Assembly (NCBI GenBank): GCA_007988785.1
Contig: BJUU01000016.1
Coordinates: 1 to 63,661 of the forward strand
Source of the DNA: Agrococcus baldri
GTDB lineage: Bacteria; Actinomycetota; Actinomycetes; Actinomycetales; Microbacteriaceae
Direction of reading: 5' to 3'
DNA length: 63,661 nucleotides
In this document: in pieces, positions 1 through 63,661 of the stretch
Layout of the letters: the number at the start of each line of letters is the position of its first letter
Numbering within the stretch: the first letter of the stretch is position 1
Notes under the pieces: generated by a model
The model's input: only the letters and a program-made list of their open reading frames with translations
Told to the model about the DNA's origin: nothing
Database searches by the model: none
Program-made: the position numbers and the translations under genes

Positions 1-100
1 CGCCACTCACACACGGGAGGCGCCACTCAGACGCGGGAGGCGCCACTCAGACGCGGGAGGCGCCACTCAGGTGCGGGAGGCGCCACTCGAGGGCGGGAGG
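1..100. repeat. Tandem array of a 20-bp repeat (5 copies, cut by the window edge)
   Basis: Five head-to-tail copies of CGCCACTCAGACGCGGGAGG begin at 1, 21, 41, 61 and 81. Copies 2 and 3 are identical. Copies 1, 4 and 5 differ only at bases 9-13 of the unit. Each junction makes GGAGGCGCC, which contains the palindrome GGCGCC. The array ends three bases before the stop codon of the CDF gene on the minus strand, so it lies in that gene's 3' flank. It probably continues beyond the window. It is unrelated in sequence to element families A and B. Confidence 0.9.
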
Positions 101-102
101 GG

Positions 103-1029
103 TCAGGCGTGGGTGTGGGGCTCGTGGGCGGCGTGGCCGGGGGGCTCCAGCTGGAAGGTGGCGTGCTCGAGCTTCAGCGGGAAGTGCTCGGCGGCGCACT
201 CCTGCAGCGCGTCGAGGATGCGCGGCGCATGGCCGTCGCCGAAGCAGCCCGCCTCCACCACCACGTGCGCCGTCAGCTGGTGCAGGCCGGTGCCGAGCGT
301 CGAGGCGTGCAGGTCGTGCACCGAGACGACGTGCTCGACCTCCAGCAGGTGCGCGCGCACCTCGTCGAGGTCGAGCTGCTCGGGTGCCGCCTCGAGCAGG
401 ATGCGCCCCGCATCGCGCAGCAGCACGATCGAGCGCGGCACGATCAGCGCCGCGACGAGCGCGCTCGCGATCAGGTCGGCCTGCTGGAAGCCCCACAGCC
501 AGATCGCGAGCGCCGCCGCGATCACCGCCACCGAGCCGATCGCGTCGTTCAGCACCTCGAGGAACGCCGCCCGCAGGTTGAGGCTCGCTCCCCTGCCGCC
601 GGCGAGCACCGCGAGCGAGACCAGGTTGCCCGCGAGCCCCACGACGCCGAACACCAGCAGCAGCGGGCCCGGCACGTCGGTGGGCTCGCCGACGCGCCGC
701 ACGCCCTCGATCACCACCACGAGCGCCACGATCAGCAGCGCCGCCGCCTGCCCGGCGGCCGCGAGCACCTCGACCCGCACGAGCCCCCACGTGCGGCGGC
801 CCTTCGGCGGCCGCCGCAGCAGCCACTGCGCCGCGAGCGCGACGCCGAGCCCCGCGACATCCGTCAGCATGTGCACGGTGTCGACCAGCAGCGCGAGCGA
901 GCCGGTGAGGATCGAGCCGATGATCTGCGCGATCAGCAGCGCCGCGGTGATGCCGAACGCGACCGCGACGCGCGTCGTGCTCGACGCATCCGCCCCGTGG
1001 GCGTGACCGTGCGCGTGACCTCCAGACAC
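103..1029 (-). CDS. Cation diffusion facilitator (CzcD-type) metal efflux protein
   Basis: A 308-residue inner-membrane antiporter of the CDF family, expected to export Zn2+ or a similar divalent metal against protons. There are about six membrane segments between residues 15 and 210. The TM2 site reads DTVHMLTD, the usual H-x3-D. The TM5 site reads EVLND, with Glu where CzcD usually has His; this may affect metal choice. The N-terminus (HAHGHAHGAD) and C-terminus (HAAHEPHTHA) are His-rich, as expected for metal capture. The frame stays open upstream into the aldehyde dehydrogenase gene, so I chose the GTG at 1029, just before the His-rich segment and 16 bases after the upstream stop. No clear ribosome-binding site precedes it, so the exact start is uncertain. 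Confidence 0.85.
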   Translation of the reverse strand: MSGGHAHGHAHGADASSTTRVAVAFGITAALLIAQIIGSILTGSLALLVDTVHMLTDVAGLGVALAAQWLLRRPPKGRRTWGLVRVEVLAAAGQAAALLIVALVVVIEGVRRVGEPTDVPGPLLLVFGVVGLAGNLVSLAVLAGGRGASLNLRAAFLEVLNDAIGSVAVIAAALAIWLWGFQQADLIASALVAALIVPRSIVLLRDAGRILLEAAPEQLDLDEVRAHLLEVEHVVSVHDLHASTLGTGLHQLTAHVVVEAGCFGDGHAPRILDALQECAAEHFPLKLEHATFQLEPPGHAAHEPHTHA

Positions 1030-1045
1030 CGCTATCGAGCCACTG

Positions 1046-1951
1046 CTACAGGCGCGACTTCGTGTGCCAGACGGTCTTCGTCTCGGTGAGGGCGAGGATG
1101 CGCTGCGGCGTCTCGGGCGCGGGGCCCGCGACCGGGCGGATGACGCGCTTGAGCGTGTCGGCCGCGAGCTGCTCGAGCTCGACCCAGTCGAGCTCGCCCG
1201 CGCCCGTGAGGTCAAGCGCGTTCACGTCGGCGTGGCCCGCGAGCCACGGCGCGAGCTCGGCCGCGTCGCCCGGGAGGATGTTCACGACGCCGCCCGGCAG
1301 GTCGCTCGTGGCGAGCACCTCGCCGAGCGAGATCGCCGACAGGCCGGCGCCGCCGGGCACCACGACGACCGTGTTGCCGGTCACGAGCGCGGGCGCGACC
1401 ACCGAGGTCAGCCCCAGCAGGCTCTGCGCCTGCGGCGCGACGATCGCGACGACACCCGTGGGCTCGGGCACCGAGAGGTTGAAGTAGGGGCCGGCGACCG
1501 GGTTGGCGTTGCCGCCGATCTGGGCGATCTTGTCGGTCCAGCCGGCGTGCCACACCCACAGGTCGATGGCGGCCTCGACCTGCTTCGCGGCGCGCGCCGC
1601 GGTCAGGCCCTCGGTCTTCTGCAGCTCGTCGACGAACTGCGCCTTGCGGCCCTCGAGCACCTCGGCGACGCGGTACAGCACCTGGCCGCGGTTGTACGCG
1701 GTCGCGCCGGCCCAGCCGGGCTGCGCCTTGCGGGCGGCGCGCACGGCCTCGCGGGCATCCTTGCGGGAGGCCTTGGCGACGTTCGCGACGAAGCGACCGC
1801 GCGCATCCGTCACCTCGGTGACCCTGCCGGACTCGCTGCGCGGGAAGGCGCCGCCGATGAAGAGCTTGTAGGTCTTCGGCACGTCGAGCCTCGTGCTGGG
1901 CTTCGCGGCGGCCCTGCTCGCCGTGGTGGTCGCGGTCTTCGCGGTGGCCAT
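1046..1951 (-). CDS. Truncated aldehyde dehydrogenase paralogue lacking the catalytic domain
   Basis: A 301-residue protein related to the N-terminal NAD-binding part of aldehyde dehydrogenases, against a normal length of about 480. An Ala/Thr/Lys-rich leader (1-25) is followed by a recognisable YKLFIGGAF start and the segment PEPTGVVAIVAPQ. The GSTxxG cofactor loop, the ELGGK glutamate and the catalytic-cysteine region are all absent, and the protein ends with an unrelated tail. The frame is intact and its ATG overlaps the stop of the full-length enzyme (TGATG), so it looks maintained rather than decayed. It may be a structural or regulatory partner of that enzyme. I recall deoC-ALDH-ALDH arrangements from other actinobacteria but have not checked them. 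Confidence 0.8.
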   Translation of the reverse strand: MATAKTATTTASRAAAKPSTRLDVPKTYKLFIGGAFPRSESGRVTEVTDARGRFVANVAKASRKDAREAVRAARKAQPGWAGATAYNRGQVLYRVAEVLEGRKAQFVDELQKTEGLTAARAAKQVEAAIDLWVWHAGWTDKIAQIGGNANPVAGPYFNLSVPEPTGVVAIVAPQAQSLLGLTSVVAPALVTGNTVVVVPGGAGLSAISLGEVLATSDLPGGVVNILPGDAAELAPWLAGHADVNALDLTGAGELDWVELEQLAADTLKRVIRPVAGPAPETPQRILALTETKTVWHTKSRL

Positions 1952-3390
1952 CAGTTGCCGCCCTTCAGGTATGCCTGCATGCCCTGGCGGCCGCCCTCGC
2001 GGCCGTAGCCCGACTCCTTGTAGCCGCCGAAGGGGCTCGCGGGGTCGAACTTGTTGAACGTGTTCGTCCACACCACGCCGGCGCGCAGCTTGTCGGCGAC
2101 GGCCAGCACGCGGCTGCCCTTGTCGCTCCAGATGCCCGCCGAGAGGCCGTAGGGCGTGTTGTTCGCCTTGGCGATCGCCTCGTCCGGGGTGCGGAAGGTC
2201 AGCACCGACAGCACGGGGCCGAAGATCTCCTCGCGGGCGATCGTCGAGGAGGCCTCGACGCCCGTGACGACGGTGGGCGCGAACCAGTAGCCCTCCTTCG
2301 GCAGCTCGCACGCGGGGCTCCACGCCTCGCCGCCCTCGGCGATGCCGGCGTCGACCAGGCGCGTGATGCGCTCGAGCTGCTCGGTGGAGTTGATGGCGCC
2401 GACGTCGGTGTTCTTGTCGAGCGGGTCGCCAAGCCGCAGCGTCGACATGCGCTCCTTCAGGCGATCCATGACGGCGTCGTGGATGCTCTCCTGCACCAGC
2501 AGGCGGCTGCCCGCGCAGCACACCTGGCCCTGGTTGAAGAAGATGCCGTTCACGATGCCCTCGATGGCCTGGTCGAGCGGGGCGTCGTCGAAGACGATGT
2601 TGGCGCCCTTGCCGCCGAGCTCGAGCGTGAGCTTCTTCTCGGTGCCGGCGAGCGCCTTCGCGATCTCGCGGCCGACGGCGGTCGAGCCGGTGAAGGCGAC
2701 CTTGTCGACATCCGGGTGCCGCACGAGCGCCGCGCCCGTCTCGCCCGCGCCCGTGATGAGGTTGACGACGCCGGCGGGCAGGCCTGCCTGCTCGCAGATC
2801 TCAGCGAACAGCATGGCCGTCAGCGGCGTGGTCTCGGCGGGCTTCAGCACCACGGTGTTGCCGGCGGCGAGCGCCGGGGCGACCTTCCACGACAGCATCA
2901 GCAGCGGGAAGTTCCAGGGGATGACCTGCGCGGCGACGCCGTGCGGCTGCGGATCGGCACCGAGCCCCACCCAGTCGAGCTTGTCGGCCCAGCCGGCGCA
3001 GTGGAAGAACCACTGGGCGACGAGCGGGATGTCGGCGTCGCGGGTCTCCTTGATGGGCTTGCCGTTGTCGAGCGACTCGGCCACCGCGAGCTCGCGGGCC
3101 CGCTCCTGCAGGATGCGCGCGATGCGGAACAGGTACTTGCCGCGGTCGCGGCCCGACATGGGGCCCCAGGTCTGCCGGTAGGCCGTGCGGGCGGCGGCGA
3201 CCGCCGCATCCACATCACCCTCGTCGGCGGAGGCGAAGGTGGCGATCTGCCGCTCGGTGGAGGGCGAGACCGAGGCGAAGCTCGTGCCGCCGCCGGGGCG
3301 CCACTCGCCGCCGATGAACAGGCCGTACTCCTGGCGCAGGTCGAGGATGGAGGTCGACTCGGGAGCCGGTGCGTAGTCGAGGAATGTCAT
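1951..3390 (-). CDS. NAD(P)-dependent aldehyde dehydrogenase
   Basis: A 479-residue full-length member of the aldehyde dehydrogenase superfamily, oxidising an aldehyde to its acid. Visible motifs are the cofactor-site PWNFPLLM, the loop GSTAVGREI, the general-base glutamate in LELGGKGANIVF and the catalytic cysteine in NQGQVCCAGSR. The ATG at 3390 lies nine bases after the deoC stop, and the downstream truncated paralogue is coupled by TGATG. The order deoC, ALDH, ALDH-like suggests use of the acetaldehyde made by deoxyribose-phosphate aldolase. That substrate is an inference from context only. Confidence 0.92.
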   Translation of the reverse strand: MTFLDYAPAPESTSILDLRQEYGLFIGGEWRPGGGTSFASVSPSTERQIATFASADEGDVDAAVAAARTAYRQTWGPMSGRDRGKYLFRIARILQERARELAVAESLDNGKPIKETRDADIPLVAQWFFHCAGWADKLDWVGLGADPQPHGVAAQVIPWNFPLLMLSWKVAPALAAGNTVVLKPAETTPLTAMLFAEICEQAGLPAGVVNLITGAGETGAALVRHPDVDKVAFTGSTAVGREIAKALAGTEKKLTLELGGKGANIVFDDAPLDQAIEGIVNGIFFNQGQVCCAGSRLLVQESIHDAVMDRLKERMSTLRLGDPLDKNTDVGAINSTEQLERITRLVDAGIAEGGEAWSPACELPKEGYWFAPTVVTGVEASSTIAREEIFGPVLSVLTFRTPDEAIAKANNTPYGLSAGIWSDKGSRVLAVADKLRAGVVWTNTFNKFDPASPFGGYKESGYGREGGRQGMQAYLKGGN

Positions 3391-3398
3391 CGCGTGCC

Positions 3399-4409
3399 TC
3401 AGTCGATCGTCACGTAGTCGGGGCCGGAGTAGCGGCCGGTGGTGAGCTTCTGGCGCTGCAGCAGCACGTCGTTGAGCAGGCTCGAGGCGCCGAAGCGGAA
3501 CAGGTGCGGGTCGAGCCATGCCTCACCGCAGGTCTCGGCGACCGCGACGAGGTACTTGATGGCGTCCTTCGAGGTGGAGATGCCGCCGGCGGGCTTCACG
3601 CCGATGCGCTCCCCCGTCAGCCGCTCCCAGTCGCGCACGACCTGCAGCATGAGCGTCGTCACCGGCAGCGTCGCCGCCGGCTGCACCTTGCCGGTGGAGG
3701 TCTTGATGAAGTCGCCGCCCGCGAGGATCGAGAGCCAGGATGCGCGGCGCACGTTGTCGTAGGTGACGAGCTCGCCGGTCTCGAGGATGACCTTCAGGTG
3801 CGCGAAGGTGCCGTCGTCGCGGCGGCAGGCCTCCTTGGTCTGGACGATCTCGTCGAAGACCTTGCCGTAGTTGCCCTCGAGGAAGGCGCCGCGGTCGATG
3901 ACCATGTCGATCTCGTCGGCACCGGCGGCGACGGCGTCGCGGGTGTCCTGCAGCTTCACGGCGATGCTCGCGCGGCCGGCGGGGAAGGCGGTGGCGACGG
4001 CGGCCACGTTGATGCCGTCGTCCTTGCCGGCGCTCCACGCGCTGCCGAGCGCCTCGACCGCGTTCCCGACCATGTCGCCGTAGACGCAGACGGCCGCCGG
4101 CCGGGGCGTGGAGGGGTCGGATGCGTCGGGCACGAGGGCCTTCGCGACCAGCGACCGCACCTTGCCGCGCGTGTCGGCGCCCTGGAGCGTGGTCAGGTCG
4201 ATCATGCGGATGGCGGTGTCGAGCGCCGCCGCCTTGGACGTGGTCTTGATGGAGCGGGTGCCGAACGACGCCGCGCGCGCCTCGAGGCCGACGGCGTCGA
4301 CCGTCGGCAGGCCCTCGAGGTGCTGGCGGAGCGCGACCTCGGAGAGGTCGCCGCCGAGCAGCTGGACGGCGCGCTGCGCCGGCGCGAGCGCTTGACTGGG
4401 TGTGGTCAC
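3399..4409 (-). CDS. deoC: Deoxyribose-phosphate aldolase
   Basis: A 336-residue TIM-barrel aldolase that splits 2-deoxyribose 5-phosphate into glyceraldehyde 3-phosphate and acetaldehyde in deoxynucleoside catabolism. The Schiff-base lysine is in GDFIKTSTGKV. A second active-site lysine lies in KVILETGEL, and the substrate-site acidic segment EIDMVID is present. It is longer than the about 250-residue enterobacterial form, with an N-terminal extension of about 70 residues. The start is GTG at 4409, preceded by GAAGGA at good spacing. It heads a likely operon with the two aldehyde dehydrogenase genes downstream. Confidence 0.93.
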   Translation of the reverse strand: MTTPSQALAPAQRAVQLLGGDLSEVALRQHLEGLPTVDAVGLEARAASFGTRSIKTTSKAAALDTAIRMIDLTTLQGADTRGKVRSLVAKALVPDASDPSTPRPAAVCVYGDMVGNAVEALGSAWSAGKDDGINVAAVATAFPAGRASIAVKLQDTRDAVAAGADEIDMVIDRGAFLEGNYGKVFDEIVQTKEACRRDDGTFAHLKVILETGELVTYDNVRRASWLSILAGGDFIKTSTGKVQPAATLPVTTLMLQVVRDWERLTGERIGVKPAGGISTSKDAIKYLVAVAETCGEAWLDPHLFRFGASSLLNDVLLQRQKLTTGRYSGPDYVTID

Positions 4410-4478
4410 GCTGTTCCTTCTGCTGAAGCTGCGGTGCGGATCATCGCTAGGTGGTTCGCGGCTTGCGTGCAGGGAAGT

Positions 4479-5435
4479 CTACCCAGCGAGCAGCGGCGCC
4501 ACGCTCTCGCGCGTGTGCTCGACGTCGCGGTGCATCTGCGCGATCAGCTGCTCGAGCCCGTCGAAGCGGTGCATGGGGCGCACGAAGTCGACCAGCTCGA
4601 GCTCGATCGGGCGGTGGTAGAGGTCGAGGTCGACATCCAGCAGGTAGGCCTCGACCGTCTTGGCCTGCACACCGTCGAAGGTGGGGTTGTCGCCGATCGA
4701 CACGGCGGCGGCGAAGGTGCCGGCGTCGACGTGCGCGATCGCGGCGTAGACGCCGTCGGCGGGGATGAAGCCGTCGACGGGCACGCCCAGGTTGGCGGTC
4801 GGGAAGCCGAGCGCCTTGCCGCGCTGGAAGCCGCGCACGACGTCGCCGCGCAGCTGGTGGCGGCGGCCGAGCATCTCGGTCGCCTCGTCGACGCGGCCGA
4901 GCTCGAGCGCCTCGCGGATCCAGGTGGAGGAGACCCGGCGGCCGTCGGTGAAGCAGATGTCGTCGATCGACTCCACGCGCACGCCGCGCGGCTCGCCGAG
5001 CTCGCGCAGCAGCGCGGGCGTGCCCGCACCCCTGAAGCCGAACCGGAAGTCGTCGCCGACCAGCAGCATCCGCGCACCGAGCCCGTCGAAGAGCACGCGC
5101 TCGGCGAACTCCTGCGGCGGCTGGGCCGCGGTGGCCTTCGTGAAGGGGACGACGATCACGCGGTCGGCGCCGGCGGCGCGCAGCAGCGCGATCTTGTCCT
5201 CGAGCGAGGTGAGCGGCACCGGCGCGATCTCGGGGCGCACGACCTCGAGCGGGTTGCGGTCGAAGGTGACGACCGTGGTCGCGAGGCCCTCGGGCTCGGC
5301 GAGCGCGCGGAGCTGCTCGAGGATGCGCTGGTGGCCGATGTGGACGCCGTCGAACTTGCCGATCGTGACGGCGCTCGGCACCGACTCGAGCTCGTCGATC
5401 CAGGCCATCGGGTCGGGCTCGGAGGCGGCGCTCAT
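4479..5435 (-). CDS. ribF: Bifunctional riboflavin kinase / FAD synthetase
   Basis: A 318-residue cytoplasmic enzyme that makes FMN and then FAD from riboflavin and ATP. The N-terminal FAD-synthetase nucleotidyltransferase domain (about 20-190) has GKFDGVHIGHQ near its start and an EALELGRVDEA segment. The C-terminal flavokinase domain (about 195-315) has GKALGFPTANL, GVYAA and the catalytic-region motif EAYLLD. The ATG at 5435 overlaps the stop of the upstream small membrane protein (ATGA), which fixes the start and suggests coupling. It belongs to the rbfA-truB-ribF neighbourhood, here broken up by inserted genes. Confidence 0.95.
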   Translation of the reverse strand: MSAASEPDPMAWIDELESVPSAVTIGKFDGVHIGHQRILEQLRALAEPEGLATTVVTFDRNPLEVVRPEIAPVPLTSLEDKIALLRAAGADRVIVVPFTKATAAQPPQEFAERVLFDGLGARMLLVGDDFRFGFRGAGTPALLRELGEPRGVRVESIDDICFTDGRRVSSTWIREALELGRVDEATEMLGRRHQLRGDVVRGFQRGKALGFPTANLGVPVDGFIPADGVYAAIAHVDAGTFAAAVSIGDNPTFDGVQAKTVEAYLLDVDLDLYHRPIELELVDFVRPMHRFDGLEQLIAQMHRDVEHTRESVAPLLAG

Positions 5436-5836
5436 GCGGCCACCCGCTCTCGGCTGGCGCGCAGCCACCACAGGCCCAGGAACGGCAGCACGGCGGGGAT
5501 GAAGAGGTAGCCGATGCCGAACCAGCTCCACACCGAGGGGTGGCCGAACAGCTCGGGGGCGACGAGCGAGAGGGTGCCGACCACGAGCACACCGGCGAGC
5601 TCGAAGCAGACGGCGGCGAGCGCGACCCTCCTGGCGGTCTCGCTGCGCTGCATCGCGAGCGCGACGGTGGCGACGATGTAGACGACCGCGGCGACGGCGC
5701 TCAGCGTGTAGGCGAGCGGCGCCTCGTCGAAGCGCTGCACGATCTGCACGAAGGAGCGGCCGGTCGCGCCGATCGCCAGCACCGCGTAGACCGCGATGAG
5801 GACCCGGCCGATGCCTGCATGCCTGCGCTCGCTCAC
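5432..5836 (-). CDS. Small four-helix membrane protein, unknown function
   Basis: A 134-residue integral membrane protein with about four hydrophobic segments (for example VLIAVYAVLAIGA near the start and FIPAVLPFLGLWWL near the end) and an Arg-rich C-terminus. I do not recognise a named family. The start is taken as the GTG at 5836 because a TAGAAT hexamer ends seven bases before it, as at the other leaderless genes here. An ATG at 5845 overlaps that hexamer and is the alternative, giving 137 residues. The gene overlaps ribF by four bases and is probably co-transcribed with it. Confidence 0.7.
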   Translation of the reverse strand: MSERRHAGIGRVLIAVYAVLAIGATGRSFVQIVQRFDEAPLAYTLSAVAAVVYIVATVALAMQRSETARRVALAAVCFELAGVLVVGTLSLVAPELFGHPSVWSWFGIGYLFIPAVLPFLGLWWLRASRERVAA

Positions 5837-5843
5837 TCGAACC

Positions 5844-5849
5844 ATTCTA
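5844..5849 (-). promoter_or_regulatory. Predicted -10 (TAGAAT) for the small membrane protein-ribF unit
   Basis: On the minus strand TAGAAT ends seven bases before the GTG at 5836, which predicts a leaderless transcript. This is the closest match to the TATAAT consensus in the window. The family B repeat at 5859-5959 begins just upstream and would cover the -35 region. Confidence 0.55.
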
Positions 5850-5858
5850 GCGGCGGGT

Positions 5859-5959
5859 CCTTCGACACGGTGTGCGCCTGCGGCGGCGCGCACCGGCTCA
5901 GGAAGCGAACGGCGGTCCTGTCCTGCGGCGCGCACCGGCTCAGGAAGCGAACGGCGGTC
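5859..5959 (+). repeat. Family B palindromic element: one full unit plus a right-half duplicate
   Basis: The unit has the family B frame: CCTTCGACA at 5859, a hairpin, and GGCTCAGGA ending at 5903. Its arms are CGGTGTGCGCC and GGCGCGCACCG, unlike the CGCTC/GAGCG arms of the 13-kb copies but still complementary. A second copy of the right half (about 5923-5959) follows after a shared AGCGAACGGCGGTC spacer. The stop codon of the next minus-strand gene (5958-5960) overlaps the last bases of the element. Confidence 0.85.
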
Positions 5960-6329
5960 ACGCGACCTGCACGAACCAGATCTGGTGCATGCGGTAGGCC
6001 ATCACGGCCACCGCGAGGATGGCGATGCCGACGATGAGCGTCTGCCACTCGTTCTTCTTGTCGACCAGCGCCCACATGACCGCCGCCGGCGGGATGAGCA
6101 GCGCCGAGATCAGGTAGACCCAGTACTCGAACAGGTCGCCCGTCGGCCCCGCGCCCGCCAACGGCGCGATGATCGAGGCGACCGCCTGCACGATGAGCGT
6201 CAGCAGCGTGAGGGCCGCCGCGCCCAGGATCCAGTCGTTGAAGGGCTTGCGCAGCAGCCCGACGATCACGACGGCGAACCCGATCACCGCCAGGCCGATC
6301 GCCTGCGCGAGCATGAGCCAGTCGATCAC
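5958..6329 (-). CDS. Small four-helix membrane protein, unknown function
   Basis: A 123-residue protein that is almost entirely membrane: about four hydrophobic segments, beginning AQAIGLAVIGFAVVIVG and ending with IVGIAILAVAVMAYRM. No catalytic motif is seen and I do not recognise the family. Its ATG lies 12 bases after the truB stop, so it is probably the second gene of a truB operon. The stop codon overlaps a family B palindromic element that could end the transcript. Confidence 0.75.
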   Translation of the reverse strand: MIDWLMLAQAIGLAVIGFAVVIVGLLRKPFNDWILGAAALTLLTLIVQAVASIIAPLAGAGPTGDLFEYWVYLISALLIPPAAVMWALVDKKNEWQTLIVGIAILAVAVMAYRMHQIWFVQVA

Positions 6330-6341
6330 TCGTCCTCCAGA

Positions 6342-7265
6342 TCAGACGGTCGGGTCGGCAGCCGACACGGGGAAGTTCGTCACCGGCAGCAGCCGGCTGC
6401 CCGAGACGCGGGCGATGCCGATCAGCCGCTCGCCGTGGATCGCGGCCACGATGCCGCGCTCGCCCTCGAGCGCGGGCGTCCTGCGGCCGTGCATGAGGTT
6501 CGCGGCCCGCTCGTCGTCGAGCTGCGCGACGGGCAGGATGCGCGCTGCCGCCGCGGCGGGCGGCACGAGCAGCTCGGCCGCGCCCTCGGCGGGCAGCGCG
6601 TCGGCGATCGGGGCGCCGTCGACCTCGAACGGTCCCACGCGCGTGCGGCGCAGCGCGCTCAGGTGCCCGCCGACGCCGAGCGCCTCGCCCAGGTCGCGGG
6701 CGAGGGCGCGGATGTAGGTGCCGCTCGAGCAGTCGACGACCACATCGACCTCTGCGGGCCGGTCGGCGGATGCGGCGGGCCGGAAGCCGAGCACCTCGAA
6801 GCGGGAGACGGTGACGGGCCGGGCGGCCAGCTCGACCTCCTCGCCCGCGCGCACCCGCGCGTAGGCGCGCTCGCCGTCGACCTTGATCGCGCTCACGGCG
6901 CTCGGACGCTGCTCGATGTCGCCCGTGAGGGCCGCGATCGGGGTCGTGAGGTCGTCGCCCGACAGCTGCGACGCATCCGCCCTCGTGGTCACCTCGCCCT
7001 CGGCGTCGTCGGTGGTGGTGGCCGCGCCCAGCGCGATGGTCGCCGTGTAGGTCTTGTCGAGGCCGACCATGTGGGTCAGCAGCCGCGTGGAGGGGCCGAC
7101 GCCGAGGATGAGCAGGCCGGTCGCCATCGGGTCGAGGGTGCCTGCGTGGCCGACCTTGCGGGTGCCGAGCGCGCGGCGGGCGCGGCTGACGGCGGTGTGG
7201 CTCGTGATGCCCTGCGGCTTGTCGACGAGCAGGATGCCGTCGGGGGCGGTGGGGGCTGCTGGCAC
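6342..7265 (-). CDS. truB: tRNA pseudouridine(55) synthase
   Basis: A 307-residue enzyme that converts U55 of the tRNA T-arm to pseudouridine. The N-terminus GILLVDKPQGITSH and the catalytic-aspartate motif GHAGTLDPMATGLL are canonical, as are KTYTA and SSGTYIRALARDLG. Length is normal for the family. The start is GTG at 7265, six bases after a TAGGCT hexamer, so the message is probably leaderless. In many bacteria truB follows rbfA directly. Here about 6 kb of other genes lies between them. Confidence 0.96.
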   Translation of the reverse strand: MPAAPTAPDGILLVDKPQGITSHTAVSRARRALGTRKVGHAGTLDPMATGLLILGVGPSTRLLTHMVGLDKTYTATIALGAATTTDDAEGEVTTRADASQLSGDDLTTPIAALTGDIEQRPSAVSAIKVDGERAYARVRAGEEVELAARPVTVSRFEVLGFRPAASADRPAEVDVVVDCSSGTYIRALARDLGEALGVGGHLSALRRTRVGPFEVDGAPIADALPAEGAAELLVPPAAAAARILPVAQLDDERAANLMHGRRTPALEGERGIVAAIHGERLIGIARVSGSRLLPVTNFPVSAADPTV

Positions 7266-7271
7266 CCCGGA

Positions 7272-7291
7272 AGCCTACCGGCGGATAGCCT
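7272..7291. promoter_or_regulatory. Interlocked divergent promoters of truB and the panE-like gene
   Basis: TAGGCT on the minus strand (7277 down to 7272) serves truB. TAGCCT on the plus strand (7286-7291) serves the reductase gene. Each lies 6-7 bases before its start codon, and the whole intergenic gap is 33 bases. Each -35 region must therefore fall in or near the start of the opposite gene, and the two promoters would compete for polymerase. Confidence 0.5.
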
Positions 7292-7298
7292 GGCCGGC

Positions 7299-8303
7299 AT
7301 GGCGACGGACGACTCGGCAGCACCCGCGCGGCAGCGGATCGCAGTGATCGGCGCGGGCGCGATCGGCGGCGTCATCGCGGCGCGGATGGATGCCGTGGGG
7401 CACGACGTGACCGTCACCGCGCGGGGCGAGAACCTGGCCGCCATCGGCGAGCACGGCCTGCGCATCAAGGGCGGCTTCGGCGCGCACACGGCGCGGGTCG
7501 AGGCGCTCGAGGCGCTGTCCGCGGCGCCCGACGCGGCGATCCTGGCGGTGAAGGCGACCGGCGCCGTCGAGGCGCTGGAGGCGAACCGCGACGCGCTCGA
7601 GGGCGTGCCGCTGCTGGTGGTGCAGAACGGGCTCGGCGGCGAGCGCGCGGCCGCCAGGCTGCTCGGGCACGAGCGGGTCGCCGGCGGCATCTCGCTCATG
7701 GCGGCGAACTCGCTCGAGCCCGGCATCGTGACCGTGACCGCGGCCGGCGACACGATCGTCGGCGGGGCGGAGGGCGCGCGCTTCGCGGCGCTGCTCGGCG
7801 ATGCCCTGCCGACGAGCGAGACGCCCTCGATCGAGGGCGCGCAGTGGACGAAGCTGCTCATCAACATGGTCAACGCGATCCCCGCGATCGTCGGGCACTC
7901 GGTGCAGGACGTGATCCGCGACCCGGGCCTGCGGCGCGTGCTGCTCGCCTCGATGCGCGAGACCGCCCGCACCGGGCTCGCGGCCGGCGTGCGGTTCCAG
8001 CCGCTGCAGGGCCTCACTCCCCTGCTCGTGCGCCTGGTCGCCTTCGCGCCGCGCCGCATCGCGCAGCAGGTGCCGCTGCGCATCAAGGATCGGCTGGGCG
8101 AGGTCCCCAACCTCGGCTCGACGCAGCAGTCGATCCGGCGCGGGCAGTTGACCGAGGTCGATGCCATCAACGGCGCGGTGGTCGCCGAGGCGGCGCGGCT
8201 CGGGCGCGAGGCGCCCGTGAACGCGGCGCTCGTCGAGCTCGTGCACGAGGTGGAGCGGTCGGGGGCGTTCCTGGCGCCGAGCGTGGTGCGGCGACTCGCT
8301 TAG
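7299..8303 (+). CDS. 2-dehydropantoate 2-reductase family (ApbA/PanE-like)
   Basis: A 334-residue NADPH-dependent reductase of the ketopantoate reductase family. The Rossmann motif AVIGAGAIGGVIAARM lies at about residues 16-31. The catalytic lysine is in the canonical W-x-K-LLINMVNAI segment near residue 187, with the following conserved Asn residues. The role in pantothenate synthesis (ketopantoate to pantoate) is the family default; paralogues acting on other 2-keto acids are common, so I leave the symbol blank. The ATG at 7299 follows TAGCCT by seven bases. The TAG stop is one base from a family A element. Confidence 0.85.
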   Translation: MATDDSAAPARQRIAVIGAGAIGGVIAARMDAVGHDVTVTARGENLAAIGEHGLRIKGGFGAHTARVEALEALSAAPDAAILAVKATGAVEALEANRDALEGVPLLVVQNGLGGERAAARLLGHERVAGGISLMAANSLEPGIVTVTAAGDTIVGGAEGARFAALLGDALPTSETPSIEGAQWTKLLINMVNAIPAIVGHSVQDVIRDPGLRRVLLASMRETARTGLAAGVRFQPLQGLTPLLVRLVAFAPRRIAQQVPLRIKDRLGEVPNLGSTQQSIRRGQLTEVDAINGAVVAEAARLGREAPVNAALVELVHEVERSGAFLAPSVVRRLA

Positions 8304-8304
8304 G

Positions 8305-8374
8305 GGTCTCGTGACGCGAGCGGCCTGCGGCCGCGCGCTCCGGATCCTGAGCCTGTCGAAGGGCGACCTACGGG
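8305..8374. repeat. Nested palindromic element: short family B inside family A
   Basis: A family A unit begins GGTCTCGTGACGCGAGCGG at 8305, runs through its hairpin to GCGCTCC, and resumes as CGACCTACGGG at 8364-8374. The two parts are separated by TCCTGAGCCTGTCGAAGG (8345-8362), a hairpinless family B core in reverse orientation. The element fills the whole gap between two convergent stop codons (8303 and 8375). Confidence 0.8.
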
Positions 8375-9076
8375 CTAGCAGGAATCCGCGAAGGACTGGA
8401 AGGGCTTGCGCCAGTCGCTGTTCTCGACGATGAAGGTGGCCCTGCGGCGCGGCGTCGAGGCCCGCTCGTACTGCTCGTGCGCCTCGCGGTAGCGGGCGTG
8501 GGAGGCGTGCGCGACGTCGGGGTGCGCGCCATCCCGCGCGCGCATCCGCTCGCCCCTGACGCGGTCGGAGGCCTCGAGATAGACGACCGCGTGCCACTTG
8601 CCGGCCAGCGCCGGTCGCTGCAGGAAGACGCCGTCGACGATCAGCACCGCGTCGGGGCCGGCGGTCTGCCACTCCATCTCGACCGGCGCGTCGCGGTGCA
8701 GGTCGAACGCGGCAGTCTGGAAGCCGGTGGAGCCGCCCATGCGGAACGGGTGCAGCAGCACGCGGTCGAGCAGCTCGGTGTCGAAGGCATCCTCGTAGTA
8801 GCCCTTCGACGAGTCGCGGCCCTGGCGGTATCGGAACGCCTGCGGACGGTGGAAGTCGTCGACGCTCGCGCGGAAGGCCTCGACGCCCGCCCGCGCGAAC
8901 GCGACCTGCAGCGCGTCGGCGAAGTGCGTCTTCCCGACGCCGTCGCGTCCCTCGACGGCGACCAGCCGGCGGCCACGGGGATTGCGGCGCACCATGAGCT
9001 CGGTGAGGTGCGTGTAGAGCTGCTTCTGCTCGGGCGTCCACGACGCCGCCCGCATGAGGAGTGCGCTGTCTGCCAT
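8375..9076 (-). CDS. Uridine kinase-like P-loop protein
   Basis: A 233-residue cytoplasmic P-loop kinase. The Walker A motif EGRDGVGKTHFA lies near residue 45. The segment SVDDFHRP, with paired Asp residues at the substrate site, and a Walker B-like VLIVDGVFLQRP follow, as in the uridine kinase and phosphoribulokinase group. The C-terminus (IVENSDWRKP) is typical of the actinobacterial uridine-kinase-like subgroup. Activity on uridine is a family inference. The ATG at 9076 follows TAGGCT by six bases. The gene converges on the panE-like gene across the nested repeat. Confidence 0.8.
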   Translation of the reverse strand: MADSALLMRAASWTPEQKQLYTHLTELMVRRNPRGRRLVAVEGRDGVGKTHFADALQVAFARAGVEAFRASVDDFHRPQAFRYRQGRDSSKGYYEDAFDTELLDRVLLHPFRMGGSTGFQTAAFDLHRDAPVEMEWQTAGPDAVLIVDGVFLQRPALAGKWHAVVYLEASDRVRGERMRARDGAHPDVAHASHARYREAHEQYERASTPRRRATFIVENSDWRKPFQSFADSC

Positions 9077-9082
9077 GTCGCC

Positions 9083-9088
9083 AGCCTA
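9083..9088 (-). promoter_or_regulatory. Predicted -10 (TAGGCT), leaderless start of the uridine-kinase-like gene
   Basis: On the minus strand TAGGCT ends six bases before the ATG at 9076. No Shine-Dalgarno sequence is present. Confidence 0.5.
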
Positions 9089-9123
9089 AGCCGCCGCCGC
9101 GGCGGCGCCTACGGCGTTCGCGA

Positions 9124-10407
9124 TCAGCCGACCGGCGTCGGGGCGGCGACCCGACGCCTGCCGTAGGCGAGCCTGCGCAGCAGCGCCTCGGCCGGACCGC
9201 GGCTGCCGCGCGCGTCGAGGACGAGCGCGACGACCACGGTGACGAGCCACACGCCCACAGCGAGGGCCGCGGCGCCCAGCGGCGTCAGGATCGCGCCGAG
9301 GCCGAGCCCCCATGCCGCGAGCAGCGGCGCGAACAGCACCGACTGCAGGAGGTAGCTCGTCAGCGAGCGCTTGCCGACCGCGGTGATCGCCCGCGTCACG
9401 AAGCCCCGGCGCTCGCCGATGGCCGCCGCGACCAGCCCGAACAGCGCCGCGTAGCCGATGCCGCCGGCGACGCCCGCGAGGCCCGAGAAGCCCATGGTGG
9501 CGAACGACAGCACCGGGTCGAACAGCAGACCGGCGAACTGCAGCGCCGCGAGCGCGCCGCCCGCCCAGCCGATGAGGATGCCGCCGATCGCGATGCGGGT
9601 GAGCAGCGCCCGGTGCTCGGCCGGGCGGTCGAGCAGGCCGCGCCGGGCGGCCTTGATGCCGAGCACGATCGCGAGCGGCACGGTGAGGAAGAAGACCTGC
9701 CCGGCGCTCGCGAGCAGCCAGGTGCCGAAGCTGCCGAGCATGAACAGCAGGTAGTTCGACTCGGCAGCCATGACGGGATACATCTCGGTGCCGCCCCCGA
9801 ACACGGCGGGATCGCCCGCCACGCCGGTGCTGAGCAGCAGCGCGCTGCCGAGCATGAGCGCGCCGAACAGCAGCAGCAGGCCCGTCATCACCCACGCGAC
9901 GACCGTGAGCGTGCGGTCGGATCGGCGCAGCAGCAGCCCGACGACGACGAGCCCGACGATGCCGTAGGCGCCGACGATGTCGCCGTACCAGAGCAGCAGC
10001 GCGTGCACGGCGCCGAACGCGACCATCCAGGCGTGGCGGATCTGCAGCACGCGCCGCGCCTCGCGCCACGGCGTGCCGGCCGCGGCCTGCCGCGAGTACA
10101 TCTGCCAGATGCCGTAGCCGAACAGGAAGGCGAACAGCGGGTAGGCGCGGCCGTCGATCGCGACGAGCGAGAACAGCTGGTACGCGAGGTCTCCGCCGGT
10201 GTGGCCGAGGCCGTGCGCGTTCGTCAGGCCGTGCGGCGCGCCGTACAGCCACCACGGCACGTTGGCGAGCGCGATGAGCAGCAGCATGAGGCCGCGGGCG
10301 AGGTCGGGCGCGAGGCTGCGACCGCGGGCGGCCATCGCGGCCGCAGCGATGTCGACGTCGGGCAGGTGCGCGTGTGGCCGGCGTGCATCCGGCTGGGGTG
10401 CAGTCAC
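9124..10407 (-). CDS. DUF418-family multi-pass membrane protein
   Basis: A 427-residue polytopic membrane protein with about ten hydrophobic segments. It starts with the family signature APDLARGLMLLLIALANVP (conserved D-x-x-R-G before TM1) and ends with the DUF418 region, visible as AVGKRSLTSYLLQSVLFAP. The N-terminal part resembles the acyltransferase-like DUF1624 group. Substrate is unknown. The frame stays open upstream across mutY's start, so I use the GTG at 10407, seven bases after TAGCCT and divergent from mutY. Confidence 0.82.
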   Translation of the reverse strand: MTAPQPDARRPHAHLPDVDIAAAAMAARGRSLAPDLARGLMLLLIALANVPWWLYGAPHGLTNAHGLGHTGGDLAYQLFSLVAIDGRAYPLFAFLFGYGIWQMYSRQAAAGTPWREARRVLQIRHAWMVAFGAVHALLLWYGDIVGAYGIVGLVVVGLLLRRSDRTLTVVAWVMTGLLLLFGALMLGSALLLSTGVAGDPAVFGGGTEMYPVMAAESNYLLFMLGSFGTWLLASAGQVFFLTVPLAIVLGIKAARRGLLDRPAEHRALLTRIAIGGILIGWAGGALAALQFAGLLFDPVLSFATMGFSGLAGVAGGIGYAALFGLVAAAIGERRGFVTRAITAVGKRSLTSYLLQSVLFAPLLAAWGLGLGAILTPLGAAALAVGVWLVTVVVALVLDARGSRGPAEALLRRLAYGRRRVAAPTPVG

Positions 10408-10414
10408 TCGCTCG

Positions 10415-10439
10415 AGGCTAACTGCGCGCCGTCTACGCT
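10415..10439. promoter_or_regulatory. Divergent leaderless promoters: DUF418 gene and mutY
   Basis: TAGCCT on the minus strand (10420-10415) lies seven bases before the GTG at 10407. TACGCT on the plus strand (10434-10439) lies six bases before the mutY ATG. Neither gene has a Shine-Dalgarno sequence, and the gap between start codons is only 38 bases. Confidence 0.5.
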
Positions 10440-10445
10440 GGCTGG

Positions 10446-11318
10446 ATGCCCGGTGCACTTCCGCTGAACGAGCTCGCCGGCTGGTATCGGGCCAGCGCCC
10501 GCGACCTCCCGTGGCGCCGCCCGGAGTTCGACGCTTGGGGCACGCTCGTGAGCGAGATCATGCTGCAGCAGACCCAGGCCGCCCGCGTCGCCGTCGAGAT
10601 CGACCGCTGGCTGACGCGCTGGCCCACCCCCGCCGACCTCGCCGACGCGCCCACGCACGAGGTGCTGCGGCAGTGGGGCACGCTCGGCTACCCGCGTCGC
10701 GCGCTGCGGCTGCAGGACACCGCCCGCGCCATCGTGGAGCGGCACGGCCGCGAGGTGCCGAGGGACGTGGATGCGCTGCTCGCGCTGCCGGGCGTCGGCG
10801 ACTACACGGCGCGGGCCGTCGCGGTCTTCCACTACGGCGACCGGCACCCGGTGGTCGACACGAACGTGCGGCGCGTGATCGCGCGCGCCGTGCACGGGCA
10901 GGGCGAGGCGGGGCCCGCGAAGCGACGCGACCTGGCCGACGTCGAAGCCCTGCTGCCCGCGGAGCCGGCCGAGGCATCCGTCATCTCCATCGCGCTGATG
11001 GAGCTCGGCGCGCTCGTCTGCACGGCGCGTGCACCGAGGTGCGAGGTGTGCCCGATCGCGGCGGCGTGCGCGTGGCGGGCGGCGGGCTACCCGGCCTACG
11101 AGGGCAAGCGGGCGCCGCGGCAGTCGAGGTTCGCCGGCAGCGACCGGCAGGCGCGCGGCACGGTGCTGCGGGCGCTGCGCGGCGTCGACGTGCCGCTCAC
11201 CGAGGCCGAGCTCGCGCCGCTGTGGCCCGAGGACGAGCAGCGCGAACGGGCGATCGGGTCGCTGGCCGCCGACGGACTGGTGGTGCGCGAGGGAGGCTCG
11301 GTCAGGCTGCCGCACTAG
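10446..11318 (+). CDS. mutY: A/G-specific adenine glycosylase
   Basis: A 290-residue base-excision-repair enzyme that removes adenine paired with 8-oxoguanine. The N-terminus carries EIMLQQTQAARV. The helix-hairpin-helix reads LPGVGDYTARAVAVF and the catalytic aspartate is in VVDTNVRRV. The 4Fe-4S loop has C-x6-C-x2-C-x5-C in VCTARAPRCEVCPIAAAC. It is short for MutY (often about 350), because the C-terminal MutT-like 8-oxoG recognition domain is replaced by a small winged-helix-like tail. Several actinobacterial MutY proteins are similar. The stop codon overlaps the -10 of the next gene. Confidence 0.93.
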   Translation: MPGALPLNELAGWYRASARDLPWRRPEFDAWGTLVSEIMLQQTQAARVAVEIDRWLTRWPTPADLADAPTHEVLRQWGTLGYPRRALRLQDTARAIVERHGREVPRDVDALLALPGVGDYTARAVAVFHYGDRHPVVDTNVRRVIARAVHGQGEAGPAKRRDLADVEALLPAEPAEASVISIALMELGALVCTARAPRCEVCPIAAACAWRAAGYPAYEGKRAPRQSRFAGSDRQARGTVLRALRGVDVPLTEAELAPLWPEDEQRERAIGSLAADGLVVREGGSVRLPH

Positions 11319-11321
11319 GTT
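11316..11321 (+). promoter_or_regulatory. Predicted -10 (TAGGTT) of the RNB gene, using the mutY stop codon
   Basis: TAGGTT lies seven bases before the ATG at 11329. Its first three bases are the TAG stop of mutY. The RNB gene therefore probably has its own leaderless message besides any read-through from mutY. Confidence 0.45.
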
Positions 11322-11328
11322 GGTCGCC

Positions 11329-12741
11329 ATGCCGGCACGACACCAGCGACTGACCGAGACCACCGACGAGCTCGACGCGGCGCTCGCGGCCATCAGGGAG
11401 GAGCTCGGGCTCACGGCCGGCTTCCCGCCGGCGGCCGAGGCCGAGGCCGAGGCGTTCTCCGCCGATCCGCAGCTGCCGGAGGCGGATCAGACGGGCGTCG
11501 AGTTCGTCACCATCGACCCGCCCGGCTCCACCGACCTCGACCAGGCGCTGCACCTCGAGCGCGACGGCGACGGCTTCACGGTGCGCTACGCGATCGCCGA
11601 CGTGCCCGCGTTCGTCGCGCCCGGCGGCGCCATCGACGCCGAGGCGCGCCGGCGCGGGCAGACGATGTACGCCCCCGACGGCCGCGTGCCGCTGCATCCG
11701 CCGGTCGTGAGCGAGGGCGCCGGCAGCCTGCTCGCCGGGCAGGAGCGCGGCGCGTACGTGTGGACGATGCGACTGGATGCGTCGGGTGACGTCGTCGAGA
11801 CGGCGCTCGAGCGCGCACGGGTGCGCTCGCGCGAGCAGCTCACCTACGAGCAGGCGCAACAGCGCGTCGAGGGCGGTGACGCCATGCTCGGGCTGCTCGA
11901 GACGGTCGGCGAGCTGCGCATCGCGCTCGAGGCCGCGCGCGACGGGGCGAGCCTCGACATGCCGGAGGAGCAGATCGCCCGCGCCGGCGACGCGTTCGTG
12001 ATCGAGCGGCGCGTGCTACTGCCGGTCGAGCGGTGGAACGCGCAGATCTCGCTCATGACCGGCATGGAGGCGGCGAACCTGCAGCTGCGCGCCGAGCGCG
12101 GCATCCTGCGCACCATGCCCAGGCCGCCGAAGGGCGACGTCGACCGGTTCCGCAAGGAGGTGCGCGCGATCGGCGAGGAATGGGCCGAGGGCGAGCACTA
12201 CGGCGCGTTCCTGCGGCGGCTCGACCGTGCGAAGCCGACGACGCTGGCGATCCTGCAGGCGGCACGGCGGCTCTTCCGCGGTGCCTCCTACACGGTGCTC
12301 GACGACGGGTCAGACGCCGCGCAGCTCGAGCAGGCGGCGATCGGCGCCCCCTACGCGCACACCACCGCTCCCCTGCGGCGGCTCGTCGACCGCTACGTGC
12401 TCGCGCACTGCGAGGCGATCGCGAACGATCGTGAGATCCCGCAGTGGGCCGCCGAGGGTCTCGCGGGCCTGCCGGAGATCATGCAGACCTCCGGCCAGCT
12501 GGCGAACAAGCTCGAGCGGGAGTCGATCGACGCCGTCGAGATCGCGGTGCTGCGCGGGCGCATCGGCGACGAGTTCGACGCGGTGGTGGTCGAGAGCCGC
12601 AAGGAGGGCGCGACGATCCAGCTGATCGATCCGCCCACCGAGGCCGCGTGCGAGACGGATGCGGAGCCCGGCTCGCGCATCCGGGTGCGGCTGACCGAGG
12701 CAGACCTGGGGACTCGCCGCCTGCGCTTCGTCCAGGCCTGA
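11329..12741 (+). CDS. RNB-domain 3'-5' exoribonuclease (RNase II/R family)
   Basis: A 470-residue ribonuclease built around the RNB catalytic domain (about 55-370). The metal-binding motif DPPGSTDLDQALHLER near residue 63 matches the family DPxxxxDxDDA pattern. The segments AIADVPAFV and YAHTTAPLRRLVDRY are also characteristic. The N-terminal cold-shock domains of RNase II and R are missing, and the C-terminal 100 residues are only loosely S1-like. This compact form is common in actinobacteria. It probably degrades RNA processively from the 3' end. The stop at 12741 is followed within seven bases by two family B hairpins. Confidence 0.9.
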   Translation: MPARHQRLTETTDELDAALAAIREELGLTAGFPPAAEAEAEAFSADPQLPEADQTGVEFVTIDPPGSTDLDQALHLERDGDGFTVRYAIADVPAFVAPGGAIDAEARRRGQTMYAPDGRVPLHPPVVSEGAGSLLAGQERGAYVWTMRLDASGDVVETALERARVRSREQLTYEQAQQRVEGGDAMLGLLETVGELRIALEAARDGASLDMPEEQIARAGDAFVIERRVLLPVERWNAQISLMTGMEAANLQLRAERGILRTMPRPPKGDVDRFRKEVRAIGEEWAEGEHYGAFLRRLDRAKPTTLAILQAARRLFRGASYTVLDDGSDAAQLEQAAIGAPYAHTTAPLRRLVDRYVLAHCEAIANDREIPQWAAEGLAGLPEIMQTSGQLANKLERESIDAVEIAVLRGRIGDEFDAVVVESRKEGATIQLIDPPTEAACETDAEPGSRIRVRLTEADLGTRRLRFVQA

Positions 12742-12747
12742 GCCTGC

Positions 12748-12838
12748 TCCCTGAGCCGCTCCGCGCCGCAGGCGCAGAGCGTGTCGAAGGGCCGCGTCCT
12801 GAGCCGCTCCGCGCCGCAGGCGCAGAGCGTGTCGAAGG
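12748..12838 (-). repeat. Two family B palindromic units (reverse orientation), left of the GIY-YIG gene
   Basis: Units at 12748-12790 and 12797-12838 read, on the minus strand, CCTTCGACA, then a hairpin with arms CGCTCTGCGCC and GGCGCGGAGCG around TGC, then GGCTCAGG(GA). The two arm sequences are identical. They fill the gap between convergent stop codons at 12741 and 12842. Their orientation is opposite to the four-copy array on the far side of the GIY-YIG gene. Confidence 0.9.
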
Positions 12839-12841
12839 ATG

Positions 12842-13147
12842 TCACACCCGGCGCCGCACCTTCGGCACACCACGACGGCGTGCGGCGGCTCGAACGCCCT
12901 CCCAGTCGTCGGCGATGAGCGCCTCCTTCTTGACGCGCGACCAGCCGTGGACTCGCCGCTCCATGGCGTACGCCTCGGCGGTCGACGCGAACTCGCCCGC
13001 CCAGGCGAGCTGCACCGGCAGCCGCCGCTTCGTGTACTCGGCGCCGACACCATCGGCATGCTCCTGCAGCCTCGACTCCAGCGTTCTGCCCGTGCTTCCG
13101 ACGTAGAAGGAGTCGTCAGCGCAGCGAAGCAGGTAGGTCCAGGGCAT
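12842..13147 (-). CDS. Small GIY-YIG family nuclease (YhbQ/UPF0213-like)
   Basis: A 101-residue protein consisting of one GIY-YIG fold. It has MPWTYLLRC and FYVGST (the GIY and YIG strands in variant form). The catalytic arginine lies in TLESRLQEH, and the conserved Glu in YAMERRVHGWSRVKKEALI. The C-terminus is Arg-rich and could bind DNA. Small GIY-YIG proteins are structure-specific nucleases or of unknown role. The gene is flanked by two family B hairpins on one side and four in opposite orientation on the other, which suggests but does not prove that the nuclease acts on these elements. Confidence 0.9.
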   Translation of the reverse strand: MPWTYLLRCADDSFYVGSTGRTLESRLQEHADGVGAEYTKRRLPVQLAWAGEFASTAEAYAMERRVHGWSRVKKEALIADDWEGVRAAARRRGVPKVRRRV

Positions 13148-13186
13148 GCGGAGGAGCGTGGCACGCGCCTCGGTGGGGCGCTGCGG

Positions 13187-13435
13187 CCTTCGACACGCTC
13201 TGCGCCCTCCGGGCGCGGAGCGGCTCAGGGAACAGGAACCGCGAACCGCAACGACCCTTCGACACGCTCAGCGCCCCTCGGACGCGGAGCGGCTCAGGGA
13301 ACAGAGGCGGCGAACGCCGCGACCCTTCGACACGCTCTGCGCCCTTCGGGCGCGGAGCGGCTCAGGGAGCGGGGCGGCGAACGCAACGGGCCTTCGACAC
13401 GCTCAGCGCCCCTCGGGCGCGGAGCGGCTCAGGGA
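13187..13435 (+). repeat. Four family B palindromic units in tandem, right of the GIY-YIG gene
   Basis: Units start at 13187, 13256, 13324 and 13391, about 68 bases apart. Each is about 45 bases (CCTTCGACA, arms CGCTCWGCGCCC and GGGCGCGGAGCG around a 3-base loop, GGCTCAGGGA). Spacers of 22-24 bases separate them, and the spacers resemble each other (CGAACGC-like). Nothing else is visible in the 13148-13442 gap. The array ends seven bases from the rbfA stop. Confidence 0.92.
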
Positions 13436-13442
13436 GCTGGGG

Positions 13443-13886
13443 TCAGGCGTCGTCGCGCTCGTCGTCCTCGTGGGGCTTGCGGTAGGGGTCGGCCTCGCCG
13501 GCGTACTGGGCAGCGGCAGCCGCCTCGTGCGCAGCCTTGTCGCGCATGCGCGCCTCGTCGAGCAGGTGCTCGATCGACGCCGCGTTCTCGGGCAGCGCGT
13601 CGAGGATGAACTCGATCGCCGGGGTCAGCCGCAGGGTCAGGCCCTTGCCGATCTCGCGCCGCACGACACCCTTGGCGCTCGCCAGCGCGATCGCCGTGTC
13701 GGCACGCTCCTCATCGGTCCCGTAGACCGTGTAGAAGATCGACGCGTGCTGCAGGTCTCCGGTGACCCGGACATCCGTGATCGTCACGAAGCCGAGCCGC
13801 GGATCCTTCACCTCGCGCTCGAGCGCCCGCACGGTGATCTCGCGGATGCGGTCGGCGATCTTCCTCGCCCTGGGGTTCTCCTTCAT
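13443..13886 (-). CDS. rbfA: Ribosome-binding factor A
   Basis: A 147-residue KH-type protein that helps mature the 30S subunit and process the 16S 5' end. The N-terminus ENPRARKIADRIREITVRAL and the segment DPRLGFVTITDVRVTGDL are characteristic, followed by the helix-kink-helix region. The C-terminal tail is hydrophilic. The ATG at 13886 has a strong GGAGGAAG ribosome-binding site. It lies 65 bases downstream of infB in the same direction. Confidence 0.95.
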   Translation of the reverse strand: MKENPRARKIADRIREITVRALEREVKDPRLGFVTITDVRVTGDLQHASIFYTVYGTDEERADTAIALASAKGVVRREIGKGLTLRLTPAIEFILDALPENAASIEHLLDEARMRDKAAHEAAAAAQYAGEADPYRKPHEDDERDDA

Positions 13887-13951
13887 GACTTCCTCCAGTC
13901 TCCGAAGACAGGTGTGGGGCGACCGAGGCCGCCCCACACTCAATCACGCGA

Positions 13952-16651
13952 TCAGACGCGCGGCTTCTCCACCATCTCGGTGGTCTCGATCTCATCGCCG
14001 ATCTGCAGATCGTTGAACCTGCCGAGGCCGATGCCGCACTCGAAGTCCGTGCGGACCTCGGTGACGTCGTCCTTGAAGCGGCGCAGCGACTCGATGGCCA
14101 GGCCATCGGCCAGCACGACGCCGTCGCGGATGACGCGGGCCTTCGCGTTGCGGGTGATCGTGCCGGAGCGGACGATCGAACCTGCGATGTTGCCGAACTT
14201 CGACGAGCGGAACACCTCGCGGATCTCCGCCACACCCGACTTGACCTCCTCGTACTCGGGCTTGAGCATGCCCTTGAGCGAGTTCTCGATGTCGTCGATC
14301 GCCGCGTAGATGACGTTGTAGAAGCGCACGTCGACGCCCTCGCGGGCGGCGCGCTCACGTGCCTTCGGGTCGGGACGGACGTTGAAGCCGATGATCACGG
14401 CGTCGTCGACCGTCGCCAGGTTCACGTCGGACTCGGTGACGCCGCCGACGCCGCGGTGGATGATCCGCAGATCGACCGTGTCGTCCACCTCGATCTTCAG
14501 CAGCGACTCCTCGAGCGCCTCGACGGCACCCGAGACGTCACCCTTGATGATGAGGTTGAGCGTCTCGACCTTGCCCTGCTCGAGCGCGGTCTTGAAGTCC
14601 TCGAGCGACAGGCGCTTGCGGGCCTTCGCCAGCTGGGCGTTGCGCTCGACGGCCTCGCGCTTCTCAGCGATCTGGCGCGCCGTGCGGTCCTCCTCGGTGG
14701 AGATGAACGTGTCGCCTGCACGGGGAACGCTCGAGAGGCCCTGCACCTGCACGGGCATCGACGGGTACGCCTCCTGCACCAGCTCGCCGCGGTCGTCGAC
14801 CATCGCGCGGACGCGGCCGTAGGCCGTTCCCGCCACGATGGCGTCGCCGACGCGCAGCGTTCCGGACTGGATGAGCACGGTCGCGACCGAGCCGCGGCCC
14901 TTGTCGAGGCGAGCCTCGATGGCGACGCCGCGCGCCTCCTTGTTCGGGTTCGCGCGCAGGTCGAGACCGGCGTCCGCCGTCAGCAGCACCGCCTCGAGCA
15001 GCTCGTCGATGCCGGTCCGTGCCAGCGCCGAGACGTCGACGAACATCGTGTCGCCGCCGTACTCCTCTGCCACCAGGCCGTACTCGGTGAGCTGCTGGCG
15101 CACCTTGGCCGGGTTGGCCTCGGGCTTGTCGACCTTGTTGACGGCGACCACGATCGGCACGCCTGCTGCCTGCGCGTGGTTCAGCGCCTCGACCGTCTGC
15201 GGCATGATGCCGTCGTCGGCCGCGACCACCAGGATCGCGATGTCGGTGACCTGCGCACCACGGGCACGCATGGCGGTGAACGCCTCGTGGCCCGGGGTGT
15301 CGATGAAGGTGACCGAGCGGTCCTCGCCCTCGTGCTCCTGCCAGACCTGGTAGGCGCCGATGTGCTGGGTGATGCCGCCGGCCTCGCCCTCGATGACGTT
15401 CTCGTTGCGGATCGCGTCGAGCAGGCGGGTCTTTCCGTGGTCGACGTGACCCATGACGGTGACGACCGGCGAGCGGTACTCCAGGTCCTCCTCCGACTCG
15501 TCCTCGAGCTCCTGCTCGAGGTCGATGTCGAAGCCCTCCAGGAGCTCCTTGTCCTCGTCCTCCGGGCTGACGATCTGGATGCGGTAGCCGAGCTCGGCAC
15601 CCAGCAGCTCGAAGGTGGCCTCGTCGAGCGACTCCGTCGCCGTCGCCATCTCACCGAGGTGGAACAGCACGGTCACGAGGTCGCCGGGGCTCGCGTCGAT
15701 CTTCTCCGCGAAGTCGGCGATGGATGCGCCGCGGCGCATGCGCACGACGGTCGTGCCGTCGCCGCGACGGACCTTGACGCCACCGATCGACGGCGCCTCG
15801 CGCATCTCGAACTCGAGCCGCTTCGTGCGCTTCGACTTGCGCGACTTGCCCTTGGCGCCGCCCTTGCCGAACGCGCCGGCAGTGCCGCCGCGACCACGGC
15901 CACCGCCGCGGCCCGCGAAGGCGGGGCCGCCGCGACCGGGAGCGCCGCGACCGGGAGCACCCTGGCCGGCACGCTGGAATCCACCGGGACCGCCGCCGGC
16001 ACCGCCGGGACGACCGCCGCCACCACCGCGCGGCGCGCCGGGGCGCGGAGCACCGGGACGGGGAGCACCGGGCCGGGGCGCGCCGGGGCGCGGGGCCGCC
16101 GGACGCGGGCTGCCGCCCTGCTTGCTGGTGAACGGGTTGTTGCCGCCGCGGGGACGACCCATGCCCTGGCTGGAGGCGAACGGGTTGTTGCCGGGCCGGG
16201 GCGCGCCGGGGCGCGCCATCGGGCGCGGGATGGCATTCGGGGTCGGGGCGTCGGCCGCCGGGGCGTCGCCGCCCGGCTTCGCGGCCGCAGCGGGCTGCTC
16301 AGCGGCGGGCGCGGCAGGCGCTGCCGGGGCGGGTGCGGCCATCGAGGCCGGCATCGGCGCGGCCTTCGAGGTCGACGCGGGGGCATCGGCCTTGGGGGCG
16401 GCCGCGGGCTTGCTCGCCGGCGCTGCCTTCGCGGGTGCCTTGGCAGGCGCCTTCGCGGCGGCGGCCTTCGGCTCGGCCGCAGCGCCGCCGCCCTCCGCCT
16501 CGAGGGCGGCCTTGAGCTTGCGGGCGACCGGGGGCGCGACCGCCGAGGCGGGTCCCTTGACGAACTCGCCCATCTCCTTGAGCTTGGCCATTGCGACCTT
16601 GCTCTCGACGCCGACTTCGGCGGCGATCTCGTGCACGCGTGGGTTTGCCAC
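13952..16651 (-). CDS. infB: Translation initiation factor IF-2
   Basis: An 899-residue GTPase that brings initiator tRNA to the 30S subunit. The N-terminal IF2N region ([15 protein letters not shown]) is followed by a long Ala/Pro/Gly-rich disordered stretch (about 60-280), which includes four near-perfect PGAPR repeats and Gly/Arg-rich segments. The G domain has [24 protein letters not shown] and NKVDKP. Domains II-IV follow. Length is normal for actinobacteria. The start is GTG at 16651, chosen because AGGAGAGAA precedes it. Confidence 0.97.
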
Positions 16652-16761
16652 TTCTCTCCTGTCCTGGTCCGCCCAGGACAGGGCGGACGTCACTTGCTGA
16701 CGGGTCTCATTTCGAGCTGCTCATCAGTTGTCCATGTGCGTTTCGTTCCTTCGGTCAGGGC

Positions 16762-17010
16762 TCAGACGAGCCCGTCCTGTGCCCATCGGGCGATGGGCGA
16801 GGTATCCAGGTGCCGCTGGCGCAGTGCCCGCGGGATCGCGCGCAGCGCGCGTTCCGCGCACCGCTGCGTCGGATGCACCCACGCGCCCCTGCCGGGAAGC
16901 CGTCGATCGAGATCGACGACCGCCTGCCCGTCCTGCGCAGCGATCCTCACGAGGTGCGAGGGTTCGACGCGCGCGCGGCAGCCGAGGCACGTACGGATGG
17001 AGTTCAGCAT
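16762..17010 (-). CDS. ylxR: YlxR-family RNA-binding protein (DUF448)
   Basis: An 82-residue nucleoid- or RNA-binding protein of the YlxR family, usually encoded between nusA and infB as here. The signature SIRTCLGCRARV at the N-terminus carries the paired cysteines, and PGRGAWVHPTQRC is the conserved centre. The ATG at 17010 is preferred. An in-frame ATG further upstream would extend the protein through the family A repeat and into the end of nusA, which is unlikely. Confidence 0.88.
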   Translation of the reverse strand: MLNSIRTCLGCRARVEPSHLVRIAAQDGQAVVDLDRRLPGRGAWVHPTQRCAERALRAIPRALRQRHLDTSPIARWAQDGLV

Positions 17011-17036
17011 AACAGGCGACACGCCCGGCTTGCATT

Positions 17037-17083
17037 GGTCTCGAGACGCGTGCGCCTGCGGCGCGCGCTCCTCGACCAACGGA
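17037..17083 (+). repeat. Family A palindromic element after nusA
   Basis: The element reads GGTCTCGAGACGCGTGCG, loop TGCG, then GCGCGCGCTCCTCGACCAAC. With the preceding TT the outer ends pair (TTGGTC against GACCAA). It begins seven bases after the nusA stop on the minus strand and lies upstream of ylxR. It could terminate or attenuate nusA transcripts before ylxR-infB. Confidence 0.85.
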
Positions 17084-17090
17084 TCCGGGT

Positions 17091-18080
17091 TCATTCCTCC
17101 ATCACGGAGTCGGGCTGGATGTCGATCTTCGCGCCCGTCAGCTTCGCCGCCAGGCGGGCGTTCTGCCCTTCGCGGCCGATCGCGAGCGAGAGCTGGAAGT
17201 CGGGCACGAGCGCACGCACGGCCCTGGTCTTCTCGTCGAGCATGAACGCATCCGACACCCGTGCCGGGCTGAGGGCGCTCGCGACGAACGCGGGCAGATC
17301 CTCCGAGTAGTCGACGATGTCGACCTTCTCGTCGCCCAGCTCGGCCTGCACGGCGCGCACGCGCGAGCCCATCTCGCCGATGCACGCACCCTTGGCGTTG
17401 ATGCCCGGCTCGGTCGCGCGCACGGCGATCTTCGAGCGGTGGCCGGCCTCGCGGGCGATCGCCACGATCTCGACCGCGCCGGAGGCGATCTCCGGCACCT
17501 CGAGCGCGAACAGGCGACGGACGAGGGACGGATGCGTGCGGCTCACGGTCACCTGCGGACCGCGCTGCCCGCGCTCGACCTTCGTGATGTAGACGCGCAT
17601 CCGCCTGCCGTGCGCATACACCTCGCCCGGCGCCTGCTCCTCGGGCGGCAGCAGCGCCTCCATGTCGTCGCCGAGCTTCACCTGCACCATGCGCGGGTTG
17701 GTGCCCTGCTGCACGACGCCGGCGATGATGTCGCCCTCGCGATCCTTGTAGGCGCCCAGCACCGTCTCGTCGCTCTTGTCGCGCAGCGCCTGGAAGATGA
17801 CCTGCTTGGCGGCGGTGGCGGCGATGCGGCTGAAGTCGTCGGTGGTGGCGACCGACTCGCCGATGCGGTTGCCGTCCTCGTCGAGCTCGGGCTCGTAGAG
17901 CGTGACCTCGCCGGTCTTGCGGTCGATCTCGACGCGCGGCTGCGGCGCTGCGGGGTCGGGCTTCTCGCCCGAGCGCACGTGCGCCTGCAGGATCGCCTGC
18001 TCGGTGATGCGGATCAGGTCGTCCTGGGAGATCTCCCGCTCGCGCTCGACGGTCTTCAGCACGTTCAGATCGATCTTCAC
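17091..18080 (-). CDS. nusA: Transcription termination/antitermination factor NusA
   Basis: A 329-residue RNA-polymerase-associated factor controlling pausing, termination and antitermination. The N-terminal polymerase-binding domain (about 1-115) is followed by an S1 domain (VLGAYKDREGDIIAGVV onward) and two KH domains, seen as GACIGEMGSRVRAVQ and AIGREGQNARLAAKLTG. It ends shortly after KH2, as usual for actinobacterial NusA. The start is GTG at 18080 with AAGGAG at good spacing. rimP, normally immediately upstream, is not present between nusA and proS. Confidence 0.96.
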   Translation of the reverse strand: MKIDLNVLKTVEREREISQDDLIRITEQAILQAHVRSGEKPDPAAPQPRVEIDRKTGEVTLYEPELDEDGNRIGESVATTDDFSRIAATAAKQVIFQALRDKSDETVLGAYKDREGDIIAGVVQQGTNPRMVQVKLGDDMEALLPPEEQAPGEVYAHGRRMRVYITKVERGQRGPQVTVSRTHPSLVRRLFALEVPEIASGAVEIVAIAREAGHRSKIAVRATEPGINAKGACIGEMGSRVRAVQAELGDEKVDIVDYSEDLPAFVASALSPARVSDAFMLDEKTRAVRALVPDFQLSLAIGREGQNARLAAKLTGAKIDIQPDSVMEE

Positions 18081-18146
18081 CTGTGGGCTCCTTGTTCCTG
18101 CGGTCCGTTCGGCGACGAACGCCGACCGGTCAGTCTACCGCTTGTC

Positions 18147-18193
18147 GGTCTCGTGACGCGAGCGCCTGCGGCGCGCGCTCCTCGACCAACGGA
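18147..18193 (+). repeat. Family A palindromic element between proS and nusA
   Basis: The element reads GGTCTCGTGACGCGAGCGCC, loop TGC, then GGCGCGCGCTCCTCGACCAA. It is nearly identical to the copy at 17037. On the minus strand it starts two bases after the proS stop codon, so it may end the proS transcript. The rest of the 18081-18194 gap holds only the nusA leader. Confidence 0.88.
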
Positions 18194-18194
18194 A

Positions 18195-19958
18195 CTACCG
18201 TCCCAATGCGGCCTCGAGCTGCGCGATCTCGACCTGCTGCCGCTCCCCCGTCGCGCGGTCCCAGACCTCGACGGAGCCCTCGACGGCGTCGCGGCCGACG
18301 ATCACGATCTGCGGCACGCCGATGAGCTCCGCATCGCCGAACTTGACGCCCGGCGAGACCTTGGGGCGGTCGTCGAAGAGCACCTCGAGGCCGCGCGCCT
18401 CCAGCTCGGCGACCACGGTCTCGGCGACGCCGAAGATGGCCGCGTCGCGGCCGGTGGCGACCACGTGCACGTCGAACGGCGCGACCTCGCGCGGCCAGAC
18501 GAGGCCCTTGTCGTCGTGCGCCATCTCGGCGATCGCGGCCAGGTTGCGGGTCACGCCGATGCCGTACGAGCCCATCGTGACGGTCACGAGCTTGCCGTTC
18601 TGGTCGAGCACCTGCACGCCGAGCGCCTCCGCGTACTTGCGGCCCAGCTGGAAGACGTGGCCGACCTCCATGCCGCGCTCGAGCGTGACGGGGCCCGAAC
18701 CGTCGGGAGCGGGGTCGCCGGCGCGCACGTCGGCCGCCTCCACCCATCCGTCACCGACGAAGTCGCGGCCCGCCACCAGGCCGAAGACGTGCCGGCCGGG
18801 CTCGTTCGCGCCCGTGATCCAGCTCGTGCCGTCGACGACGCGCTTGTCGAGCAGGTAGCGGATGCCCGTGGCCGATTCCAGCCCCAGGACCGGCCCGGAG
18901 GCGCTCCACGGGCCGATGTAGCCCTTGACGAGGCCCGGGTTGGCCGCGAAGTCCTCCTCGTCGGCGGGCGTGACGACGGCGGGCTGGAAGGCGACCTCGA
19001 CGCGCTTGGCGTCGACCTCGCGGTCGCCGGGCAGGCCGACGACGACCAGCTCCTTCGAGCCGTCAGGCTGCGTGAGGCGCAGCACGACGTTCTTGAGCGT
19101 GTCGGCGGCCGTCCGGGCGCGGCCGTCCTCGCGCGGGAAGCGCGCGTTCGCGTCGGCGACGAGCGTCTCGATCGTGGGGGTGTCGGGCGTCTCCTGCACC
19201 ACCGCATCCGCCTTGCCCTCGATCGCGACGGGCTCGGGCGCGACGGTCTCGAAGGCCTCGACGTTGGCCGCGTAGCCGCCGGGCGAGCGCACGATCGTGT
19301 CCTCCCCGACCGGCGTGGGGTGCAGAAACTCCTCGGACTTCGAGCCGCCCATGGCGCCCGCGTCGGCGGCCACGATGACGTACTCGAGGCCGAGCCGGGC
19401 GAAGATGCGCTCGTAGGCGTCGCGCTGGCGCTGGTAGGAGGCGTCGAGGCCCGCGTCGTCGACGTCGAAGGAGTAGGCGTCCTTCATCGTGAACTCGCGG
19501 GCGCGCAGCAGGCCGGCGCGCGGGCGCGTCTCGTCGCGGTACTTGTCCTGGATCTGGAAGATCGTCAGCGGCAGCGACTTGTAGCTCGAGACGAGATCCT
19601 GCACCAGCAGCGCGAAGACCTCTTCGTGCGTGGGCGCGAGCAGGTGGTCGGCGCCCTTGCGGTCCTGCAGCGTGAAGATGTCGTCGCCGTACTCGGTCCA
19701 GCGGCCCGTGCGCTCGTAGGGCTCGCGCGGCAGCAGGCCGGGGAAGAGCACCTCCTGGCCGCCCGCCGCCTCCATCTCCTCGCGGATGATGCGCTCGATG
19801 TTGCGGCGCACCCGCAGGCCGAGCGGCAGCCACGAATAGAGGCCGGCGCCGGAGCGGCGGATGTAGCCGGCGCGCAGCAGCAGCCGGTGGCTGGCGACCT
19901 CGGCCTCGGCCGGGTCCTCGCGGAGGGTGGTGAAGAAGAGCTGGGAGAGGCGGATCAC
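18195..19958 (-). CDS. proS: Prolyl-tRNA synthetase (bacterial type)
   Basis: A 587-residue class II aminoacyl-tRNA synthetase charging tRNA-Pro. The N-terminus has [20 protein letters not shown]. Motif 2 is in FRDETRP-like context ([18 protein letters not shown]) and motif 3 in [14 protein letters not shown]. An insertion of about 180 residues in the middle is the editing domain that removes mischarged alanine. An anticodon-binding domain forms the C-terminus. The start is GTG at 19958, six bases after TAGACT, so it can be transcribed without a leader although it follows the Bat-like genes closely. Confidence 0.96.
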
Positions 19959-19964
19959 CCTCCG

Positions 19965-19970
19965 AGTCTA
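19965..19970 (-). promoter_or_regulatory. Predicted -10 (TAGACT) of proS
   Basis: On the minus strand TAGACT ends six bases before the GTG at 19958. It sits inside the 17-base gap after the upstream gene, giving proS its own promoter. Confidence 0.5.
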
Positions 19971-19975
19971 TGGAC

Positions 19976-20725
19976 TCACCAGGGCTGGTCGACGCTCGGG
20001 CCTGCGGGGCCCTCCTGGTCGCCCTCGTCGTACTGGTCCTGCTGCTGCTGCTCCTCCTGCGCGCCCTGGTTCTGCTCCTCGAGCTGCTCCTCCGGCGTCT
20101 GCGGCTCGCCGTCCTCCTCGCCCTCGCCCTCGGCATCCCCGTCGCCCTCGCCGTCGCCCGACTCGATCTTCTCCTCGATGCGGGGCACGGCGGCCTCCAG
20201 CTGCGCGGCGGTGTCGGCCTCGCCCTCGCGGGGCTCGTCGAAGCAGCCCTCCGGCTGCGCGTCGATCACGCCGAGCGCCTCGGTGTAGAAGCCGTTCGCC
20301 GCCTGCGTGTCCTGCGCCTCGCGGGCGACGTCGCCCTGCTTCTCGATCGAGGTCACGAGCGAGGCGACGATGACGCAGTGCTCGTGCATCTGCGACGCGG
20401 TGCCGGGCTCGCCGTGCAGCGCGAGCGACTCCTCGATCTTCGCGCGGCCCTCCTCGAGCGAGCCCGCCATCGTGAGGTTGACGCCGACGGCGAAGGGCGC
20501 CTTCCACGGCTCCGTCCAGTTCCAGGTCTCGAGGCCGCGCGCGGCGTCGGCGCCCTGCGCGTAGGCGCGCGACTCGAAGCGGTCGATCGCGGTCTGCCCG
20601 AGCACGTTGACGCCGATGAGCTTGGTCGCGAGGATCACGGCCGCGAGCGCGACCGGGATGAGGCCGAGCAGCAGCCACCAGCGCAGCGTGCGGCGCTGGT
20701 CGTCGGTCATCGTCCGGCGCGTCAT
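19976..20725 (-). CDS. Single-pass membrane protein with acidic tail, last gene of the Bat-like module
   Basis: A 249-residue protein with one membrane helix (about 17-38), an alpha-helical extracytoplasmic region that looks TPR-like (about 70-190), and a low-complexity Glu/Asp/Gln/Gly-rich tail (about 190-249). I do not recognise a specific family. Its ATG overlaps the stop of the upstream VWA gene (ATGA). By position it corresponds to the TPR proteins that often close MoxR-VWA (Bat-type) operons. It ends 17 bases before the proS start. Confidence 0.75.
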   Translation of the reverse strand: MTRRTMTDDQRRTLRWWLLLGLIPVALAAVILATKLIGVNVLGQTAIDRFESRAYAQGADAARGLETWNWTEPWKAPFAVGVNLTMAGSLEEGRAKIEESLALHGEPGTASQMHEHCVIVASLVTSIEKQGDVAREAQDTQAANGFYTEALGVIDAQPEGCFDEPREGEADTAAQLEAAVPRIEEKIESGDGEGDGDAEGEGEEDGEPQTPEEQLEEQNQGAQEEQQQQDQYDEGDQEGPAGPSVDQPW

Positions 20726-21714
20726 CGCTGCGCCCCCTTCGGCAGGATCCCGCGCGTGCTGCGCAGCGAGCGGGCGAGGCTGAAGCCCTCCGCGGCGAGC
20801 AGCAGCGCGATCGGGATGCCCAGCACCCAGGCCACCTCGAGGCGCGCCTCCTCGGTGCGATCCAGGTTCGCCTCGCCGTCGAGCGCGGCCATCGGGCCGA
20901 GCGCATCCGTCACCGGCACGCCCGGCGCCCTGTGCAGGTAGCTGATGCCGAGCTGGTCGGCGATGCCGCGCAGCCTGCCCTCGTCGATGCGGCTCACGGC
21001 ATCGCCGCCCGCAGGATCCTGCACGTACTGCTCGCGCTCGGCGGCGTCGAAGCTCGACACGCGCATCCGCCCGCCCTGCTCGGTGCCGTAGCCGAGCACC
21101 AGGCCGCGGTCGACGAGGCCCGCGACGTCGTCGAACGCCTGCGGCTCGTCCTCGGCGGTGTGCTCGCCGTCGCCGAGGTAGAAGACGATCGCCGGGCTGG
21201 CGGGATCCTCGGCCTCGCTGCGCTCGAGCTCGGTGCGCAGCAGGTCGTGCGCGGCGGCGATCGAAGTGCCGCGCGACTGCTGCGCGATCTCGGGGCGCAG
21301 CGCCCGCACCATCTCGATGACGGCCGAGCCGTCGTCGGTGAGCGGCACGCGCAGGCTCGCCTGCGAGTCGAAGGAGATGACCGAGATGTCGGCGCCCGCG
21401 AACGAGCGGGCGATCTCGACGACATCCTCCTGCATCCCCTTCAGCCGGGGCTCGTCGCCCCAGTCCTCGGCGGCGACCGACTGCGAGGTGTCGACCATCA
21501 CGAACACGCGCGCCTGGATGGATGCGGTCGGCACCTCGCCGCCGGGCAGCGCGGGGCGGAAGGCCATCGCGACCGCGAGCAGCACCAGCAGGGTGCGGCG
21601 GATCCAGGCGACGCGGCGGCCGCGCACCGTGACGAGCTGCCAGATGCACAAGGCCAGGGCGAGCGCGCCGACGACGATGACGACGATCGGCAGCGTGGGG
21701 TGGAAGCTCAGCAT
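20722..21714 (-). CDS. VWA-domain membrane protein (second of two, BatB-like)
   Basis: A 330-residue protein with two N-terminal membrane helices (about 8-25 and 38-52), a von Willebrand A domain (about 65-270) and a C-terminal helix (VAWVLGIPIALLLAAEGF). The metal-ion-dependent adhesion site reads MVDTSQS, with the later conserved Thr in RGTSIAAAH. The start overlaps the previous stop (TGATG). Paired VWA proteins next to MoxR and DUF58 form the Bat-type module, thought to act in envelope complex assembly or stress tolerance. Confidence 0.85.
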   Translation of the reverse strand: MLSFHPTLPIVVIVVGALALALCIWQLVTVRGRRVAWIRRTLLVLLAVAMAFRPALPGGEVPTASIQARVFVMVDTSQSVAAEDWGDEPRLKGMQEDVVEIARSFAGADISVISFDSQASLRVPLTDDGSAVIEMVRALRPEIAQQSRGTSIAAAHDLLRTELERSEAEDPASPAIVFYLGDGEHTAEDEPQAFDDVAGLVDRGLVLGYGTEQGGRMRVSSFDAAEREQYVQDPAGGDAVSRIDEGRLRGIADQLGISYLHRAPGVPVTDALGPMAALDGEANLDRTEEARLEVAWVLGIPIALLLAAEGFSLARSLRSTRGILPKGAQR

Positions 21715-22703
21715 CACAGCCTCACCCGCGCAGCGACCGCGCACGCCGCGGCGACCAGGATCAGCACGACCAGCGGCAGCGCGCCGGGCCGGTCGACCAC
21801 CTGGATCTGCGGCGGCGTCTCGATGTAGCCGGCCTCGATGGCGTTCACGCGCTCGACGATCTGCGGCACGGTCTGCGCGAAGTCGAGCGGGAAGTAGGCG
21901 CCGCCGGTGCCCTCGGCCGTGTCGCGCAGCTCCTGCGAGGCCGGGTCGCCGCCCCAGTCGAAGGGGTTGATCGCGTAGACGCGCACCTCGTGGTCGACGG
22001 CCAGCTGCCCCGCCTGCGGCAGCGTGAAGATCTGCTGGCCGTTCACGATGTTGTCGGTCGCGAGGATGATCGAGCGCGGCCGCTCGCTCTGCTCGAGGTC
22101 GGCGAAGTCGAGCACGCAGGAGGCGAGCCCGTCGCCGACGAGCGAGGCGCCGAGGCCGCTCGCGGTGCCGGCCTGGTAGTTGAACTGCTCCTCGGGCCCG
22201 AGCGTGCCGTTCAGCGCCCGCTCGTAGCGGCCCAGCTGCGCGGCGATGTAGTCGTAGTCGCTCGTGAGCGGGAACGACATGACGCTCGAGGCGTCGAAGA
22301 TGCGCATGCCGATGCGCTCGCCGTCGAGCTCCGCCGCGATCTGCTGGTAGACGCCCAGGATCTCGGCGTCGACGTCGATCATCGATCCCGAGACGTCGAG
22401 GCACAGCACGATGTCGCGCTTGTAGTCGTCCTCCTGGTTGGCGTGGGTGCCGGAGGGTCGCGAGGCGACTGCGCCGGCGATCAGCGCCCCCGCGAGCGAT
22501 GCGAGCAGGGCGCCGCCGATCCACAGCCGGTACCGCAGCAGGGCGCCGCGGAAGGCGGCCAGGCTCGTCATGCGGTCGACGTGCGCGACCGGCAGCCCGC
22601 GGTCGCGCCGGCGGCGCGGCAGCCACAGGCCCAGCACCGCGAGCACGACGGCGACCACGCCGACGAGGGCGAGCATCCACGGCCACAGCAGCATCACATC
22701 CAT
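21714..22703 (-). CDS. VWA-domain membrane protein (first of two, BatA-like)
   Basis: A 329-residue protein with N-terminal membrane helices (LLWPWMLALVGVVAVVLAVL and a second near 60-80), a VWA domain with MIDAS motif CLDVSGSM, and a C-terminal membrane helix (LPLVVLILVAAACAVAARV). The ATG at 22703 has AGGTGG seven bases upstream. An in-frame ATG at 22694, exactly overlapping the upstream stop, is the alternative. It is probably a MoxR client in the same operon. Confidence 0.85.
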   Translation of the reverse strand: MDVMLLWPWMLALVGVVAVVLAVLGLWLPRRRRDRGLPVAHVDRMTSLAAFRGALLRYRLWIGGALLASLAGALIAGAVASRPSGTHANQEDDYKRDIVLCLDVSGSMIDVDAEILGVYQQIAAELDGERIGMRIFDASSVMSFPLTSDYDYIAAQLGRYERALNGTLGPEEQFNYQAGTASGLGASLVGDGLASCVLDFADLEQSERPRSIILATDNIVNGQQIFTLPQAGQLAVDHEVRVYAINPFDWGGDPASQELRDTAEGTGGAYFPLDFAQTVPQIVERVNAIEAGYIETPPQIQVVDRPGALPLVVLILVAAACAVAARVRL

Positions 22704-23194
22704 GTCGCCACCACCTGTCGCGCCGCGGCGATCGCGGCCTCGGGGTCGTGCGTGGCGGCTCGGCGGAACGACGAGGGGTAGTACTGCGCGACGGCGCCCT
22801 CGACCGACGGCAGGTCGGCGTCGCCCAGGTCGCGCAGCGTCATCACCTCGGCGACGACGCCCGTCGACTCGTGCGCGAAGAAGCGCAGCACCAGGCTGAG
22901 GCGCTGCGAGAGCTCGCGCGGGTCGAGCTCGCCCTCGCTGTGCGAGAGCGCCACCTCGTCGATCATGCCGAGGTACTTCTCCTTCACGCTGCGCACGTCG
23001 ATGGGCACGGGCGGCGGCGGTGGCGGGGTGAGGATGCCGCGCGGGCGCGTCCATGCCCAGGCGAACGCGTAGAGCCCCGCGACGAGCAGCAGCGCGGCAG
23101 CCCCGAGCACCCACCACGGCCAGTAGCCGAAGGGCGCGTAGGTGTCGGGCGCCGGCAGCATCGCGAGCGCGCGCAGCCCCTCAGCGGCGCGCAC
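22694..23194 (-). CDS. DUF4381-like single-pass membrane protein
   Basis: A 166-residue protein with one membrane helix (WWVLGAAALLLVAGLYAFAW), a Pro-rich linker (LTPPPPPPVPID) and a helical cytoplasmic domain. Its placement between DUF58 and VWA genes and its architecture match DUF4381-type proteins of MoxR operons; this is by context rather than clear motifs. The start is GTG at 23194 with GAGAGG seven bases before it, overlapping the DUF58 gene by 14 bases. An ATG at 23161 is possible. Confidence 0.75.
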   Translation of the reverse strand: MRAAEGLRALAMLPAPDTYAPFGYWPWWVLGAAALLLVAGLYAFAWAWTRPRGILTPPPPPPVPIDVRSVKEKYLGMIDEVALSHSEGELDPRELSQRLSLVLRFFAHESTGVVAEVMTLRDLGDADLPSVEGAVAQYYPSSFRRAATHDPEAAIAAARQVVATWM

Positions 23195-24068
23195 GGCGGT
23201 GCCTCTCGAGCAGGCGGAACAGGCTGCCGATGGCGGTCGCGGTCGAGGCGACGCGCACCGAGGCGATGCCGAGCGAGCGCAGGCCCGTCTCGAGCCGCTC
23301 GCGGCGCTCGGCGATCGCGCCGTCGAAGGCGCGGCGCAGGCCCCGGTCGCGCCGCAGGAAGGCGGGCAGGCCGACGCCGGTGTCGACGCCCACGAGCTCG
23401 CGGTGATCGCCGGCCCGCGACATCAGGTCGGCGTCGCCGATCGACACCCAGAGCACCTCGTGCCGCGCGTGCAGCCGGCCGAGGTGCACGTCGAGGTCGT
23501 GCGTGTAGGCGAGGTCGTCGGCGATCACGACGATGAGCGAGCGCCGCCGCATGCGCCGCACGGCGTGCTCGAGCACGTCGACGAGGCTCGAGCGCGGGCC
23601 GTCGATCTCGATGGCCTCGTCGATGCGCCGCAGCATGCGCTCGAGGTGCGACTCCGAGCCGCCCTCCTGCATGTCCTGCCGGCGCTCCTCGTCGCCCATC
23701 AGCAGCGCCACGCGGTCGCCGTGCCGGGTCGCGAGGTAGCCGAGCACGCCCGCCACCAGGATCGCCAGCTCGCGCTTCGACTCCCCCGACTCGGCCGTCG
23801 CCGCCATGTTGCGGCCGGAGTCCACCACCAGCAGCACGTTGTGCTGCCGCGAGGCGATGTAGCGCTTGATGAGCGGCACGTGGCTGCGCGCGGTCGCCTT
23901 CCAGTCGATGTCCTTCACCTCGTCGCCCGGCTGGTACTCGCGCAGGTCGTCGAAGTCGTGGCTGCGGCCGTGGTGGATCGACGCGTACTCCCCGTCGAGC
24001 AGCTCGAGGGTACGGCGATGCGCGTGAATCGACATGGTCGTCTTCACCTTGCGCAGCCGCCGCTCCAT
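23181..24068 (-). CDS. DUF58-domain protein, Bat-like module
   Basis: A 295-residue cytoplasmic protein of the DUF58 family, a VWA-like fold. The signature is seen in GRSHDFDDLREYQPGDEVK and DIDWKATARS, followed by VLLVVDSGRNM, which resembles a degenerate MIDAS. No membrane segment is predicted. DUF58 proteins accompany MoxR ATPases almost everywhere. The start lies nine bases after the MoxR stop. Confidence 0.9.
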   Translation of the reverse strand: MERRLRKVKTTMSIHAHRRTLELLDGEYASIHHGRSHDFDDLREYQPGDEVKDIDWKATARSHVPLIKRYIASRQHNVLLVVDSGRNMAATAESGESKRELAILVAGVLGYLATRHGDRVALLMGDEERRQDMQEGGSESHLERMLRRIDEAIEIDGPRSSLVDVLEHAVRRMRRRSLIVVIADDLAYTHDLDVHLGRLHARHEVLWVSIGDADLMSRAGDHRELVGVDTGVGLPAFLRRDRGLRRAFDGAIAERRERLETGLRSLGIASVRVASTATAIGSLFRLLERHRRARR

Positions 24069-24077
24069 CGGCGCCGC

Positions 24078-25085
<1,008 letters not shown>

Positions 25086-25211
25086 GCGTCGCTCCTCGCG
25101 ATCGATCGCCCGGCGGTGCCGGGCACGGTCTGACTGGCTCTCGCCCCGGTCACGGTATCTGCTCGCGCGATCACGTCGCTGGGGGTTCGGTGAGCGGATG
25201 CGGCGCGCAGC

Positions 25212-26435
25212 TCACGCGCTCCGGTCGCGCGTGCGGGTGGCCAGGATCGCCGCGATCACGAGCGCCGCGATCACCGGCAGCATCGCCAGGTTGAGGCCCG
25301 CGTAGCCGACGAGCCCGAGCACCGGGCCGGCGAGCGCGCCGGCGGCGGCGCCCGAGAGGCCCATGATGAGGTCGCTGCGGCCCTGCAGCGCCGGTCGCAG
25401 GTCGGCGGGGACGGCGCCGGCGACGAGCGTCGAGCCGGCGACGGTGGCGGCGCTCCAGCCGAGCCCCAGCAGCGCGAGCGGCACGGGCGCCATCGCCGAG
25501 CCCAGCAGCAGCGCGGTGACGACCGCGCCGACCAGCAGCGCGGCGCCGCCGATGGCGACGCTGCGGCCGCCGATGCGGTCGGTGAGCCAGCCGAACACGG
25601 GCGAGAGCGCGTACATGCCTGCCGTGTGCGCGCTCATCGTCAGCCCGATCATCGTGAGCCCGTGGCCGTCGTGCTCGAGGTGCACGGGCGTGAGCGCCAT
25701 GATGCCGACCATCGTGGCCTGCGCGCACGCGACGGTGACGACGGCGGCGAGCGCTCGCGGGTGCTGGATGAGCCGCAGCCGCGGGATGACCCGGTCGTGC
25801 GCCTCGACGAGCCCGCGCGCGGTGAGCAGCGGGTCGGGCCGCAGCCCGGCCCAGAGCAGGATGGCGGCGAGCACGAGCGTCGCGGCAGAGATCAGATAGG
25901 CGCCGACGAGGTGCGGGAGGCCGAGCGCGAGGCCGAGCGTGTCTCCCGCGGGGATGAGGTTGGGGCCGATGATGACGCCGATCGTCGTCATCCACACGAC
26001 GAGGGAGAGGTCGCGGCCGCGGTGCCGCGGCTGCGAGAGGTCGGTGGCGGCGAAGCGCGACTGCAGGTTGATGGCGGTGGAGGCGCCCAGGATGGCGAAG
26101 CCCGGCAGCACGATCCAGGGGCTGCCGAGCGTGCCGCCGACGACGAGCGTGAGCGCGCCGACGAGGGCGATGAGCGCGCCGGTCGACAGCGAGACGCGGC
26201 GCCCGCGGCGGTCGGCGAGGCGCGCGAGCGGCACGGCCAGCAGCGCGCCGCCGAGCGTCAGCATGGTGGCGGCGAGGCCGGCGAGGGCCGGGTCTCCCGT
26301 GACCTGCTCGACCAGCAGCGAGCCGACGCCGAGCGCGACGCCGTTCGAGAGGCCGCCGAGCGCCTGCCCGGCCGAGAGCACGGTGAGCGCGCGGCGCTGC
26401 GCGGCGCGCACGTCGACCGCCGGCGCGGCGGTCAT
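25212..26435 (-). CDS. Major facilitator superfamily permease
   Basis: A 407-residue membrane transporter with about 12 helices in two halves. The loop 2-3 signature of MFS is visible as ARLADRRGRRVSLSTG (near residue 75), and a second half-signature GWLTDRIGGRS lies near residue 290. Efflux of a drug or metabolite is plausible, but the substrate cannot be told. The ATG at 26435 has GGGGAG upstream. The gene follows ispG in the same direction at 48 bases. Confidence 0.88.
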   Translation of the reverse strand: MTAAPAVDVRAAQRRALTVLSAGQALGGLSNGVALGVGSLLVEQVTGDPALAGLAATMLTLGGALLAVPLARLADRRGRRVSLSTGALIALVGALTLVVGGTLGSPWIVLPGFAILGASTAINLQSRFAATDLSQPRHRGRDLSLVVWMTTIGVIIGPNLIPAGDTLGLALGLPHLVGAYLISAATLVLAAILLWAGLRPDPLLTARGLVEAHDRVIPRLRLIQHPRALAAVVTVACAQATMVGIMALTPVHLEHDGHGLTMIGLTMSAHTAGMYALSPVFGWLTDRIGGRSVAIGGAALLVGAVVTALLLGSAMAPVPLALLGLGWSAATVAGSTLVAGAVPADLRPALQGRSDLIMGLSGAAAGALAGPVLGLVGYAGLNLAMLPVIAALVIAAILATRTRDRSA

Positions 26436-26483
26436 GCCGCGCTCCCCGACGGGTGCGGTGCGGCGGTCACGCGCGGGTCGCGG

Positions 26484-27626
26484 TCACGCCGTGACCACCT
26501 CGGCCTCGCCGGCCGGCAGCCCCTGCTCGTCGGCGATGCGACGGGCCTCCTCGATGAGGGTGGCGACGATGTCGGCCTCGGGAACCGTCTTGACGACCTC
26601 GCCCTTGATGAAGATCTGCCCCTTGCCGTTGCCCGAGGCGACCCCGAGGTCGGCCTCGCGAGCCTCGCCCGGGCCGTTGACGACGCATCCCATGACCGCG
26701 ACGCGCAGCGGCACCTGCACGTCCTTGAGCCCCTCGGTCACGTCGTCGGCGAGCGTGTACACGTCGACCTGCGCGCGGCCGCAGGACGGGCAGGAGACGA
26801 TCTCGAGCTTCTTCTCGCGCAGGCCGAGCGACTGCAGGATCTGCATGCCGACCTTGATCTCCTCCACCGGGGGCGCCGAGAGCGAGACGCGGATGGTGTC
26901 GCCGATGCCCTCGGCGAGCAGGATGCCGAACGCCGTCGCAGACTTGATGGTGCCCTGGAAGGCCGGGCCCGCCTCGGTGACGCCCAGGTGCAGCGGCCAG
27001 TCGCCGCGCTCGGCGAGCTGGCGGTAGGTCTTCACCATCACGACGGGGTCGTTGTGCTTGACCGAGATCTTGAAGTCGTGGAAGTCGTGCTCCTCGAACA
27101 GGCTCGCCTCCCAGACGGCGCTCTCGACGAGCGCCTCGGGGGTGGCCTTGCCGTACTTCTCGAGCAGGCGCGGGTCGAGGCTGCCGGCGTTGACGCCGAT
27201 GCGCAGGCTCGTGCCGGCGTCCTTCGCGGCCTTGGCGATCTCGCCGACCTTGTCGTCGAACTTGCGGATGTTGCCCGGGTTGACGCGCACGGCGGCGCAG
27301 CCGGCATCGATGGCCTGGAAGACGTACTTCGGCTGGAAGTGGATATCGGCGATCACCGGGATCTGGCTCTTCTTCGCGATGATGTGGAGCACATCGGCGT
27401 CGTCCTGGCTCGGCACCGCGACGCGCACGATGTCGCAGCCGGTGGCGGTGAGCTCGGCGATCTGCTGCAGTGTCGCATTGATGTCGGTCGTCTTCGTCGT
27501 GGTCATCGACTGCACCGAGACGGGTGCGTCGCCGCCGACGAGCACCTTGCCGACCTTGATCTGCCGACTCTTGCGGCGGGGCGCGAGCGTGAGCGGCTCG
27601 GGCTTGCCGAGGTTGATGGCTGCCAT
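26484..27626 (-). CDS. ispG: (E)-4-hydroxy-3-methylbut-2-enyl-diphosphate synthase
   Basis: A 380-residue 4Fe-4S enzyme of the MEP isoprenoid pathway, reducing MEcPP to HMBPP. The TIM-barrel domain starts with [16 protein letters not shown], followed by [14 protein letters not shown]. The cluster cysteines are in [11 protein letters not shown] and [15 protein letters not shown], the latter also holding the conserved Glu. The ATG at 27626 follows TAGGCT by six bases. dxr, an earlier gene of the pathway, lies 3 kb upstream on the same strand, separated by a site-2 protease and two inserted opposite-strand genes. Confidence 0.96.
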
Positions 27627-27632
27627 GCCTCC

Positions 27633-27678
27633 AGCCTACGCTTCACGGAACACTCGGCCCGTTCGCCGATGGCAGACT
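27633..27678. promoter_or_regulatory. Divergent leaderless promoters of ispG and the RNase HI fusion
   Basis: TAGGCT on the minus strand (27638-27633) lies six bases before the ispG ATG. On the plus strand CAGACT (27673-27678), a weaker -10, lies six bases before the GTG at 27685. The gap between start codons is 58 bases. Confidence 0.42.
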
Positions 27679-27684
27679 CGTCGG

Positions 27685-28620
27685 GTGATCACGGCAGCGG
27701 CAGACGGCTCCTCGCTCGGCAACCCCGGCCCCACCGGCTGGGGCTGGTACATCGACGACGAGCGCTGGGCCGCGGGCGGGCAGCGCACGGGCACGAACAA
27801 CATCGGCGAGCTCTCGGCCGTGCTCGACCTGCTGCGGCAGACCGAGGGCGTCGACGAGCTGCACGTGCTGTGCGACAGCCAGTACGTCATCAAGGCGATC
27901 ACGCAGTGGATGCCCGGCTGGAAGCGCAAGGGCTGGAAGAAGGCCGACGGCAAGCCGGTCATGAACGTCGAGCTCATGCAGGAGCTCGACCGGCTCATGG
28001 CGGCGCGGAGGGCTGCCGGCGGCGTCGTGCGCTTCGAGTGGGTGAAGGGCCATGCGGGCCACGTGCTCAACGAGGCCGCCGACCGGCTCGCGAACGGCGC
28101 GGCCGCCGCCTACCAGCGCGGCATGGTGCCGGATGCGGGGCCCGGGTTCGGCGGCGTCACGGCACCACCGGTGGCCGAGATCCCCGCCGTCGCCCTTCGG
28201 CAGGCGCAGGAACCGGAGCCTGCGGCCGAGCGCTCCTCGACCAGCGATGTCGACCTGTTCGACGGCCTCGACTTCCTCACCGACGAGCCGGCCGAGGCGG
28301 AGGTCGTGCGGCTCGAGCGCTCGCTGCTGAGCGACGAGGTGCGTGCCGACCCGGCGAGCGTCGCCGCGCTGCTGCACCCCGAGTGGGAGGAGATCGGCGC
28401 CTCCGGCCGCCGCTGGAGCCGCGACGAGCTGCTCGCCGAGATCGCGCCGCTGCCTGCGCCGGTCGAGCTCGAGCTGCTCGCGACGCACGAGCTCGGCGAG
28501 GACACGCTGCTCATCGTCTGGCGCTCGGTGGGCGCGGAGCCGGCGCTGCGCAGTTCGCTGTGGGTCCGCACCGGCGGTCGCTGGCGCCAGCGCTTCCACC
28601 AGGGAACCCCCCAGCGGTAG
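27685..28620 (+). CDS. Ribonuclease HI fused to a C-terminal DUF4440-like domain
   Basis: A 311-residue protein. Residues 1-145 form RNase H with all four carboxylates: Asp7 (AAADGSS), Glu42 (NNIGELSAV), Asp64 (LCDSQYV) and Asp133 (NEAADRLAN). The basic handle WKRKGWKKADGKPV is also present. Residues 205-311 look like a DUF4440/SnoaL-like domain (LLHPEWEEIGASGRRWS). The linker includes residues 170-187, encoded by a sequence resembling family B and A repeats (28193-28245). It should cut RNA in RNA-DNA hybrids. The role of the second domain is unknown. The start is GTG at 27685. Confidence 0.85.
   Translation: MITAAADGSSLGNPGPTGWGWYIDDERWAAGGQRTGTNNIGELSAVLDLLRQTEGVDELHVLCDSQYVIKAITQWMPGWKRKGWKKADGKPVMNVELMQELDRLMAARRAAGGVVRFEWVKGHAGHVLNEAADRLANGAAAAYQRGMVPDAGPGFGGVTAPPVAEIPAVALRQAQEPEPAAERSSTSDVDLFDGLDFLTDEPAEAEVVRLERSLLSDEVRADPASVAALLHPEWEEIGASGRRWSRDELLAEIAPLPAPVELELLATHELGEDTLLIVWRSVGAEPALRSSLWVRTGGRWRQRFHQGTPQR
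28193..28245 (+). repeat. Composite family B/A repeat inside the RNase HI gene linker
   Basis: The stretch CCCTTCGGCAGGCGCAGGA matches the hairpinless family B core (CCTTCGACAGGCTCAGGA) with a few changes. It is followed by GCCTGCGGC and GCGCTCCTCGACCAGC, the right half of family A. The run is in frame and encodes the low-complexity linker residues 170-187. Confidence 0.6.
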
Positions 28621-28630
28621 CGGGCGCGCA

Positions 28631-28680
28631 GTGTGCAGTTGCTGCGGCTGCAGACCGCAGAACGCGCAAGAAGTGCACAC
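28631..28680. terminator. Bipartite palindrome between convergent genes, possible bidirectional terminator
   Basis: GTGTGCA (28631-28637) pairs with TGCACAC (28674-28680). Inside, TTGC (28639-28642) pairs with GCAA (28666-28669), and TGCGG with CCGCA (28643-28647 and 28655-28659). It lies between the stop codons at 28620 and 28709. There is no T-run, as expected for very GC-rich genomes. It belongs to neither family A nor B. Confidence 0.5.
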
Positions 28681-28708
28681 CGGCCATCGTTGGACGGCGG
28701 GCGAGGCG

Positions 28709-30037
28709 TCAGCCGCCGAAGACGCTGATGGGCTTGACGATGTCGGCGTAGATGAGCAGTGCGCTCATGACGCCGAGCACCGCCGTGACCGCGAGCGTCA
28801 CCGGCACCCACTTGGCCGTGTCGAGGGGTGTGGCGACCTTCCCGCGCAGCTTCGCCCATCCGCGTCGCACCGCATCGACGATCGCGCCCAGCACGTGGCC
28901 GCCGTCGAGCGGCATGAGCGGGATGAGATTGAAGACGAACAGCGCGACGTTGAGGCTCGCGAGCAGCTGCACCATGGCGCTCATGCGCTCGAGGATGGGG
29001 ATCTGGTCGAGCGCCGCGATCTCGCCCGCCATGCGGCCGACGCCGACGACCGACATCGGGCCGTTCGGGTCGCGCTCCCCCGGGCCGAAGGCGGCTGCCG
29101 CCACGTCGACGAGGCGCTGCGGCAGGTTGATGATCAGCTCGCCGACGCGCACGACGTTGTCGCCGACGGCCGGCAGCACCGCCGTCACCGGCTGCTGCTC
29201 GACGACGTACTGCGGGCCGACGCCCACGAAGCCGATGGTCTCGGTGACGGGCTCGCCGCCCGACTCGACGACCTGTCCGAGGTCGTCGACGACGTACCGC
29301 TCGCTCTCGAGCGGCGTGACCTGCAGCGTCAGCTCGGCCCCGTCGCGCTCGACCACGAAGGGCACCTGCTGCCCGGCCAGATCGCGGATCGAGGCCTGGA
29401 TGGCCTCCCAGTCGTCGATCGGCTGCCCGGCGATCGACACGATCGTGTCGCCCGGCTCGATGCCCGCCTCGGCGGCGGGCGCGAGCGGGTCGCCCGACTC
29501 GCACTCGGTGCGGTCGGCGGATGCGGCGATGACGCACTGCGAGACGCTCGAGATCGTGGTCGAGGGCACGGCGATGCCGAAGCCGCAGAGCACGACGCCG
29601 TAGGCGACGACCGCGATCAGCAGGTTCATGAACGGCCCGCCGAGCATGATGACGATGCGCTTCCAGGTCGCCAGGCGCCAGAACGCCCGGTGCTCCTCGC
29701 CCTCGTTGATGGTGTCGGCGCTCGAGTCGCGCGCATCCTGCACGAGCGTGTCGAGGAATCCCGTCGACGCATCCCGCGACTCCTCGCCGGGCCTGCGGGG
29801 CGGGAACATGCCCGACATCGAGATGTAGCCGCCGAGCGGGATCCACTTCATGCCGTACTCGGTCTCGCCCTTGCGGAACGAGAAGATGGTCGGCCCGAAG
29901 CCGATCATCCACTGGCCGACGCGCACGCCGAAGAGCTTCGCGGGCCACAGGTGCCCGAGCTCGTGCAGGCCGATCGAGACGGCCAGGCCGACGACGACGA
30001 CGAGCACGCCGGCTATGAAGAGGAGGACGGCTTCCAT
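28709..30037 (-). CDS. Site-2-type intramembrane metalloprotease (RIP/RseP family)
   Basis: A 442-residue zinc protease cutting membrane proteins within the bilayer, typically anti-sigma factors. The zinc motif H25-E-L-G-H29 lies in the first membrane helix, and the third zinc ligand is in FNLIPLMPLDGGHVL near residue 385. One PDZ-like domain (about 190-280, with AGIEPGDTIVSIAGQPID) sits between. The start is ATG at 30037, nine bases after TACGCT. In mycobacteria the homologue (Rip1) sits between dxr and ispG. Here both junctions carry an inserted plus-strand gene. Confidence 0.93.
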   Translation of the reverse strand: MEAVLLFIAGVLVVVVGLAVSIGLHELGHLWPAKLFGVRVGQWMIGFGPTIFSFRKGETEYGMKWIPLGGYISMSGMFPPRRPGEESRDASTGFLDTLVQDARDSSADTINEGEEHRAFWRLATWKRIVIMLGGPFMNLLIAVVAYGVVLCGFGIAVPSTTISSVSQCVIAASADRTECESGDPLAPAAEAGIEPGDTIVSIAGQPIDDWEAIQASIRDLAGQQVPFVVERDGAELTLQVTPLESERYVVDDLGQVVESGGEPVTETIGFVGVGPQYVVEQQPVTAVLPAVGDNVVRVGELIINLPQRLVDVAAAAFGPGERDPNGPMSVVGVGRMAGEIAALDQIPILERMSAMVQLLASLNVALFVFNLIPLMPLDGGHVLGAIVDAVRRGWAKLRGKVATPLDTAKWVPVTLAVTAVLGVMSALLIYADIVKPISVFGG

Positions 30038-30046
30038 CGAACGGTC

Positions 30047-30093
30047 AGCGTAGCCGTGCTCGCTATGGAACCCACAGCGCACGGCCGTAGCGT
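30047..30093. promoter_or_regulatory. Divergent promoters of the site-2 protease and the lysozyme-like gene
   Basis: On the minus strand TACGCT (30052-30047) lies nine bases before the protease ATG. On the plus strand TAGCGT (30088-30093) lies six bases before the GTG at 30100. Both messages should have no or almost no leader. Confidence 0.42.
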
Positions 30094-30099
30094 TGCGCC

Positions 30100-30705
30100 G
30101 TGCCCTCCAGCCGACCGGTCGCCGAGCGCGTGCCCCGCAGCGGCGATGCGCGCGCCATCGTGCTGGGCGCGATCGGGCTGCTGCTCGTGGTGCTGCTCGC
30201 GTGGGTGATCACGCGGCCGGCGCCCGACCCGGTCACGCAGACGGCCGCCGTCGAGGGCGAGCTGCCGCGATCGGCCGCCGGCTGGGATCGCGGCCAGCTC
30301 GCGAACGCGGCCATCGTCATGCAGGCCGGCCGCGACCTGGGGCTGGACGAGCGCGACGTGCGCATCGGCGTCATGACCGCCATGGGCGAGTCGAGCCTGC
30401 GGGTCGTCGACCACGGCGACGATGCCGGCCCCGACTCGCGCGGCCTCTTCCAGCAGCGCACCGGCTGGGGCGAGTACGAGGTGCGCATGGATGCCTACGG
30501 CTCGGCCGTGCTCTTCTACCGGGCGCTCGCGCGGCTCGACGGCCGCGAGGAGCTCGCCCCGACCCGCGTCGCGCACGCGGTGCAGATCAACCTCGACCCC
30601 GACCACTACGCCCGCTGGTGGGATGACGCGGGGGCCGTGGTGGAGGCGGTCGATGCGGCGGATGTCGAGGTAGTGGTGACGCCGCGCGGGGCTTCGGTCT
30701 CGTGA
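30100..30705 (+). CDS. Membrane-anchored lysozyme/transglycosylase-like protein
   Basis: A 201-residue protein with one N-terminal membrane helix (about 19-37) and an extracytoplasmic domain. The domain has a lytic-transglycosylase-like pattern: MGESSLRVV, with Glu97 as possible catalytic acid, then GPDSRGLFQQR about 15 residues later, resembling the ES...GLxQ pattern of SLT and goose-lysozyme folds. A wall role is an inference. The start is GTG at 30100. The last two residues and stop (GTC TCG TGA) are supplied by the first bases of a family A repeat. Confidence 0.7.
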   Translation: MPSSRPVAERVPRSGDARAIVLGAIGLLLVVLLAWVITRPAPDPVTQTAAVEGELPRSAAGWDRGQLANAAIVMQAGRDLGLDERDVRIGVMTAMGESSLRVVDHGDDAGPDSRGLFQQRTGWGEYEVRMDAYGSAVLFYRALARLDGREELAPTRVAHAVQINLDPDHYARWWDDAGAVVEAVDAADVEVVVTPRGASVS

Positions 30706-30781
30706 CGCGTGCCGGCTTCGCCGGCGCGCTCCTCGACCTACGCAGACGCGTGCCGGCTTCGCCGGCGCGCTCCTCGACCTG
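30696..30781 (+). repeat. Family A palindromic element, one full and one partial copy
   Basis: The first copy begins GGTCTCGTGACGCG at 30696 and ends CTCCTCGACCTA at 30739. A second, lacking the left end, runs from about 30742 to 30781. Hairpin arms are GCCGGC around TTC, different from the TGC-loop arms at 17 and 18 kb but still self-complementary. The element fills the gap between convergent stop codons. Confidence 0.87.
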
Positions 30782-30784
30782 CTG

Positions 30785-31888
30785 CTAGCGGTCGACGCCG
30801 CAGACCTCATCGGCGACGCGGCGCGCCCAGCGCTCCGCCGCGAGCACGCCCTCGAGCGTCAGCTCGCCCGGCTCGTGCTGCTCGAGCACCCGCTCGATCG
30901 CCGGGATGATGTCGAGGAAGCCGATCTCGCCGGCGTGGAAGGCGTGCACCGCCTGCTCGTTCGCGGCGTTGAACACCGCCGGGAAGGTCGAGCCCGCCCG
31001 CCCGACGCGCTTCGCGAGCGCCACCGCAGGGAAGGCCTCCTCGTCGAGCGGCTCGAACTCCCAGCTCGAGCTGCGCGTCCAGTCGAGCGGCGCGCCGACG
31101 CCCGGGATGCGGTGTGGCCAGTCGAGGCCGAGCGAGAGCGGCAGCCGCATGTCGGGCGGCGAGGCCTGCACGATCGTCGAGCCGTCGACGAACTCGACCA
31201 TCGAGTGCACGATCGACTGCGGGTGCACCGTCACGTCGATCCGCTCGTACGGCACGTCGAACAGCAGGTGCGCCTCGATCACCTCGAGGCCCTTGTTCAC
31301 GAGCGTCGCCGAGTTGGTCGTGACCATCGGGCCCATCGCCCACGTGGGGTGCGCGAGCGCATCCGCCGGTGAGACGTCGGCCATGCGCTGCCGGCTCCAG
31401 CCGCGGAACGGGCCACCGGATGCGGTGAGCACGAGCCGCCGCACCTCGCTCTGCTCGCCGGGGCCGTGCGCGCCCGATCGCAGGCACTGCGCGATCGCCG
31501 AGTGCTCGGAGTCGACCGGCACGATCTGGCCGGGCTGCGCGCGCGCCATGACCATGTCGCCGCCGGCGATGAGCGACTCCTTGTTGGCGAGCGCGAGGGT
31601 GCGTCCGGCGTCGAGCGCCGCGAGCGTCGGCGCGAGCCCGACGGAGCCGGTGATGCCGTTGACCACGACGTCGGCCTCGACCGACTCGATCATGGTGACC
31701 GCCGCATCCGCCCCCAGCGCCGCCTCGCAGCCGAACTCGGCCTGCTGCGCCTCGAGCCCTGCCCGGTCGCTGCCGGCGATGAGGCCGACGACCTCGAAGC
31801 GGTCGGCGTTCGCGCGGATGACGTCGAGCGTCTGCACGCCGATCGAGCCGGTGGAGCCCAGCAGGATGACCCGGCGCCTCGCGCTCAC
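30785..31888 (-). CDS. dxr: 1-deoxy-D-xylulose-5-phosphate reductoisomerase
   Basis: A 367-residue NADPH-dependent enzyme making MEP from DXP, the first committed step of the MEP pathway. The nucleotide motif [17 protein letters not shown] opens the protein. [15 protein letters not shown], the metal-site PVDSEHSAI and the [10 protein letters not shown] loop are canonical, and the C-terminal helical domain is complete. The frame is open far upstream, so I use the GTG at 31888, which overlaps the OsmC-gene stop (GTGA). The stop is four bases from family A repeats. Confidence 0.95.
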
Positions 31889-32367
31889 GCGACGACCCGA
31901 CCGTCGACCAGGATGGTCGGCTCGTGCAGCACCGGGAAGCTCACCGACGAGGCGATGAAGCAGTCCTTGGCCGCCTGCCCGTGCGCGTCCAGCGCATCCG
32001 CCGCCTGGGACGCATCCGTGATCGTCACCTGCGGCCGCAGCAGCGCCTGGGTGAAGCGCCCACCCGTGCCGGCGGTCTCCATGGTGCCGCTCGCGGCGTC
32101 GCGGTAGGCGGTGACGACGATGCCGCGGCTGGCGGCCTGGTGCAGGTAGCTGAGCATGTGGCACTGCGCGAGCGCGCTCAGCAGCAGCTGCTCGGGGTTG
32201 TGTCGGGCGCGGTCGCCGCGGAAGGTCTTGTCGGCCGAGCCCAGGATGTCGGGCAGCCCGTCGATGCGCACCACGTGATCGCGCGTGTAGGAGCGGTAGT
32301 CGGCGGTGCCCGCGTCGCCCGCGCCCGTCCACTCGACCTCGACGGCGTAGCTGTGCTGCATCGGCAT
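31885..32367 (-). CDS. OsmC/Ohr-family protein
   Basis: A 160-residue OsmC-fold protein, probably a thiol-dependent hydroperoxide reductase. The segment [20 protein letters not shown] contains the first conserved Cys and the family P-E-x-L-L pattern. The second peroxidatic-pair Cys is in [15 protein letters not shown]. Length is typical. The ATG at 32367 follows TAGGCT by six bases. It leads an operon with dxr through a four-base overlap, an unusual pairing that may link isoprenoid synthesis to oxidative-stress transcription. Confidence 0.88.
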
Positions 32368-32373
32368 GCCGCC

Positions 32374-32419
32374 AGCCTAGGCCCGCTCGCTGTCGGCGGC
32401 ACGGCGCGCGGCGTAGGAT
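32374..32419. promoter_or_regulatory. Divergent leaderless promoters of the OsmC gene and the aminotransferase
   Basis: TAGGCT on the minus strand (32379-32374) lies six bases before the OsmC-gene ATG. TAGGAT on the plus strand (32414-32419) lies six bases before the aminotransferase ATG at 32426. The gap between start codons is 58 bases. Confidence 0.5.
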
Positions 32420-32425
32420 TCGAGC

Positions 32426-33760
32426 ATGACTGACATCGCCGCCCCCGCCCTCACCCGCTCGGTCACGACCGAGATCCCCGGCCCCAACTCGCGCGCGCTG
32501 CTCGAGCGCAAGGCCGCCGCGGTCGCGCAGGGCATCCCGCACCAGCTGCCCGTCTTCATCGCCGAGGCGCACGACGCGATCATCACCGACGTCGACGGCA
32601 ACCGCTTCATCGACCTCGGCTGCGGCATCGGCGTGACGACCATCGGCCACACCAACGACGCGGTGGTGGATGCGGTGCGCGAGCAGGTGGGCAAGCTCAC
32701 GCACTCGCTGTTCGGCACCACGCCCTACGAGCCCTACGTGCGGGTGGCCGAGTACCTGGCGAAGCACACGCCGGGTGACCACGCGAAGAAGTCGTTCTTC
32801 GTGAACTCGGGCTCGGAGGCGGTCGAGAACGGCGTGAAGATCGCCCGCAAGTTCACGGGCCGTCGCGCGGTCGCCGTCGTCGAGCACGGCTACCACGGCC
32901 GCACGAACCTGACGATGACGATGAACTACAAGCCGGCGCCCTACGCGACCGGCATGGGGCCGCTCGCCTCCGACATCTTCCACGCACCGGGCTCGTACCC
33001 GCTGCAGGACGGGCTGGACGGCGCCGAGGCGGCCGAGCGCACCCAGTACTACCTCGAGAAGCACGTGGGCGTGAGCGACCTCTCCTGCCTCGTGATCGAG
33101 CCGATCCAGGGCGAGGGCGGCTTCATCGTGCCCGCCGACGGCTACCTGCCGGCGATGCAGGAGTGGTGCACCGCCAACGGCGTCGTGATGATCGCCGACG
33201 AGGTGCAGTCGGGCATCACGCGCACCGGCAGGACCTTCGCTGCCGAGCACTTCGGCTGGGTGCCCGACATGGTGCTCTCGGCCAAGGGCATCGCGGGCGG
33301 CCTGCCGCTCGCGGGCGTCACCGGCCGCGCCGAGATCATGGACTCCGTGCACACCGGCGGCATCGGCGGCACCTTCGGCGGCAACCCGGTCGCGTGCGCC
33401 GCCGCGGTTGCGGTCTTCGAGCAGATCGAGTCGAACGACCTGAACGGCGAGGCGCAGCGCATCGAGCGCGTCATGCGGCCGCTGCTCGACGAGCTCGCCG
33501 AGCAGCACGCCGAGATCATCGAGGTGCGCGGCAAGGGCGCGATGCTCGCCATCGAGTTCATCGACCCCGCCACCGGCGCGCCGATCCCGACCGCCCCGAT
33601 CTCGCAGGCCGCGGGCCTCGAGGGCGTGCTCGTGCTCACCGCCGGCACCGACTACAACGTGCTGCGCTTCCTGCCGAGCCTGGCGATCACCGACGAGCAG
33701 ATCCGCGACGCGATCGAGGTCATCGGCCGCGCGATCGCGTCGACCAAGAGCGCAGCCTGA
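32426..33760 (+). CDS. gabT: 4-aminobutyrate aminotransferase-like class III transaminase
   Basis: A 444-residue PLP enzyme of the class III omega-transaminases. [20 protein letters not shown] is the cofactor phosphate region. [11 protein letters not shown] carries the PLP-ring Asp, and the PLP lysine is in [15 protein letters not shown]. The closest known type is GABA transaminase, giving succinate semialdehyde. The amino acceptor cannot be read from sequence. Translational coupling (TGATG) to alanine dehydrogenase suggests pyruvate as acceptor with alanine recycled. No succinate-semialdehyde dehydrogenase is adjacent. Confidence 0.9.
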
Positions 33761-34872
33761 TGCGCATCGGGGTCCCGCGCGAGGTCAAGCCAGACGAAGC
33801 GCGGGTCGCCCTGACGGCCACCGGCGCGACCGAGCTCGTCGCGCGCGGCCACGAGGTGGTCGTCGAGGCCGGCGCGGGCGTCGGCAGCGGGATCCCGGAT
33901 GCGGCCTACGAGGCCGCCGGTGCGCAGATCGTGGCCTCGGCGGGCGAGGCGTGGGCCGCCGAGCTGGTGCTGAAGGTGAAGGAGCCGATCGCGGCAGAGC
34001 TCGGCTTCCTGCGCGACGACCTGACGCTGTTCGCCTACCTGCACCTGGCGGCGGCGCCCGAGCTCGCGCAGGCGCTCATCGAGCGCGGCACCACGGCGAT
34101 CGCCTACGAGACGGTGCGCGCGCCCGACGGCTCGCTGCCGATGCTCGCGCCCATGAGTGAGGTGGCAGGCCGGCTCTCGGTCACGCAGGGCGCCTCGCTG
34201 CTCACCGCCCCCGCGGGCGGTGCCGGCCTGCTGCTGGGCGGCGTGCCCGGCACCCGCGCGGGCCACACGGTGGTGCTCGGCGGCGGCGTCGCCGGCACCT
34301 CGGCGGTCGAGATGGCCGTCGGCCTCGGCTCGCGCGTCACGGTGCTCGACGTCTCGCTCCCCCGCCTGCGGCAGTTCGATGCCATCTACGGCGGCCGCGT
34401 CGAGACGCTGCACTCGAACCGCGTCACCGTCGAGGCCGCCGTGCGCGACGCCGACCTGGTGATCGGCTCGGTGCTCATCCCCGGCGCGAAGGCCCCCAAG
34501 CTCGTCACGAACGAGATGGTCGCGGCCATGCGACCCGGCTCGGTGCTCGTCGACATCGCCATCGACCAGGGCGGCTGCTTCGCCGACTCGCGGCCCACGA
34601 CCCACCGCGAGCCGACCTTCCGGGTGCACGAGACAGTCTTCGCGTGCGTCACGAACCTGCCCGGTGCCGTGCCGCGCACCTCGACCGAGGCGCTCACGAA
34701 CGCCACCCTGCACGCCACGATGCGGCTCGCCGACCTGGGCTGGCGCGAGGCGCTGTCGGCGGATGCGGGCCTGGCGGCGGGCCTCAACACCACCGGCGGG
34801 CAGGTGGCCAACCCCGCCGTCGCGGCGGCGCTCGAGGCTCAGGCGGCACCGCTCGCCTCGCTGCTCGGGTAG
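33760..34872 (+). CDS. ald: Alanine dehydrogenase
   Basis: A 370-residue NAD-dependent enzyme interconverting alanine with pyruvate and ammonia. [18 protein letters not shown] opens the protein. The substrate lysine is in LVLKVKEP, the catalytic His in [12 protein letters not shown], the NAD loop in [16 protein letters not shown], and the catalytic Asp in [19 protein letters not shown]. The ATG shares bases with the aminotransferase stop. The last 34 bases overlap the end of the convergent FtsK-like gene. Confidence 0.95.
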
Positions 34873-37523
34873 CGCAGGCGCTCGAAGCCGCCCGCCTCCA
34901 GCACCCAGGCCGGCGCGGAGCGCATCGGCGGTGGCAGCGGCGCGTGCCGCAGCACCTGCCGCAGCTGCCGCTCGTCGACGCCCAGCACGAGCACGGGCCG
35001 CTCGGTCCGCAGCCGGTCGAGCTCGCCCCATGCGGCCTCCCACTCGGCGACCGCGCCCACCACGAGCTCGGCGCCGCCGTCCTGCCCGGGCCTCGCCGCC
35101 CGGGCAGCCGCGTCGAGCGCGGCGAGCGTCGGCGGCAGCTGCGCGCCGACGCCCAGCACCACCGCGACCGGGCCGTGCGGCAGCGGCACCGAGCGCGGCT
35201 CCCGCCGCGGGGCCGCCCGCTCGGGCAGCGCGAGCTGGACGCGCTCGTCGTGCAGCCAACCGGCGCCCGGCGGCAGCCCCGCGTCGTGCAGCTGCCCCGC
35301 GCCGCCCGCGACGATGTGCTCCTGCCTGCTGGCGATGCGCAGCAGGATGCGCAGCTCGGCGAGCGGCGCCACCTGCCCCATCGCGGTCGAGACCCGCCGA
35401 GCGGTGAGCGCCACGGGCGAGCCCTCCCGCATGCGCCGGGCGAGCGCCTGCGAGACGCTCGACTGCTGCTCCTCGCCGAGCCGCGCGAGCTGCAGGTCGA
35501 GGTCGTCCACGACGAGCGGGCCCGGCTCCTGCAGCGCATCCCAGAGCGCATCCTCGCGGTCGACGACCGCGGTGCCCAGCTGCCCGGCGAGCAGCTCGGC
35601 GAGGCTCGTGCGTCCGCTCGCGGCGCCCCCGATCGCCAGCAGCGGGCCGTCGGCCTGCGGCCGCCAGGTGACGGGCGCGACGAGCTGCTCGGCCGGCCGG
35701 TCGACGAGGCCCAGCCGGATGCCCGGTCGCTCCCCCGCCTGCGCCTCGACCGCCGCGAGCGGCAGCGAGGCCGGCAGCGGCTCCCGCCAGGGCCGGGGCG
35801 CGCGCGGCTGCTGCTCGGCGGCGGCGACGAGCGCGGCCAGGTGCTCGGGGCTCGCGAGCGCCGCCTGCGCCGTGCGCGTCGCCCCGCCGCTCACGCGCAC
35901 GACGCAGCGGCCGCGCGCCGCGAGCGGGATCGCCGCGGCCGAGGCCTCGCCCGTCACGGCGACCGCGTCGTGCTCGTCGGTGACGCGCAGCGAGATGCGG
36001 ATGCCGCAGTTGGCCAGCAGCGAGTCGCGCACCGCCTCGGCCGGCCGCTGCGTGCAGAGCACGAGGTGCACGCCGAGCGAGCGGCCGCGGGCGGCGAGGT
36101 CGACGAACAGCCGGTGCAGGTCGGGCAGCTCGGCCAGCATGGCGGCGAACTCGTCGACCACGATCACGAGCCGCGCCATGCCGCTCGCCTCCTCGATCGA
36201 GCGCGCCCCCTGCTCGGCGAGCAGCCGCTCGCGCCGCCGCAGCTCGGCCCTGAGGCTCTCGATCGCGCGCCGGGCGCCCGCCTCGTCGAGGTCGGTCATG
36301 ACGCCCACGCAGTGCGCGAGCCCCAGCAGCGGCGCGAAGGAGGCGCCGCCCTTGAAGTCGACCAGCAGGAACGAGACCTCTGCCGTCGTGCGCCCCGCAG
36401 CGATCGCCGCGACCCAGGCGATGAGCAGCTCGCTCTTGCCGGAGCCCGTCGTGCCGCCCACCACCGCGTGCGGCCCGTCGCGCACGAGGTCGAGCTCGAT
36501 CGGCGCCTCGCCGGCGAGGAAGACCGCGGCGAGGCCGCCCTCGGCGAGCGGCAGCTGCGCGAGCTCGACGTGCGCCGGCAGCGAGCCCGCCCGCCGGATG
36601 CCCGCGTGCGCGGCGGCGCCCGCGAGGGTCTCGATCGCCGCGAGCGCCTCGCGCTCGGCGACGGCGGTGGGGACGAAGGAGCGCTCACCCACCCTCGCGC
36701 GGTCGAGCGAGGCGTGCACGACCACGCGGCACTCGCGCGGCAGCTGCGCGGCGTGCTCGGCCACCGCGATCGTCACCTCGACGTCGTCGCCGACGAGCCG
36801 CACGACCGAGCCGGGCTCGCGGTGCAGCGGGTGCGGCAGCTGCGCCAGCCACTCCCAGCCCGCTCCGTCGGGCGCGATCGCCTCCGCGGCATCCGGCGCC
36901 ACCGCATCCGCCGCCTGCACGACCGCGGCGCGCGCGAGCGCGAGCGCCACGAGCGGCGGCCCGACGATGCCGATGCCCTCGCGCGCGTCGACCACGACCG
37001 GCCCCTCGACCACCGCGGCGGCGGAGCGCAGCCGGTCGGCCTGCTCGGCGGCGCCGAGCCTGCGCACCGCCGGATCGGTGGCGGGGATCGCGCCCTCGAC
37101 GGCGATGCCGGAGGGCAGCGGGCCGATGCCGAGCACGACCGGCACCGGCGCGTCGGGATCGCGGCGCCAGCGGTGCGGATCGTGCGAGGGCCGCGCCGCG
37201 ACCGCCCGCGGGCCCGGGTGCGCGAGCAGCAGCGCGGCGCGCCGCTCGTCGAGCGCGGCGTCGACGCGATCGCCGACCTCGGCGATCTCGGCCTGCCAGC
37301 GCGCCGCCTCGCGCTTGCGCCGCCGCGCGCGGCTGCGGCGGCCGTCGCCCATGCTCGCGACGGCGATCACGGGCCCCAGGATGGCGAAGATCAGCACCGT
37401 CGGCGTCTGCAGCAGCAGCCACATGGCGCCGGCTCCCAGCACCGGGGCGAGGCTCGCGAGCAGCGGGAAGGGCGTCGGCTCGGGGTCGGCGGGCGGCCGG
37501 GGCAGGTCGATGCGCGTCTGCAT
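34839..37523 (-). CDS. FtsK/SpoIIIE ATPase, EccC-like (type VII secretion ATPase family)
   Basis: An 894-residue membrane ATPase. Two N-terminal hydrophobic helices (about 18-58) followed by a basic cluster (GRRSRARRRKREAAR) match the EccC-type N-terminus. FtsK/SpoIIIE domain 1 has an intact Walker A (GGTTGSGKSELL, Lys363) and Walker B (LVIVVDEFAAML). A second ATPase domain has a degenerate Walker A (GGAASGRTSLAEL) with Arg638 in place of lysine, but keeps an acidic LVVDDLD. No WXG100 gene is visible in the window. It is the last gene of the eight-gene cluster. The ATG at 37523 is preferred over an upstream GTG. Confidence 0.85.
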   Translation of the reverse strand: MQTRIDLPRPPADPEPTPFPLLASLAPVLGAGAMWLLLQTPTVLIFAILGPVIAVASMGDGRRSRARRRKREAARWQAEIAEVGDRVDAALDERRAALLLAHPGPRAVAARPSHDPHRWRRDPDAPVPVVLGIGPLPSGIAVEGAIPATDPAVRRLGAAEQADRLRSAAAVVEGPVVVDAREGIGIVGPPLVALALARAAVVQAADAVAPDAAEAIAPDGAGWEWLAQLPHPLHREPGSVVRLVGDDVEVTIAVAEHAAQLPRECRVVVHASLDRARVGERSFVPTAVAEREALAAIETLAGAAAHAGIRRAGSLPAHVELAQLPLAEGGLAAVFLAGEAPIELDLVRDGPHAVVGGTTGSGKSELLIAWVAAIAAGRTTAEVSFLLVDFKGGASFAPLLGLAHCVGVMTDLDEAGARRAIESLRAELRRRERLLAEQGARSIEEASGMARLVIVVDEFAAMLAELPDLHRLFVDLAARGRSLGVHLVLCTQRPAEAVRDSLLANCGIRISLRVTDEHDAVAVTGEASAAAIPLAARGRCVVRVSGGATRTAQAALASPEHLAALVAAAEQQPRAPRPWREPLPASLPLAAVEAQAGERPGIRLGLVDRPAEQLVAPVTWRPQADGPLLAIGGAASGRTSLAELLAGQLGTAVVDREDALWDALQEPGPLVVDDLDLQLARLGEEQQSSVSQALARRMREGSPVALTARRVSTAMGQVAPLAELRILLRIASRQEHIVAGGAGQLHDAGLPPGAGWLHDERVQLALPERAAPRREPRSVPLPHGPVAVVLGVGAQLPPTLAALDAAARAARPGQDGGAELVVGAVAEWEAAWGELDRLRTERPVLVLGVDERQLRQVLRHAPLPPPMRSAPAWVLEAGGFERLRYPSSEASGAA

Positions 37524-37589
37524 GGCGGCAGGATGCGCCACGCGCCAGGGCGCACGCGGCACCTCGGTGCGCGCCTGTGGAGAGCGCGC

Positions 37590-39743
37590 TCAGCGGCGCA
37601 CGAGCGAGGCCGGGTTCAGCCTCGTCAGCAGCGGGCGCAGCCAGCCCTGCCCCGCATCGCGGGCGGTGAGCACGGCGCCGCCGATCGCCCAGGTCGCCTC
37701 GACCTCCTGCTCGCTGGGCGGCTGGGCGGCGAAGACGGCGCGATCGACGCGGTGCGCGAGCTCGTGCATGCGCGCGTCGCCCGCGGCCTGCTCGACGCGC
37801 GTGCCGCCCGGCACGAGCGACTCGCCTCGGTCGCGCAGCCCGTCGACGACCTCGGCCCACGCGCCCTCCGCGCGGTCGCGCGGCTCGTCGGCACGTCGCC
37901 GGCGCCTGCGGCGCACGACCTTCGCGATCACGAGCCCCACCGGGATGGCGGCGATGAGCGCCACGAGCCCCAGCACCGCGCCGACGGCGGCGAGCACCTG
38001 CAGCAGGCGCGCGGCGCTGTCATCGGTGTCCTGCGGCGCGCTCGGCGCCGCCGGGTCGCCGCCCTCGGTCTGCCCGCCGGGCGCGGGCGCGGGCGCCTGC
38101 TGCAGCGGCGGCTCCTCCACCACGGAGGGCGAGCCGTCCTCCTGCTCGGGGATCGGCCGCGGCTCGGGCGTCACGTCCACCCCCACCCAGCCGGACTGCG
38201 CGCGCACCTCGATCCACGCATCCGCATCGGAGCCGAGCACCGTCGTCGGCTGCCCCGGCTCGACGCCGTCGGGCGTGAAGCCCACCACCACGCGCGCGTC
38301 GAAGCCGAGCTGGCGCGCGAGCAGCATCGCGGCGGTCGCGTACTGCTCGGCGTCGCCGATCATCGGATCGGCGAACAGCGCCTCGAGCCGCTCGAGCGAG
38401 TGCCCGGGGCGGGAGGGCACCTCGTCCTCCAGCACGCCGTGGCTGACGTAGCCGTCGGCGCGCAGCCCCGCGACCATGGCCGAGAGCCGTTCGCCGGGCG
38501 TCGACGCCTCGCCCGTCCAGGCGGCGAGCGTCGTGAGCATCGCGTCGGGCAGCGCCTGCGAGCCCTGCCGCGGATCCTCGGGCTCGAGCGCGGCGAGCGC
38601 CTCGGGCGCGACGATCTCGCTGCCCGGCTGCGAGAGCATCTGGTAGCCGTCGCCGGGCCGGATGCCCTGCTCGAGCACGTAGGTGCCGAGCGCGTCGTTG
38701 CGGTGCAGTCCCCCTGCGAGCCGCTCGGCGCGCTCGCCCACGAAGCGGATCGCCGATGGCGTGCCGACGACGGGCAGCCACTGGCTCGCGAGCCCGTCGA
38801 CGGTGACGCCGACGACGTCGCCCCTGCCCGGCTCGGCGCCGGCCACCCGCTCGAAGGGCGACCTGCCGACGCTCAGCACCTCGCCGTCGTAGCTCTCGAG
38901 CACGGCGGTGCGGATGCGGTCGCCCGGCTCGAGGCCGGTGGCCGTCAGCTGGGCCGCGGCGCGGGTCTCGGCCGCCCAGAAGGAGCGGTACGCCGCCAGC
39001 GGCGAGGCGCCCTCGAGCTCGATCGAGGAGGGGCTGTCGCCGCGCAGCACGGTGCGCTCCGGCAGCGGCACGAGCGCGCCGGCGACACCGGCGGCGCCGG
39101 CCGCGACCACGGCGACGAGCGAGCCGGCGACGATGCGGCGCGCGAGCGAGGAGAGCGCGCGGGGCGCGCGCACGCGCCGGCGCGCCTGCCGCACGACGGC
39201 GACGTAGGCGCCGATCGGCACGAGCGCGAGCAGGCCGCTCAGCCAGGGGTCCGGCAGGTCGCGCGGCCCCCACAGGATCGACCAGACGCCGATCGCCGCC
39301 GGCACGAGCGCCGCCGTCTCTGCCCGCCGGGATCGCAGCGCGAGCGAGACGCCGATGATCGTGCCGGCGAGCACGAGCACCACGGGCGCCATCAGCAGCG
39401 AGTCGCCGGTGCCGACCGGCAGCCCGATCGTCAGCAGCCGGCGCCAGGAGAGCACGAGCGCCGCCGCCGCGTCGGCGAAGGCGGGCAGCCACTCGCCGCG
39501 CGGGATGCGCTGCGGGGCGGTGAGCGGCACGGCGAGCAGCGCGAGCGCCGCGAGGCCGGTGAGGATGATCGTGATCGACGACCAGCGGCGCACGGCCGCG
39601 AGCCAGGCGATCGCCGTGCCGACGAGCACGACCACGGCGAGCGAGACGACGAGCTGCAGCGTGCCGAACATCCACCACATCGGCGCGCACGCGGCGCCGA
39701 TGGCCACGAGCAGCACGGCGACGGCGGGGGCGCGCTGGATCAT
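37590..39743 (-). CDS. Transglutaminase-like membrane protein lacking the catalytic Cys and His
   Basis: A 717-residue protein with about seven N-terminal helices (1-225), an extracytoplasmic region ending in a transglutaminase-like fold (about 440-530), a Pro-rich linker, one further helix (near 575-600) and a cytoplasmic tail of about 115 residues. In the core, MIGDAEQYATAAMLLARQLG has Ala465 at the position of the catalytic Cys. DADAWIEV has Asp508 in place of His. Only Asp522 of the triad remains. It probably binds peptidoglycan or peptide rather than cutting it. The start overlaps the DUF58 stop (ATGA). Confidence 0.85.
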   Translation of the reverse strand: MIQRAPAVAVLLVAIGAACAPMWWMFGTLQLVVSLAVVVLVGTAIAWLAAVRRWSSITIILTGLAALALLAVPLTAPQRIPRGEWLPAFADAAAALVLSWRRLLTIGLPVGTGDSLLMAPVVLVLAGTIIGVSLALRSRRAETAALVPAAIGVWSILWGPRDLPDPWLSGLLALVPIGAYVAVVRQARRRVRAPRALSSLARRIVAGSLVAVVAAGAAGVAGALVPLPERTVLRGDSPSSIELEGASPLAAYRSFWAAETRAAAQLTATGLEPGDRIRTAVLESYDGEVLSVGRSPFERVAGAEPGRGDVVGVTVDGLASQWLPVVGTPSAIRFVGERAERLAGGLHRNDALGTYVLEQGIRPGDGYQMLSQPGSEIVAPEALAALEPEDPRQGSQALPDAMLTTLAAWTGEASTPGERLSAMVAGLRADGYVSHGVLEDEVPSRPGHSLERLEALFADPMIGDAEQYATAAMLLARQLGFDARVVVGFTPDGVEPGQPTTVLGSDADAWIEVRAQSGWVGVDVTPEPRPIPEQEDGSPSVVEEPPLQQAPAPAPGGQTEGGDPAAPSAPQDTDDSAARLLQVLAAVGAVLGLVALIAAIPVGLVIAKVVRRRRRRRADEPRDRAEGAWAEVVDGLRDRGESLVPGGTRVEQAAGDARMHELAHRVDRAVFAAQPPSEQEVEATWAIGGAVLTARDAGQGWLRPLLTRLNPASLVRR

Positions 39744-40918
39744 CGCTGCCTCGACTGGCCGATGCCGCGGGAGAGATCCTCGATGGCGCCGACGGTGACG
39801 ACGTCGGCGTCGCCGAGCCGCGACCGCGCGGGCAGCGCGCCGACGGCGGCGCGCACCACCACCGAGACGACGCCTGCGGGCATGCCGTTCGCGGCCGTGC
39901 GCAGCGTGCGCGGCGAGACGGTCGAGCCGGTGATGAGCCATGCGAGGCTGCCGGGCGCGGCCCGGCGCGAGGCGCGGGCGGTGGCGGCGATGCCGAGCTG
40001 CTGCTCGGGCTGCAGCACGGCGAGCGCGTCGAGCAGCCTGTCGCGGGTCGCCGCGTCGATCGCCCGCGCCTCGCCCCGCTCGGTGCGGGGGCTCTCGACG
40101 ATGCGCAGGGCGCGGCGGTCGGCCATGGCGGCGAGCCCGAGGGTGCCGACGAGCGAGAGCGCCAGCTCGAAGTCGTCGCCGTCGTACTCGCGTGGGTCGG
40201 TGGAGAGCACGATGAGCGTGTCGGCGCGCCGGGAGGGCTCGAACTGGCGCACGAGCAGGGAGCCGTGGCGGGCGCTCGAGCGCCAGTGCACGAGCCGCCG
40301 GTCGTCGCCGGGCGAGTACTCGCGCAGGCTGTGGAAGGAGACGTCGTCGGCGGTGCGCTCTGCCGCGGCCTCGCCGTCGAGGTCGCGCACGATGCCGCCG
40401 GCGCCGCCGGGCAGCCGCACGACCCGCGGGTGCACCACGAGCGTGCGCGACTCGGTGAGCCGGTGGCGGCGCTCGAGCACGCCGAAGGGGTCGGTGCGCA
40501 TGATCGTGGCCGGGCCGATGGTGCGCAGGCCGCGCCGCGAGGTGTCGAGCGGCACGGAGCGCACGACGCGCCCGCCGACGTCGATGGGCGGGATCTCCAG
40601 CACCACCTCGTCCTCCCCCACGTCGAGGTCGACCTGGCTGGGCGTCGCCGCCCTGCTGGGGCGCGACACCTCGACGAGCGCGAGGGCATCCGCCCCCACC
40701 GGCACCCGCTCGGCGCTCAGCCCGATGCGGGCGCGCGCCCAGCGCTCCCCCACGATCCACGGCACGGCGCCCAGCAGCAGCACGGCGGCGGCGACGGCGG
40801 CGACGAGCGCCTCCGTCCAGCCGAGCGCCCGCGCCAGCACGAGCCCGACGACGACGACCGCGAACAGCGTCCACCCCCACGGGGTGATCGCGCGCAGGGC
40901 GGCGTCGAGGCGGTGCAT
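39740..40918 (-). CDS. DUF58-domain membrane protein (second copy)
   Basis: A 392-residue protein with two N-terminal membrane helices (about 15-55), a beta-rich region, and the DUF58 signature in FHSLREYSPGDDRRLVHWRS. A VWA-like remainder (LIVLSTDPREYDGDDFELAL) follows. Unlike the copy at 23 kb it is membrane-anchored. It is coupled to the transglutaminase-like gene (ATGA) and starts 17 bases after the MoxR stop, the classical MoxR-DUF58-transglutaminase order. Confidence 0.9.
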   Translation of the reverse strand: MHRLDAALRAITPWGWTLFAVVVVGLVLARALGWTEALVAAVAAAVLLLGAVPWIVGERWARARIGLSAERVPVGADALALVEVSRPSRAATPSQVDLDVGEDEVVLEIPPIDVGGRVVRSVPLDTSRRGLRTIGPATIMRTDPFGVLERRHRLTESRTLVVHPRVVRLPGGAGGIVRDLDGEAAAERTADDVSFHSLREYSPGDDRRLVHWRSSARHGSLLVRQFEPSRRADTLIVLSTDPREYDGDDFELALSLVGTLGLAAMADRRALRIVESPRTERGEARAIDAATRDRLLDALAVLQPEQQLGIAATARASRRAAPGSLAWLITGSTVSPRTLRTAANGMPAGVVSVVVRAAVGALPARSRLGDADVVTVGAIEDLSRGIGQSRQR

Positions 40919-40935
40919 GTCAGTGCCGGGGCATG

Positions 40936-41886
40936 TCAGCGCCGGGGCGGCGCGACGGTCAGCATGAGCTGCTGCACGATGCTCTCGGGGCGCACGTCGT
41001 CGAACTCGGCCTCGGGCTGCAGCACCAGCCGGTGCGCGAGCGCCGGCACGGTGAGCGCCTTCACGTCGTCGGGGGTGACGTAGTCGCGCCCGTGGATCGC
41101 CGCCCATGCCCGCGCCGTGCGCACGAGCGCGAGCGCGCCGCGCACGGAGACGCCCAGCCGCACCTCGTCGGCCTCGCGCGTGGCCTCCACCAGGCGCGCG
41201 ACGTAGTCGACGATCGACGCCTCGACGTGCACCTTGCGGATCCGCGCCGCCATCTCCTGCACGACCCGGGCATCCGCCACCGGCTGGATCTCCTCGGGCG
41301 AGACCTCGTCGCCCGAGTCGGTGAGGATGCGCAGGGTCGAGGCGTGGTCGGGGTAGCCGATCGACGCCTTGAGCGCGAAGCGGTCGAGCTGCGCCTCCGG
41401 CAGCTGGTAGGTGCCGGCGTGCTCGATGGGGTTCTGCGTCGCGATGACCATGAACGGATGCGGCACGGGGTGCGCGATGCCGTCGACCGTCACGTGCCCC
41501 TCCTGCATCACCTCGAGCAGCGCCGACTGCGTCTTCGGGCTCGCGCGGTTGATCTCGTCGGCGAGCACCACGTTGGCGAACACGGGGCCGGGCCGGTACT
41601 CGAACTCGCCGCGGCCCTGGCTCCAGACGCTGACGCCGGTGATGTCGCCGGGCAGCAGGTCGGGGGTGAACTGGATGCGGCTGGCGGTGCCGTCGATCGA
41701 GGCCGCGAGGGCGCGGGCGAGCGAGGTCTTGCCGGTCCCGGGATTGTCCTCGATGAGCAGGTGGCCATGGCTGAGCATCGCGGTGAGCGAGAGCTGCACG
41801 GCGAGCGGCTTGCCCACCAGCACGCGCTCGACGCGCTCGACGACCCGCTCTGCCAGCTCCTGGATGCTCGCGACATCGACCTCCAC
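40936..41886 (-). CDS. MoxR-family AAA+ ATPase (second copy)
   Basis: A 316-residue AAA+ ATPase. Walker A is EDNPGTGKTSLARAL, Walker B is VVLADEINRASPKTQ, sensor 1 is ATQNPIEHAGTY, and the arginine-finger region is PEAQLDRFALK. The start is the GTG at 41886 because AGGAGGT lies seven bases upstream. GTG 41922 and ATG 41931, nearer the previous gene, lack such a site. It is a different subfamily from the 24-kb copy (GTGKTS rather than GLAKTT) and presumably serves the DUF58 and transglutaminase-like proteins downstream. Confidence 0.92.
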   Translation of the reverse strand: MEVDVASIQELAERVVERVERVLVGKPLAVQLSLTAMLSHGHLLIEDNPGTGKTSLARALAASIDGTASRIQFTPDLLPGDITGVSVWSQGRGEFEYRPGPVFANVVLADEINRASPKTQSALLEVMQEGHVTVDGIAHPVPHPFMVIATQNPIEHAGTYQLPEAQLDRFALKASIGYPDHASTLRILTDSGDEVSPEEIQPVADARVVQEMAARIRKVHVEASIVDYVARLVEATREADEVRLGVSVRGALALVRTARAWAAIHGRDYVTPDDVKALTVPALAHRLVLQPEAEFDDVRPESIVQQLMLTVAPPRR

Positions 41887-41893
41887 GGGCGGT

Positions 41894-41900
41894 ACCTCCT
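41894..41900 (-). promoter_or_regulatory. Strong ribosome-binding site (AGGAGGT) that fixes the MoxR start
   Basis: On the minus strand AGGAGGT is followed by seven bases and the GTG at 41886. It is a full-length match to the anti-Shine-Dalgarno sequence, one of the strongest sites seen here, and lies 19 bases past the stop of the giant gene. It may give the MoxR protein a higher yield than the coupled genes. Confidence 0.7.
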
Positions 41901-41918
41901 CGTTCAGTCGTCGATCGC

Positions 41919-44900
41919 TCACAGCCCGCATCCCGCGACCGTCGGCTCGGGATCCCGATGGGGCCCGGACTCCAGATAGGTTACGACGCCCCAGGCCCGC
42001 ACCCGCGTCGCCCCCGCCGGGACGGGCTCGGACGCCGGCCGCTCGGAGCTCCAGGTGCCGTTGTCCAGGTAGCTCGCGACCACCTCGCCCTCGATCGCGG
42101 CGGCGGCGTTCGCGGGCGGCGTGGCGCTGAGCGGCGCGAGCGGCGCGCACGCGCTCACGGCCGCGCGCAGGCTGAGCGGCACGCCGCTGCCGACCGTGGT
42201 GGCGTCGGAGCAGACCTTGCCGGCCCCGGCGCCCGAGGGCGCGCAGGCCCGCAGGTCGACGGATGCCTGGCGGCCGTAGGCGAAGGACGTGGTGGTCGGG
42301 GTGAGCCACGAGCTCGCCGCCACGCGCACCCACACGGGGTCGACGGCCTGCGGCGACTGGCGCACGCGGGCCTCGAACCACTGGCCGCTTGGCAGCGCCG
42401 GCACCTCGGTCAGCCGCAGGTCGAGCGCGTCGTCGCGCACCTGGGCCGTGCCGCCGGCCACCGTCACCTCGTCGGGGTCGACGGGCTCGGGCTTGCCGAA
42501 GACCGGCTCGGAGGTCGAGACCGAGCAGTGCCAGCCGTTGTCGGCGGTGACGGCCACGACCACGCGGGATCCCTCGGCGACCGACAGCGAGGCGCTCGTG
42601 CCGGCGGTGCCGGCGGGCGTGCCCGTGGCGCTGCTCTCGCAGCGCAGCGATGCGACGTCGGCGACGGGCACGATGCGCGCGGTGTAGGCGACGCGCGAGG
42701 CGCCGCCCGCGTCGACGCGCGACCAGCTGGCGGTGACGGTGCCGGGTGTGCGGTCGGTGATGAGCACGGGCGTGGTCGCCGGCTCGCCGACGGCCGTGAA
42801 CGGCACGGGCGCGCTCGGCCAGCGCCAGCCCTCCTCCGGCACGCCCGCCGCGTTGGTGGCGGCGACGGCGACGCCGTAGGCGAGGCCGGGCGTGAGGTCG
42901 CCGACGACCGTCGCGCGCTCGGTGGCGCCGGCCCGGATGATGCGGTCGGCCCCGTTGCCGGTGATGCGCACGAGGTAGCCCTCGATGGGCGTGCCGCCCT
43001 GCGGCTGCTGCGCGCCCTGCCAGGCGATGCGCACCGAACCGGGCTCGGACGTGGGCATCGCGGTGACGCCCCGCACGGTCGCCGGCCGGCGGTCGGCGTG
43101 CACCGGCTCGGAGGCGGCGGATGGGTCGCTGTCGCCGAGCGCGTTCGTCGCGATCGCGCGCAGCCGCAGCTCGACGCCCGCGGGCAGCCCCTCGATGCGG
43201 CAGCGCGGCTCGACGCCGCAGTCGTAGGTGACGCCGTTGCCCTCGATGCGGTAGCCGGTGATGGGGCTGCCGTTCGCGGCGGGCGGCTCGATGCTCATCG
43301 TGACCACGCCGTCGACGTGCTCGTCGAAGGCCTGCACGGGCGGCGCCGGCGCATCCGGCACATCCTGCACCGTCACGGTGATCGGGCTCCAGACGGCGCG
43401 GTCGGGGCTGTCGGTGGCGTCGAGCACGAGCGCGCGCACGATCGTCGTGCCGATCTCGGCGCCCTCGTCGACGTCGACGGTCACCCTGCCGCCGTCGACG
43501 CTCGCGCGGATGCCGCGCTCGGCCGCTCCCTCGTCGCTGATCGCGCCGATGCGCAGCGGCACGGTCGGGAACGGGTTGGAGGCCTCGTCGTTCGCGAGCG
43601 GCCGCACCTCGGCGCTCGTGCCGCGCTGCACGGTCACGGCATCCGGCACGGGCGCCACGAGCGGCTCTGTCGAGGTGATGACGGAGAGCCGCACGACGCC
43701 GCGCTCGCCCGTCACGTCGCCGTCGCGCACGCCGATCTCGAGCTCTTCGGCCGTGCCGGCCTCGGTGCCGGGCAGGGCGCTCACGGTCAGGATGGAGCCC
43801 GACACCGACGCGCGGAACCCCGGGGGCACGCCGTCGGCGATCGCCCAGACGGCGGCCTCGAGGCGCGCGGGGTCGGGTGCCCTGGTGATGCGGGCGAGAT
43901 CGATCTCGCGCTCGCCGCCGGGCTCGAGCTGCACGTAGGAGCCGAGCACGCTCAGCGGCGTGTCCTCCCCCGCGACGACCTCGATGGGCAGCACGATCGT
44001 GCCCCGCCGGCCCTCCGGGTCTGTGGGGCTGTCGCCGTCGGTGACCTCGAAGCGGATGCTCGCGGGCCCGTAGTAGCCGGCCGGCGGCACGAAGCGCAGG
44101 GTCTTGTTGTCGATGACCGGGTTCGAGCCCTCGTCGGGCGAGGCCTCGACGGCGCTCGCGTCGGTGATGAAGACCCCCTCGCCGTCGACGGTGGCGACCA
44201 CGTCGTCGATCGCGATCTCGAGCGTCTCGCCCGCCTGCACCCGCAGCGGCGCGACCTCTGCCCGCAGCTGCGGCAGCGCGTCGCGCGTGCCGGGCACGGC
44301 GATGACGGCGGTGCCGAGCGCCGTGGGGTCGTCGGTGCGCGTCACCGCGAAGGGCACGAAGCGCGTGCGCTCGGCGACGGCGATCTCGATCGCGCCGTCC
44401 TCGCGCAGCTCGACCCCCGGCGTCTCGAGCGGCAGGCTCGCCTCGAGCACATCGGCGCGGCCGTCGCGCACCGATACGTGCGCGAGCGGGTCGATCACGA
44501 CCGCCTCGGCGTCGGCGATCGACTGGATCGCCACCTGCACGTCCTCCACGTCGGGCGCGGGCGGCGGCGCCTCCGGATCGACGTCGACGCGCAGCCAGCT
44601 GGTGGCGCTCGAGCCCGCCGAGTTCTCGACCGTCACGAGCACGCCGACGGCGCCCACGTCGGCGCCGGCGCTCACCATCACCGCACCGTCGCGCAGCTGT
44701 GCGGCGGCGCCGCGCGTGACGCTCTCCACGCCGACGATCTCGAGCGGCAGGCCCGCGGGGTCATTGTCGTTGTCGAGCACCGGCACGACGAGCGTCGAGT
44801 CGGGCCGCATCTGCGCCTCGTCGACGCCCAGCACGGGCGGCAGGGCCGGGCCCGGCTCCACCACGGCGACGCGCACGATGCCCTCGGCGACCGCACCGAG

Positions 44901-47645
44901 GTCGTCGACCACGCGGTAGCGGAACTCGTCGGTGCCGGGCGAGTACTCGCCGGCCTGGTAGCGCAGCGTCGAGCGGCCCCACTGGGTCACGAAGCCGAGC
45001 GCGGGCGCCGAGGAGGGGCCCAGCAGCTGCACCGGGTCGCCGTTCGGGTCGGCGTGCGAGAGCGGCAGCGAAAGGTCGACGCTCGCGCCCGCGACGACGC
45101 GCGCCTCGACGGTCGGCGCGATCGGCGCGGCGTTCGTGGTCTGCGCGGCGTCGACGACCCGCAGCGTGATGCCGGCGCTGGCCGCCTGCCCGTCGGGGCC
45201 GCGCACGGCGTAGGCGGCCGTGAACGTGCCGGGCTCGTCGGCCGCGACGTAGCGCATCCGGTCGCCCTCGGCGAAGAGCAGGCCCGCCTCCGGCGCGGCC
45301 ACGAGCTCGCGCTCGAGGGCGATCGGGAGCCCGTCGGGCTGCTCGTCGTTGGCGAGCACGGGGATCTCGACCAGGCCGCCGGGCCGCACCGAGACGACGT
45401 CGTCGCGGGCGATGGGCGCCTGCACCGCGGCGCCGCCGGTCTGCGAGACGCGCAGCGCGCCGGTCGAGGTGGCGATGCCGTTGGTGACCGAGAAGGTCAC
45501 GGCGACGTCGCCGTCGAGGTCGTCGGTGAGCGAGAGCCGCAGCCGCTCACCGTCGAGCACCTCGGCGCGCACCGCCGGCGAGTCGGATTCGGCCGCGGTG
45601 AGCGCGACGACGCCGCCGGCCGGGTCGTGGGCGAGCTGCTCGACGTCGAGCTCGGTCGAGCTGATCGCCGGCACCGCGGCGCGGACGGGGTGGGTCACCG
45701 GCGCCGAGGACGCGTCGGCGCCCTCGAGCACGCGCACGACCGCGAGGCCGTTCCTGGTCGACTCGCCGTCGGTGACGACGTAGCCGAACCGCAGCAGGCC
45801 CGCCTCCGTGGGGTTGACGCGGATGGTGCCGTCGGAGAAGTCGGGCGTCACGGGCTCGCCGCCCGCCACCACGTTGTGCAGGCTGAGCTCGCCCGAGCCA
45901 CCGCGCGCGGCCAGCAGCGGCTCGAGCACGAGCTCCTGCCCCACGCGCGTGACGGCGGTGACGGGCTGCGCGCTGATCGGCACGGTGCCGGCGTGCACCG
46001 TGAGCGCGATCGGCTCGGTGGTCTCGTTCCTCCCGTCGGTGACCGTCACGCGCACCTCGCGCTGCGCCCCGGCGCGGCCGTCGCGGAACTCCAGCCGGCC
46101 GTCCGGGCGCACGCTCACGCGGTCGGGCTCCTCGGCGGTCGCGCCCAGCACGGCGAGCGGGTCTCCCTCGGGATCGACCCAGCCGTCGAGCGCGTCGAGC
46201 ACGAGCGTGCCGCCGGCCTCGAGCGTGGCCTGCTGCGGGCGCACGAGCACCGGCGGCTCATCGCCGGTGCGCACGGAGACGAGCGCGGTGGCGCTGTCGG
46301 TCGCCGCGCCGTCCGAGATGTCGTAGGCGACGCGCACCGCCCCGGACTCCGGCGCCTCGAGCCGGATGCCGCGGCCGTCGGGGGTGATGGAGACGGATGC
46401 GTCGTCGCGGTCGGCCTGCGCCTCGGTGATGACGATGGGGTCGCCGTTGGCGTCGGTGTCGTTGAGCAGCACCGGCAGCACGGTGACCGCGCCGGGGCGC
46501 GCGCCGAGCTCGTCGTCGATCGCGACGGGCGGCTCGGGATCGGCCTCGACGGTCTGCTCGACCGTCTCGCCCTCCGCGGGATCCTCGGGCGCCGGCTCGT
46601 CGTCGTCGATCTGCCAGCCGGTGATGCGGCTGCCGTCGTGGTCGATCGCCCAGGCGTCGCCGGTTCCGGGGTCGACGGCGGCGGTGGCGCTGCCGCGCTG
46701 CAGGATGCGCAGCTGCGCGTCGTCCGCGACGCCGTCGAGGCTCAGCACGGCGGGCTCGGCGCCCTCGCACGAGCGCCAGGCGGTGCCGTCGTCCCACGCG
46801 GCGAAGATGCAGCCCTCGCGCACCACGGGCTCCGCCGCCGCGCCGGCGGTGCCGGAGGCGAGCACGGACGAGCTCGGCACGCCCAGCTGCTGCCGCACGA
46901 GCGACTCGTCGGTCGCATAGACGAGCGTCGAGGAGGCCGCTCCGGGCTGCTGCAGGCGCACGCCGCTCGCGTCGAGCGCCGTCTGCCAGGTGCGGGTGGA
47001 GAGCACGCCGGAGCCGGAGTCGTACAGCACCCAGTCGTCGCCGAGCACCGTCAGCTGCAGGTCGGGCGCCGAGGGCGAGACCGGCGCCCGGTCGCTCGCG
47101 ACGATCTCGCCGGCCTGGTCGACGCGCAGCACGCGGCCGAGCCCGGGCGAGGCCGCCAGCAGGCCGTCCTCGGCGAGCACCGCGACGCCGCCGCGGCCGA
47201 GCGCGACGACCGGCTCGCCGAGCGGCGCGCCCTCGGCGAGGGCGCCGGTGGTGGTGCGCCAGACGTCGCCGGTCGACGGCGAGGTGATGACGATGCGGTC
47301 GCCGCGCACGCCGACCACGGCGCCGGAGACGATCGGCACGGCCGAGCCCGGCTGGGTCGCCCCTTCGCGCACGACGCGCACGGTGGAGGCGTCGCGGTCG
47401 ACGATCACCGTGCCGGTGGCGGCCTGGTGCGTCTCGTCGGCGGAGCCGACGTTCACGACCCGCTCGACGGTGCTGTTGGCGGTGTTCGCGAGCCCGATGA
47501 CGCCCGCCTCCGAGTTCGCGATCCAGACGCTCGAGCCGTCGAGCTGCGGCTCGACCGCGGCGTACCCGGGGCTCAGCACCGCCCCGGCGACGACGCCGGC
47601 CGCCAGCAGCGAGCCCAGCGCGACGCCGGCGACGCGGCGCTTCAC
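41919..47645 (-). CDS. Giant exported protein: beta-propeller-like, cadherin/Ig-like repeats, fibronectin type III
   Basis: A 1908-residue protein with an N-terminal signal or anchor helix (VAGVALGSLLAAGVVAGAVL). Residues about 35-385 are beta-rich and resemble a propeller (VWIANSEAGVIGLANT). Residues about 390-1430 hold tandem Ig/cadherin-like domains with calcium-type loops (NDTDANGDPI near 394, SHADPNGDPV near 862, NDNDPAGLPL near 956). About three Fn3 domains follow (1430-1700), then a Cys-containing C-terminal domain. No C-terminal sortase motif or helix is visible. The start is GTG at 47645, overlapping the kinase stop. It lies inside the phospho-signalling/MoxR/EccC-like cluster and may be its envelope effector. 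Confidence 0.88.
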   Translation of the reverse strand: MKRRVAGVALGSLLAAGVVAGAVLSPGYAAVEPQLDGSSVWIANSEAGVIGLANTANSTVERVVNVGSADETHQAATGTVIVDRDASTVRVVREGATQPGSAVPIVSGAVVGVRGDRIVITSPSTGDVWRTTTGALAEGAPLGEPVVALGRGGVAVLAEDGLLAASPGLGRVLRVDQAGEIVASDRAPVSPSAPDLQLTVLGDDWVLYDSGSGVLSTRTWQTALDASGVRLQQPGAASSTLVYATDESLVRQQLGVPSSSVLASGTAGAAAEPVVREGCIFAAWDDGTAWRSCEGAEPAVLSLDGVADDAQLRILQRGSATAAVDPGTGDAWAIDHDGSRITGWQIDDDEPAPEDPAEGETVEQTVEADPEPPVAIDDELGARPGAVTVLPVLLNDTDANGDPIVITEAQADRDDASVSITPDGRGIRLEAPESGAVRVAYDISDGAATDSATALVSVRTGDEPPVLVRPQQATLEAGGTLVLDALDGWVDPEGDPLAVLGATAEEPDRVSVRPDGRLEFRDGRAGAQREVRVTVTDGRNETTEPIALTVHAGTVPISAQPVTAVTRVGQELVLEPLLAARGGSGELSLHNVVAGGEPVTPDFSDGTIRVNPTEAGLLRFGYVVTDGESTRNGLAVVRVLEGADASSAPVTHPVRAAVPAISSTELDVEQLAHDPAGGVVALTAAESDSPAVRAEVLDGERLRLSLTDDLDGDVAVTFSVTNGIATSTGALRVSQTGGAAVQAPIARDDVVSVRPGGLVEIPVLANDEQPDGLPIALERELVAAPEAGLLFAEGDRMRYVAADEPGTFTAAYAVRGPDGQAASAGITLRVVDAAQTTNAAPIAPTVEARVVAGASVDLSLPLSHADPNGDPVQLLGPSSAPALGFVTQWGRSTLRYQAGEYSPGTDEFRYRVVDDLGAVAEGIVRVAVVEPGPALPPVLGVDEAQMRPDSTLVVPVLDNDNDPAGLPLEIVGVESVTRGAAAQLRDGAVMVSAGADVGAVGVLVTVENSAGSSATSWLRVDVDPEAPPPAPDVEDVQVAIQSIADAEAVVIDPLAHVSVRDGRADVLEASLPLETPGVELREDGAIEIAVAERTRFVPFAVTRTDDPTALGTAVIAVPGTRDALPQLRAEVAPLRVQAGETLEIAIDDVVATVDGEGVFITDASAVEASPDEGSNPVIDNKTLRFVPPAGYYGPASIRFEVTDGDSPTDPEGRRGTIVLPIEVVAGEDTPLSVLGSYVQLEPGGEREIDLARITRAPDPARLEAAVWAIADGVPPGFRASVSGSILTVSALPGTEAGTAEELEIGVRDGDVTGERGVVRLSVITSTEPLVAPVPDAVTVQRGTSAEVRPLANDEASNPFPTVPLRIGAISDEGAAERGIRASVDGGRVTVDVDEGAEIGTTIVRALVLDATDSPDRAVWSPITVTVQDVPDAPAPPVQAFDEHVDGVVTMSIEPPAANGSPITGYRIEGNGVTYDCGVEPRCRIEGLPAGVELRLRAIATNALGDSDPSAASEPVHADRRPATVRGVTAMPTSEPGSVRIAWQGAQQPQGGTPIEGYLVRITGNGADRIIRAGATERATVVGDLTPGLAYGVAVAATNAAGVPEEGWRWPSAPVPFTAVGEPATTPVLITDRTPGTVTASWSRVDAGGASRVAYTARIVPVADVASLRCESSATGTPAGTAGTSASLSVAEGSRVVVAVTADNGWHCSVSTSEPVFGKPEPVDPDEVTVAGGTAQVRDDALDLRLTEVPALPSGQWFEARVRQSPQAVDPVWVRVAASSWLTPTTTSFAYGRQASVDLRACAPSGAGAGKVCSDATTVGSGVPLSLRAAVSACAPLAPLSATPPANAAAAIEGEVVASYLDNGTWSSERPASEPVPAGATRVRAWGVVTYLESGPHRDPEPTVAGCGL

Positions 47646-49000
47646 GGCAGCGGCTCCGCGCAGGCCCGCGTGGGTTCGCCGGTGCCGCCGTCGCGGTTGA
47701 CGGCGACGTCGATGCAGAGCTGCTCGCCCGGCTCGCCCGTCATCGAGAACTCGCGGCCGCCCTGGATGAGCGCGTCGCCCGTGGAGGTGCGCACGTGGTA
47801 CGTGTCGGGCTCGACGAGGCCCGGGTCCGTCCACGTGAACTCGACCCGCCCGGATTCCGGCACCGCCTCGATCTCGGTCACCACCGGGATCTGCTGCGAG
47901 ATGCTCGAGAGCGCCATGGCGGCGACGGCGACGATGCCGAGCACCACGATGCTCGCGATGCCGATGCCGATGCCGATCGCGAAGCGCTTCGGCTTCTGCG
48001 GCTGGCGCCTGCCGGTCGACTGCGAGATGTCGACCCGGCTGCCCGTGATGCCCGCGCCCCTGCGCGAGCGGCGCTGGCGCAGCCGCAGCGCATCCGAGTC
48101 CTCCTCGACCTCTGGCTCGGCGGCGGGCTCTGCGGCCCAGGCGTCGACCTCGACCTCGACGGCGGTCTCGTCGAAGCCGAGCTCGCGCTGCACGGCCTGC
48201 AGCTCGAGCAGCATCGCCTCGACGGTCTCGAAGCGGTCGCCGGGCTTCGCCGCGAGGGCGCGGTCGAGCACCGTGCGCAGCGGTGCCGGGATGGCGCGCG
48301 AGGGCAGCAGCTCGTGGCTCGTGATGCGCGCGCTCAGCGCGTCGTGGTCGTTGGCCCTGCCGGGCTGCTCTGCCGGGCTGCGGCCGGCGATGAGCGAGAA
48401 GAGCGTCGCACCGAGCGACCACACCTCGGTGGCGACCGTGCCGCCGGTGTCGCCGCGCAGCACCTCGGGGGCAGCCCACGGCACCGAGACGCCTGCCGCC
48501 TCGGTGGTGTCGTGCTGCAGGCCGGCGATGCCGAAGTCGCTCAGCACCGGGTGGCCGAAGGAGGTGGTGAGGATGTTGGCGGGCTTGATGTCGCGATGCA
48601 GCACGCCGGCGCGGTGCGCGGTCTCGACGGCGGCGCCGATGCGGATCGCGACGCGCAGCGCCGCCTCGACCGGCAGCGGCTCGGTGCGGAAGCGCTCGCC
48701 GAGCTCGGGGTTGGCGAGCTCCATCACGAGGTAGGGGCGGCCGTCGCTCGCGACGCTCGCGCCGTAGACGGTGAGGATGCTCGGGTGCGAGGAGAGGCGG
48801 CCCATCAGGTTGACCTCGGTGCGGAACGAGCGGCGCACGTCCTCGTCGACGAGCTCTGCCAGCAGCACCTTGACGGCGACCGGGCGGCGCGGCAGCGCCT
48901 GCTCGTAGAGGAAGACGTCGGCGTACCCGCCCGTGCCGAGCACGTGGAGGTGCGAGTAGCCGGGCAGGACCGGCGGCGCTGAGGGGAGCCGCCTGGCCAT
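47642..49000 (-). CDS. Transmembrane serine/threonine protein kinase (PknB-like family)
   Basis: A 452-residue Hanks-type kinase. The Gly-rich loop LGTGGYADVF, Lys44 (VAVKVL), the catalytic loop HRDIKPANIL (Asp137), DFGIAG (155-160) and an APE motif are all present. A juxtamembrane stretch leads to one helix (about 342-364) and an 86-residue extracytoplasmic domain that looks Fn3-like (GRVEFTWTDPG). No PASTA repeats are present. It is coupled by TGATG to the PP2C gene and by GTGA to the giant exported protein, a likely partner or substrate pathway. Confidence 0.93.
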   Translation of the reverse strand: MARRLPSAPPVLPGYSHLHVLGTGGYADVFLYEQALPRRPVAVKVLLAELVDEDVRRSFRTEVNLMGRLSSHPSILTVYGASVASDGRPYLVMELANPELGERFRTEPLPVEAALRVAIRIGAAVETAHRAGVLHRDIKPANILTTSFGHPVLSDFGIAGLQHDTTEAAGVSVPWAAPEVLRGDTGGTVATEVWSLGATLFSLIAGRSPAEQPGRANDHDALSARITSHELLPSRAIPAPLRTVLDRALAAKPGDRFETVEAMLLELQAVQRELGFDETAVEVEVDAWAAEPAAEPEVEEDSDALRLRQRRSRRGAGITGSRVDISQSTGRRQPQKPKRFAIGIGIGIASIVVLGIVAVAAMALSSISQQIPVVTEIEAVPESGRVEFTWTDPGLVEPDTYHVRTSTGDALIQGGREFSMTGEPGEQLCIDVAVNRDGGTGEPTRACAEPLP

Positions 49001-49890
49001 CAGGCTCGCCTGGTCTCCTCGTCGCGCAGCGTCGTCCGGGGCACGGTGCGGTCGACGTCGTCGACCGTCGGTGCCTTCGTGACGTCGACGACGATGACGG
49101 TGACGTTGTCGCGACCGCCGTTGTCGAGCGCAGCGGCGACGAGGGCGCTGGCTGCGGCCGCGGGCTCCTCGTGCTCCGACAGGAGGCGCTCGATCTCGAT
49201 GTCGTGCACCTCCTTCGTGAGGCCGTCGGAGCACACCAGCAGCCGCAGCTGGGGCATGATCGGCAGCAGGAAGTAGTCGGGCACCGGGTCGATGCCGGCG
49301 CCCACCCCGCGGGTGACCACGTTGGCCTCCGGGTGGGTCTCGGCCTCCTCCTCGGTGAGCAGGCCGGCGTCGATGAGCTCCTGCACGACCGAGTGGTCGA
49401 TGGTGATGCGCGTGAGGCGCTCGCCGAGCATCGCGTAGGTGCGCGAGTCGCCCACGTTGAAGACCGCGAAGTGCGGTGCGTCGTCGTGCATGGCGAAGGC
49501 GCAGCCCGTGACGGTGGTGCCCGCGGCGCCCTCGCCGTCGCCCAGCCGCTCGATCACGTCGGTCGCCCGGCGCAGCGCGTCGACGACGTCGATGGGCTCG
49601 ACCGTCTCGAGCTCTGCGAGCCCGCCGAGCTCCTCGGCGACGGCCTTGCTGGCGAGGTCGCCGTGCGAGTGCCCGCCCATGCCGTCGGCCACCGCGAAGA
49701 CGGGCGGCTGCGTCACGAGGGAGTCCTCGTTGTGCTGGCGGCGGAAGCCGGTGTCGGTGAGACCGGCCCAGCGCACTGCGAACCGACGCCCGTCCGGGCC
49801 CTGTGTCGCGTGCTCGCCGGTCGCCGCTCCGATGTGGGTCACATCCTCCAGTCTCCCATGTCGCGGCCCGAGCTGCTGCACCACGCCCAT
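49000..49890 (-). CDS. PP2C-type serine/threonine phosphatase
   Basis: A 296-residue metal-dependent phosphatase, the expected antagonist of the adjacent kinase. Motifs are FRRQHNEDS, VFAVADGMGGHSHG, FNVGDSRTYAM, LVCSDGLTKEV and GGRDNVTVIVVDV, covering all four metal-binding aspartates. It has an unusual N-terminal extension of about 40 residues before the domain. The ATG at 49890 overlaps the DUF4192 stop (TGATG); a later in-frame GTG is possible. It appears soluble and cytoplasmic. Confidence 0.92.
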   Translation of the reverse strand: MGVVQQLGPRHGRLEDVTHIGAATGEHATQGPDGRRFAVRWAGLTDTGFRRQHNEDSLVTQPPVFAVADGMGGHSHGDLASKAVAEELGGLAELETVEPIDVVDALRRATDVIERLGDGEGAAGTTVTGCAFAMHDDAPHFAVFNVGDSRTYAMLGERLTRITIDHSVVQELIDAGLLTEEEAETHPEANVVTRGVGAGIDPVPDYFLLPIMPQLRLLVCSDGLTKEVHDIEIERLLSEHEEPAAAASALVAAALDNGGRDNVTVIVVDVTKAPTVDDVDRTVPRTTLRDEETRRA

Positions 49891-50978
49891 CACCGCGCAT
49901 CCGCACCCTCGCTCCCCTGTCGCGGACGCGCCGGATCCTGCGGGCGCAGCACCCAGTCGGGCGCCCCCTTCGCGTCGATGATGTCGCGCAGCAGCGGGGC
50001 CATCGTCAGCGCCGGGTCGATCGTCATCGCGAGCTCTGCGCAGCGGCCCGCGGTGCGCGCGCGGCCGAGGAAGAAGTGCAGGAAGCCGACGATCACCAGC
50101 AGCGGCGCGCGCAGCTCGAGCGGCGCCGCCTCGGCGATCGCCGTCCAGCGGCGCAGCCGGTCGGTGAGGCGCGCGACGTCTGGTGCGGACCCGACGCCCA
50201 TGAAGCGCTCCGCCGAGGCGATGCCGGCGGGCGAGGCTGGATCGGCGAGCTCGGCGAGCGTGGCCGCCGCGGCCTCGCTGCCGTCGAGCGCGAGCTCGAT
50301 GGCGACATCGCGCATGGCGGGGCTGTCGACCAGCGCGATCGCGAGCGCCGCCGCCTTCGCGGGGTCGACGCCGAGCGCGCCGGGGCCCTCGCCGAGCCGT
50401 GGCGCGAGCGCGACGGCGAGCTCGAGGGCGTCGACGGGGGCGGCCCGCGCGGCGTCGAGGTCGCCCCGGTGCATCGCCTCGAACCAGCCGGCCACCGCCC
50501 GGGCCGCGTCGCCGTCTGCGCCGACGGGCACGCCCGGCAGCGGCACCGGCGCCGGCACGCCGGGCGCGGGATCGTCGAGCAGGTCGAGCTCGGCGAGCGG
50601 CCCGCGCGCGACGTCGGGATGGGCGTAGTCGCCCCAGGCGTCCGGTGCGATGGCGAGCAGCTCGAGCGTGCGGATGCCGCGGCCCTCGAGGCGCTCGGCG
50701 ACGCCGACGAGCTCGTCGCGCAGCGGCAGCGGATCGGTGCCGAGCGGCGCGGCCAGGCACGCGACGAGCACGACGGCCTCCGCGCCGAGCGAGCCGGATC
50801 GGATCGCGTGGGCGACGGCGTCCTCGGCGCCACCGACCGGCAGGTCGACGACCATCGGCATGCCGGAGCGGCCGGCCGAGAACGGCAGCGCCACGAGCGA
50901 CGGCGCGGTCGTCTCGCCGACGAGCCGCGGCAGCAGCTGCAGCAGGGATTGCGGGGTGCGGATGCGTACGGTCTCCAT
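49890..50978 (-). CDS. DUF4192-domain protein
   Basis: A 362-residue cytoplasmic protein of the actinobacterial DUF4192 family (function unknown). The N-terminus RIRTPQSLLQLLPRLVGETT followed by SLVALPF and a VVDLP strand is the family signature. The C-terminal half is Ala-rich and helical, ending with FLGRARTAGRCAELAM, which looks TPR-like. The ATG at 50978 is used. It is the first gene of the eight-gene cluster and is divergent from the copper ATPase across 89 bases. Confidence 0.85.
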   Translation of the reverse strand: METVRIRTPQSLLQLLPRLVGETTAPSLVALPFSAGRSGMPMVVDLPVGGAEDAVAHAIRSGSLGAEAVVLVACLAAPLGTDPLPLRDELVGVAERLEGRGIRTLELLAIAPDAWGDYAHPDVARGPLAELDLLDDPAPGVPAPVPLPGVPVGADGDAARAVAGWFEAMHRGDLDAARAAPVDALELAVALAPRLGEGPGALGVDPAKAAALAIALVDSPAMRDVAIELALDGSEAAAATLAELADPASPAGIASAERFMGVGSAPDVARLTDRLRRWTAIAEAAPLELRAPLLVIVGFLHFFLGRARTAGRCAELAMTIDPALTMAPLLRDIIDAKGAPDWVLRPQDPARPRQGSEGADAR

Positions 50979-51038
50979 GGGCGGAGGGTGCGGCATCGCG
51001 GGCGGTCGCCGCCGCGCGCTCGGAGGCGGGTGTGGATA

Positions 51039-51061
51039 TATACCCCTAGGGGGTATAGGTT
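51039..51061 (+). promoter_or_regulatory. CsoR-type copper operator overlapping the -10 of the copper ATPase
   Basis: The near-perfect palindrome TATACCCCTAGGGGGTATA (51039-51057) matches the known pattern of CsoR operators (TACCC...GGGTA). Its right end overlaps a -10 hexamer TAGGTT (51056-51061), six bases before the ATG at 51068. A bound repressor would block this leaderless promoter, with release on copper binding. No csoR gene is present in the window. Confidence 0.75.
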
Positions 51062-51067
51062 GTCGCC

Positions 51068-53158
51068 ATGAGCGGGACCCACGAGCACGGCGAGCGCACC
51101 GGCACGGCGGACGCGGCCCAGGAGCACGCGCACGACCGGCAGCGCGCGGACCACCAGGAGCACGCCGGCCACGCCGGTCACGGCGACCACGGCGACCACG
51201 GCGACCACGTGGCGATCTTCCGGCGCCTGTTCTGGTGGATGCTCGCGCTCGCCGTGCCGACGGTGCTGCTGAGCGGCATGTTCGCCTCGATTGTCGGCTA
51301 CGCGCTGCCCGCCTGGCCGTGGCTGCCGTGGGTCGCGCCGGTGCTCGGCACGGTCATGTTCGTCGTCGGCGGCCGCCCCTTCCTCAGCGGCGCCGTCGAC
51401 GAGCTGCGGGCGCGCAGGCCCGGCATGATGCTGCTGATCGGGCTCGCGATCAGCGTCGCCTTCGTCGCATCCTGGGCCGCGTCGCTCGGCATCGCCGATC
51501 ATCGGCTCGAGTTCTGGTGGGAGCTCGCGCTGCTGATCGTGATCATGCTGCTCGGCCACTGGATCGAGATGCGCTCGCTCGCGCAGACCTCCTCGGCGCT
51601 CGACTCGCTCGCCGCGCTGCTGCCCGACGAGGCCGAGCGCGTCACCGAGGGCGGCACCGAGCGCGTCTCCCCCGACCGGCTGCGGCTCGACGACCTCGTG
51701 GTCGTGCGCCCCGGCGGCCGGGTGCCGGCCGATGGCGTCGTGGTCGAGGGCGCCGCGAGCTTCGACGAGGCGATGATCACGGGCGAGTCGCGGCCGGTCG
51801 CGCGCGCCGAGGGCGACCGCGTGGTCGCGGGCACCGTCGCGACCGACTCGGGCGTGCGCATCCGCATCGACGCCGTCGGCGACGACACGGCGCTCGCCGG
51901 CATCCGCCGGCTGGTCTCCGACGCGCAGGCCTCGAGCTCGCGCGCGCAGCGGCTCGCCGACCGGGCGGCGGGCTGGCTGTTCTGGTTCGCCCTCGCCGCG
52001 GGCGTCGCGACGGCGATCGTCTGGTCGCTCGTCGGCCTGCCCGAGGATGCCGTGGTGCACGCCGTGACCGTGCTCGTGATCGCCTGCCCGCACGCGCTGG
52101 GCCTCGCCATCCCGCTCGTCGTCTCGATCGCCACCGAGCGCGCGGCCCGCGGCGGCGTGCTCGTCGCCGACCGGCTCGCGCTCGAGACCATGCGCCGGGT
52201 CGACGTCGTGCTGTTCGACAAGACCGGCACCCTCACCGCGGGCGAGCCGGTCGTGCTCGAGACCCGCGGCGTCGACGGCGACGCCGAGCGCCTGCTCGCG
52301 CTCGCCGCTGCCGCCGAGACGCCCAGCGAGCACCCGCTCGCGAGCGCCATCGTGCGCGCGGCCGAGGATGCCGGCGTGACCGTGCCCGGCGCATCCGACT
52401 TCAGCTCCTCCCCCGCCGTCGGCGTCACCGCCTCTGTCGACGGCCGGCGCGTGCGCGTCGGCGGCCCGCACATGCTCGCCGAGGAGGGCGCCGCCGAGCT
52501 CGCCGAGGTCGAGCCGTGGCGCGCAGAGGGCGCGATCATCCTGCACGTGGTCGTCGACGGCGAGGTCGCCGGGGCGCTGCGCCTGGCCGACGCGATCCGC
52601 CCGGAGTCGAGGCAGGCGGTGGATGCGCTGCACGCGCTCGGCGTCGAGGTCGCGATGGTCACGGGCGACGCCGAGGCGGTCGCGCGCTCGGTCGCGAGCG
52701 AACTCGGCATCGACCGGGTCGCCGCCGGCGTGCGGCCCGAGCACAAGGAGCGGGAGGTCGCCCGCCTGCAGGACGAGGGCCGCACCGTGGCGTTCGTCGG
52801 CGACGGCGTGAACGACGCGCCGGCGCTCGCGCGCGCCGACGTGGGCCTCGCGATCGGCGCGGGCACCGATGTGGCGATCGCGTCTGCCGACGTGATCCTC
52901 GCGAGCTCGGACCCGCGCAGCGTCATCTCGGTCGTGCAGCTCTCTCGCGCGAGCGCCAGGAAGATGGTGCAGAACCTCTGGTGGGCGGCCGGCTACAACC
53001 TGCTGTCGGTGCCCCTCGCGGCGGGCGTGCTGGCGCCGGTGGGGTTCGTGCTGCCGATGTCGGTGGGCGCGATCCTCATGTCGCTGTCGACCATCGTGGT
53101 GGCGCTCAACGCGCAGCTGCTGCGCCGGCTCGACCTCGACCCGGCGCGGTGGAGCTGA
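51068..53158 (+). CDS. copB: Copper-translocating P1B-type ATPase (CPH motif, CopB-like)
   Basis: A 696-residue heavy-metal efflux ATPase. The N-terminus (1-47) is His-rich, with a GDHGDHGDH repeat, instead of CxxC metal-binding domains. About eight helices carry the transport motif C340-P-H342 (IACPHALGLAIP), typical of CopB-type (P1B-3) pumps. Asp384 in DKTGTLT is phosphorylated. MITGES, SEHPLA (the P1B HP motif) and GDGVNDAPAL are intact. Regulation by copper through a CsoR-like operator is suggested by the upstream palindrome. Cu+ or Cu2+ is expected, but silver is possible. Confidence 0.93.
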   Translation: MSGTHEHGERTGTADAAQEHAHDRQRADHQEHAGHAGHGDHGDHGDHVAIFRRLFWWMLALAVPTVLLSGMFASIVGYALPAWPWLPWVAPVLGTVMFVVGGRPFLSGAVDELRARRPGMMLLIGLAISVAFVASWAASLGIADHRLEFWWELALLIVIMLLGHWIEMRSLAQTSSALDSLAALLPDEAERVTEGGTERVSPDRLRLDDLVVVRPGGRVPADGVVVEGAASFDEAMITGESRPVARAEGDRVVAGTVATDSGVRIRIDAVGDDTALAGIRRLVSDAQASSSRAQRLADRAAGWLFWFALAAGVATAIVWSLVGLPEDAVVHAVTVLVIACPHALGLAIPLVVSIATERAARGGVLVADRLALETMRRVDVVLFDKTGTLTAGEPVVLETRGVDGDAERLLALAAAAETPSEHPLASAIVRAAEDAGVTVPGASDFSSSPAVGVTASVDGRRVRVGGPHMLAEEGAAELAEVEPWRAEGAIILHVVVDGEVAGALRLADAIRPESRQAVDALHALGVEVAMVTGDAEAVARSVASELGIDRVAAGVRPEHKEREVARLQDEGRTVAFVGDGVNDAPALARADVGLAIGAGTDVAIASADVILASSDPRSVISVVQLSRASARKMVQNLWWAAGYNLLSVPLAAGVLAPVGFVLPMSVGAILMSLSTIVVALNAQLLRRLDLDPARWS

Positions 53159-53165
53159 GGGCGGA

Positions 53166-53171
53166 TAGCGT
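53166..53171 (+). promoter_or_regulatory. Predicted -10 (TAGCGT) of the gamma-glutamyltransferase-like gene
   Basis: TAGCGT ends six bases before the ATG at 53178 and lies only seven bases after the copper ATPase stop, so the gene can be transcribed independently as a leaderless message. Confidence 0.45.
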
Positions 53172-53177
53172 GGCCGC

Positions 53178-54914
53178 ATGATGCGCACGCGGCCAGAGCT
53201 CACCGGTGCGTTCGGCGCCGTCGCCTCGACCCACTGGCTCGCCTCCTCGAGCGGCATGGCGGTGCTCGAGCGGGGCGGCAACGCCGCGGACGCTGCGGTC
53301 GCGGCCGGCTTCGTGCTGCACGTCGTCGAGCCGCACCTCAACGGCCCCGGCGGCGACCTGCCGCTCATCCTGCGGGCGCCGGGCGAGGCGCCGCGCGTGC
53401 TGAGCGGGCAGGGCGTGACGCCCGCGGCGGCCACGGTCGAGCGGATGCGCGGCGAGGGCGTCGAGCACATCCCCGGCACCGGGCTGCTCGCGGCCGTCGT
53501 GCCGGGCGCCGTGCCCGCGTGGCTGACGCTGCTGCGCGACCGCGGCACGTGGGCGCCCGGCGAGGTGCTGGCGTTCGCGATCGAGCTCGCCGAGCGCGGC
53601 CACCGGGTGCTGCCGCGCGTGGCTGCGACGATCGCCGGCCGCGCCGCGTTCTTCCGCGAGCACTGGGCGGCGTCTGCGGCGCTCTGGGCCGCGCCGGTGC
53701 CCGAGCCCTGGGCGGTGATCCGCAACCCGGCGCTCGCCGAGACCTACCGCCGGCTCGCCGAGGCCGGGCGCGGCAAGGGGCGCGAGGCCGCGTGCGACGC
53801 CGCCATCGCCGCCTGGAGCGAGGGCTTCGTCGCCGAGGCGATCGACCGCCACAGCCAGCAGCCGCACGTGGATTCGACCGGCGCCGCCCACGCCGGCCTG
53901 CTCAGCGGCGACGACCTCGCGGCCTGGCGCCCGGCGTGGGAGGACACGCTGTCGATGCCGTGGCGCGGCACCACCGTGCACAAGGCAGGCGGCTGGACGC
54001 AGGGGCCCGCGCTGCTCGAGGCGCTCGGCATCCTCGACCCGCTGCTGCCCGAGCGCTCCGCCGTGCCGGGCGTGGCCGACGCCGAGCTCGTGCACGTGGC
54101 GGCCGAGGCGACGAAGCTCGCCTTCGCCGACCGCGACGCATGGTTCGGCGACCGCGCCGACCTGAGCGGCCTGCTCGACGGCGGCTACCTCGCCGAGCGG
54201 CGCGCGCTCATCGGGCATGAGGCGTCGCTCGAGCTGCGACCCGGCGCGCTGCGAGGAGCGGCGCCGCGACTGCCCCGCGTGCGGGCGGCGGCCGATGCGG
54301 CGAAGCCGGCCGGCGCCGGCGAGCCCACCCGCGGCGACACCTGCCACATCGACGTCGTCGACCGGTGGGGCTCCGTCATCTCCGCCACGCCGTCGGGCGG
54401 ATGGCTGCAGTCGAGCCCCGCGATCGCCGAGCTCGGCTTCTGCCTCGGCACGCGGGCCCAGATGCTGTGGCTGGAACCGGGGCTGCCGACGAGCCTCGCC
54501 CCGGGCATCCGCCCCCGCACCACCCTCTCGCCCACGATGCTGATCGACGACGACGGCGCTGCGGCGGCGCTCGGCACGCCCGGCGGCGACCAGCAGGATC
54601 AGTGGCAGCTGTCGATGCTGCTGGGCATGCGGGTGCTGGGCATGAGCCCGCAGGCGGCGATCGACGCGCCCGCCTGGCACGTGACGCACCTGATCTCGTC
54701 GTTCGAGCCGCGCGTGTGGGAGCCGGGCGGCCTGCACGTCGAGTCGCGGCTGGGCGAGGCGACGATCGCCGAGCTGCGCCGCCGCGGGCATGCGGTGACG
54801 GATGCGGGGCCCTGGGCCCTCGGGCGCCTCTCGTTCGCGTCGCACGAGGCCGACGGCACGATCCGCGCCGCCGCGAACCCGCGGGGCGAGCAGGGCTACG
54901 CCGTGCTGCGGTAG
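53178..54914 (+). CDS. Gamma-glutamyltransferase-family Ntn hydrolase
   Basis: A 578-residue protein of the gamma-glutamyltranspeptidase family, which self-cleaves to expose an N-terminal threonine. The large-subunit start has GGNAADAAVAAGFVLHVVEP and GPGGDLPLIL. The predicted cleavage Thr is residue 388 in RGDTCHIDVVD, and TRPRTTLSPTM-like sequence (IRPRTTLSPTM) forms the later loop. There is no signal peptide, unlike periplasmic GGTs, so a cytoplasmic acylase or peptidase role is possible. Substrate is unknown. Confidence 0.88.
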   Translation: MMRTRPELTGAFGAVASTHWLASSSGMAVLERGGNAADAAVAAGFVLHVVEPHLNGPGGDLPLILRAPGEAPRVLSGQGVTPAAATVERMRGEGVEHIPGTGLLAAVVPGAVPAWLTLLRDRGTWAPGEVLAFAIELAERGHRVLPRVAATIAGRAAFFREHWAASAALWAAPVPEPWAVIRNPALAETYRRLAEAGRGKGREAACDAAIAAWSEGFVAEAIDRHSQQPHVDSTGAAHAGLLSGDDLAAWRPAWEDTLSMPWRGTTVHKAGGWTQGPALLEALGILDPLLPERSAVPGVADAELVHVAAEATKLAFADRDAWFGDRADLSGLLDGGYLAERRALIGHEASLELRPGALRGAAPRLPRVRAAADAAKPAGAGEPTRGDTCHIDVVDRWGSVISATPSGGWLQSSPAIAELGFCLGTRAQMLWLEPGLPTSLAPGIRPRTTLSPTMLIDDDGAAAALGTPGGDQQDQWQLSMLLGMRVLGMSPQAAIDAPAWHVTHLISSFEPRVWEPGGLHVESRLGEATIAELRRRGHAVTDAGPWALGRLSFASHEADGTIRAAANPRGEQGYAVLR

Positions 54915-54940
54915 TCCAGCATCTCGCGGCCCCGTGGCGC

Positions 54941-54973
54941 TAGCCTCGTGCAGGCGGATCGGTCACGAGGGGG
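54941..54973 (+). promoter_or_regulatory. Promoter and ribosome-binding site of the first LCP gene
   Basis: TAGCCT (54941-54946) is a plausible -10, and GAGGGGG (54968-54974) a ribosome-binding site before the ATG at 54980. This gene therefore has a normal leader of about 25-30 bases, in contrast to most promoters here. Confidence 0.45.
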
Positions 54974-54979
54974 CGCACC

Positions 54980-55972
54980 ATGCAGATGGCGAAGCGACGC
55001 AGCACACGCACGGCACGGTTCACGGCGCTCGCGGTGGTGGCCGCGCTCGCGATCACGGGCTGCGGGCCGCAGGAGCCGACGCCCTCGCCGACGCCCACGG
55101 CATCGGCACCGGCGCCCACGCCGACCCCCACGCCCACGCCGACCGGGCCCGTCGATCCGCTGCCGGAGGGCGCCGTCACCGCGCTGCTGCTCGGCACCGA
55201 CTCGCGCACGCCCGGCAGCATGACCGGCCAGGCCGACGCGATCATGCTCGCCCAGATCGCCGCCGACCGCGAGACGCTCTCGCTCGTGTCGATCACGCGC
55301 GACTCGTGGGTGCCGCTCGCGGGCGGCTACGGCTCGGGCAAGATCAACTCGGCCTTCGCGCGCGGCGGCACCTCGGTGATGGTCGAGACGGTCTCGTCGA
55401 TGTTCGGCGGGCTCGAGATCGACTACGTGGTGCAGGCCGACTTCCAGGGCTTCATCGCGCTCACGCGAGCGCTCGACGGCTTCGACGCCGAGAACCAGCA
55501 CCCGACGCGGGTGACGGTCAACAGCACCGGTCGGGTGGTCGACTTCTCGGCAGACCCCGTGCACCTCTCGGGCACCGACGGCCTCATCTACGTGCGGCAG
55601 CGCAAGGGCCTGCCGCAGGGCGACCTCGACCGCACCGAGCGGCAGCGCGCCGCGGTGATCGGCATGCTCGAGCGCATCGACGAGATCGCCACCGAGGATC
55701 CCGCGCAGCTCGTGACCGTCTTCGGGCACTTCGCCGAGCGGCTGAAGATCACCGGCGAGCTGTCGATCGACGACATGATCGCGCTCGCCTCGCTCAGTCA
55801 GAACCTCGAGCGCGACGACGTCGTGAGCCTGATGGCGCCCATCACGGGCTTCGGCAACCAGGGCGGCCAGTCGGTCAACGTGGTCGACACCGGGCAGACG
55901 GCGGCGCTCGGCGAGGCGCTGCGGGCCGGCGACATGGCGCCGTACGTCGAGCAGTACGGCACGGGGTACTGA
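54980..55972 (+). CDS. LytR-CpsA-Psr (LCP) family lipoprotein, copy 1
   Basis: A 330-residue exported protein of the LCP family, which attaches wall polymers to peptidoglycan. The signal peptide ends in a lipobox (LAITGC, Cys near residue 29), then a Pro/Thr-rich linker (PTPTPTPTPTGP). The LCP domain has LLLGTDSR, SITRDSWVPL and GKINSAFARGG, covering the conserved Asp/Arg residues, and LIYVRQRKGLPQGD. Lipid anchoring, instead of the usual N-terminal helix, is notable. It is a tandem paralogue of the next gene. Confidence 0.9.
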   Translation: MQMAKRRSTRTARFTALAVVAALAITGCGPQEPTPSPTPTASAPAPTPTPTPTPTGPVDPLPEGAVTALLLGTDSRTPGSMTGQADAIMLAQIAADRETLSLVSITRDSWVPLAGGYGSGKINSAFARGGTSVMVETVSSMFGGLEIDYVVQADFQGFIALTRALDGFDAENQHPTRVTVNSTGRVVDFSADPVHLSGTDGLIYVRQRKGLPQGDLDRTERQRAAVIGMLERIDEIATEDPAQLVTVFGHFAERLKITGELSIDDMIALASLSQNLERDDVVSLMAPITGFGNQGGQSVNVVDTGQTAALGEALRAGDMAPYVEQYGTGY

Positions 55973-56001
55973 CGGGCACTGTTTCCGAACGGCGTTTCCG
56001 C

Positions 56002-56029
56002 TAGCCTGAGTCGCAGGCGGCGGGGAGGT
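56002..56029 (+). promoter_or_regulatory. Promoter and ribosome-binding site of the second LCP gene
   Basis: TAGCCT (56002-56007) and GGGAGGT (56023-56029) precede the ATG at 56034. The surrounding CGCTAGCCT...CAGGCGG resembles the upstream region of the first LCP gene, so the promoter seems to have been duplicated with the gene. Confidence 0.45.
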
Positions 56030-56033
56030 CGCG

Positions 56034-57107
56034 ATGCGGGCAGCGGGAGTCGTCACGACTCGACGGGCGGGGCGGATGCGTCCGGTCGCGCTCGCCGCGC
56101 TCGTCGCGATCGCGGCGGTGGGCTGCGGCACGCAGGCCGGCTCCACGCCGAGCCGCTCCCCCGAGCCCGCCTCCGCCGCGACCGCCTCCGCCGCACCCGC
56201 CACCACCGGTCCGGCCGTGCCGAGCGCATCCGCGCGGCCGAGCGCATCCGCCTCCCCCGCGACGCCCGCCGACCCGCTGCCGGACGGCCCCGTCACGGCG
56301 CTGCTGGTGGGCACCGACTCGCGCGACCTGTCGAGCTGGGAGGGCAACGCCGACGCCGTCGTCGTCGCGCAGCTCTCGGCCGATCGGAGCACCCTCGCGC
56401 TCATCTCGGTCTCGCGCGACTCGTGGGTGACGATCCCCGGGCACGGCGAGGCGAAGCTCAACGCCGCCTTCGCGCTCGGCGGTGCGGCGCTGCTGCGCGA
56501 GACGGTCTCCGAGCTGTTCGGGGGCATCGAGCTCGACTACACCGTGCAGACGAACTTCGGCGGCTTCCTCGGCCTGCTCGACGCGGTCGACGGCGCGTGG
56601 GTCGCCAACCCGCACCCCGCGGTCGCCGGCTTCAGCTCGGCGGGCGAGGTCGACCTCGAGGCGGGCAACTACGACTTCACCGCCGACCCGATCCTGCTCG
56701 ACGACGCGGAGGCGCTGTACTACGTGCGGCAGCGGTTCGAGCTCCCGTACGGGGATCTCGACCGCGCGCACCGCACCCGCGAGACGATCATCGGCCTGAT
56801 GGAGCGGCTCGACGAGCTCGGCGACGATCCGCCGGCGCTGACGTCGGCGCTCGTGCACATCGCTTCGAGCGTGCGCATCACGGGCGAGCTGCGGGTGGCC
56901 GACATGGTGGGGCTCGCGGGCGTCAGCCGGCAGCTCGAGCGCGACGACATCCTGAGCATCATGGCGCCGATCGCGGGCTTCACCGGCCGTGCGGGCGCCT
57001 CGGTGAACCTCGTCGACGCCGCGCAGACGGCGGCGCTGGGCGAGGCGCTGCGCGCCGGCGACGTGCGGGCCTACGTCGACCGCTACGGCACCGACTACCG
57101 GCCCTGA
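56034..57107 (+). CDS. LytR-CpsA-Psr (LCP) family lipoprotein, copy 2
   Basis: A 357-residue paralogue of the preceding gene. The lipobox is VAIAAVGC, followed by a Ser/Ala/Pro-rich linker that differs from copy 1. The LCP domain has LLVGTDSR, SVSRDSWVTI, KLNAAFALGG and LYYVRQRFELPYGD. The C-terminal segment (ITGEL...LERDD...MAPI) is strongly shared with copy 1. Different linkers and substrate-site residues suggest partial specialisation, for example for different wall polymers or sites. Confidence 0.9.
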   Translation: MRAAGVVTTRRAGRMRPVALAALVAIAAVGCGTQAGSTPSRSPEPASAATASAAPATTGPAVPSASARPSASASPATPADPLPDGPVTALLVGTDSRDLSSWEGNADAVVVAQLSADRSTLALISVSRDSWVTIPGHGEAKLNAAFALGGAALLRETVSELFGGIELDYTVQTNFGGFLGLLDAVDGAWVANPHPAVAGFSSAGEVDLEAGNYDFTADPILLDDAEALYYVRQRFELPYGDLDRAHRTRETIIGLMERLDELGDDPPALTSALVHIASSVRITGELRVADMVGLAGVSRQLERDDILSIMAPIAGFTGRAGASVNLVDAAQTAALGEALRAGDVRAYVDRYGTDYRP

Positions 57108-57122
57108 GCCCGGAGCGCTCAC

Positions 57123-57162
57123 CCTCGTGGAGCGCGCGCCGCAGGCGCACGCGTCGCGAGAT
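57123..57162 (-). repeat. Family A palindromic element (reverse orientation)
   Basis: On the minus strand it reads ATCTCGCGACGCGTGCGCC, loop TGC, then GGCGCGCGCTCCACGAGG. It begins directly after the aldo/keto reductase stop and lies 15 bases past the LCP stop, so it sits between convergent genes. Confidence 0.82.
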
Positions 57163-58131
57163 CTAGGCGAACACCTCGGAGATCCGCTCGACCGTCGCGG
57201 CGTCGAGCTCGCCGCGGCCCGCCGCCGCGTTCTGGGCGACCTGCTCGGGCTTCGTGGCGCCGGCGATGACGCTCGTGACGGCCGGCTGCGCGAGCAGCCA
57301 CTGGAAGGTCGCGTCGAGCATCGTCGTGCCCACCTCGCGCACGATCCGCTCGTACTCGTCGACGCGCGTCCAGTCCGCCTGCTCGAGCAGGTCGGGCTTC
57401 AGCGCCGTGAGCCGCGCATCCGCCGGCCCCGTGCCCCTGCCGCCCGCGCCGCGGGAGTACTTGCCCGAGAGCAGGCCGTTCGCGAGCGGGAAGTAGGGCA
57501 GGAAGCCGAGCCCCGTCTCGAGCACGGCGGGCAGCACCTCCTTCTCGACGTCGCGGGCGACGAGCGAGTACTCGTCCTGCGCCGTCACGAAGCCGTTCGG
57601 CGACTCGACCTCGGCGGCGGCACCGATCTGGTCGGGCGTGAGGTTCGAGTGGCCGTAGGCGCGGATCTTGCCCTCGGCGACCAGCTCGTCGAGCGCCCGC
57701 ACCGTCACCTCGATCGGCGTCGCGGGGTCGGGCGTGTGCAGCTGGTAGAGGTCGATGCGGTCGGTCTGCAGCCGGCGCAGCGAGGCCTCGACGGCGTTGC
57801 GGATGTAGCGGCGGGCGCCCTTCGGCCCCCATTCCTCGGCGCCCTCGAGCGCGACGCCCTGGTGGCCCCACTTGGTGGCGAGCACGATCCTGTCGCGGGC
57901 GGCGCTGCCGGCCTTCGCGAGCGCGACGCCCATGAGCGTCTCGGAGGTCGTCGGCGGCTGGCCGTACATGTCGGCGGTGTCGAACAGGGTGATGCCCTCG
58001 TCGATCGCCGCGTGGACGACCGCGTCGGTGCCCGCCTGATCCTCCGTGCGGGTGCCCCTGCGGCCGAAGTTGTTGCAGCCGAGGCCGATGGGCGAGACCT
58101 CGATGCCGCTGGATCCGAGTGTGCGCGTCAT
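57163..58131 (-). CDS. Aldo/keto reductase
   Basis: A 322-residue NADPH-dependent oxidoreductase of the AKR superfamily. GIEVSPIGLGCNNFG opens the barrel. The catalytic Asp/Tyr lie in LFDTADMYGQ, Lys in VLATKWG, and DLYQLHTPDP carries the active-site His. The cofactor segment SVIAGATKPEQVAQN is present. Substrate is unknown. The ATG at 58131 follows TAGGCT by seven bases. Confidence 0.92.
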   Translation of the reverse strand: MTRTLGSSGIEVSPIGLGCNNFGRRGTRTEDQAGTDAVVHAAIDEGITLFDTADMYGQPPTTSETLMGVALAKAGSAARDRIVLATKWGHQGVALEGAEEWGPKGARRYIRNAVEASLRRLQTDRIDLYQLHTPDPATPIEVTVRALDELVAEGKIRAYGHSNLTPDQIGAAAEVESPNGFVTAQDEYSLVARDVEKEVLPAVLETGLGFLPYFPLANGLLSGKYSRGAGGRGTGPADARLTALKPDLLEQADWTRVDEYERIVREVGTTMLDATFQWLLAQPAVTSVIAGATKPEQVAQNAAAGRGELDAATVERISEVFA

Positions 58132-58138
58132 GCGTCCC

Positions 58139-58144
58139 AGCCTA
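58139..58144 (-). promoter_or_regulatory. Predicted -10 (TAGGCT) of the aldo/keto reductase gene
   Basis: On the minus strand TAGGCT ends seven bases before the ATG at 58131, within the 19-base gap after the preceding gene's stop. Confidence 0.5.
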
Positions 58145-58150
58145 GGCGCG

Positions 58151-59836
58151 CTACGGCCTGCCGGGCCCCATGCCGCCGCCCATGCCGCCGCCCTGGCCCC
58201 CGCCGCCCTGGCCGCCGGCCGTCGCGGTGCCGAGCGCGACCTCGGTCGCGGCGCCGTCGACGGTCACGGTCGCCGTCTCGCCCGTCAACCCACTGCTCGA
58301 GAAGACGACATCGCTGAACGCCCGCTCTGCCGTGTACGACGCGAGCACGGTGCCGTCGGCGTCGAGGATCTCGACGCTCGAGCCCGCCTGGCCGCTCGCG
58401 GCCGCCTGCAGCCACGCCTGGCTCGAGCCCGCCTCCGGCGACTCGGCCATGCCCGACGAGCCGACCGCCAGCAGCGTGCCGCCCGAGACGGTCAGGCCGC
58501 CGTTGGCGTCGAGCGCGCCGTTGCCGTCGCTCGTCGGCCCCCAGACGGTCACGGTGCCGCCCGAGATCTCGATCGAGCCGTTCGAGTCGAGCCCGTCGCC
58601 GCCGGCGCGCAGCGTCACCTCGCCGCCGGTGATCGACACGAGCTCACCCGAGTCGGCCATGCCGCCCATGCCGCCCATCGCACCCGGGCCGGCCGACGCA
58701 TCCGTCGTGCTCGATCCCGCGGAGCCGTTGATGGCGTCGTCGGATGCGGTGATGTCGATCGTGCCGCCGTCGAGCTGCACGAGCGCGGACTCGAGCCCCT
58801 CGTCGGAGCCCTCGACCGTGACGGCGCCCGCCGCGACCGCGAGCGCCACGTCGGCGTGCAGGCCGTCGCCGGTGGCCTCGACCGAGACGGTGCCGCCGCC
58901 GATGAGGATGTCGGTGAGGGCGTTGAAGCCGTCGTCGCCGGCGGTCGCGTCGATCGTGCCGCCCTCGATGCGGATCCAGCCGCGGCCCTCCTCCTCGTCG
59001 TTGTCGCTCTGCAGCGCGTCGCCGCCGGCGTCGAGCGCGAGCGTGCCGGCCTCGACCTGGATCGAGTCCTTGCCGCGCAGCGCCTCGTCGGCCGCCGTCA
59101 CGGCGATGGTGCCGCCGATGATCGCGAGGTCGTCCTCGCTCGTGATGCCGTCGCCCGCGGCGTCGACCGTGAGGGTGCCGGCGCCCGAGAGCGTGAGGTC
59201 CTGCTCCGAGAAGATCGCGGCGTTCGCGTCGGCGTCCTCGGCGTAGCCGGTCGTGTCGGTGATGGCGCTGTCGCTGCCCTCGGCGAGGTGGATGGCGACG
59301 TCGTCGGCCGTCTGCACCTCGATCGCGGGCCCCGCTGCCGAGTCGATCGTCGCGCCGTCGAGGATGAGCACGACCAGGGCGTCCTCGGGCGCGGCGACCA
59401 CGACGCGGCCGTCGAGCGAGCCGCTCAGGCGGTAGACGCCCGCCTCCGTGACGGTCACGACGCCGTCGGCGCTCGTCACGCCGCTCGCGGCGGTCGCGCC
59501 GCTGCCCGAGAGCGTGACGTCGATCGCGTCGTCCTGCGACCACTCGTCCTCGCGCACGACCGTGCCGTCCTCGTTGGTGCTCACGAGCTCGTCGAGCGTG
59601 GCGCTGGCGACGGCGGTCGTGGTGCTCGTCTGGCTCGTGCCGGTGCCGGTGCTCGTGCCGGATGCGGCCTGCGCGAGCCCCGACTGCACGGCGGTGCAGC
59701 CGGCCAGCAGCACCCCGCCCGCCATCACGGCGACGACGGGGATGAGGCGCCGGAGGCGGCGCGGGCGGCGGGTGGGCCCGCCGCTCGTCGAGGCGGTGGT
59801 GCCGGGGGCGGTCGCGGCGGTGGCGTCGGTGTACAT
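58151..59836 (-). CDS. Lipoprotein with beta-helix-like carbohydrate-binding domain (DUF4353-like)
   Basis: A 561-residue exported lipoprotein. The signal ends in LLAGC (lipobox, Cys near residue 47). Residues about 110-480 are made of repeating short strands with GGT/GDG turns (for example IIGGTIAVTAADEAL, IEGGTIDATAGDDGF, ITGGEVTLRAGGDGL), typical of a parallel beta-helix of the DUF4353 carbohydrate-binding type. The C-terminus is a Gly/Gln/Met-rich tail (GGQGGGGQGGGMGGGMGPG). The ATG at 59836 has AAGGAG upstream. It is the last gene of the VTC-DUF4956 cluster and probably sits at the cell surface. Confidence 0.85.
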   Translation of the reverse strand: MYTDATAATAPGTTASTSGGPTRRPRRLRRLIPVVAVMAGGVLLAGCTAVQSGLAQAASGTSTGTGTSQTSTTTAVASATLDELVSTNEDGTVVREDEWSQDDAIDVTLSGSGATAASGVTSADGVVTVTEAGVYRLSGSLDGRVVVAAPEDALVVLILDGATIDSAAGPAIEVQTADDVAIHLAEGSDSAITDTTGYAEDADANAAIFSEQDLTLSGAGTLTVDAAGDGITSEDDLAIIGGTIAVTAADEALRGKDSIQVEAGTLALDAGGDALQSDNDEEEGRGWIRIEGGTIDATAGDDGFNALTDILIGGGTVSVEATGDGLHADVALAVAAGAVTVEGSDEGLESALVQLDGGTIDITASDDAINGSAGSSTTDASAGPGAMGGMGGMADSGELVSITGGEVTLRAGGDGLDSNGSIEISGGTVTVWGPTSDGNGALDANGGLTVSGGTLLAVGSSGMAESPEAGSSQAWLQAAASGQAGSSVEILDADGTVLASYTAERAFSDVVFSSSGLTGETATVTVDGAATEVALGTATAGGQGGGGQGGGMGGGMGPGRP

Positions 59837-59874
59837 GGTGGTCTCCTTGCGTGGGTGGATCGTGGTGGTCGCGG

Positions 59875-60648
59875 TCAGGCCGCGGTGCGCTCGGCGTCGG
59901 CGAAGCAGCGGCGCAGCACGCCGTGCCAGCGGTTGGAGGGCAGCTCGGGCCGCAGGGCGGCGAGCCCGGTGGCGAACTTGCTCACCCGGTCGGGCCGGTG
60001 GCCGGCGCGCCACAGCAGCCGGTCGACGGCGCCGGGCCCGCCGGTGGCCTTCGTCTCGACGATGACGAGCCCCGGCGTGCGCAGCGTCGTGCCGTCGTCG
60101 AGCCGCCACGCGAGGTCGGTGTCGACCGTCGCGCGGGTCGCGCCGTCGGGCAGCAGCAGGGTCGTGCGCCGGTAGCCCGTCTCGATGACCGGCGAGAGCG
60201 GCGGGGCGGGGATGCCGACCGCCGCGAGCCCCTCGCTCGCGTACTCCCGCCCGTCGGCGGTGAGCACGGCGCGGTGCTCGGGCGCGTACTCGATGCGCTC
60301 CTTCACCGTCGTGCCGCGGCCGCCGCGCGTCTTCAGCTCGAGGAAGGCGAGGTTCGAGTCGACGTAGGTGCGGGTGCGCAGCTTGAAGCGCCGCCGGCGG
60401 CCGTGCGCGGCGAGCCGGTAGGCCAGCAGGTCGCGCGAGTCGAAGTAGCACGATGCGTAGGCGAGCGAGCGCTCGCCCCCGATCTCGAGCGCCCGCGTGC
60501 CCGCGGGGAGCGCGTCGAGCATCCGCACCGCGTCGTCGGCGGCGAGCGCGTACTTGCGGTCGACGCGCGTCAGGAGCGCGGCGGATGCGGTGAGCTCGGC
60601 GAGCGAGACCGGGTCGAGCCGGTCGATGGCCGCGTCGAGCCCGCTCAC
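59875..60648 (-). CDS. VTC-domain protein, predicted polyphosphate polymerase
   Basis: A 257-residue protein made of one VTC (triphosphate-tunnel) domain. The basic tunnel residues are visible in TRVDRKYAL, RRFKLRTRTY, KTRGGRGTTVKERI and GYRRTTLLL. The acidic metal-binding strands are FLELKT, ATVDTDL and VIVETKA, and the late SKFATG matches the family. In yeast this domain makes polyphosphate from ATP. Bacterial copies next to DUF4956 are unproven. The start is GTG at 60648, overlapping the DUF4956 stop, so the two are translationally coupled. Confidence 0.9.
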   Translation of the reverse strand: MSGLDAAIDRLDPVSLAELTASAALLTRVDRKYALAADDAVRMLDALPAGTRALEIGGERSLAYASCYFDSRDLLAYRLAAHGRRRRFKLRTRTYVDSNLAFLELKTRGGRGTTVKERIEYAPEHRAVLTADGREYASEGLAAVGIPAPPLSPVIETGYRRTTLLLPDGATRATVDTDLAWRLDDGTTLRTPGLVIVETKATGGPGAVDRLLWRAGHRPDRVSKFATGLAALRPELPSNRWHGVLRRCFADAERTAA

Positions 60649-61214
60649 GCGGCCACCGCCAGGCGGGCGGCCTCGGCCGGGCGCCAGCGCACGTCGACGA
60701 GCGTCGAGTCGTCGATGAGGTCGATCTCGACGACCGTCGCGCGCTGCACCGTGCCGCCCAGCAGCTGCTCGAGGTGGGCGACGAGGTCGGTCTCGTCGAC
60801 GAAGGCACGGTCGAGGCGCACCATCTGCTGCCGGTGGCCGGCGAGCAGGCGCGGGTGGTCGACGATCGCCATGGCGACGACGACGAGGGCGATGAGGCCG
60901 ATCGCGATCGGCAGGCTGCCGCCGCCGAGGCCGGCGACGAGGCCGATCGCGAGCGAGGCGAAGTAGTAGGCGACCTCGCGCTGCGAGATCTCGGTCGAGC
61001 GCAGCCGGATGATCGAGAGCACGCCGAACAGCCCGAGGCCGACGCCGATCGAGGCGGTGGCGCTCGCGAGCACGAGGCTCACGGCGAGCACGCCGATGTT
61101 GACGCCGACGAAGGCGACGAGCAGGTCGCGGCGGCGGTGGCGGCGGAAGTAGATGCCGAAGGCGAGGACGGCGATCGCGAGTGCGTCGATGCCGATCATG
61201 ATGAGGTCGTTCAC
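60645..61214 (-). CDS. DUF4956 membrane protein
   Basis: A 189-residue protein with about four membrane helices (residues 1-125) and a cytoplasmic alpha/beta tail (HLEQLLGGTVQRATVVEID). The segment LFGVLSIIRLRSTEISQREVAYYF, here given by its two ends, is the DUF4956 hallmark. DUF4956 genes often neighbour VTC-domain genes, which suggests a membrane partner or channel for the polymerase. The start is GTG at 61214, overlapping the glycosyltransferase stop. Confidence 0.88.
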   Translation of the reverse strand: MNDLIMIGIDALAIAVLAFGIYFRRHRRRDLLVAFVGVNIGVLAVSLVLASATASIGVGLGLFGVLSIIRLRSTEISQREVAYYFASLAIGLVAGLGGGSLPIAIGLIALVVVAMAIVDHPRLLAGHRQQMVRLDRAFVDETDLVAHLEQLLGGTVQRATVVEIDLIDDSTLVDVRWRPAEAARLAVAA

Positions 61215-62299
61215 GGGAGCTCCAGTCGGGGTGCTGTCGGTCGGATGGGTGCGGTCGCGGTCGCGGCCGCCGGTCTGCGGGGCCGCTGCTCGGCGATGAA
61301 GACGCCGAAGCGCTGCGCGAGGTAGGTGAGGACGGCGAGGGCCGCGTCGATGGCGAGCTTCGCGGGCAGCAGCGCCGCCCCGGCGGCGACGGCGAGCTCG
61401 AGCCCGATGGCGCCGACGAGCACGGTGCCCGCCGCGAGCAGCGCGTAGCGGCGCAGCTGCTCGCGCAGCGGCCCCGCGGCGCCGAAGACCCAGCGGCGGC
61501 CGGCCAGGAAGTGCACGGTGGCGGTGCCGAGGCGCGCGAGCACGGCGGCGACGCCGGCGGAGCCGATCGCGGCGGCGAGCACGACGACGAGCAGCGCGTC
61601 GAGGGCGAGGCAGCCGATGCCGAGCGCCGCGAACCGGGCCAGCGGCGCGAGCAGCGGCGCCACGACGCGCACCGAGTCGGTCAGCGGCCGGAAGTGCGAG
61701 GAGGCGTTGCCGTCGAGGTAGACGGCGGCGATGGGCACGCCCACGAGCGGCAGTCGCCGGCGGGCGGCCTCGAGCAGCACGCGCTGCTCGTGCTCGAAGC
61801 GGTCGCCGGGCACGGTGCGCACCCAGTCGAGCGCGTCCGCGGGGATCCCGCGCAGGCCGGTCTGCGCATCCGCGACCATGACGCCGGAGGCGAGCGCGAA
61901 CAGCGCGCGCGAGGCGGCGTTGCCGATGCGGCTGCGCATCGGTGCGGATGCGCCGGTGAGGCGCCGCTCCCCCAGCACGATCGTGCCGGGTGCGATGGCC
62001 GCCTCGACCGCGGCGATGTCGGCGGGCCGGTGCTGGCCGTCGCAGTCGGCGGTGACGACGTGCTGCCCGGGGTGGGCGGCGCGCACGTGGTCGATCGCGG
62101 TGCGCAGGGCGGCGCCCTTGCCGCGGTTGCCGGGGTGGCGCAGCACGGTCGCGCCGAGCTCGCGCGCGGCCGCGAGGATGGGGCCGGCGGCGGGGCCGCT
62201 GCCGTCGTCGACGATCACGACGGCCCTGGGGGCGAGCTGCTCGACGAGGGCCACGAGCCGCTCGTCGGGCTCGAGCGCGGGGATGACGACGACGGCCAT
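61211..62299 (-). CDS. Family 2 glycosyltransferase fused to a GtrA-like membrane domain
   Basis: A 362-residue protein. The N-terminal GT-A domain (1-215) has VVVIPALEPDERL, VIVDDGSG, GNRGKGAALRTAI and the metal site TADCDGQHRP, like polyprenyl-phosphate sugar transferases. The C-terminal part (about 230-345) has four helices of the GtrA type, ending RFGVFIAEQ. The fusion suggests synthesis and membrane handling of a lipid-linked sugar in one protein. The ATG overlaps the upstream stop (TGATG). Confidence 0.88.
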   Translation of the reverse strand: MAVVVIPALEPDERLVALVEQLAPRAVVIVDDGSGPAAGPILAAARELGATVLRHPGNRGKGAALRTAIDHVRAAHPGQHVVTADCDGQHRPADIAAVEAAIAPGTIVLGERRLTGASAPMRSRIGNAASRALFALASGVMVADAQTGLRGIPADALDWVRTVPGDRFEHEQRVLLEAARRRLPLVGVPIAAVYLDGNASSHFRPLTDSVRVVAPLLAPLARFAALGIGCLALDALLVVVLAAAIGSAGVAAVLARLGTATVHFLAGRRWVFGAAGPLREQLRRYALLAAGTVLVGAIGLELAVAAGAALLPAKLAIDAALAVLTYLAQRFGVFIAEQRPRRPAAATATAPIRPTAPRLELP

Positions 62300-63219
62300 C
62301 AGCCGGCCAGGTAGAGGATGTCGCTGGTGGCGCGCTCGCCGCCGTTGGACGGCGTGTTGACGACCTCGCCGTCGACGACCATGGTGCTCGAGCCGCCGCC
62401 GTCGAGGTTGTAGGCGGTGACGGCGCCGATCGACGCGAGGTGCTCGGCGAGCTCGGTGAGCGTCATGCCGGCGCTCGCGTCGCTGCGGCCGTCGACGACG
62501 ACGAAGGCGATGCTGCCGTCGGCGAGCACGGCGATGGCGGTGCGCGGCTGGTCGCCCTGGATGGAGTGGTTGCCGAAGTTCGTGTCGACCTCGACGTCGT
62601 CGATGCCGTCGACGACCTCGCCCGCCTCGACGAGCGCGGGGCCGAACGAGAGCGTCTGCCATGCGCCGTCGGCGAGCAGCTGCTCGCCGCTCGTGGTGGT
62701 CTCGTCGACGACCGCGGCGGTGCCGTCGCGGTAGAGCACGAGCGCCTCGCGGGCGCCGGCATCGCGGTAGAGCACGCCGTTGCGGATGACGATGCCGTTG
62801 TCGCGGAAGCCGTAGTAGTCGCCGTTGATCGCGAGGCTCGCGCCGACCTGCTCGGCGATGACGCTCGGCAGCTCGGTGATGTTCTCGCCGTAGGCGTCGT
62901 CGGCGAAGGCGCTGCGCAGCTGCGTGATGTCGTCGAGCTCGAGCACCGCGGTGGTGACCAGCGCCGCGTCGCTGCCCGTGCCGACCGTCTCGGCGGTGAC
63001 GGTGAAGGCGGCCGCCTCGGTGGTGGTCGCGACGGCGCCCGCGCCCTCGACGGCCGAGGCGCTGACGAGCTCGACGTGCTCGACGACGAAGCGGTCGAGC
63101 GCCCAGGCGGCGCCGCCGATGGCGGTCATGCACGTGACGAGGCCCGCGGCGATCGCGATGCGGATGCGGGTCGACGGGCGGCGGCGGAGGCCGGGGCGCT
63201 GAGGCGGCGAGGAGGTCAT
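62299..63219 (-). CDS. Phosphodiester glycosidase (NAGPA/DUF2233) family exported protein
   Basis: A 306-residue protein with an N-terminal membrane anchor (IRIAIAAGLVTCMTAIGGAAW) and a NAGPA domain. LAINGDYYGFRDNGIVIRNG, GPALVEAG, FVVVDGRSDASAGMTLTEL and NLDGGGSSTMVVDG are the family motifs and appear complete. The human relative removes GlcNAc from a phosphodiester. Bacterial members are thought to act on phosphodiester-linked sugars of envelope polymers. It is the first gene of the cluster. The ATG at 63219 is preceded by a possible -10 (TATCTC). Confidence 0.9.
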   Translation of the reverse strand: MTSSPPQRPGLRRRPSTRIRIAIAAGLVTCMTAIGGAAWALDRFVVEHVELVSASAVEGAGAVATTTEAAAFTVTAETVGTGSDAALVTTAVLELDDITQLRSAFADDAYGENITELPSVIAEQVGASLAINGDYYGFRDNGIVIRNGVLYRDAGAREALVLYRDGTAAVVDETTTSGEQLLADGAWQTLSFGPALVEAGEVVDGIDDVEVDTNFGNHSIQGDQPRTAIAVLADGSIAFVVVDGRSDASAGMTLTELAEHLASIGAVTAYNLDGGGSSTMVVDGEVVNTPSNGGERATSDILYLAG

Positions 63220-63309
63220 GCCTCTAGAGATACGCAGGCACCCCTGACCGCAGCAGAAGCGTTCCTTGGTCGTTCATGAGTGCGCCGCGGCGCGCGCGGC
63301 GCTCGGCGG

Positions 63310-63639
63310 TCAGCGCCGCTTGGCGGACCTCGCCGGCTTGTGCGGCTGCGTCGCCGCGATCGTCTGGGCGACCTCGTGCAGCCAGTCGACGTCGTCGAGC
63401 GCGTCGTCGTCGACGATGCCGTAGGGCTTCGAGCCCGGGTAGGCCTCGCCGCGCGGCAGGTGCTCGGTGAGCTCGGTCGCCTCCGGCACGAGCTTCAGCA
63501 GCAGCGTGTCGTCGCAGACGAAGCCGAAGATCCGGTCGTCGCAGTAGATCGCCTGCTCGCCGAACATCGGCTGCAGCCGGATGGGCAGCGGCTCGAAGGC
63601 CTCGCGGATGCGCTGCAGGGTCTCTGGCCGGTTGGACAC
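63310..63639 (-). CDS. TfoX/Sxy N-terminal domain protein
   Basis: A 109-residue protein with the TfoX_N fold: PMFGEQAIYCDDRIFGFVCD followed by LLLKLVPEATEL. Full TfoX regulates competence in gammaproteobacteria, but stand-alone N-terminal domains in actinobacteria have no known role. The C-terminus is basic (KPARSAKRR). The start is GTG at 63639, six bases after TACGAT. The 90-base gap to the next gene shows nothing further. Confidence 0.85.
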   Translation of the reverse strand: MSNRPETLQRIREAFEPLPIRLQPMFGEQAIYCDDRIFGFVCDDTLLLKLVPEATELTEHLPRGEAYPGSKPYGIVDDDALDDVDWLHEVAQTIAATQPHKPARSAKRR

Positions 63640-63645
63640 GGCTCG

Positions 63646-63651
63646 ATCGTA
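63646..63651 (-). promoter_or_regulatory. Predicted -10 (TACGAT) of the TfoX-like gene
   Basis: On the minus strand TACGAT ends six bases before the GTG at 63639, again with no room for a Shine-Dalgarno sequence. Confidence 0.5.
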
Positions 63652-63661
63652 CGGCTGCGGC

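Follow-up and report, generated by a model that had tools for sequence, protein, structure and literature searches.

Does a small GIY-YIG nuclease gene that lies between oppositely oriented arrays of a palindromic repeat play, for that repeat, the part which a transposase plays in the RAYT/REP arrangement? The question is raised by one locus of Agrococcus baldri, found in a stretch of 63,661 nucleotides (contig BJUU01000016.1, hereafter the window). A preliminary description of this DNA proposed the resemblance, and gave as the alternative that hairpins collect by chance at convergent gene ends. REP palindromes are common in bacteria; for a large class of them, the missing partner responsible for their spread may be nucleases of this kind. 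The question can be put to the test: the protein is about 100 residues long and the hairpin about 42 bases. If the answer is positive, it would mean a new transposition chemistry, and the scattered, repeat-flanked small GIY-YIG genes would be explained.

The nuclease gene and its hairpins

The gene occupies positions 12842-13147 on the minus strand, starts with ATG and encodes 101 residues with intact motif residues. Its assignment in the preliminary description is borne out by the open reading frame and by a match to the GIY-YIG family PF01541 (E 1.9e-13, residues 1-73, 51 bits against a cut-off of 22.6), which is the sole Pfam match of the protein at E 0.001; no NCBIfam model matched at the same threshold. 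Residues Y5, Y15, G17, R26, H30 and E63 are invariant in alignments of 27 and 41 rows, and Y5, Y15, R26 and E63 are presumably the catalytic Tyr, Arg and Glu of the GIY-YIG superfamily. The AlphaFold model is a confident single domain (mean pLDDT 91.5). Among solved structures, the UPF0213 protein BH0048 (1zg2, E 9.5e-5) is the best match and alone lies under E 0.001, followed by EF2693 (1ywl, E 6.8e-3), then by Slx1 and UvrC; I-TevI (1ln0) matches weakly, with E 1.3. Slx1 is a branched-DNA nuclease and I-TevI a GIY-YIG homing enzyme. The whole unit is neighbored by rbfA on one side and by a ribonuclease gene, convergent towards the site, on the other.

Six hairpin elements, recovered by element scans and by folding, flank the gene. 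Beyond its 3´ end, two of them lie on the minus strand, at 12797-12838 (closest to the gene) and 12749-12790 (an identical 41-nt copy). Beyond its 5´ end, four lie on the plus strand, at 13187-13230 (closest), 13256-13299, 13324-13367 and 13391-13434 (outermost on the right). The preliminary count of two elements on the left and four in opposite orientation on the right is thus confirmed by coordinates, strands and folding; all six form hairpins of -20 to -30 kcal/mol with RNA parameters. A repeat-finding tool, at the settings used, called no inverted pairs at spacings up to 30 bases; the hairpins contain internal mismatches, and arms below its seed length may escape it.

Elsewhere in the window only scattered single copies had been described, and two were recognised: an element at about 5858-5903 (plus strand; outer stem TCCT/AGGA, inner stem changed; stem assignment and ends set by eye) and a short-type core, CTTCGACAGGCTCAGG, at 8346-8361 (minus strand). 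Across the 3,158,485 bases of the genome, the exact 13-mer CTTCGACACGCTC has 32 copies, six of them at the window locus, against none for the reversed-pattern control; under uniform placement, six of 32 copies inside 688 bases would have a probability of about 1e-16. Inspection of 24 of the remaining 26 copies yielded 14 strict full elements and, by eye, about five degenerate ones and five chance matches in coding sequence. Compensated stems also occur in the dispersed copies, again by eye. As a separate observation, the same genome holds three close elements of another type, TCGAGACGGCGGCTGCGGCGCCTGCTCGACC, at G000:C2:45510-45684, and a single small GIY-YIG gene was found genome-wide.

Recurrence of flanking repeats

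Within its family, 75 of 299 genomes have matches to the window protein, and all 100 listed loci were examined. Our flank test compares the 400 bases before a gene, reversed, with the 400 bases after it, and uses displaced windows as controls. By this test 81 of the 100 family loci score above 20, the 95th percentile for 362 displaced windows, and 19 do not. From 80 loci of the set for other taxa, 61 were taken and two proved too short, which left 59; the 19 left out were Microbacteriaceae by name, records already included, or L179, named just Micrococcales. Here 48 of 59 loci exceed the 95th percentile of 167 displaced windows, among them loci of Nocardioides, Janibacter, Methylorubrum, Reyranella and Caldilineaceae. 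Most relatives elsewhere keep flanking elements, a point that the preliminary description proposed to test.

UvrC genes served as a GIY-YIG control, in a run that scored 18 of them and 28 other loci. Only 2 of the 18 UvrC genes score above 20. Twelve loci classed by eye as UPF0213-like (L187-L194, L196, L198, L202, L204) include nine that score 17 or less and three that score 23-25, the latter in apparent GC-rich coding sequence. Four loci with a GIY-YIG motif that is degenerate by eye, for example VTGTT (L097, L099, L100, L101), have flank scores of 9 to 12 and are a possible natural control.

The density of elements near the genes is far above background, as the preliminary description anticipated. 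An exhaustive scan found 570 elements at distances of up to 500 bases from the genes (129 of 161 loci) vs 32 at 800-1500 bases (19 of 161 loci), in counts where loci of related genomes are not independent. Unrelated hairpins might in principle collect by chance in intergenic gaps, and the ribonuclease gene that converges on the window site suits this explanation. The displaced windows, the UvrC genes and the six of 32 copies inside 688 bases contradict it, and it also fails to account for the match between element type and protein described below; we give it practically no credence.

Two further features of single loci deserve mention. At L093 (genome G296), 20 short-element cores, some with one mismatch, are packed into the 810 bases that precede one GIY-YIG gene. 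At L087, L088 and L145 the element supplies the last codons and the stop of the GIY-YIG gene (CTGGTCGAGTAG, read as LVE-stop).

Element anatomy and layout

The elements share a common anatomy, N4-TCGA-(inner hairpin)-CTC-N4´, in which the four-base outer stem covaries. When TCGA..CTC cores were searched with no pairing required, all four outer pairs were formed in 427 of 2443 cores that lie no more than 500 bases from a gene vs 41 of 2516 at 800-1500 bases, and complementarity drops towards background beyond the fourth position. Twelve outer stems were seen at least three times, GGTT/AACC, GGTC/GACC and CCCT/AGGG being the commonest. Orientation scans and typing are limited to these 12 forms, which were picked after the core-pairing survey.

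With strands read relative to the gene, the exhaustive scan gives '-' for the closest element upstream in 100 cases and '+' in 20, and for the closest one downstream '+' in 83 and '-' in 29. Both sides could be scored at 103 loci; the mirror layout '-+', which is also that of the window locus, is found at 69 of them, and the 34 non-mirror loci divide into '--' (17), '+-' (9) and '++' (8). These figures supersede an earlier scan whose pattern halted at the first CTC and overlooked many elements, including those of the window locus ('-+' 36, '--' 13, '++' 10, '+-' 0). From that less complete scan comes the median distance of 11 bases between stop codon and downstream element. Flank tests, mirror orientation and density near the genes all support the RAYT-like reading of the locus.

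Dispersed elements follow a related rule. Among neighbors within 150 bases in two congeners of about 91% identity, the second of them G045, '-+' pairs number 22 and 25, '+-' pairs 13 and 20, and pairs of the same orientation 5 and 5. Of the 25 '-+' pairs in G045, 15 are separated by 49 or 50 bases, and these pairs usually combine two different stem types. Because dispersed neighbors are mostly inverted and the window locus is '-+', the gene sits in a mirror pair that resembles the gene-less dispersed pairs.

Element type follows the protein

At least 25 copies of the short element CTTCGACARGCTCAGG are present in 16 of 299 genomes, and no copy in 240. All eight genomes whose gene has mainly short CCCT-type flanks are among these 16 (hypergeometric 9e-12, a statistic that ignores shared genus). 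The other eight comprise G168, with a partial gene beside short elements (L102), G278, which has 31 short CCCT-type copies though its gene is typed as GGTC long, and six genomes with no detected gene, congeneric with G071, G050, G077 or G168.

Stem type also tracks the protein tree. With 126 of 158 proteins typed (L071, L098 and L102 omitted), 44 changes of type are needed vs 71.8 after shuffling (minimum 64 of 300 shuffles), on a tree that is built on few columns and was weakly resolved in an earlier version. For 75 of 126 proteins, the closest relative in another genome shares the stem type, vs 27.1 expected (maximum 46 of 1000). Earlier typing by a less complete pattern covered 84 of 158 proteins and gave 33 changes vs 48.3 shuffled. 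Moreover, every one of the 12 genomes with at least two typed paralogues holds at least two stem types.

These data bear on the idea that the hairpins act as regulators or terminators for the nuclease gene and for adjacent genes, so that clustering would reflect selection for RNA hairpins at gene ends. Their stability as RNA and the short median distance from the stop codon would be expected of such structures. Hundreds of dispersed copies in some genomes would not, nor would the 20-copy upstream array at L093; UvrC genes mostly do without such hairpins, and element type follows the protein and differs among paralogues of one genome. We consider a regulatory origin very unlikely.

Gene presence and element-rich genomes

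Genomes with at least 60 matches to a loose element pattern are found 29 times among 75 gene-positive genomes vs 8 times among 224 gene-negative ones (Fisher 3e-13). The tallies were made by eye, with 60 matches as the lower limit because the pattern has a background of about 10-20 matches in many GC-rich genomes. According to the preliminary description, many genomes with the repeats and no such gene would speak against its reading. This holds in part: 8 of the 37 element-rich genomes had no GIY-YIG gene detectable by single-protein and profile searches, and six of these eight have a congener that carries the gene, the exceptions being G069 and G281. The profile search of gene-negative genomes gave no match at E 0.001 in 25 of 25 (17 with higher and 8 with low counts); three of these genomes had weak hits with E from 0.05 to 1. 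The genome with the most pattern matches, G045 with 739, is one where no nuclease gene was detected; its congeners G116 and G171 carry one.

A second GIY-YIG subfamily and CGTC-tagged REPs

In the survey by Di Nocera 2013 (PMC3733652), CGTC-tagged REPs are described without a transposase, the reported monitoring concerns transposase genes, and a candidate enzyme is named for the GTAG class alone and none for the CGTC class. The same survey defines CGTC REPs by the CGTC tag, a stem of 8-9 bp that nearly always starts with AT, and a tail that is mostly CCA. The reverse strand of the window element can read CGTCTCGA, and on this description we rejected the possibility that it is itself a CGTC REP.

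A second GIY-YIG subfamily, present in proteobacterial genomes, adjoins CGTC-tagged hairpins. At a threshold of E 0.001, which admits weak matches, 120 of 249 genomes have a match to one of its members. We tested the best 30 loci of the longer match list and inspected 23 of them; 19 of the best 30 pass the flank test (threshold 15, 86 controls). A CGTC-type hairpin (CGTC-like tag, 7-base stem) lies within 400 bases at 26 of these best 30 loci, in some cases possibly by chance; at the control distance of 700-1500 bases there are 15 such hairpins, in 7 of the best 30 loci. In other genomes, 8 of 11 loci that resemble this subfamily by eye score above 20. As to orientation at the best 30 loci, 19 of 22 nearest hairpins on the upstream side are '+' and 14 of 23 on the downstream side are '-'; the downstream bias is not significant. 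G841 has just two exact copies of one CGTC pattern, one on each side of the GIY-YIG gene and with the same orientation. For one exact CGTC pattern, nine genomes have 10 copies or more, and 6 of these 9 have a gene match (called loosely, at E 0.001) vs 114 of 240 others (Fisher 0.32). A nuclease with an unrelated fold and a recognizable code of cognate hairpins would supply such REPs with an enzyme. A further GIY-YIG gene, L312 in genome G601 (Leptospiraceae record L164), has a different inverted flank (score 22), possibly of another element family.

Site occupancy and mobility

None of the five congeners searched has a GIY-YIG match between rbfA and the ribonuclease gene, and their genes are located elsewhere. 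The gap between the two neighbors is short in G119, G174 and G265 (in G174 the two stop codons overlap, by eye) and holds about 1 kb of other sequence in G049 and 0.5 kb in G223. The empty site of G119 contains one element with a variant core, so the gene may have landed next to an older element. The scan called no element at the empty sites of G049, G223, G174 and G265, and in G265 an element-like palindrome, uncalled by the scan, was noticed by eye. Between G045 and G171, orthologous sites carry element clusters that are unequal in number and differently ordered, several being missing from one genome. Flanks in this comparison are too diverged (about 91% identity) for clean insertion ends or target-site duplications to be resolved, and the junctions taken from alignment breaks are not elements. 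Occupancy of one site thus varies among relatives, as is typical of mobile elements, for the gene and for the elements alike.

Such patchiness helps to weigh two further explanations. Firstly, a host structure-specific nuclease might trim or resolve hairpins, its own gene having come to lie among its substrates through recombination. The presence of Slx1 among the fold matches is compatible with this; the occurrence in only 75 of 299 genomes and the differing sites among congeners fit a mobile gene better, and we find a host function of this kind quite improbable. Secondly, the gene could be a homing-type parasite: another process would spread the hairpins, and the nuclease would cut them as targets and have its own gene copied into the arrays. 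Gene-less element-rich genomes, the variant element at the empty site of G119, the palindrome seen by eye in G265 and the weak fold match to the homing enzyme I-TevI all lend it some weight. It is at odds with the empty sites of G049, G223 and G174, where no element was found and, in G174, the stop codons overlap by eye. It also leaves unexplained why cognate type and copy number go together, why dispersed '-+' pairs share the layout of gene flanks, and why both exact copies of the CGTC pattern in G841 are at the gene. In our judgment homing is unlikely, though less so than the other rivals.

A possible model of hairpin mobilization

We suggest instead, as the probable reading, that the window locus is an autonomous mobile unit whose nuclease mobilizes the cognate hairpins at its flanks, as in RAYT/REP systems but with an unrelated enzyme. 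The association of gene and repeat is firm. The data show directly how the elements are built and that they lie in mirror orientation, that their stems covary, that the arrangement recurs across phyla, that gene and repeat are cognate, and that congeners differ in the occupancy of one site; that the enzyme of the window locus cuts the hairpin, and that this cutting drives its spread, we infer.

In the proposed model, the autonomous unit would consist of a GIY-YIG gene that has its own hairpin elements on both sides, one set mirroring the other. The enzyme would recognise its cognate hairpin by the conserved TCGA...CTC core closed by the four-base outer stem, and might cut at or beside the hairpin once this is extruded from single-stranded DNA or as a cruciform. 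Repair or rejoining could then move or copy the flanked segment. Mirror pairs without the gene, together with their single-element remnants, would represent the dispersed non-autonomous REP-like repeats.

A broader proposal extends this to both groups of loci: GIY-YIG nucleases may be the missing mobilizing enzymes of two large REP superfamilies, the one with the TCGA/CTC core (centred here on Actinomycetota) and the CGTC-tagged one. We lean slightly towards it. Such repeats would be short mobile DNA that uses neither HUH nor DDE transposase chemistry.

Comparison with known systems

In the literature searched, preprints not covered, we found neither a published link between GIY-YIG nucleases and REPs nor the repeat sequences themselves. 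Among single-domain GIY-YIG proteins, those of the UPF0213 group have the solved folds closest to the window protein; their loci differ from window-type loci in the low flank scores of nine out of 12. With the homing endonuclease I-TevI the window protein shares the GIY-YIG catalytic fold, by a weak match, but it has one domain of 101 residues and is flanked by multicopy hairpins. CGTC REPs, as the survey (PMC3733652) presents them, resemble window-type elements in forming dimers and heterodimers. The window elements differ from them in sequence, in their interrupted stem and, by eye, in having no CGTC tag, AT stem start or CCA tail.

The closest parallel is RAYT/REP itself. In PMC3733652, the REPtron consists of GTAG-tagged REPs and a tyrosine transposase of the IS200/IS605 group; the REPs form inverted dimers, species with several families have repeat-specific genes, and REPtrons are absent from some species. 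With it the window-type system shares a small enzyme gene that has short palindromes on both sides and further copies of them scattered over the genome, the inverted dimers, the repeat-specific genes, and the lack of the gene in some element-bearing genomes. It departs from RAYT/REP in its hairpin, which has the core TCGA...CTC and no GTAG tag, and in its enzyme, for which PF01541 is the only Pfam match and which has neither the HUH motif nor the catalytic tyrosine of the IS200/IS605 group. Since a GIY-YIG protein stands in place of the HUH tyrosine enzyme, the chemistry should differ from that of RAYT/REP.
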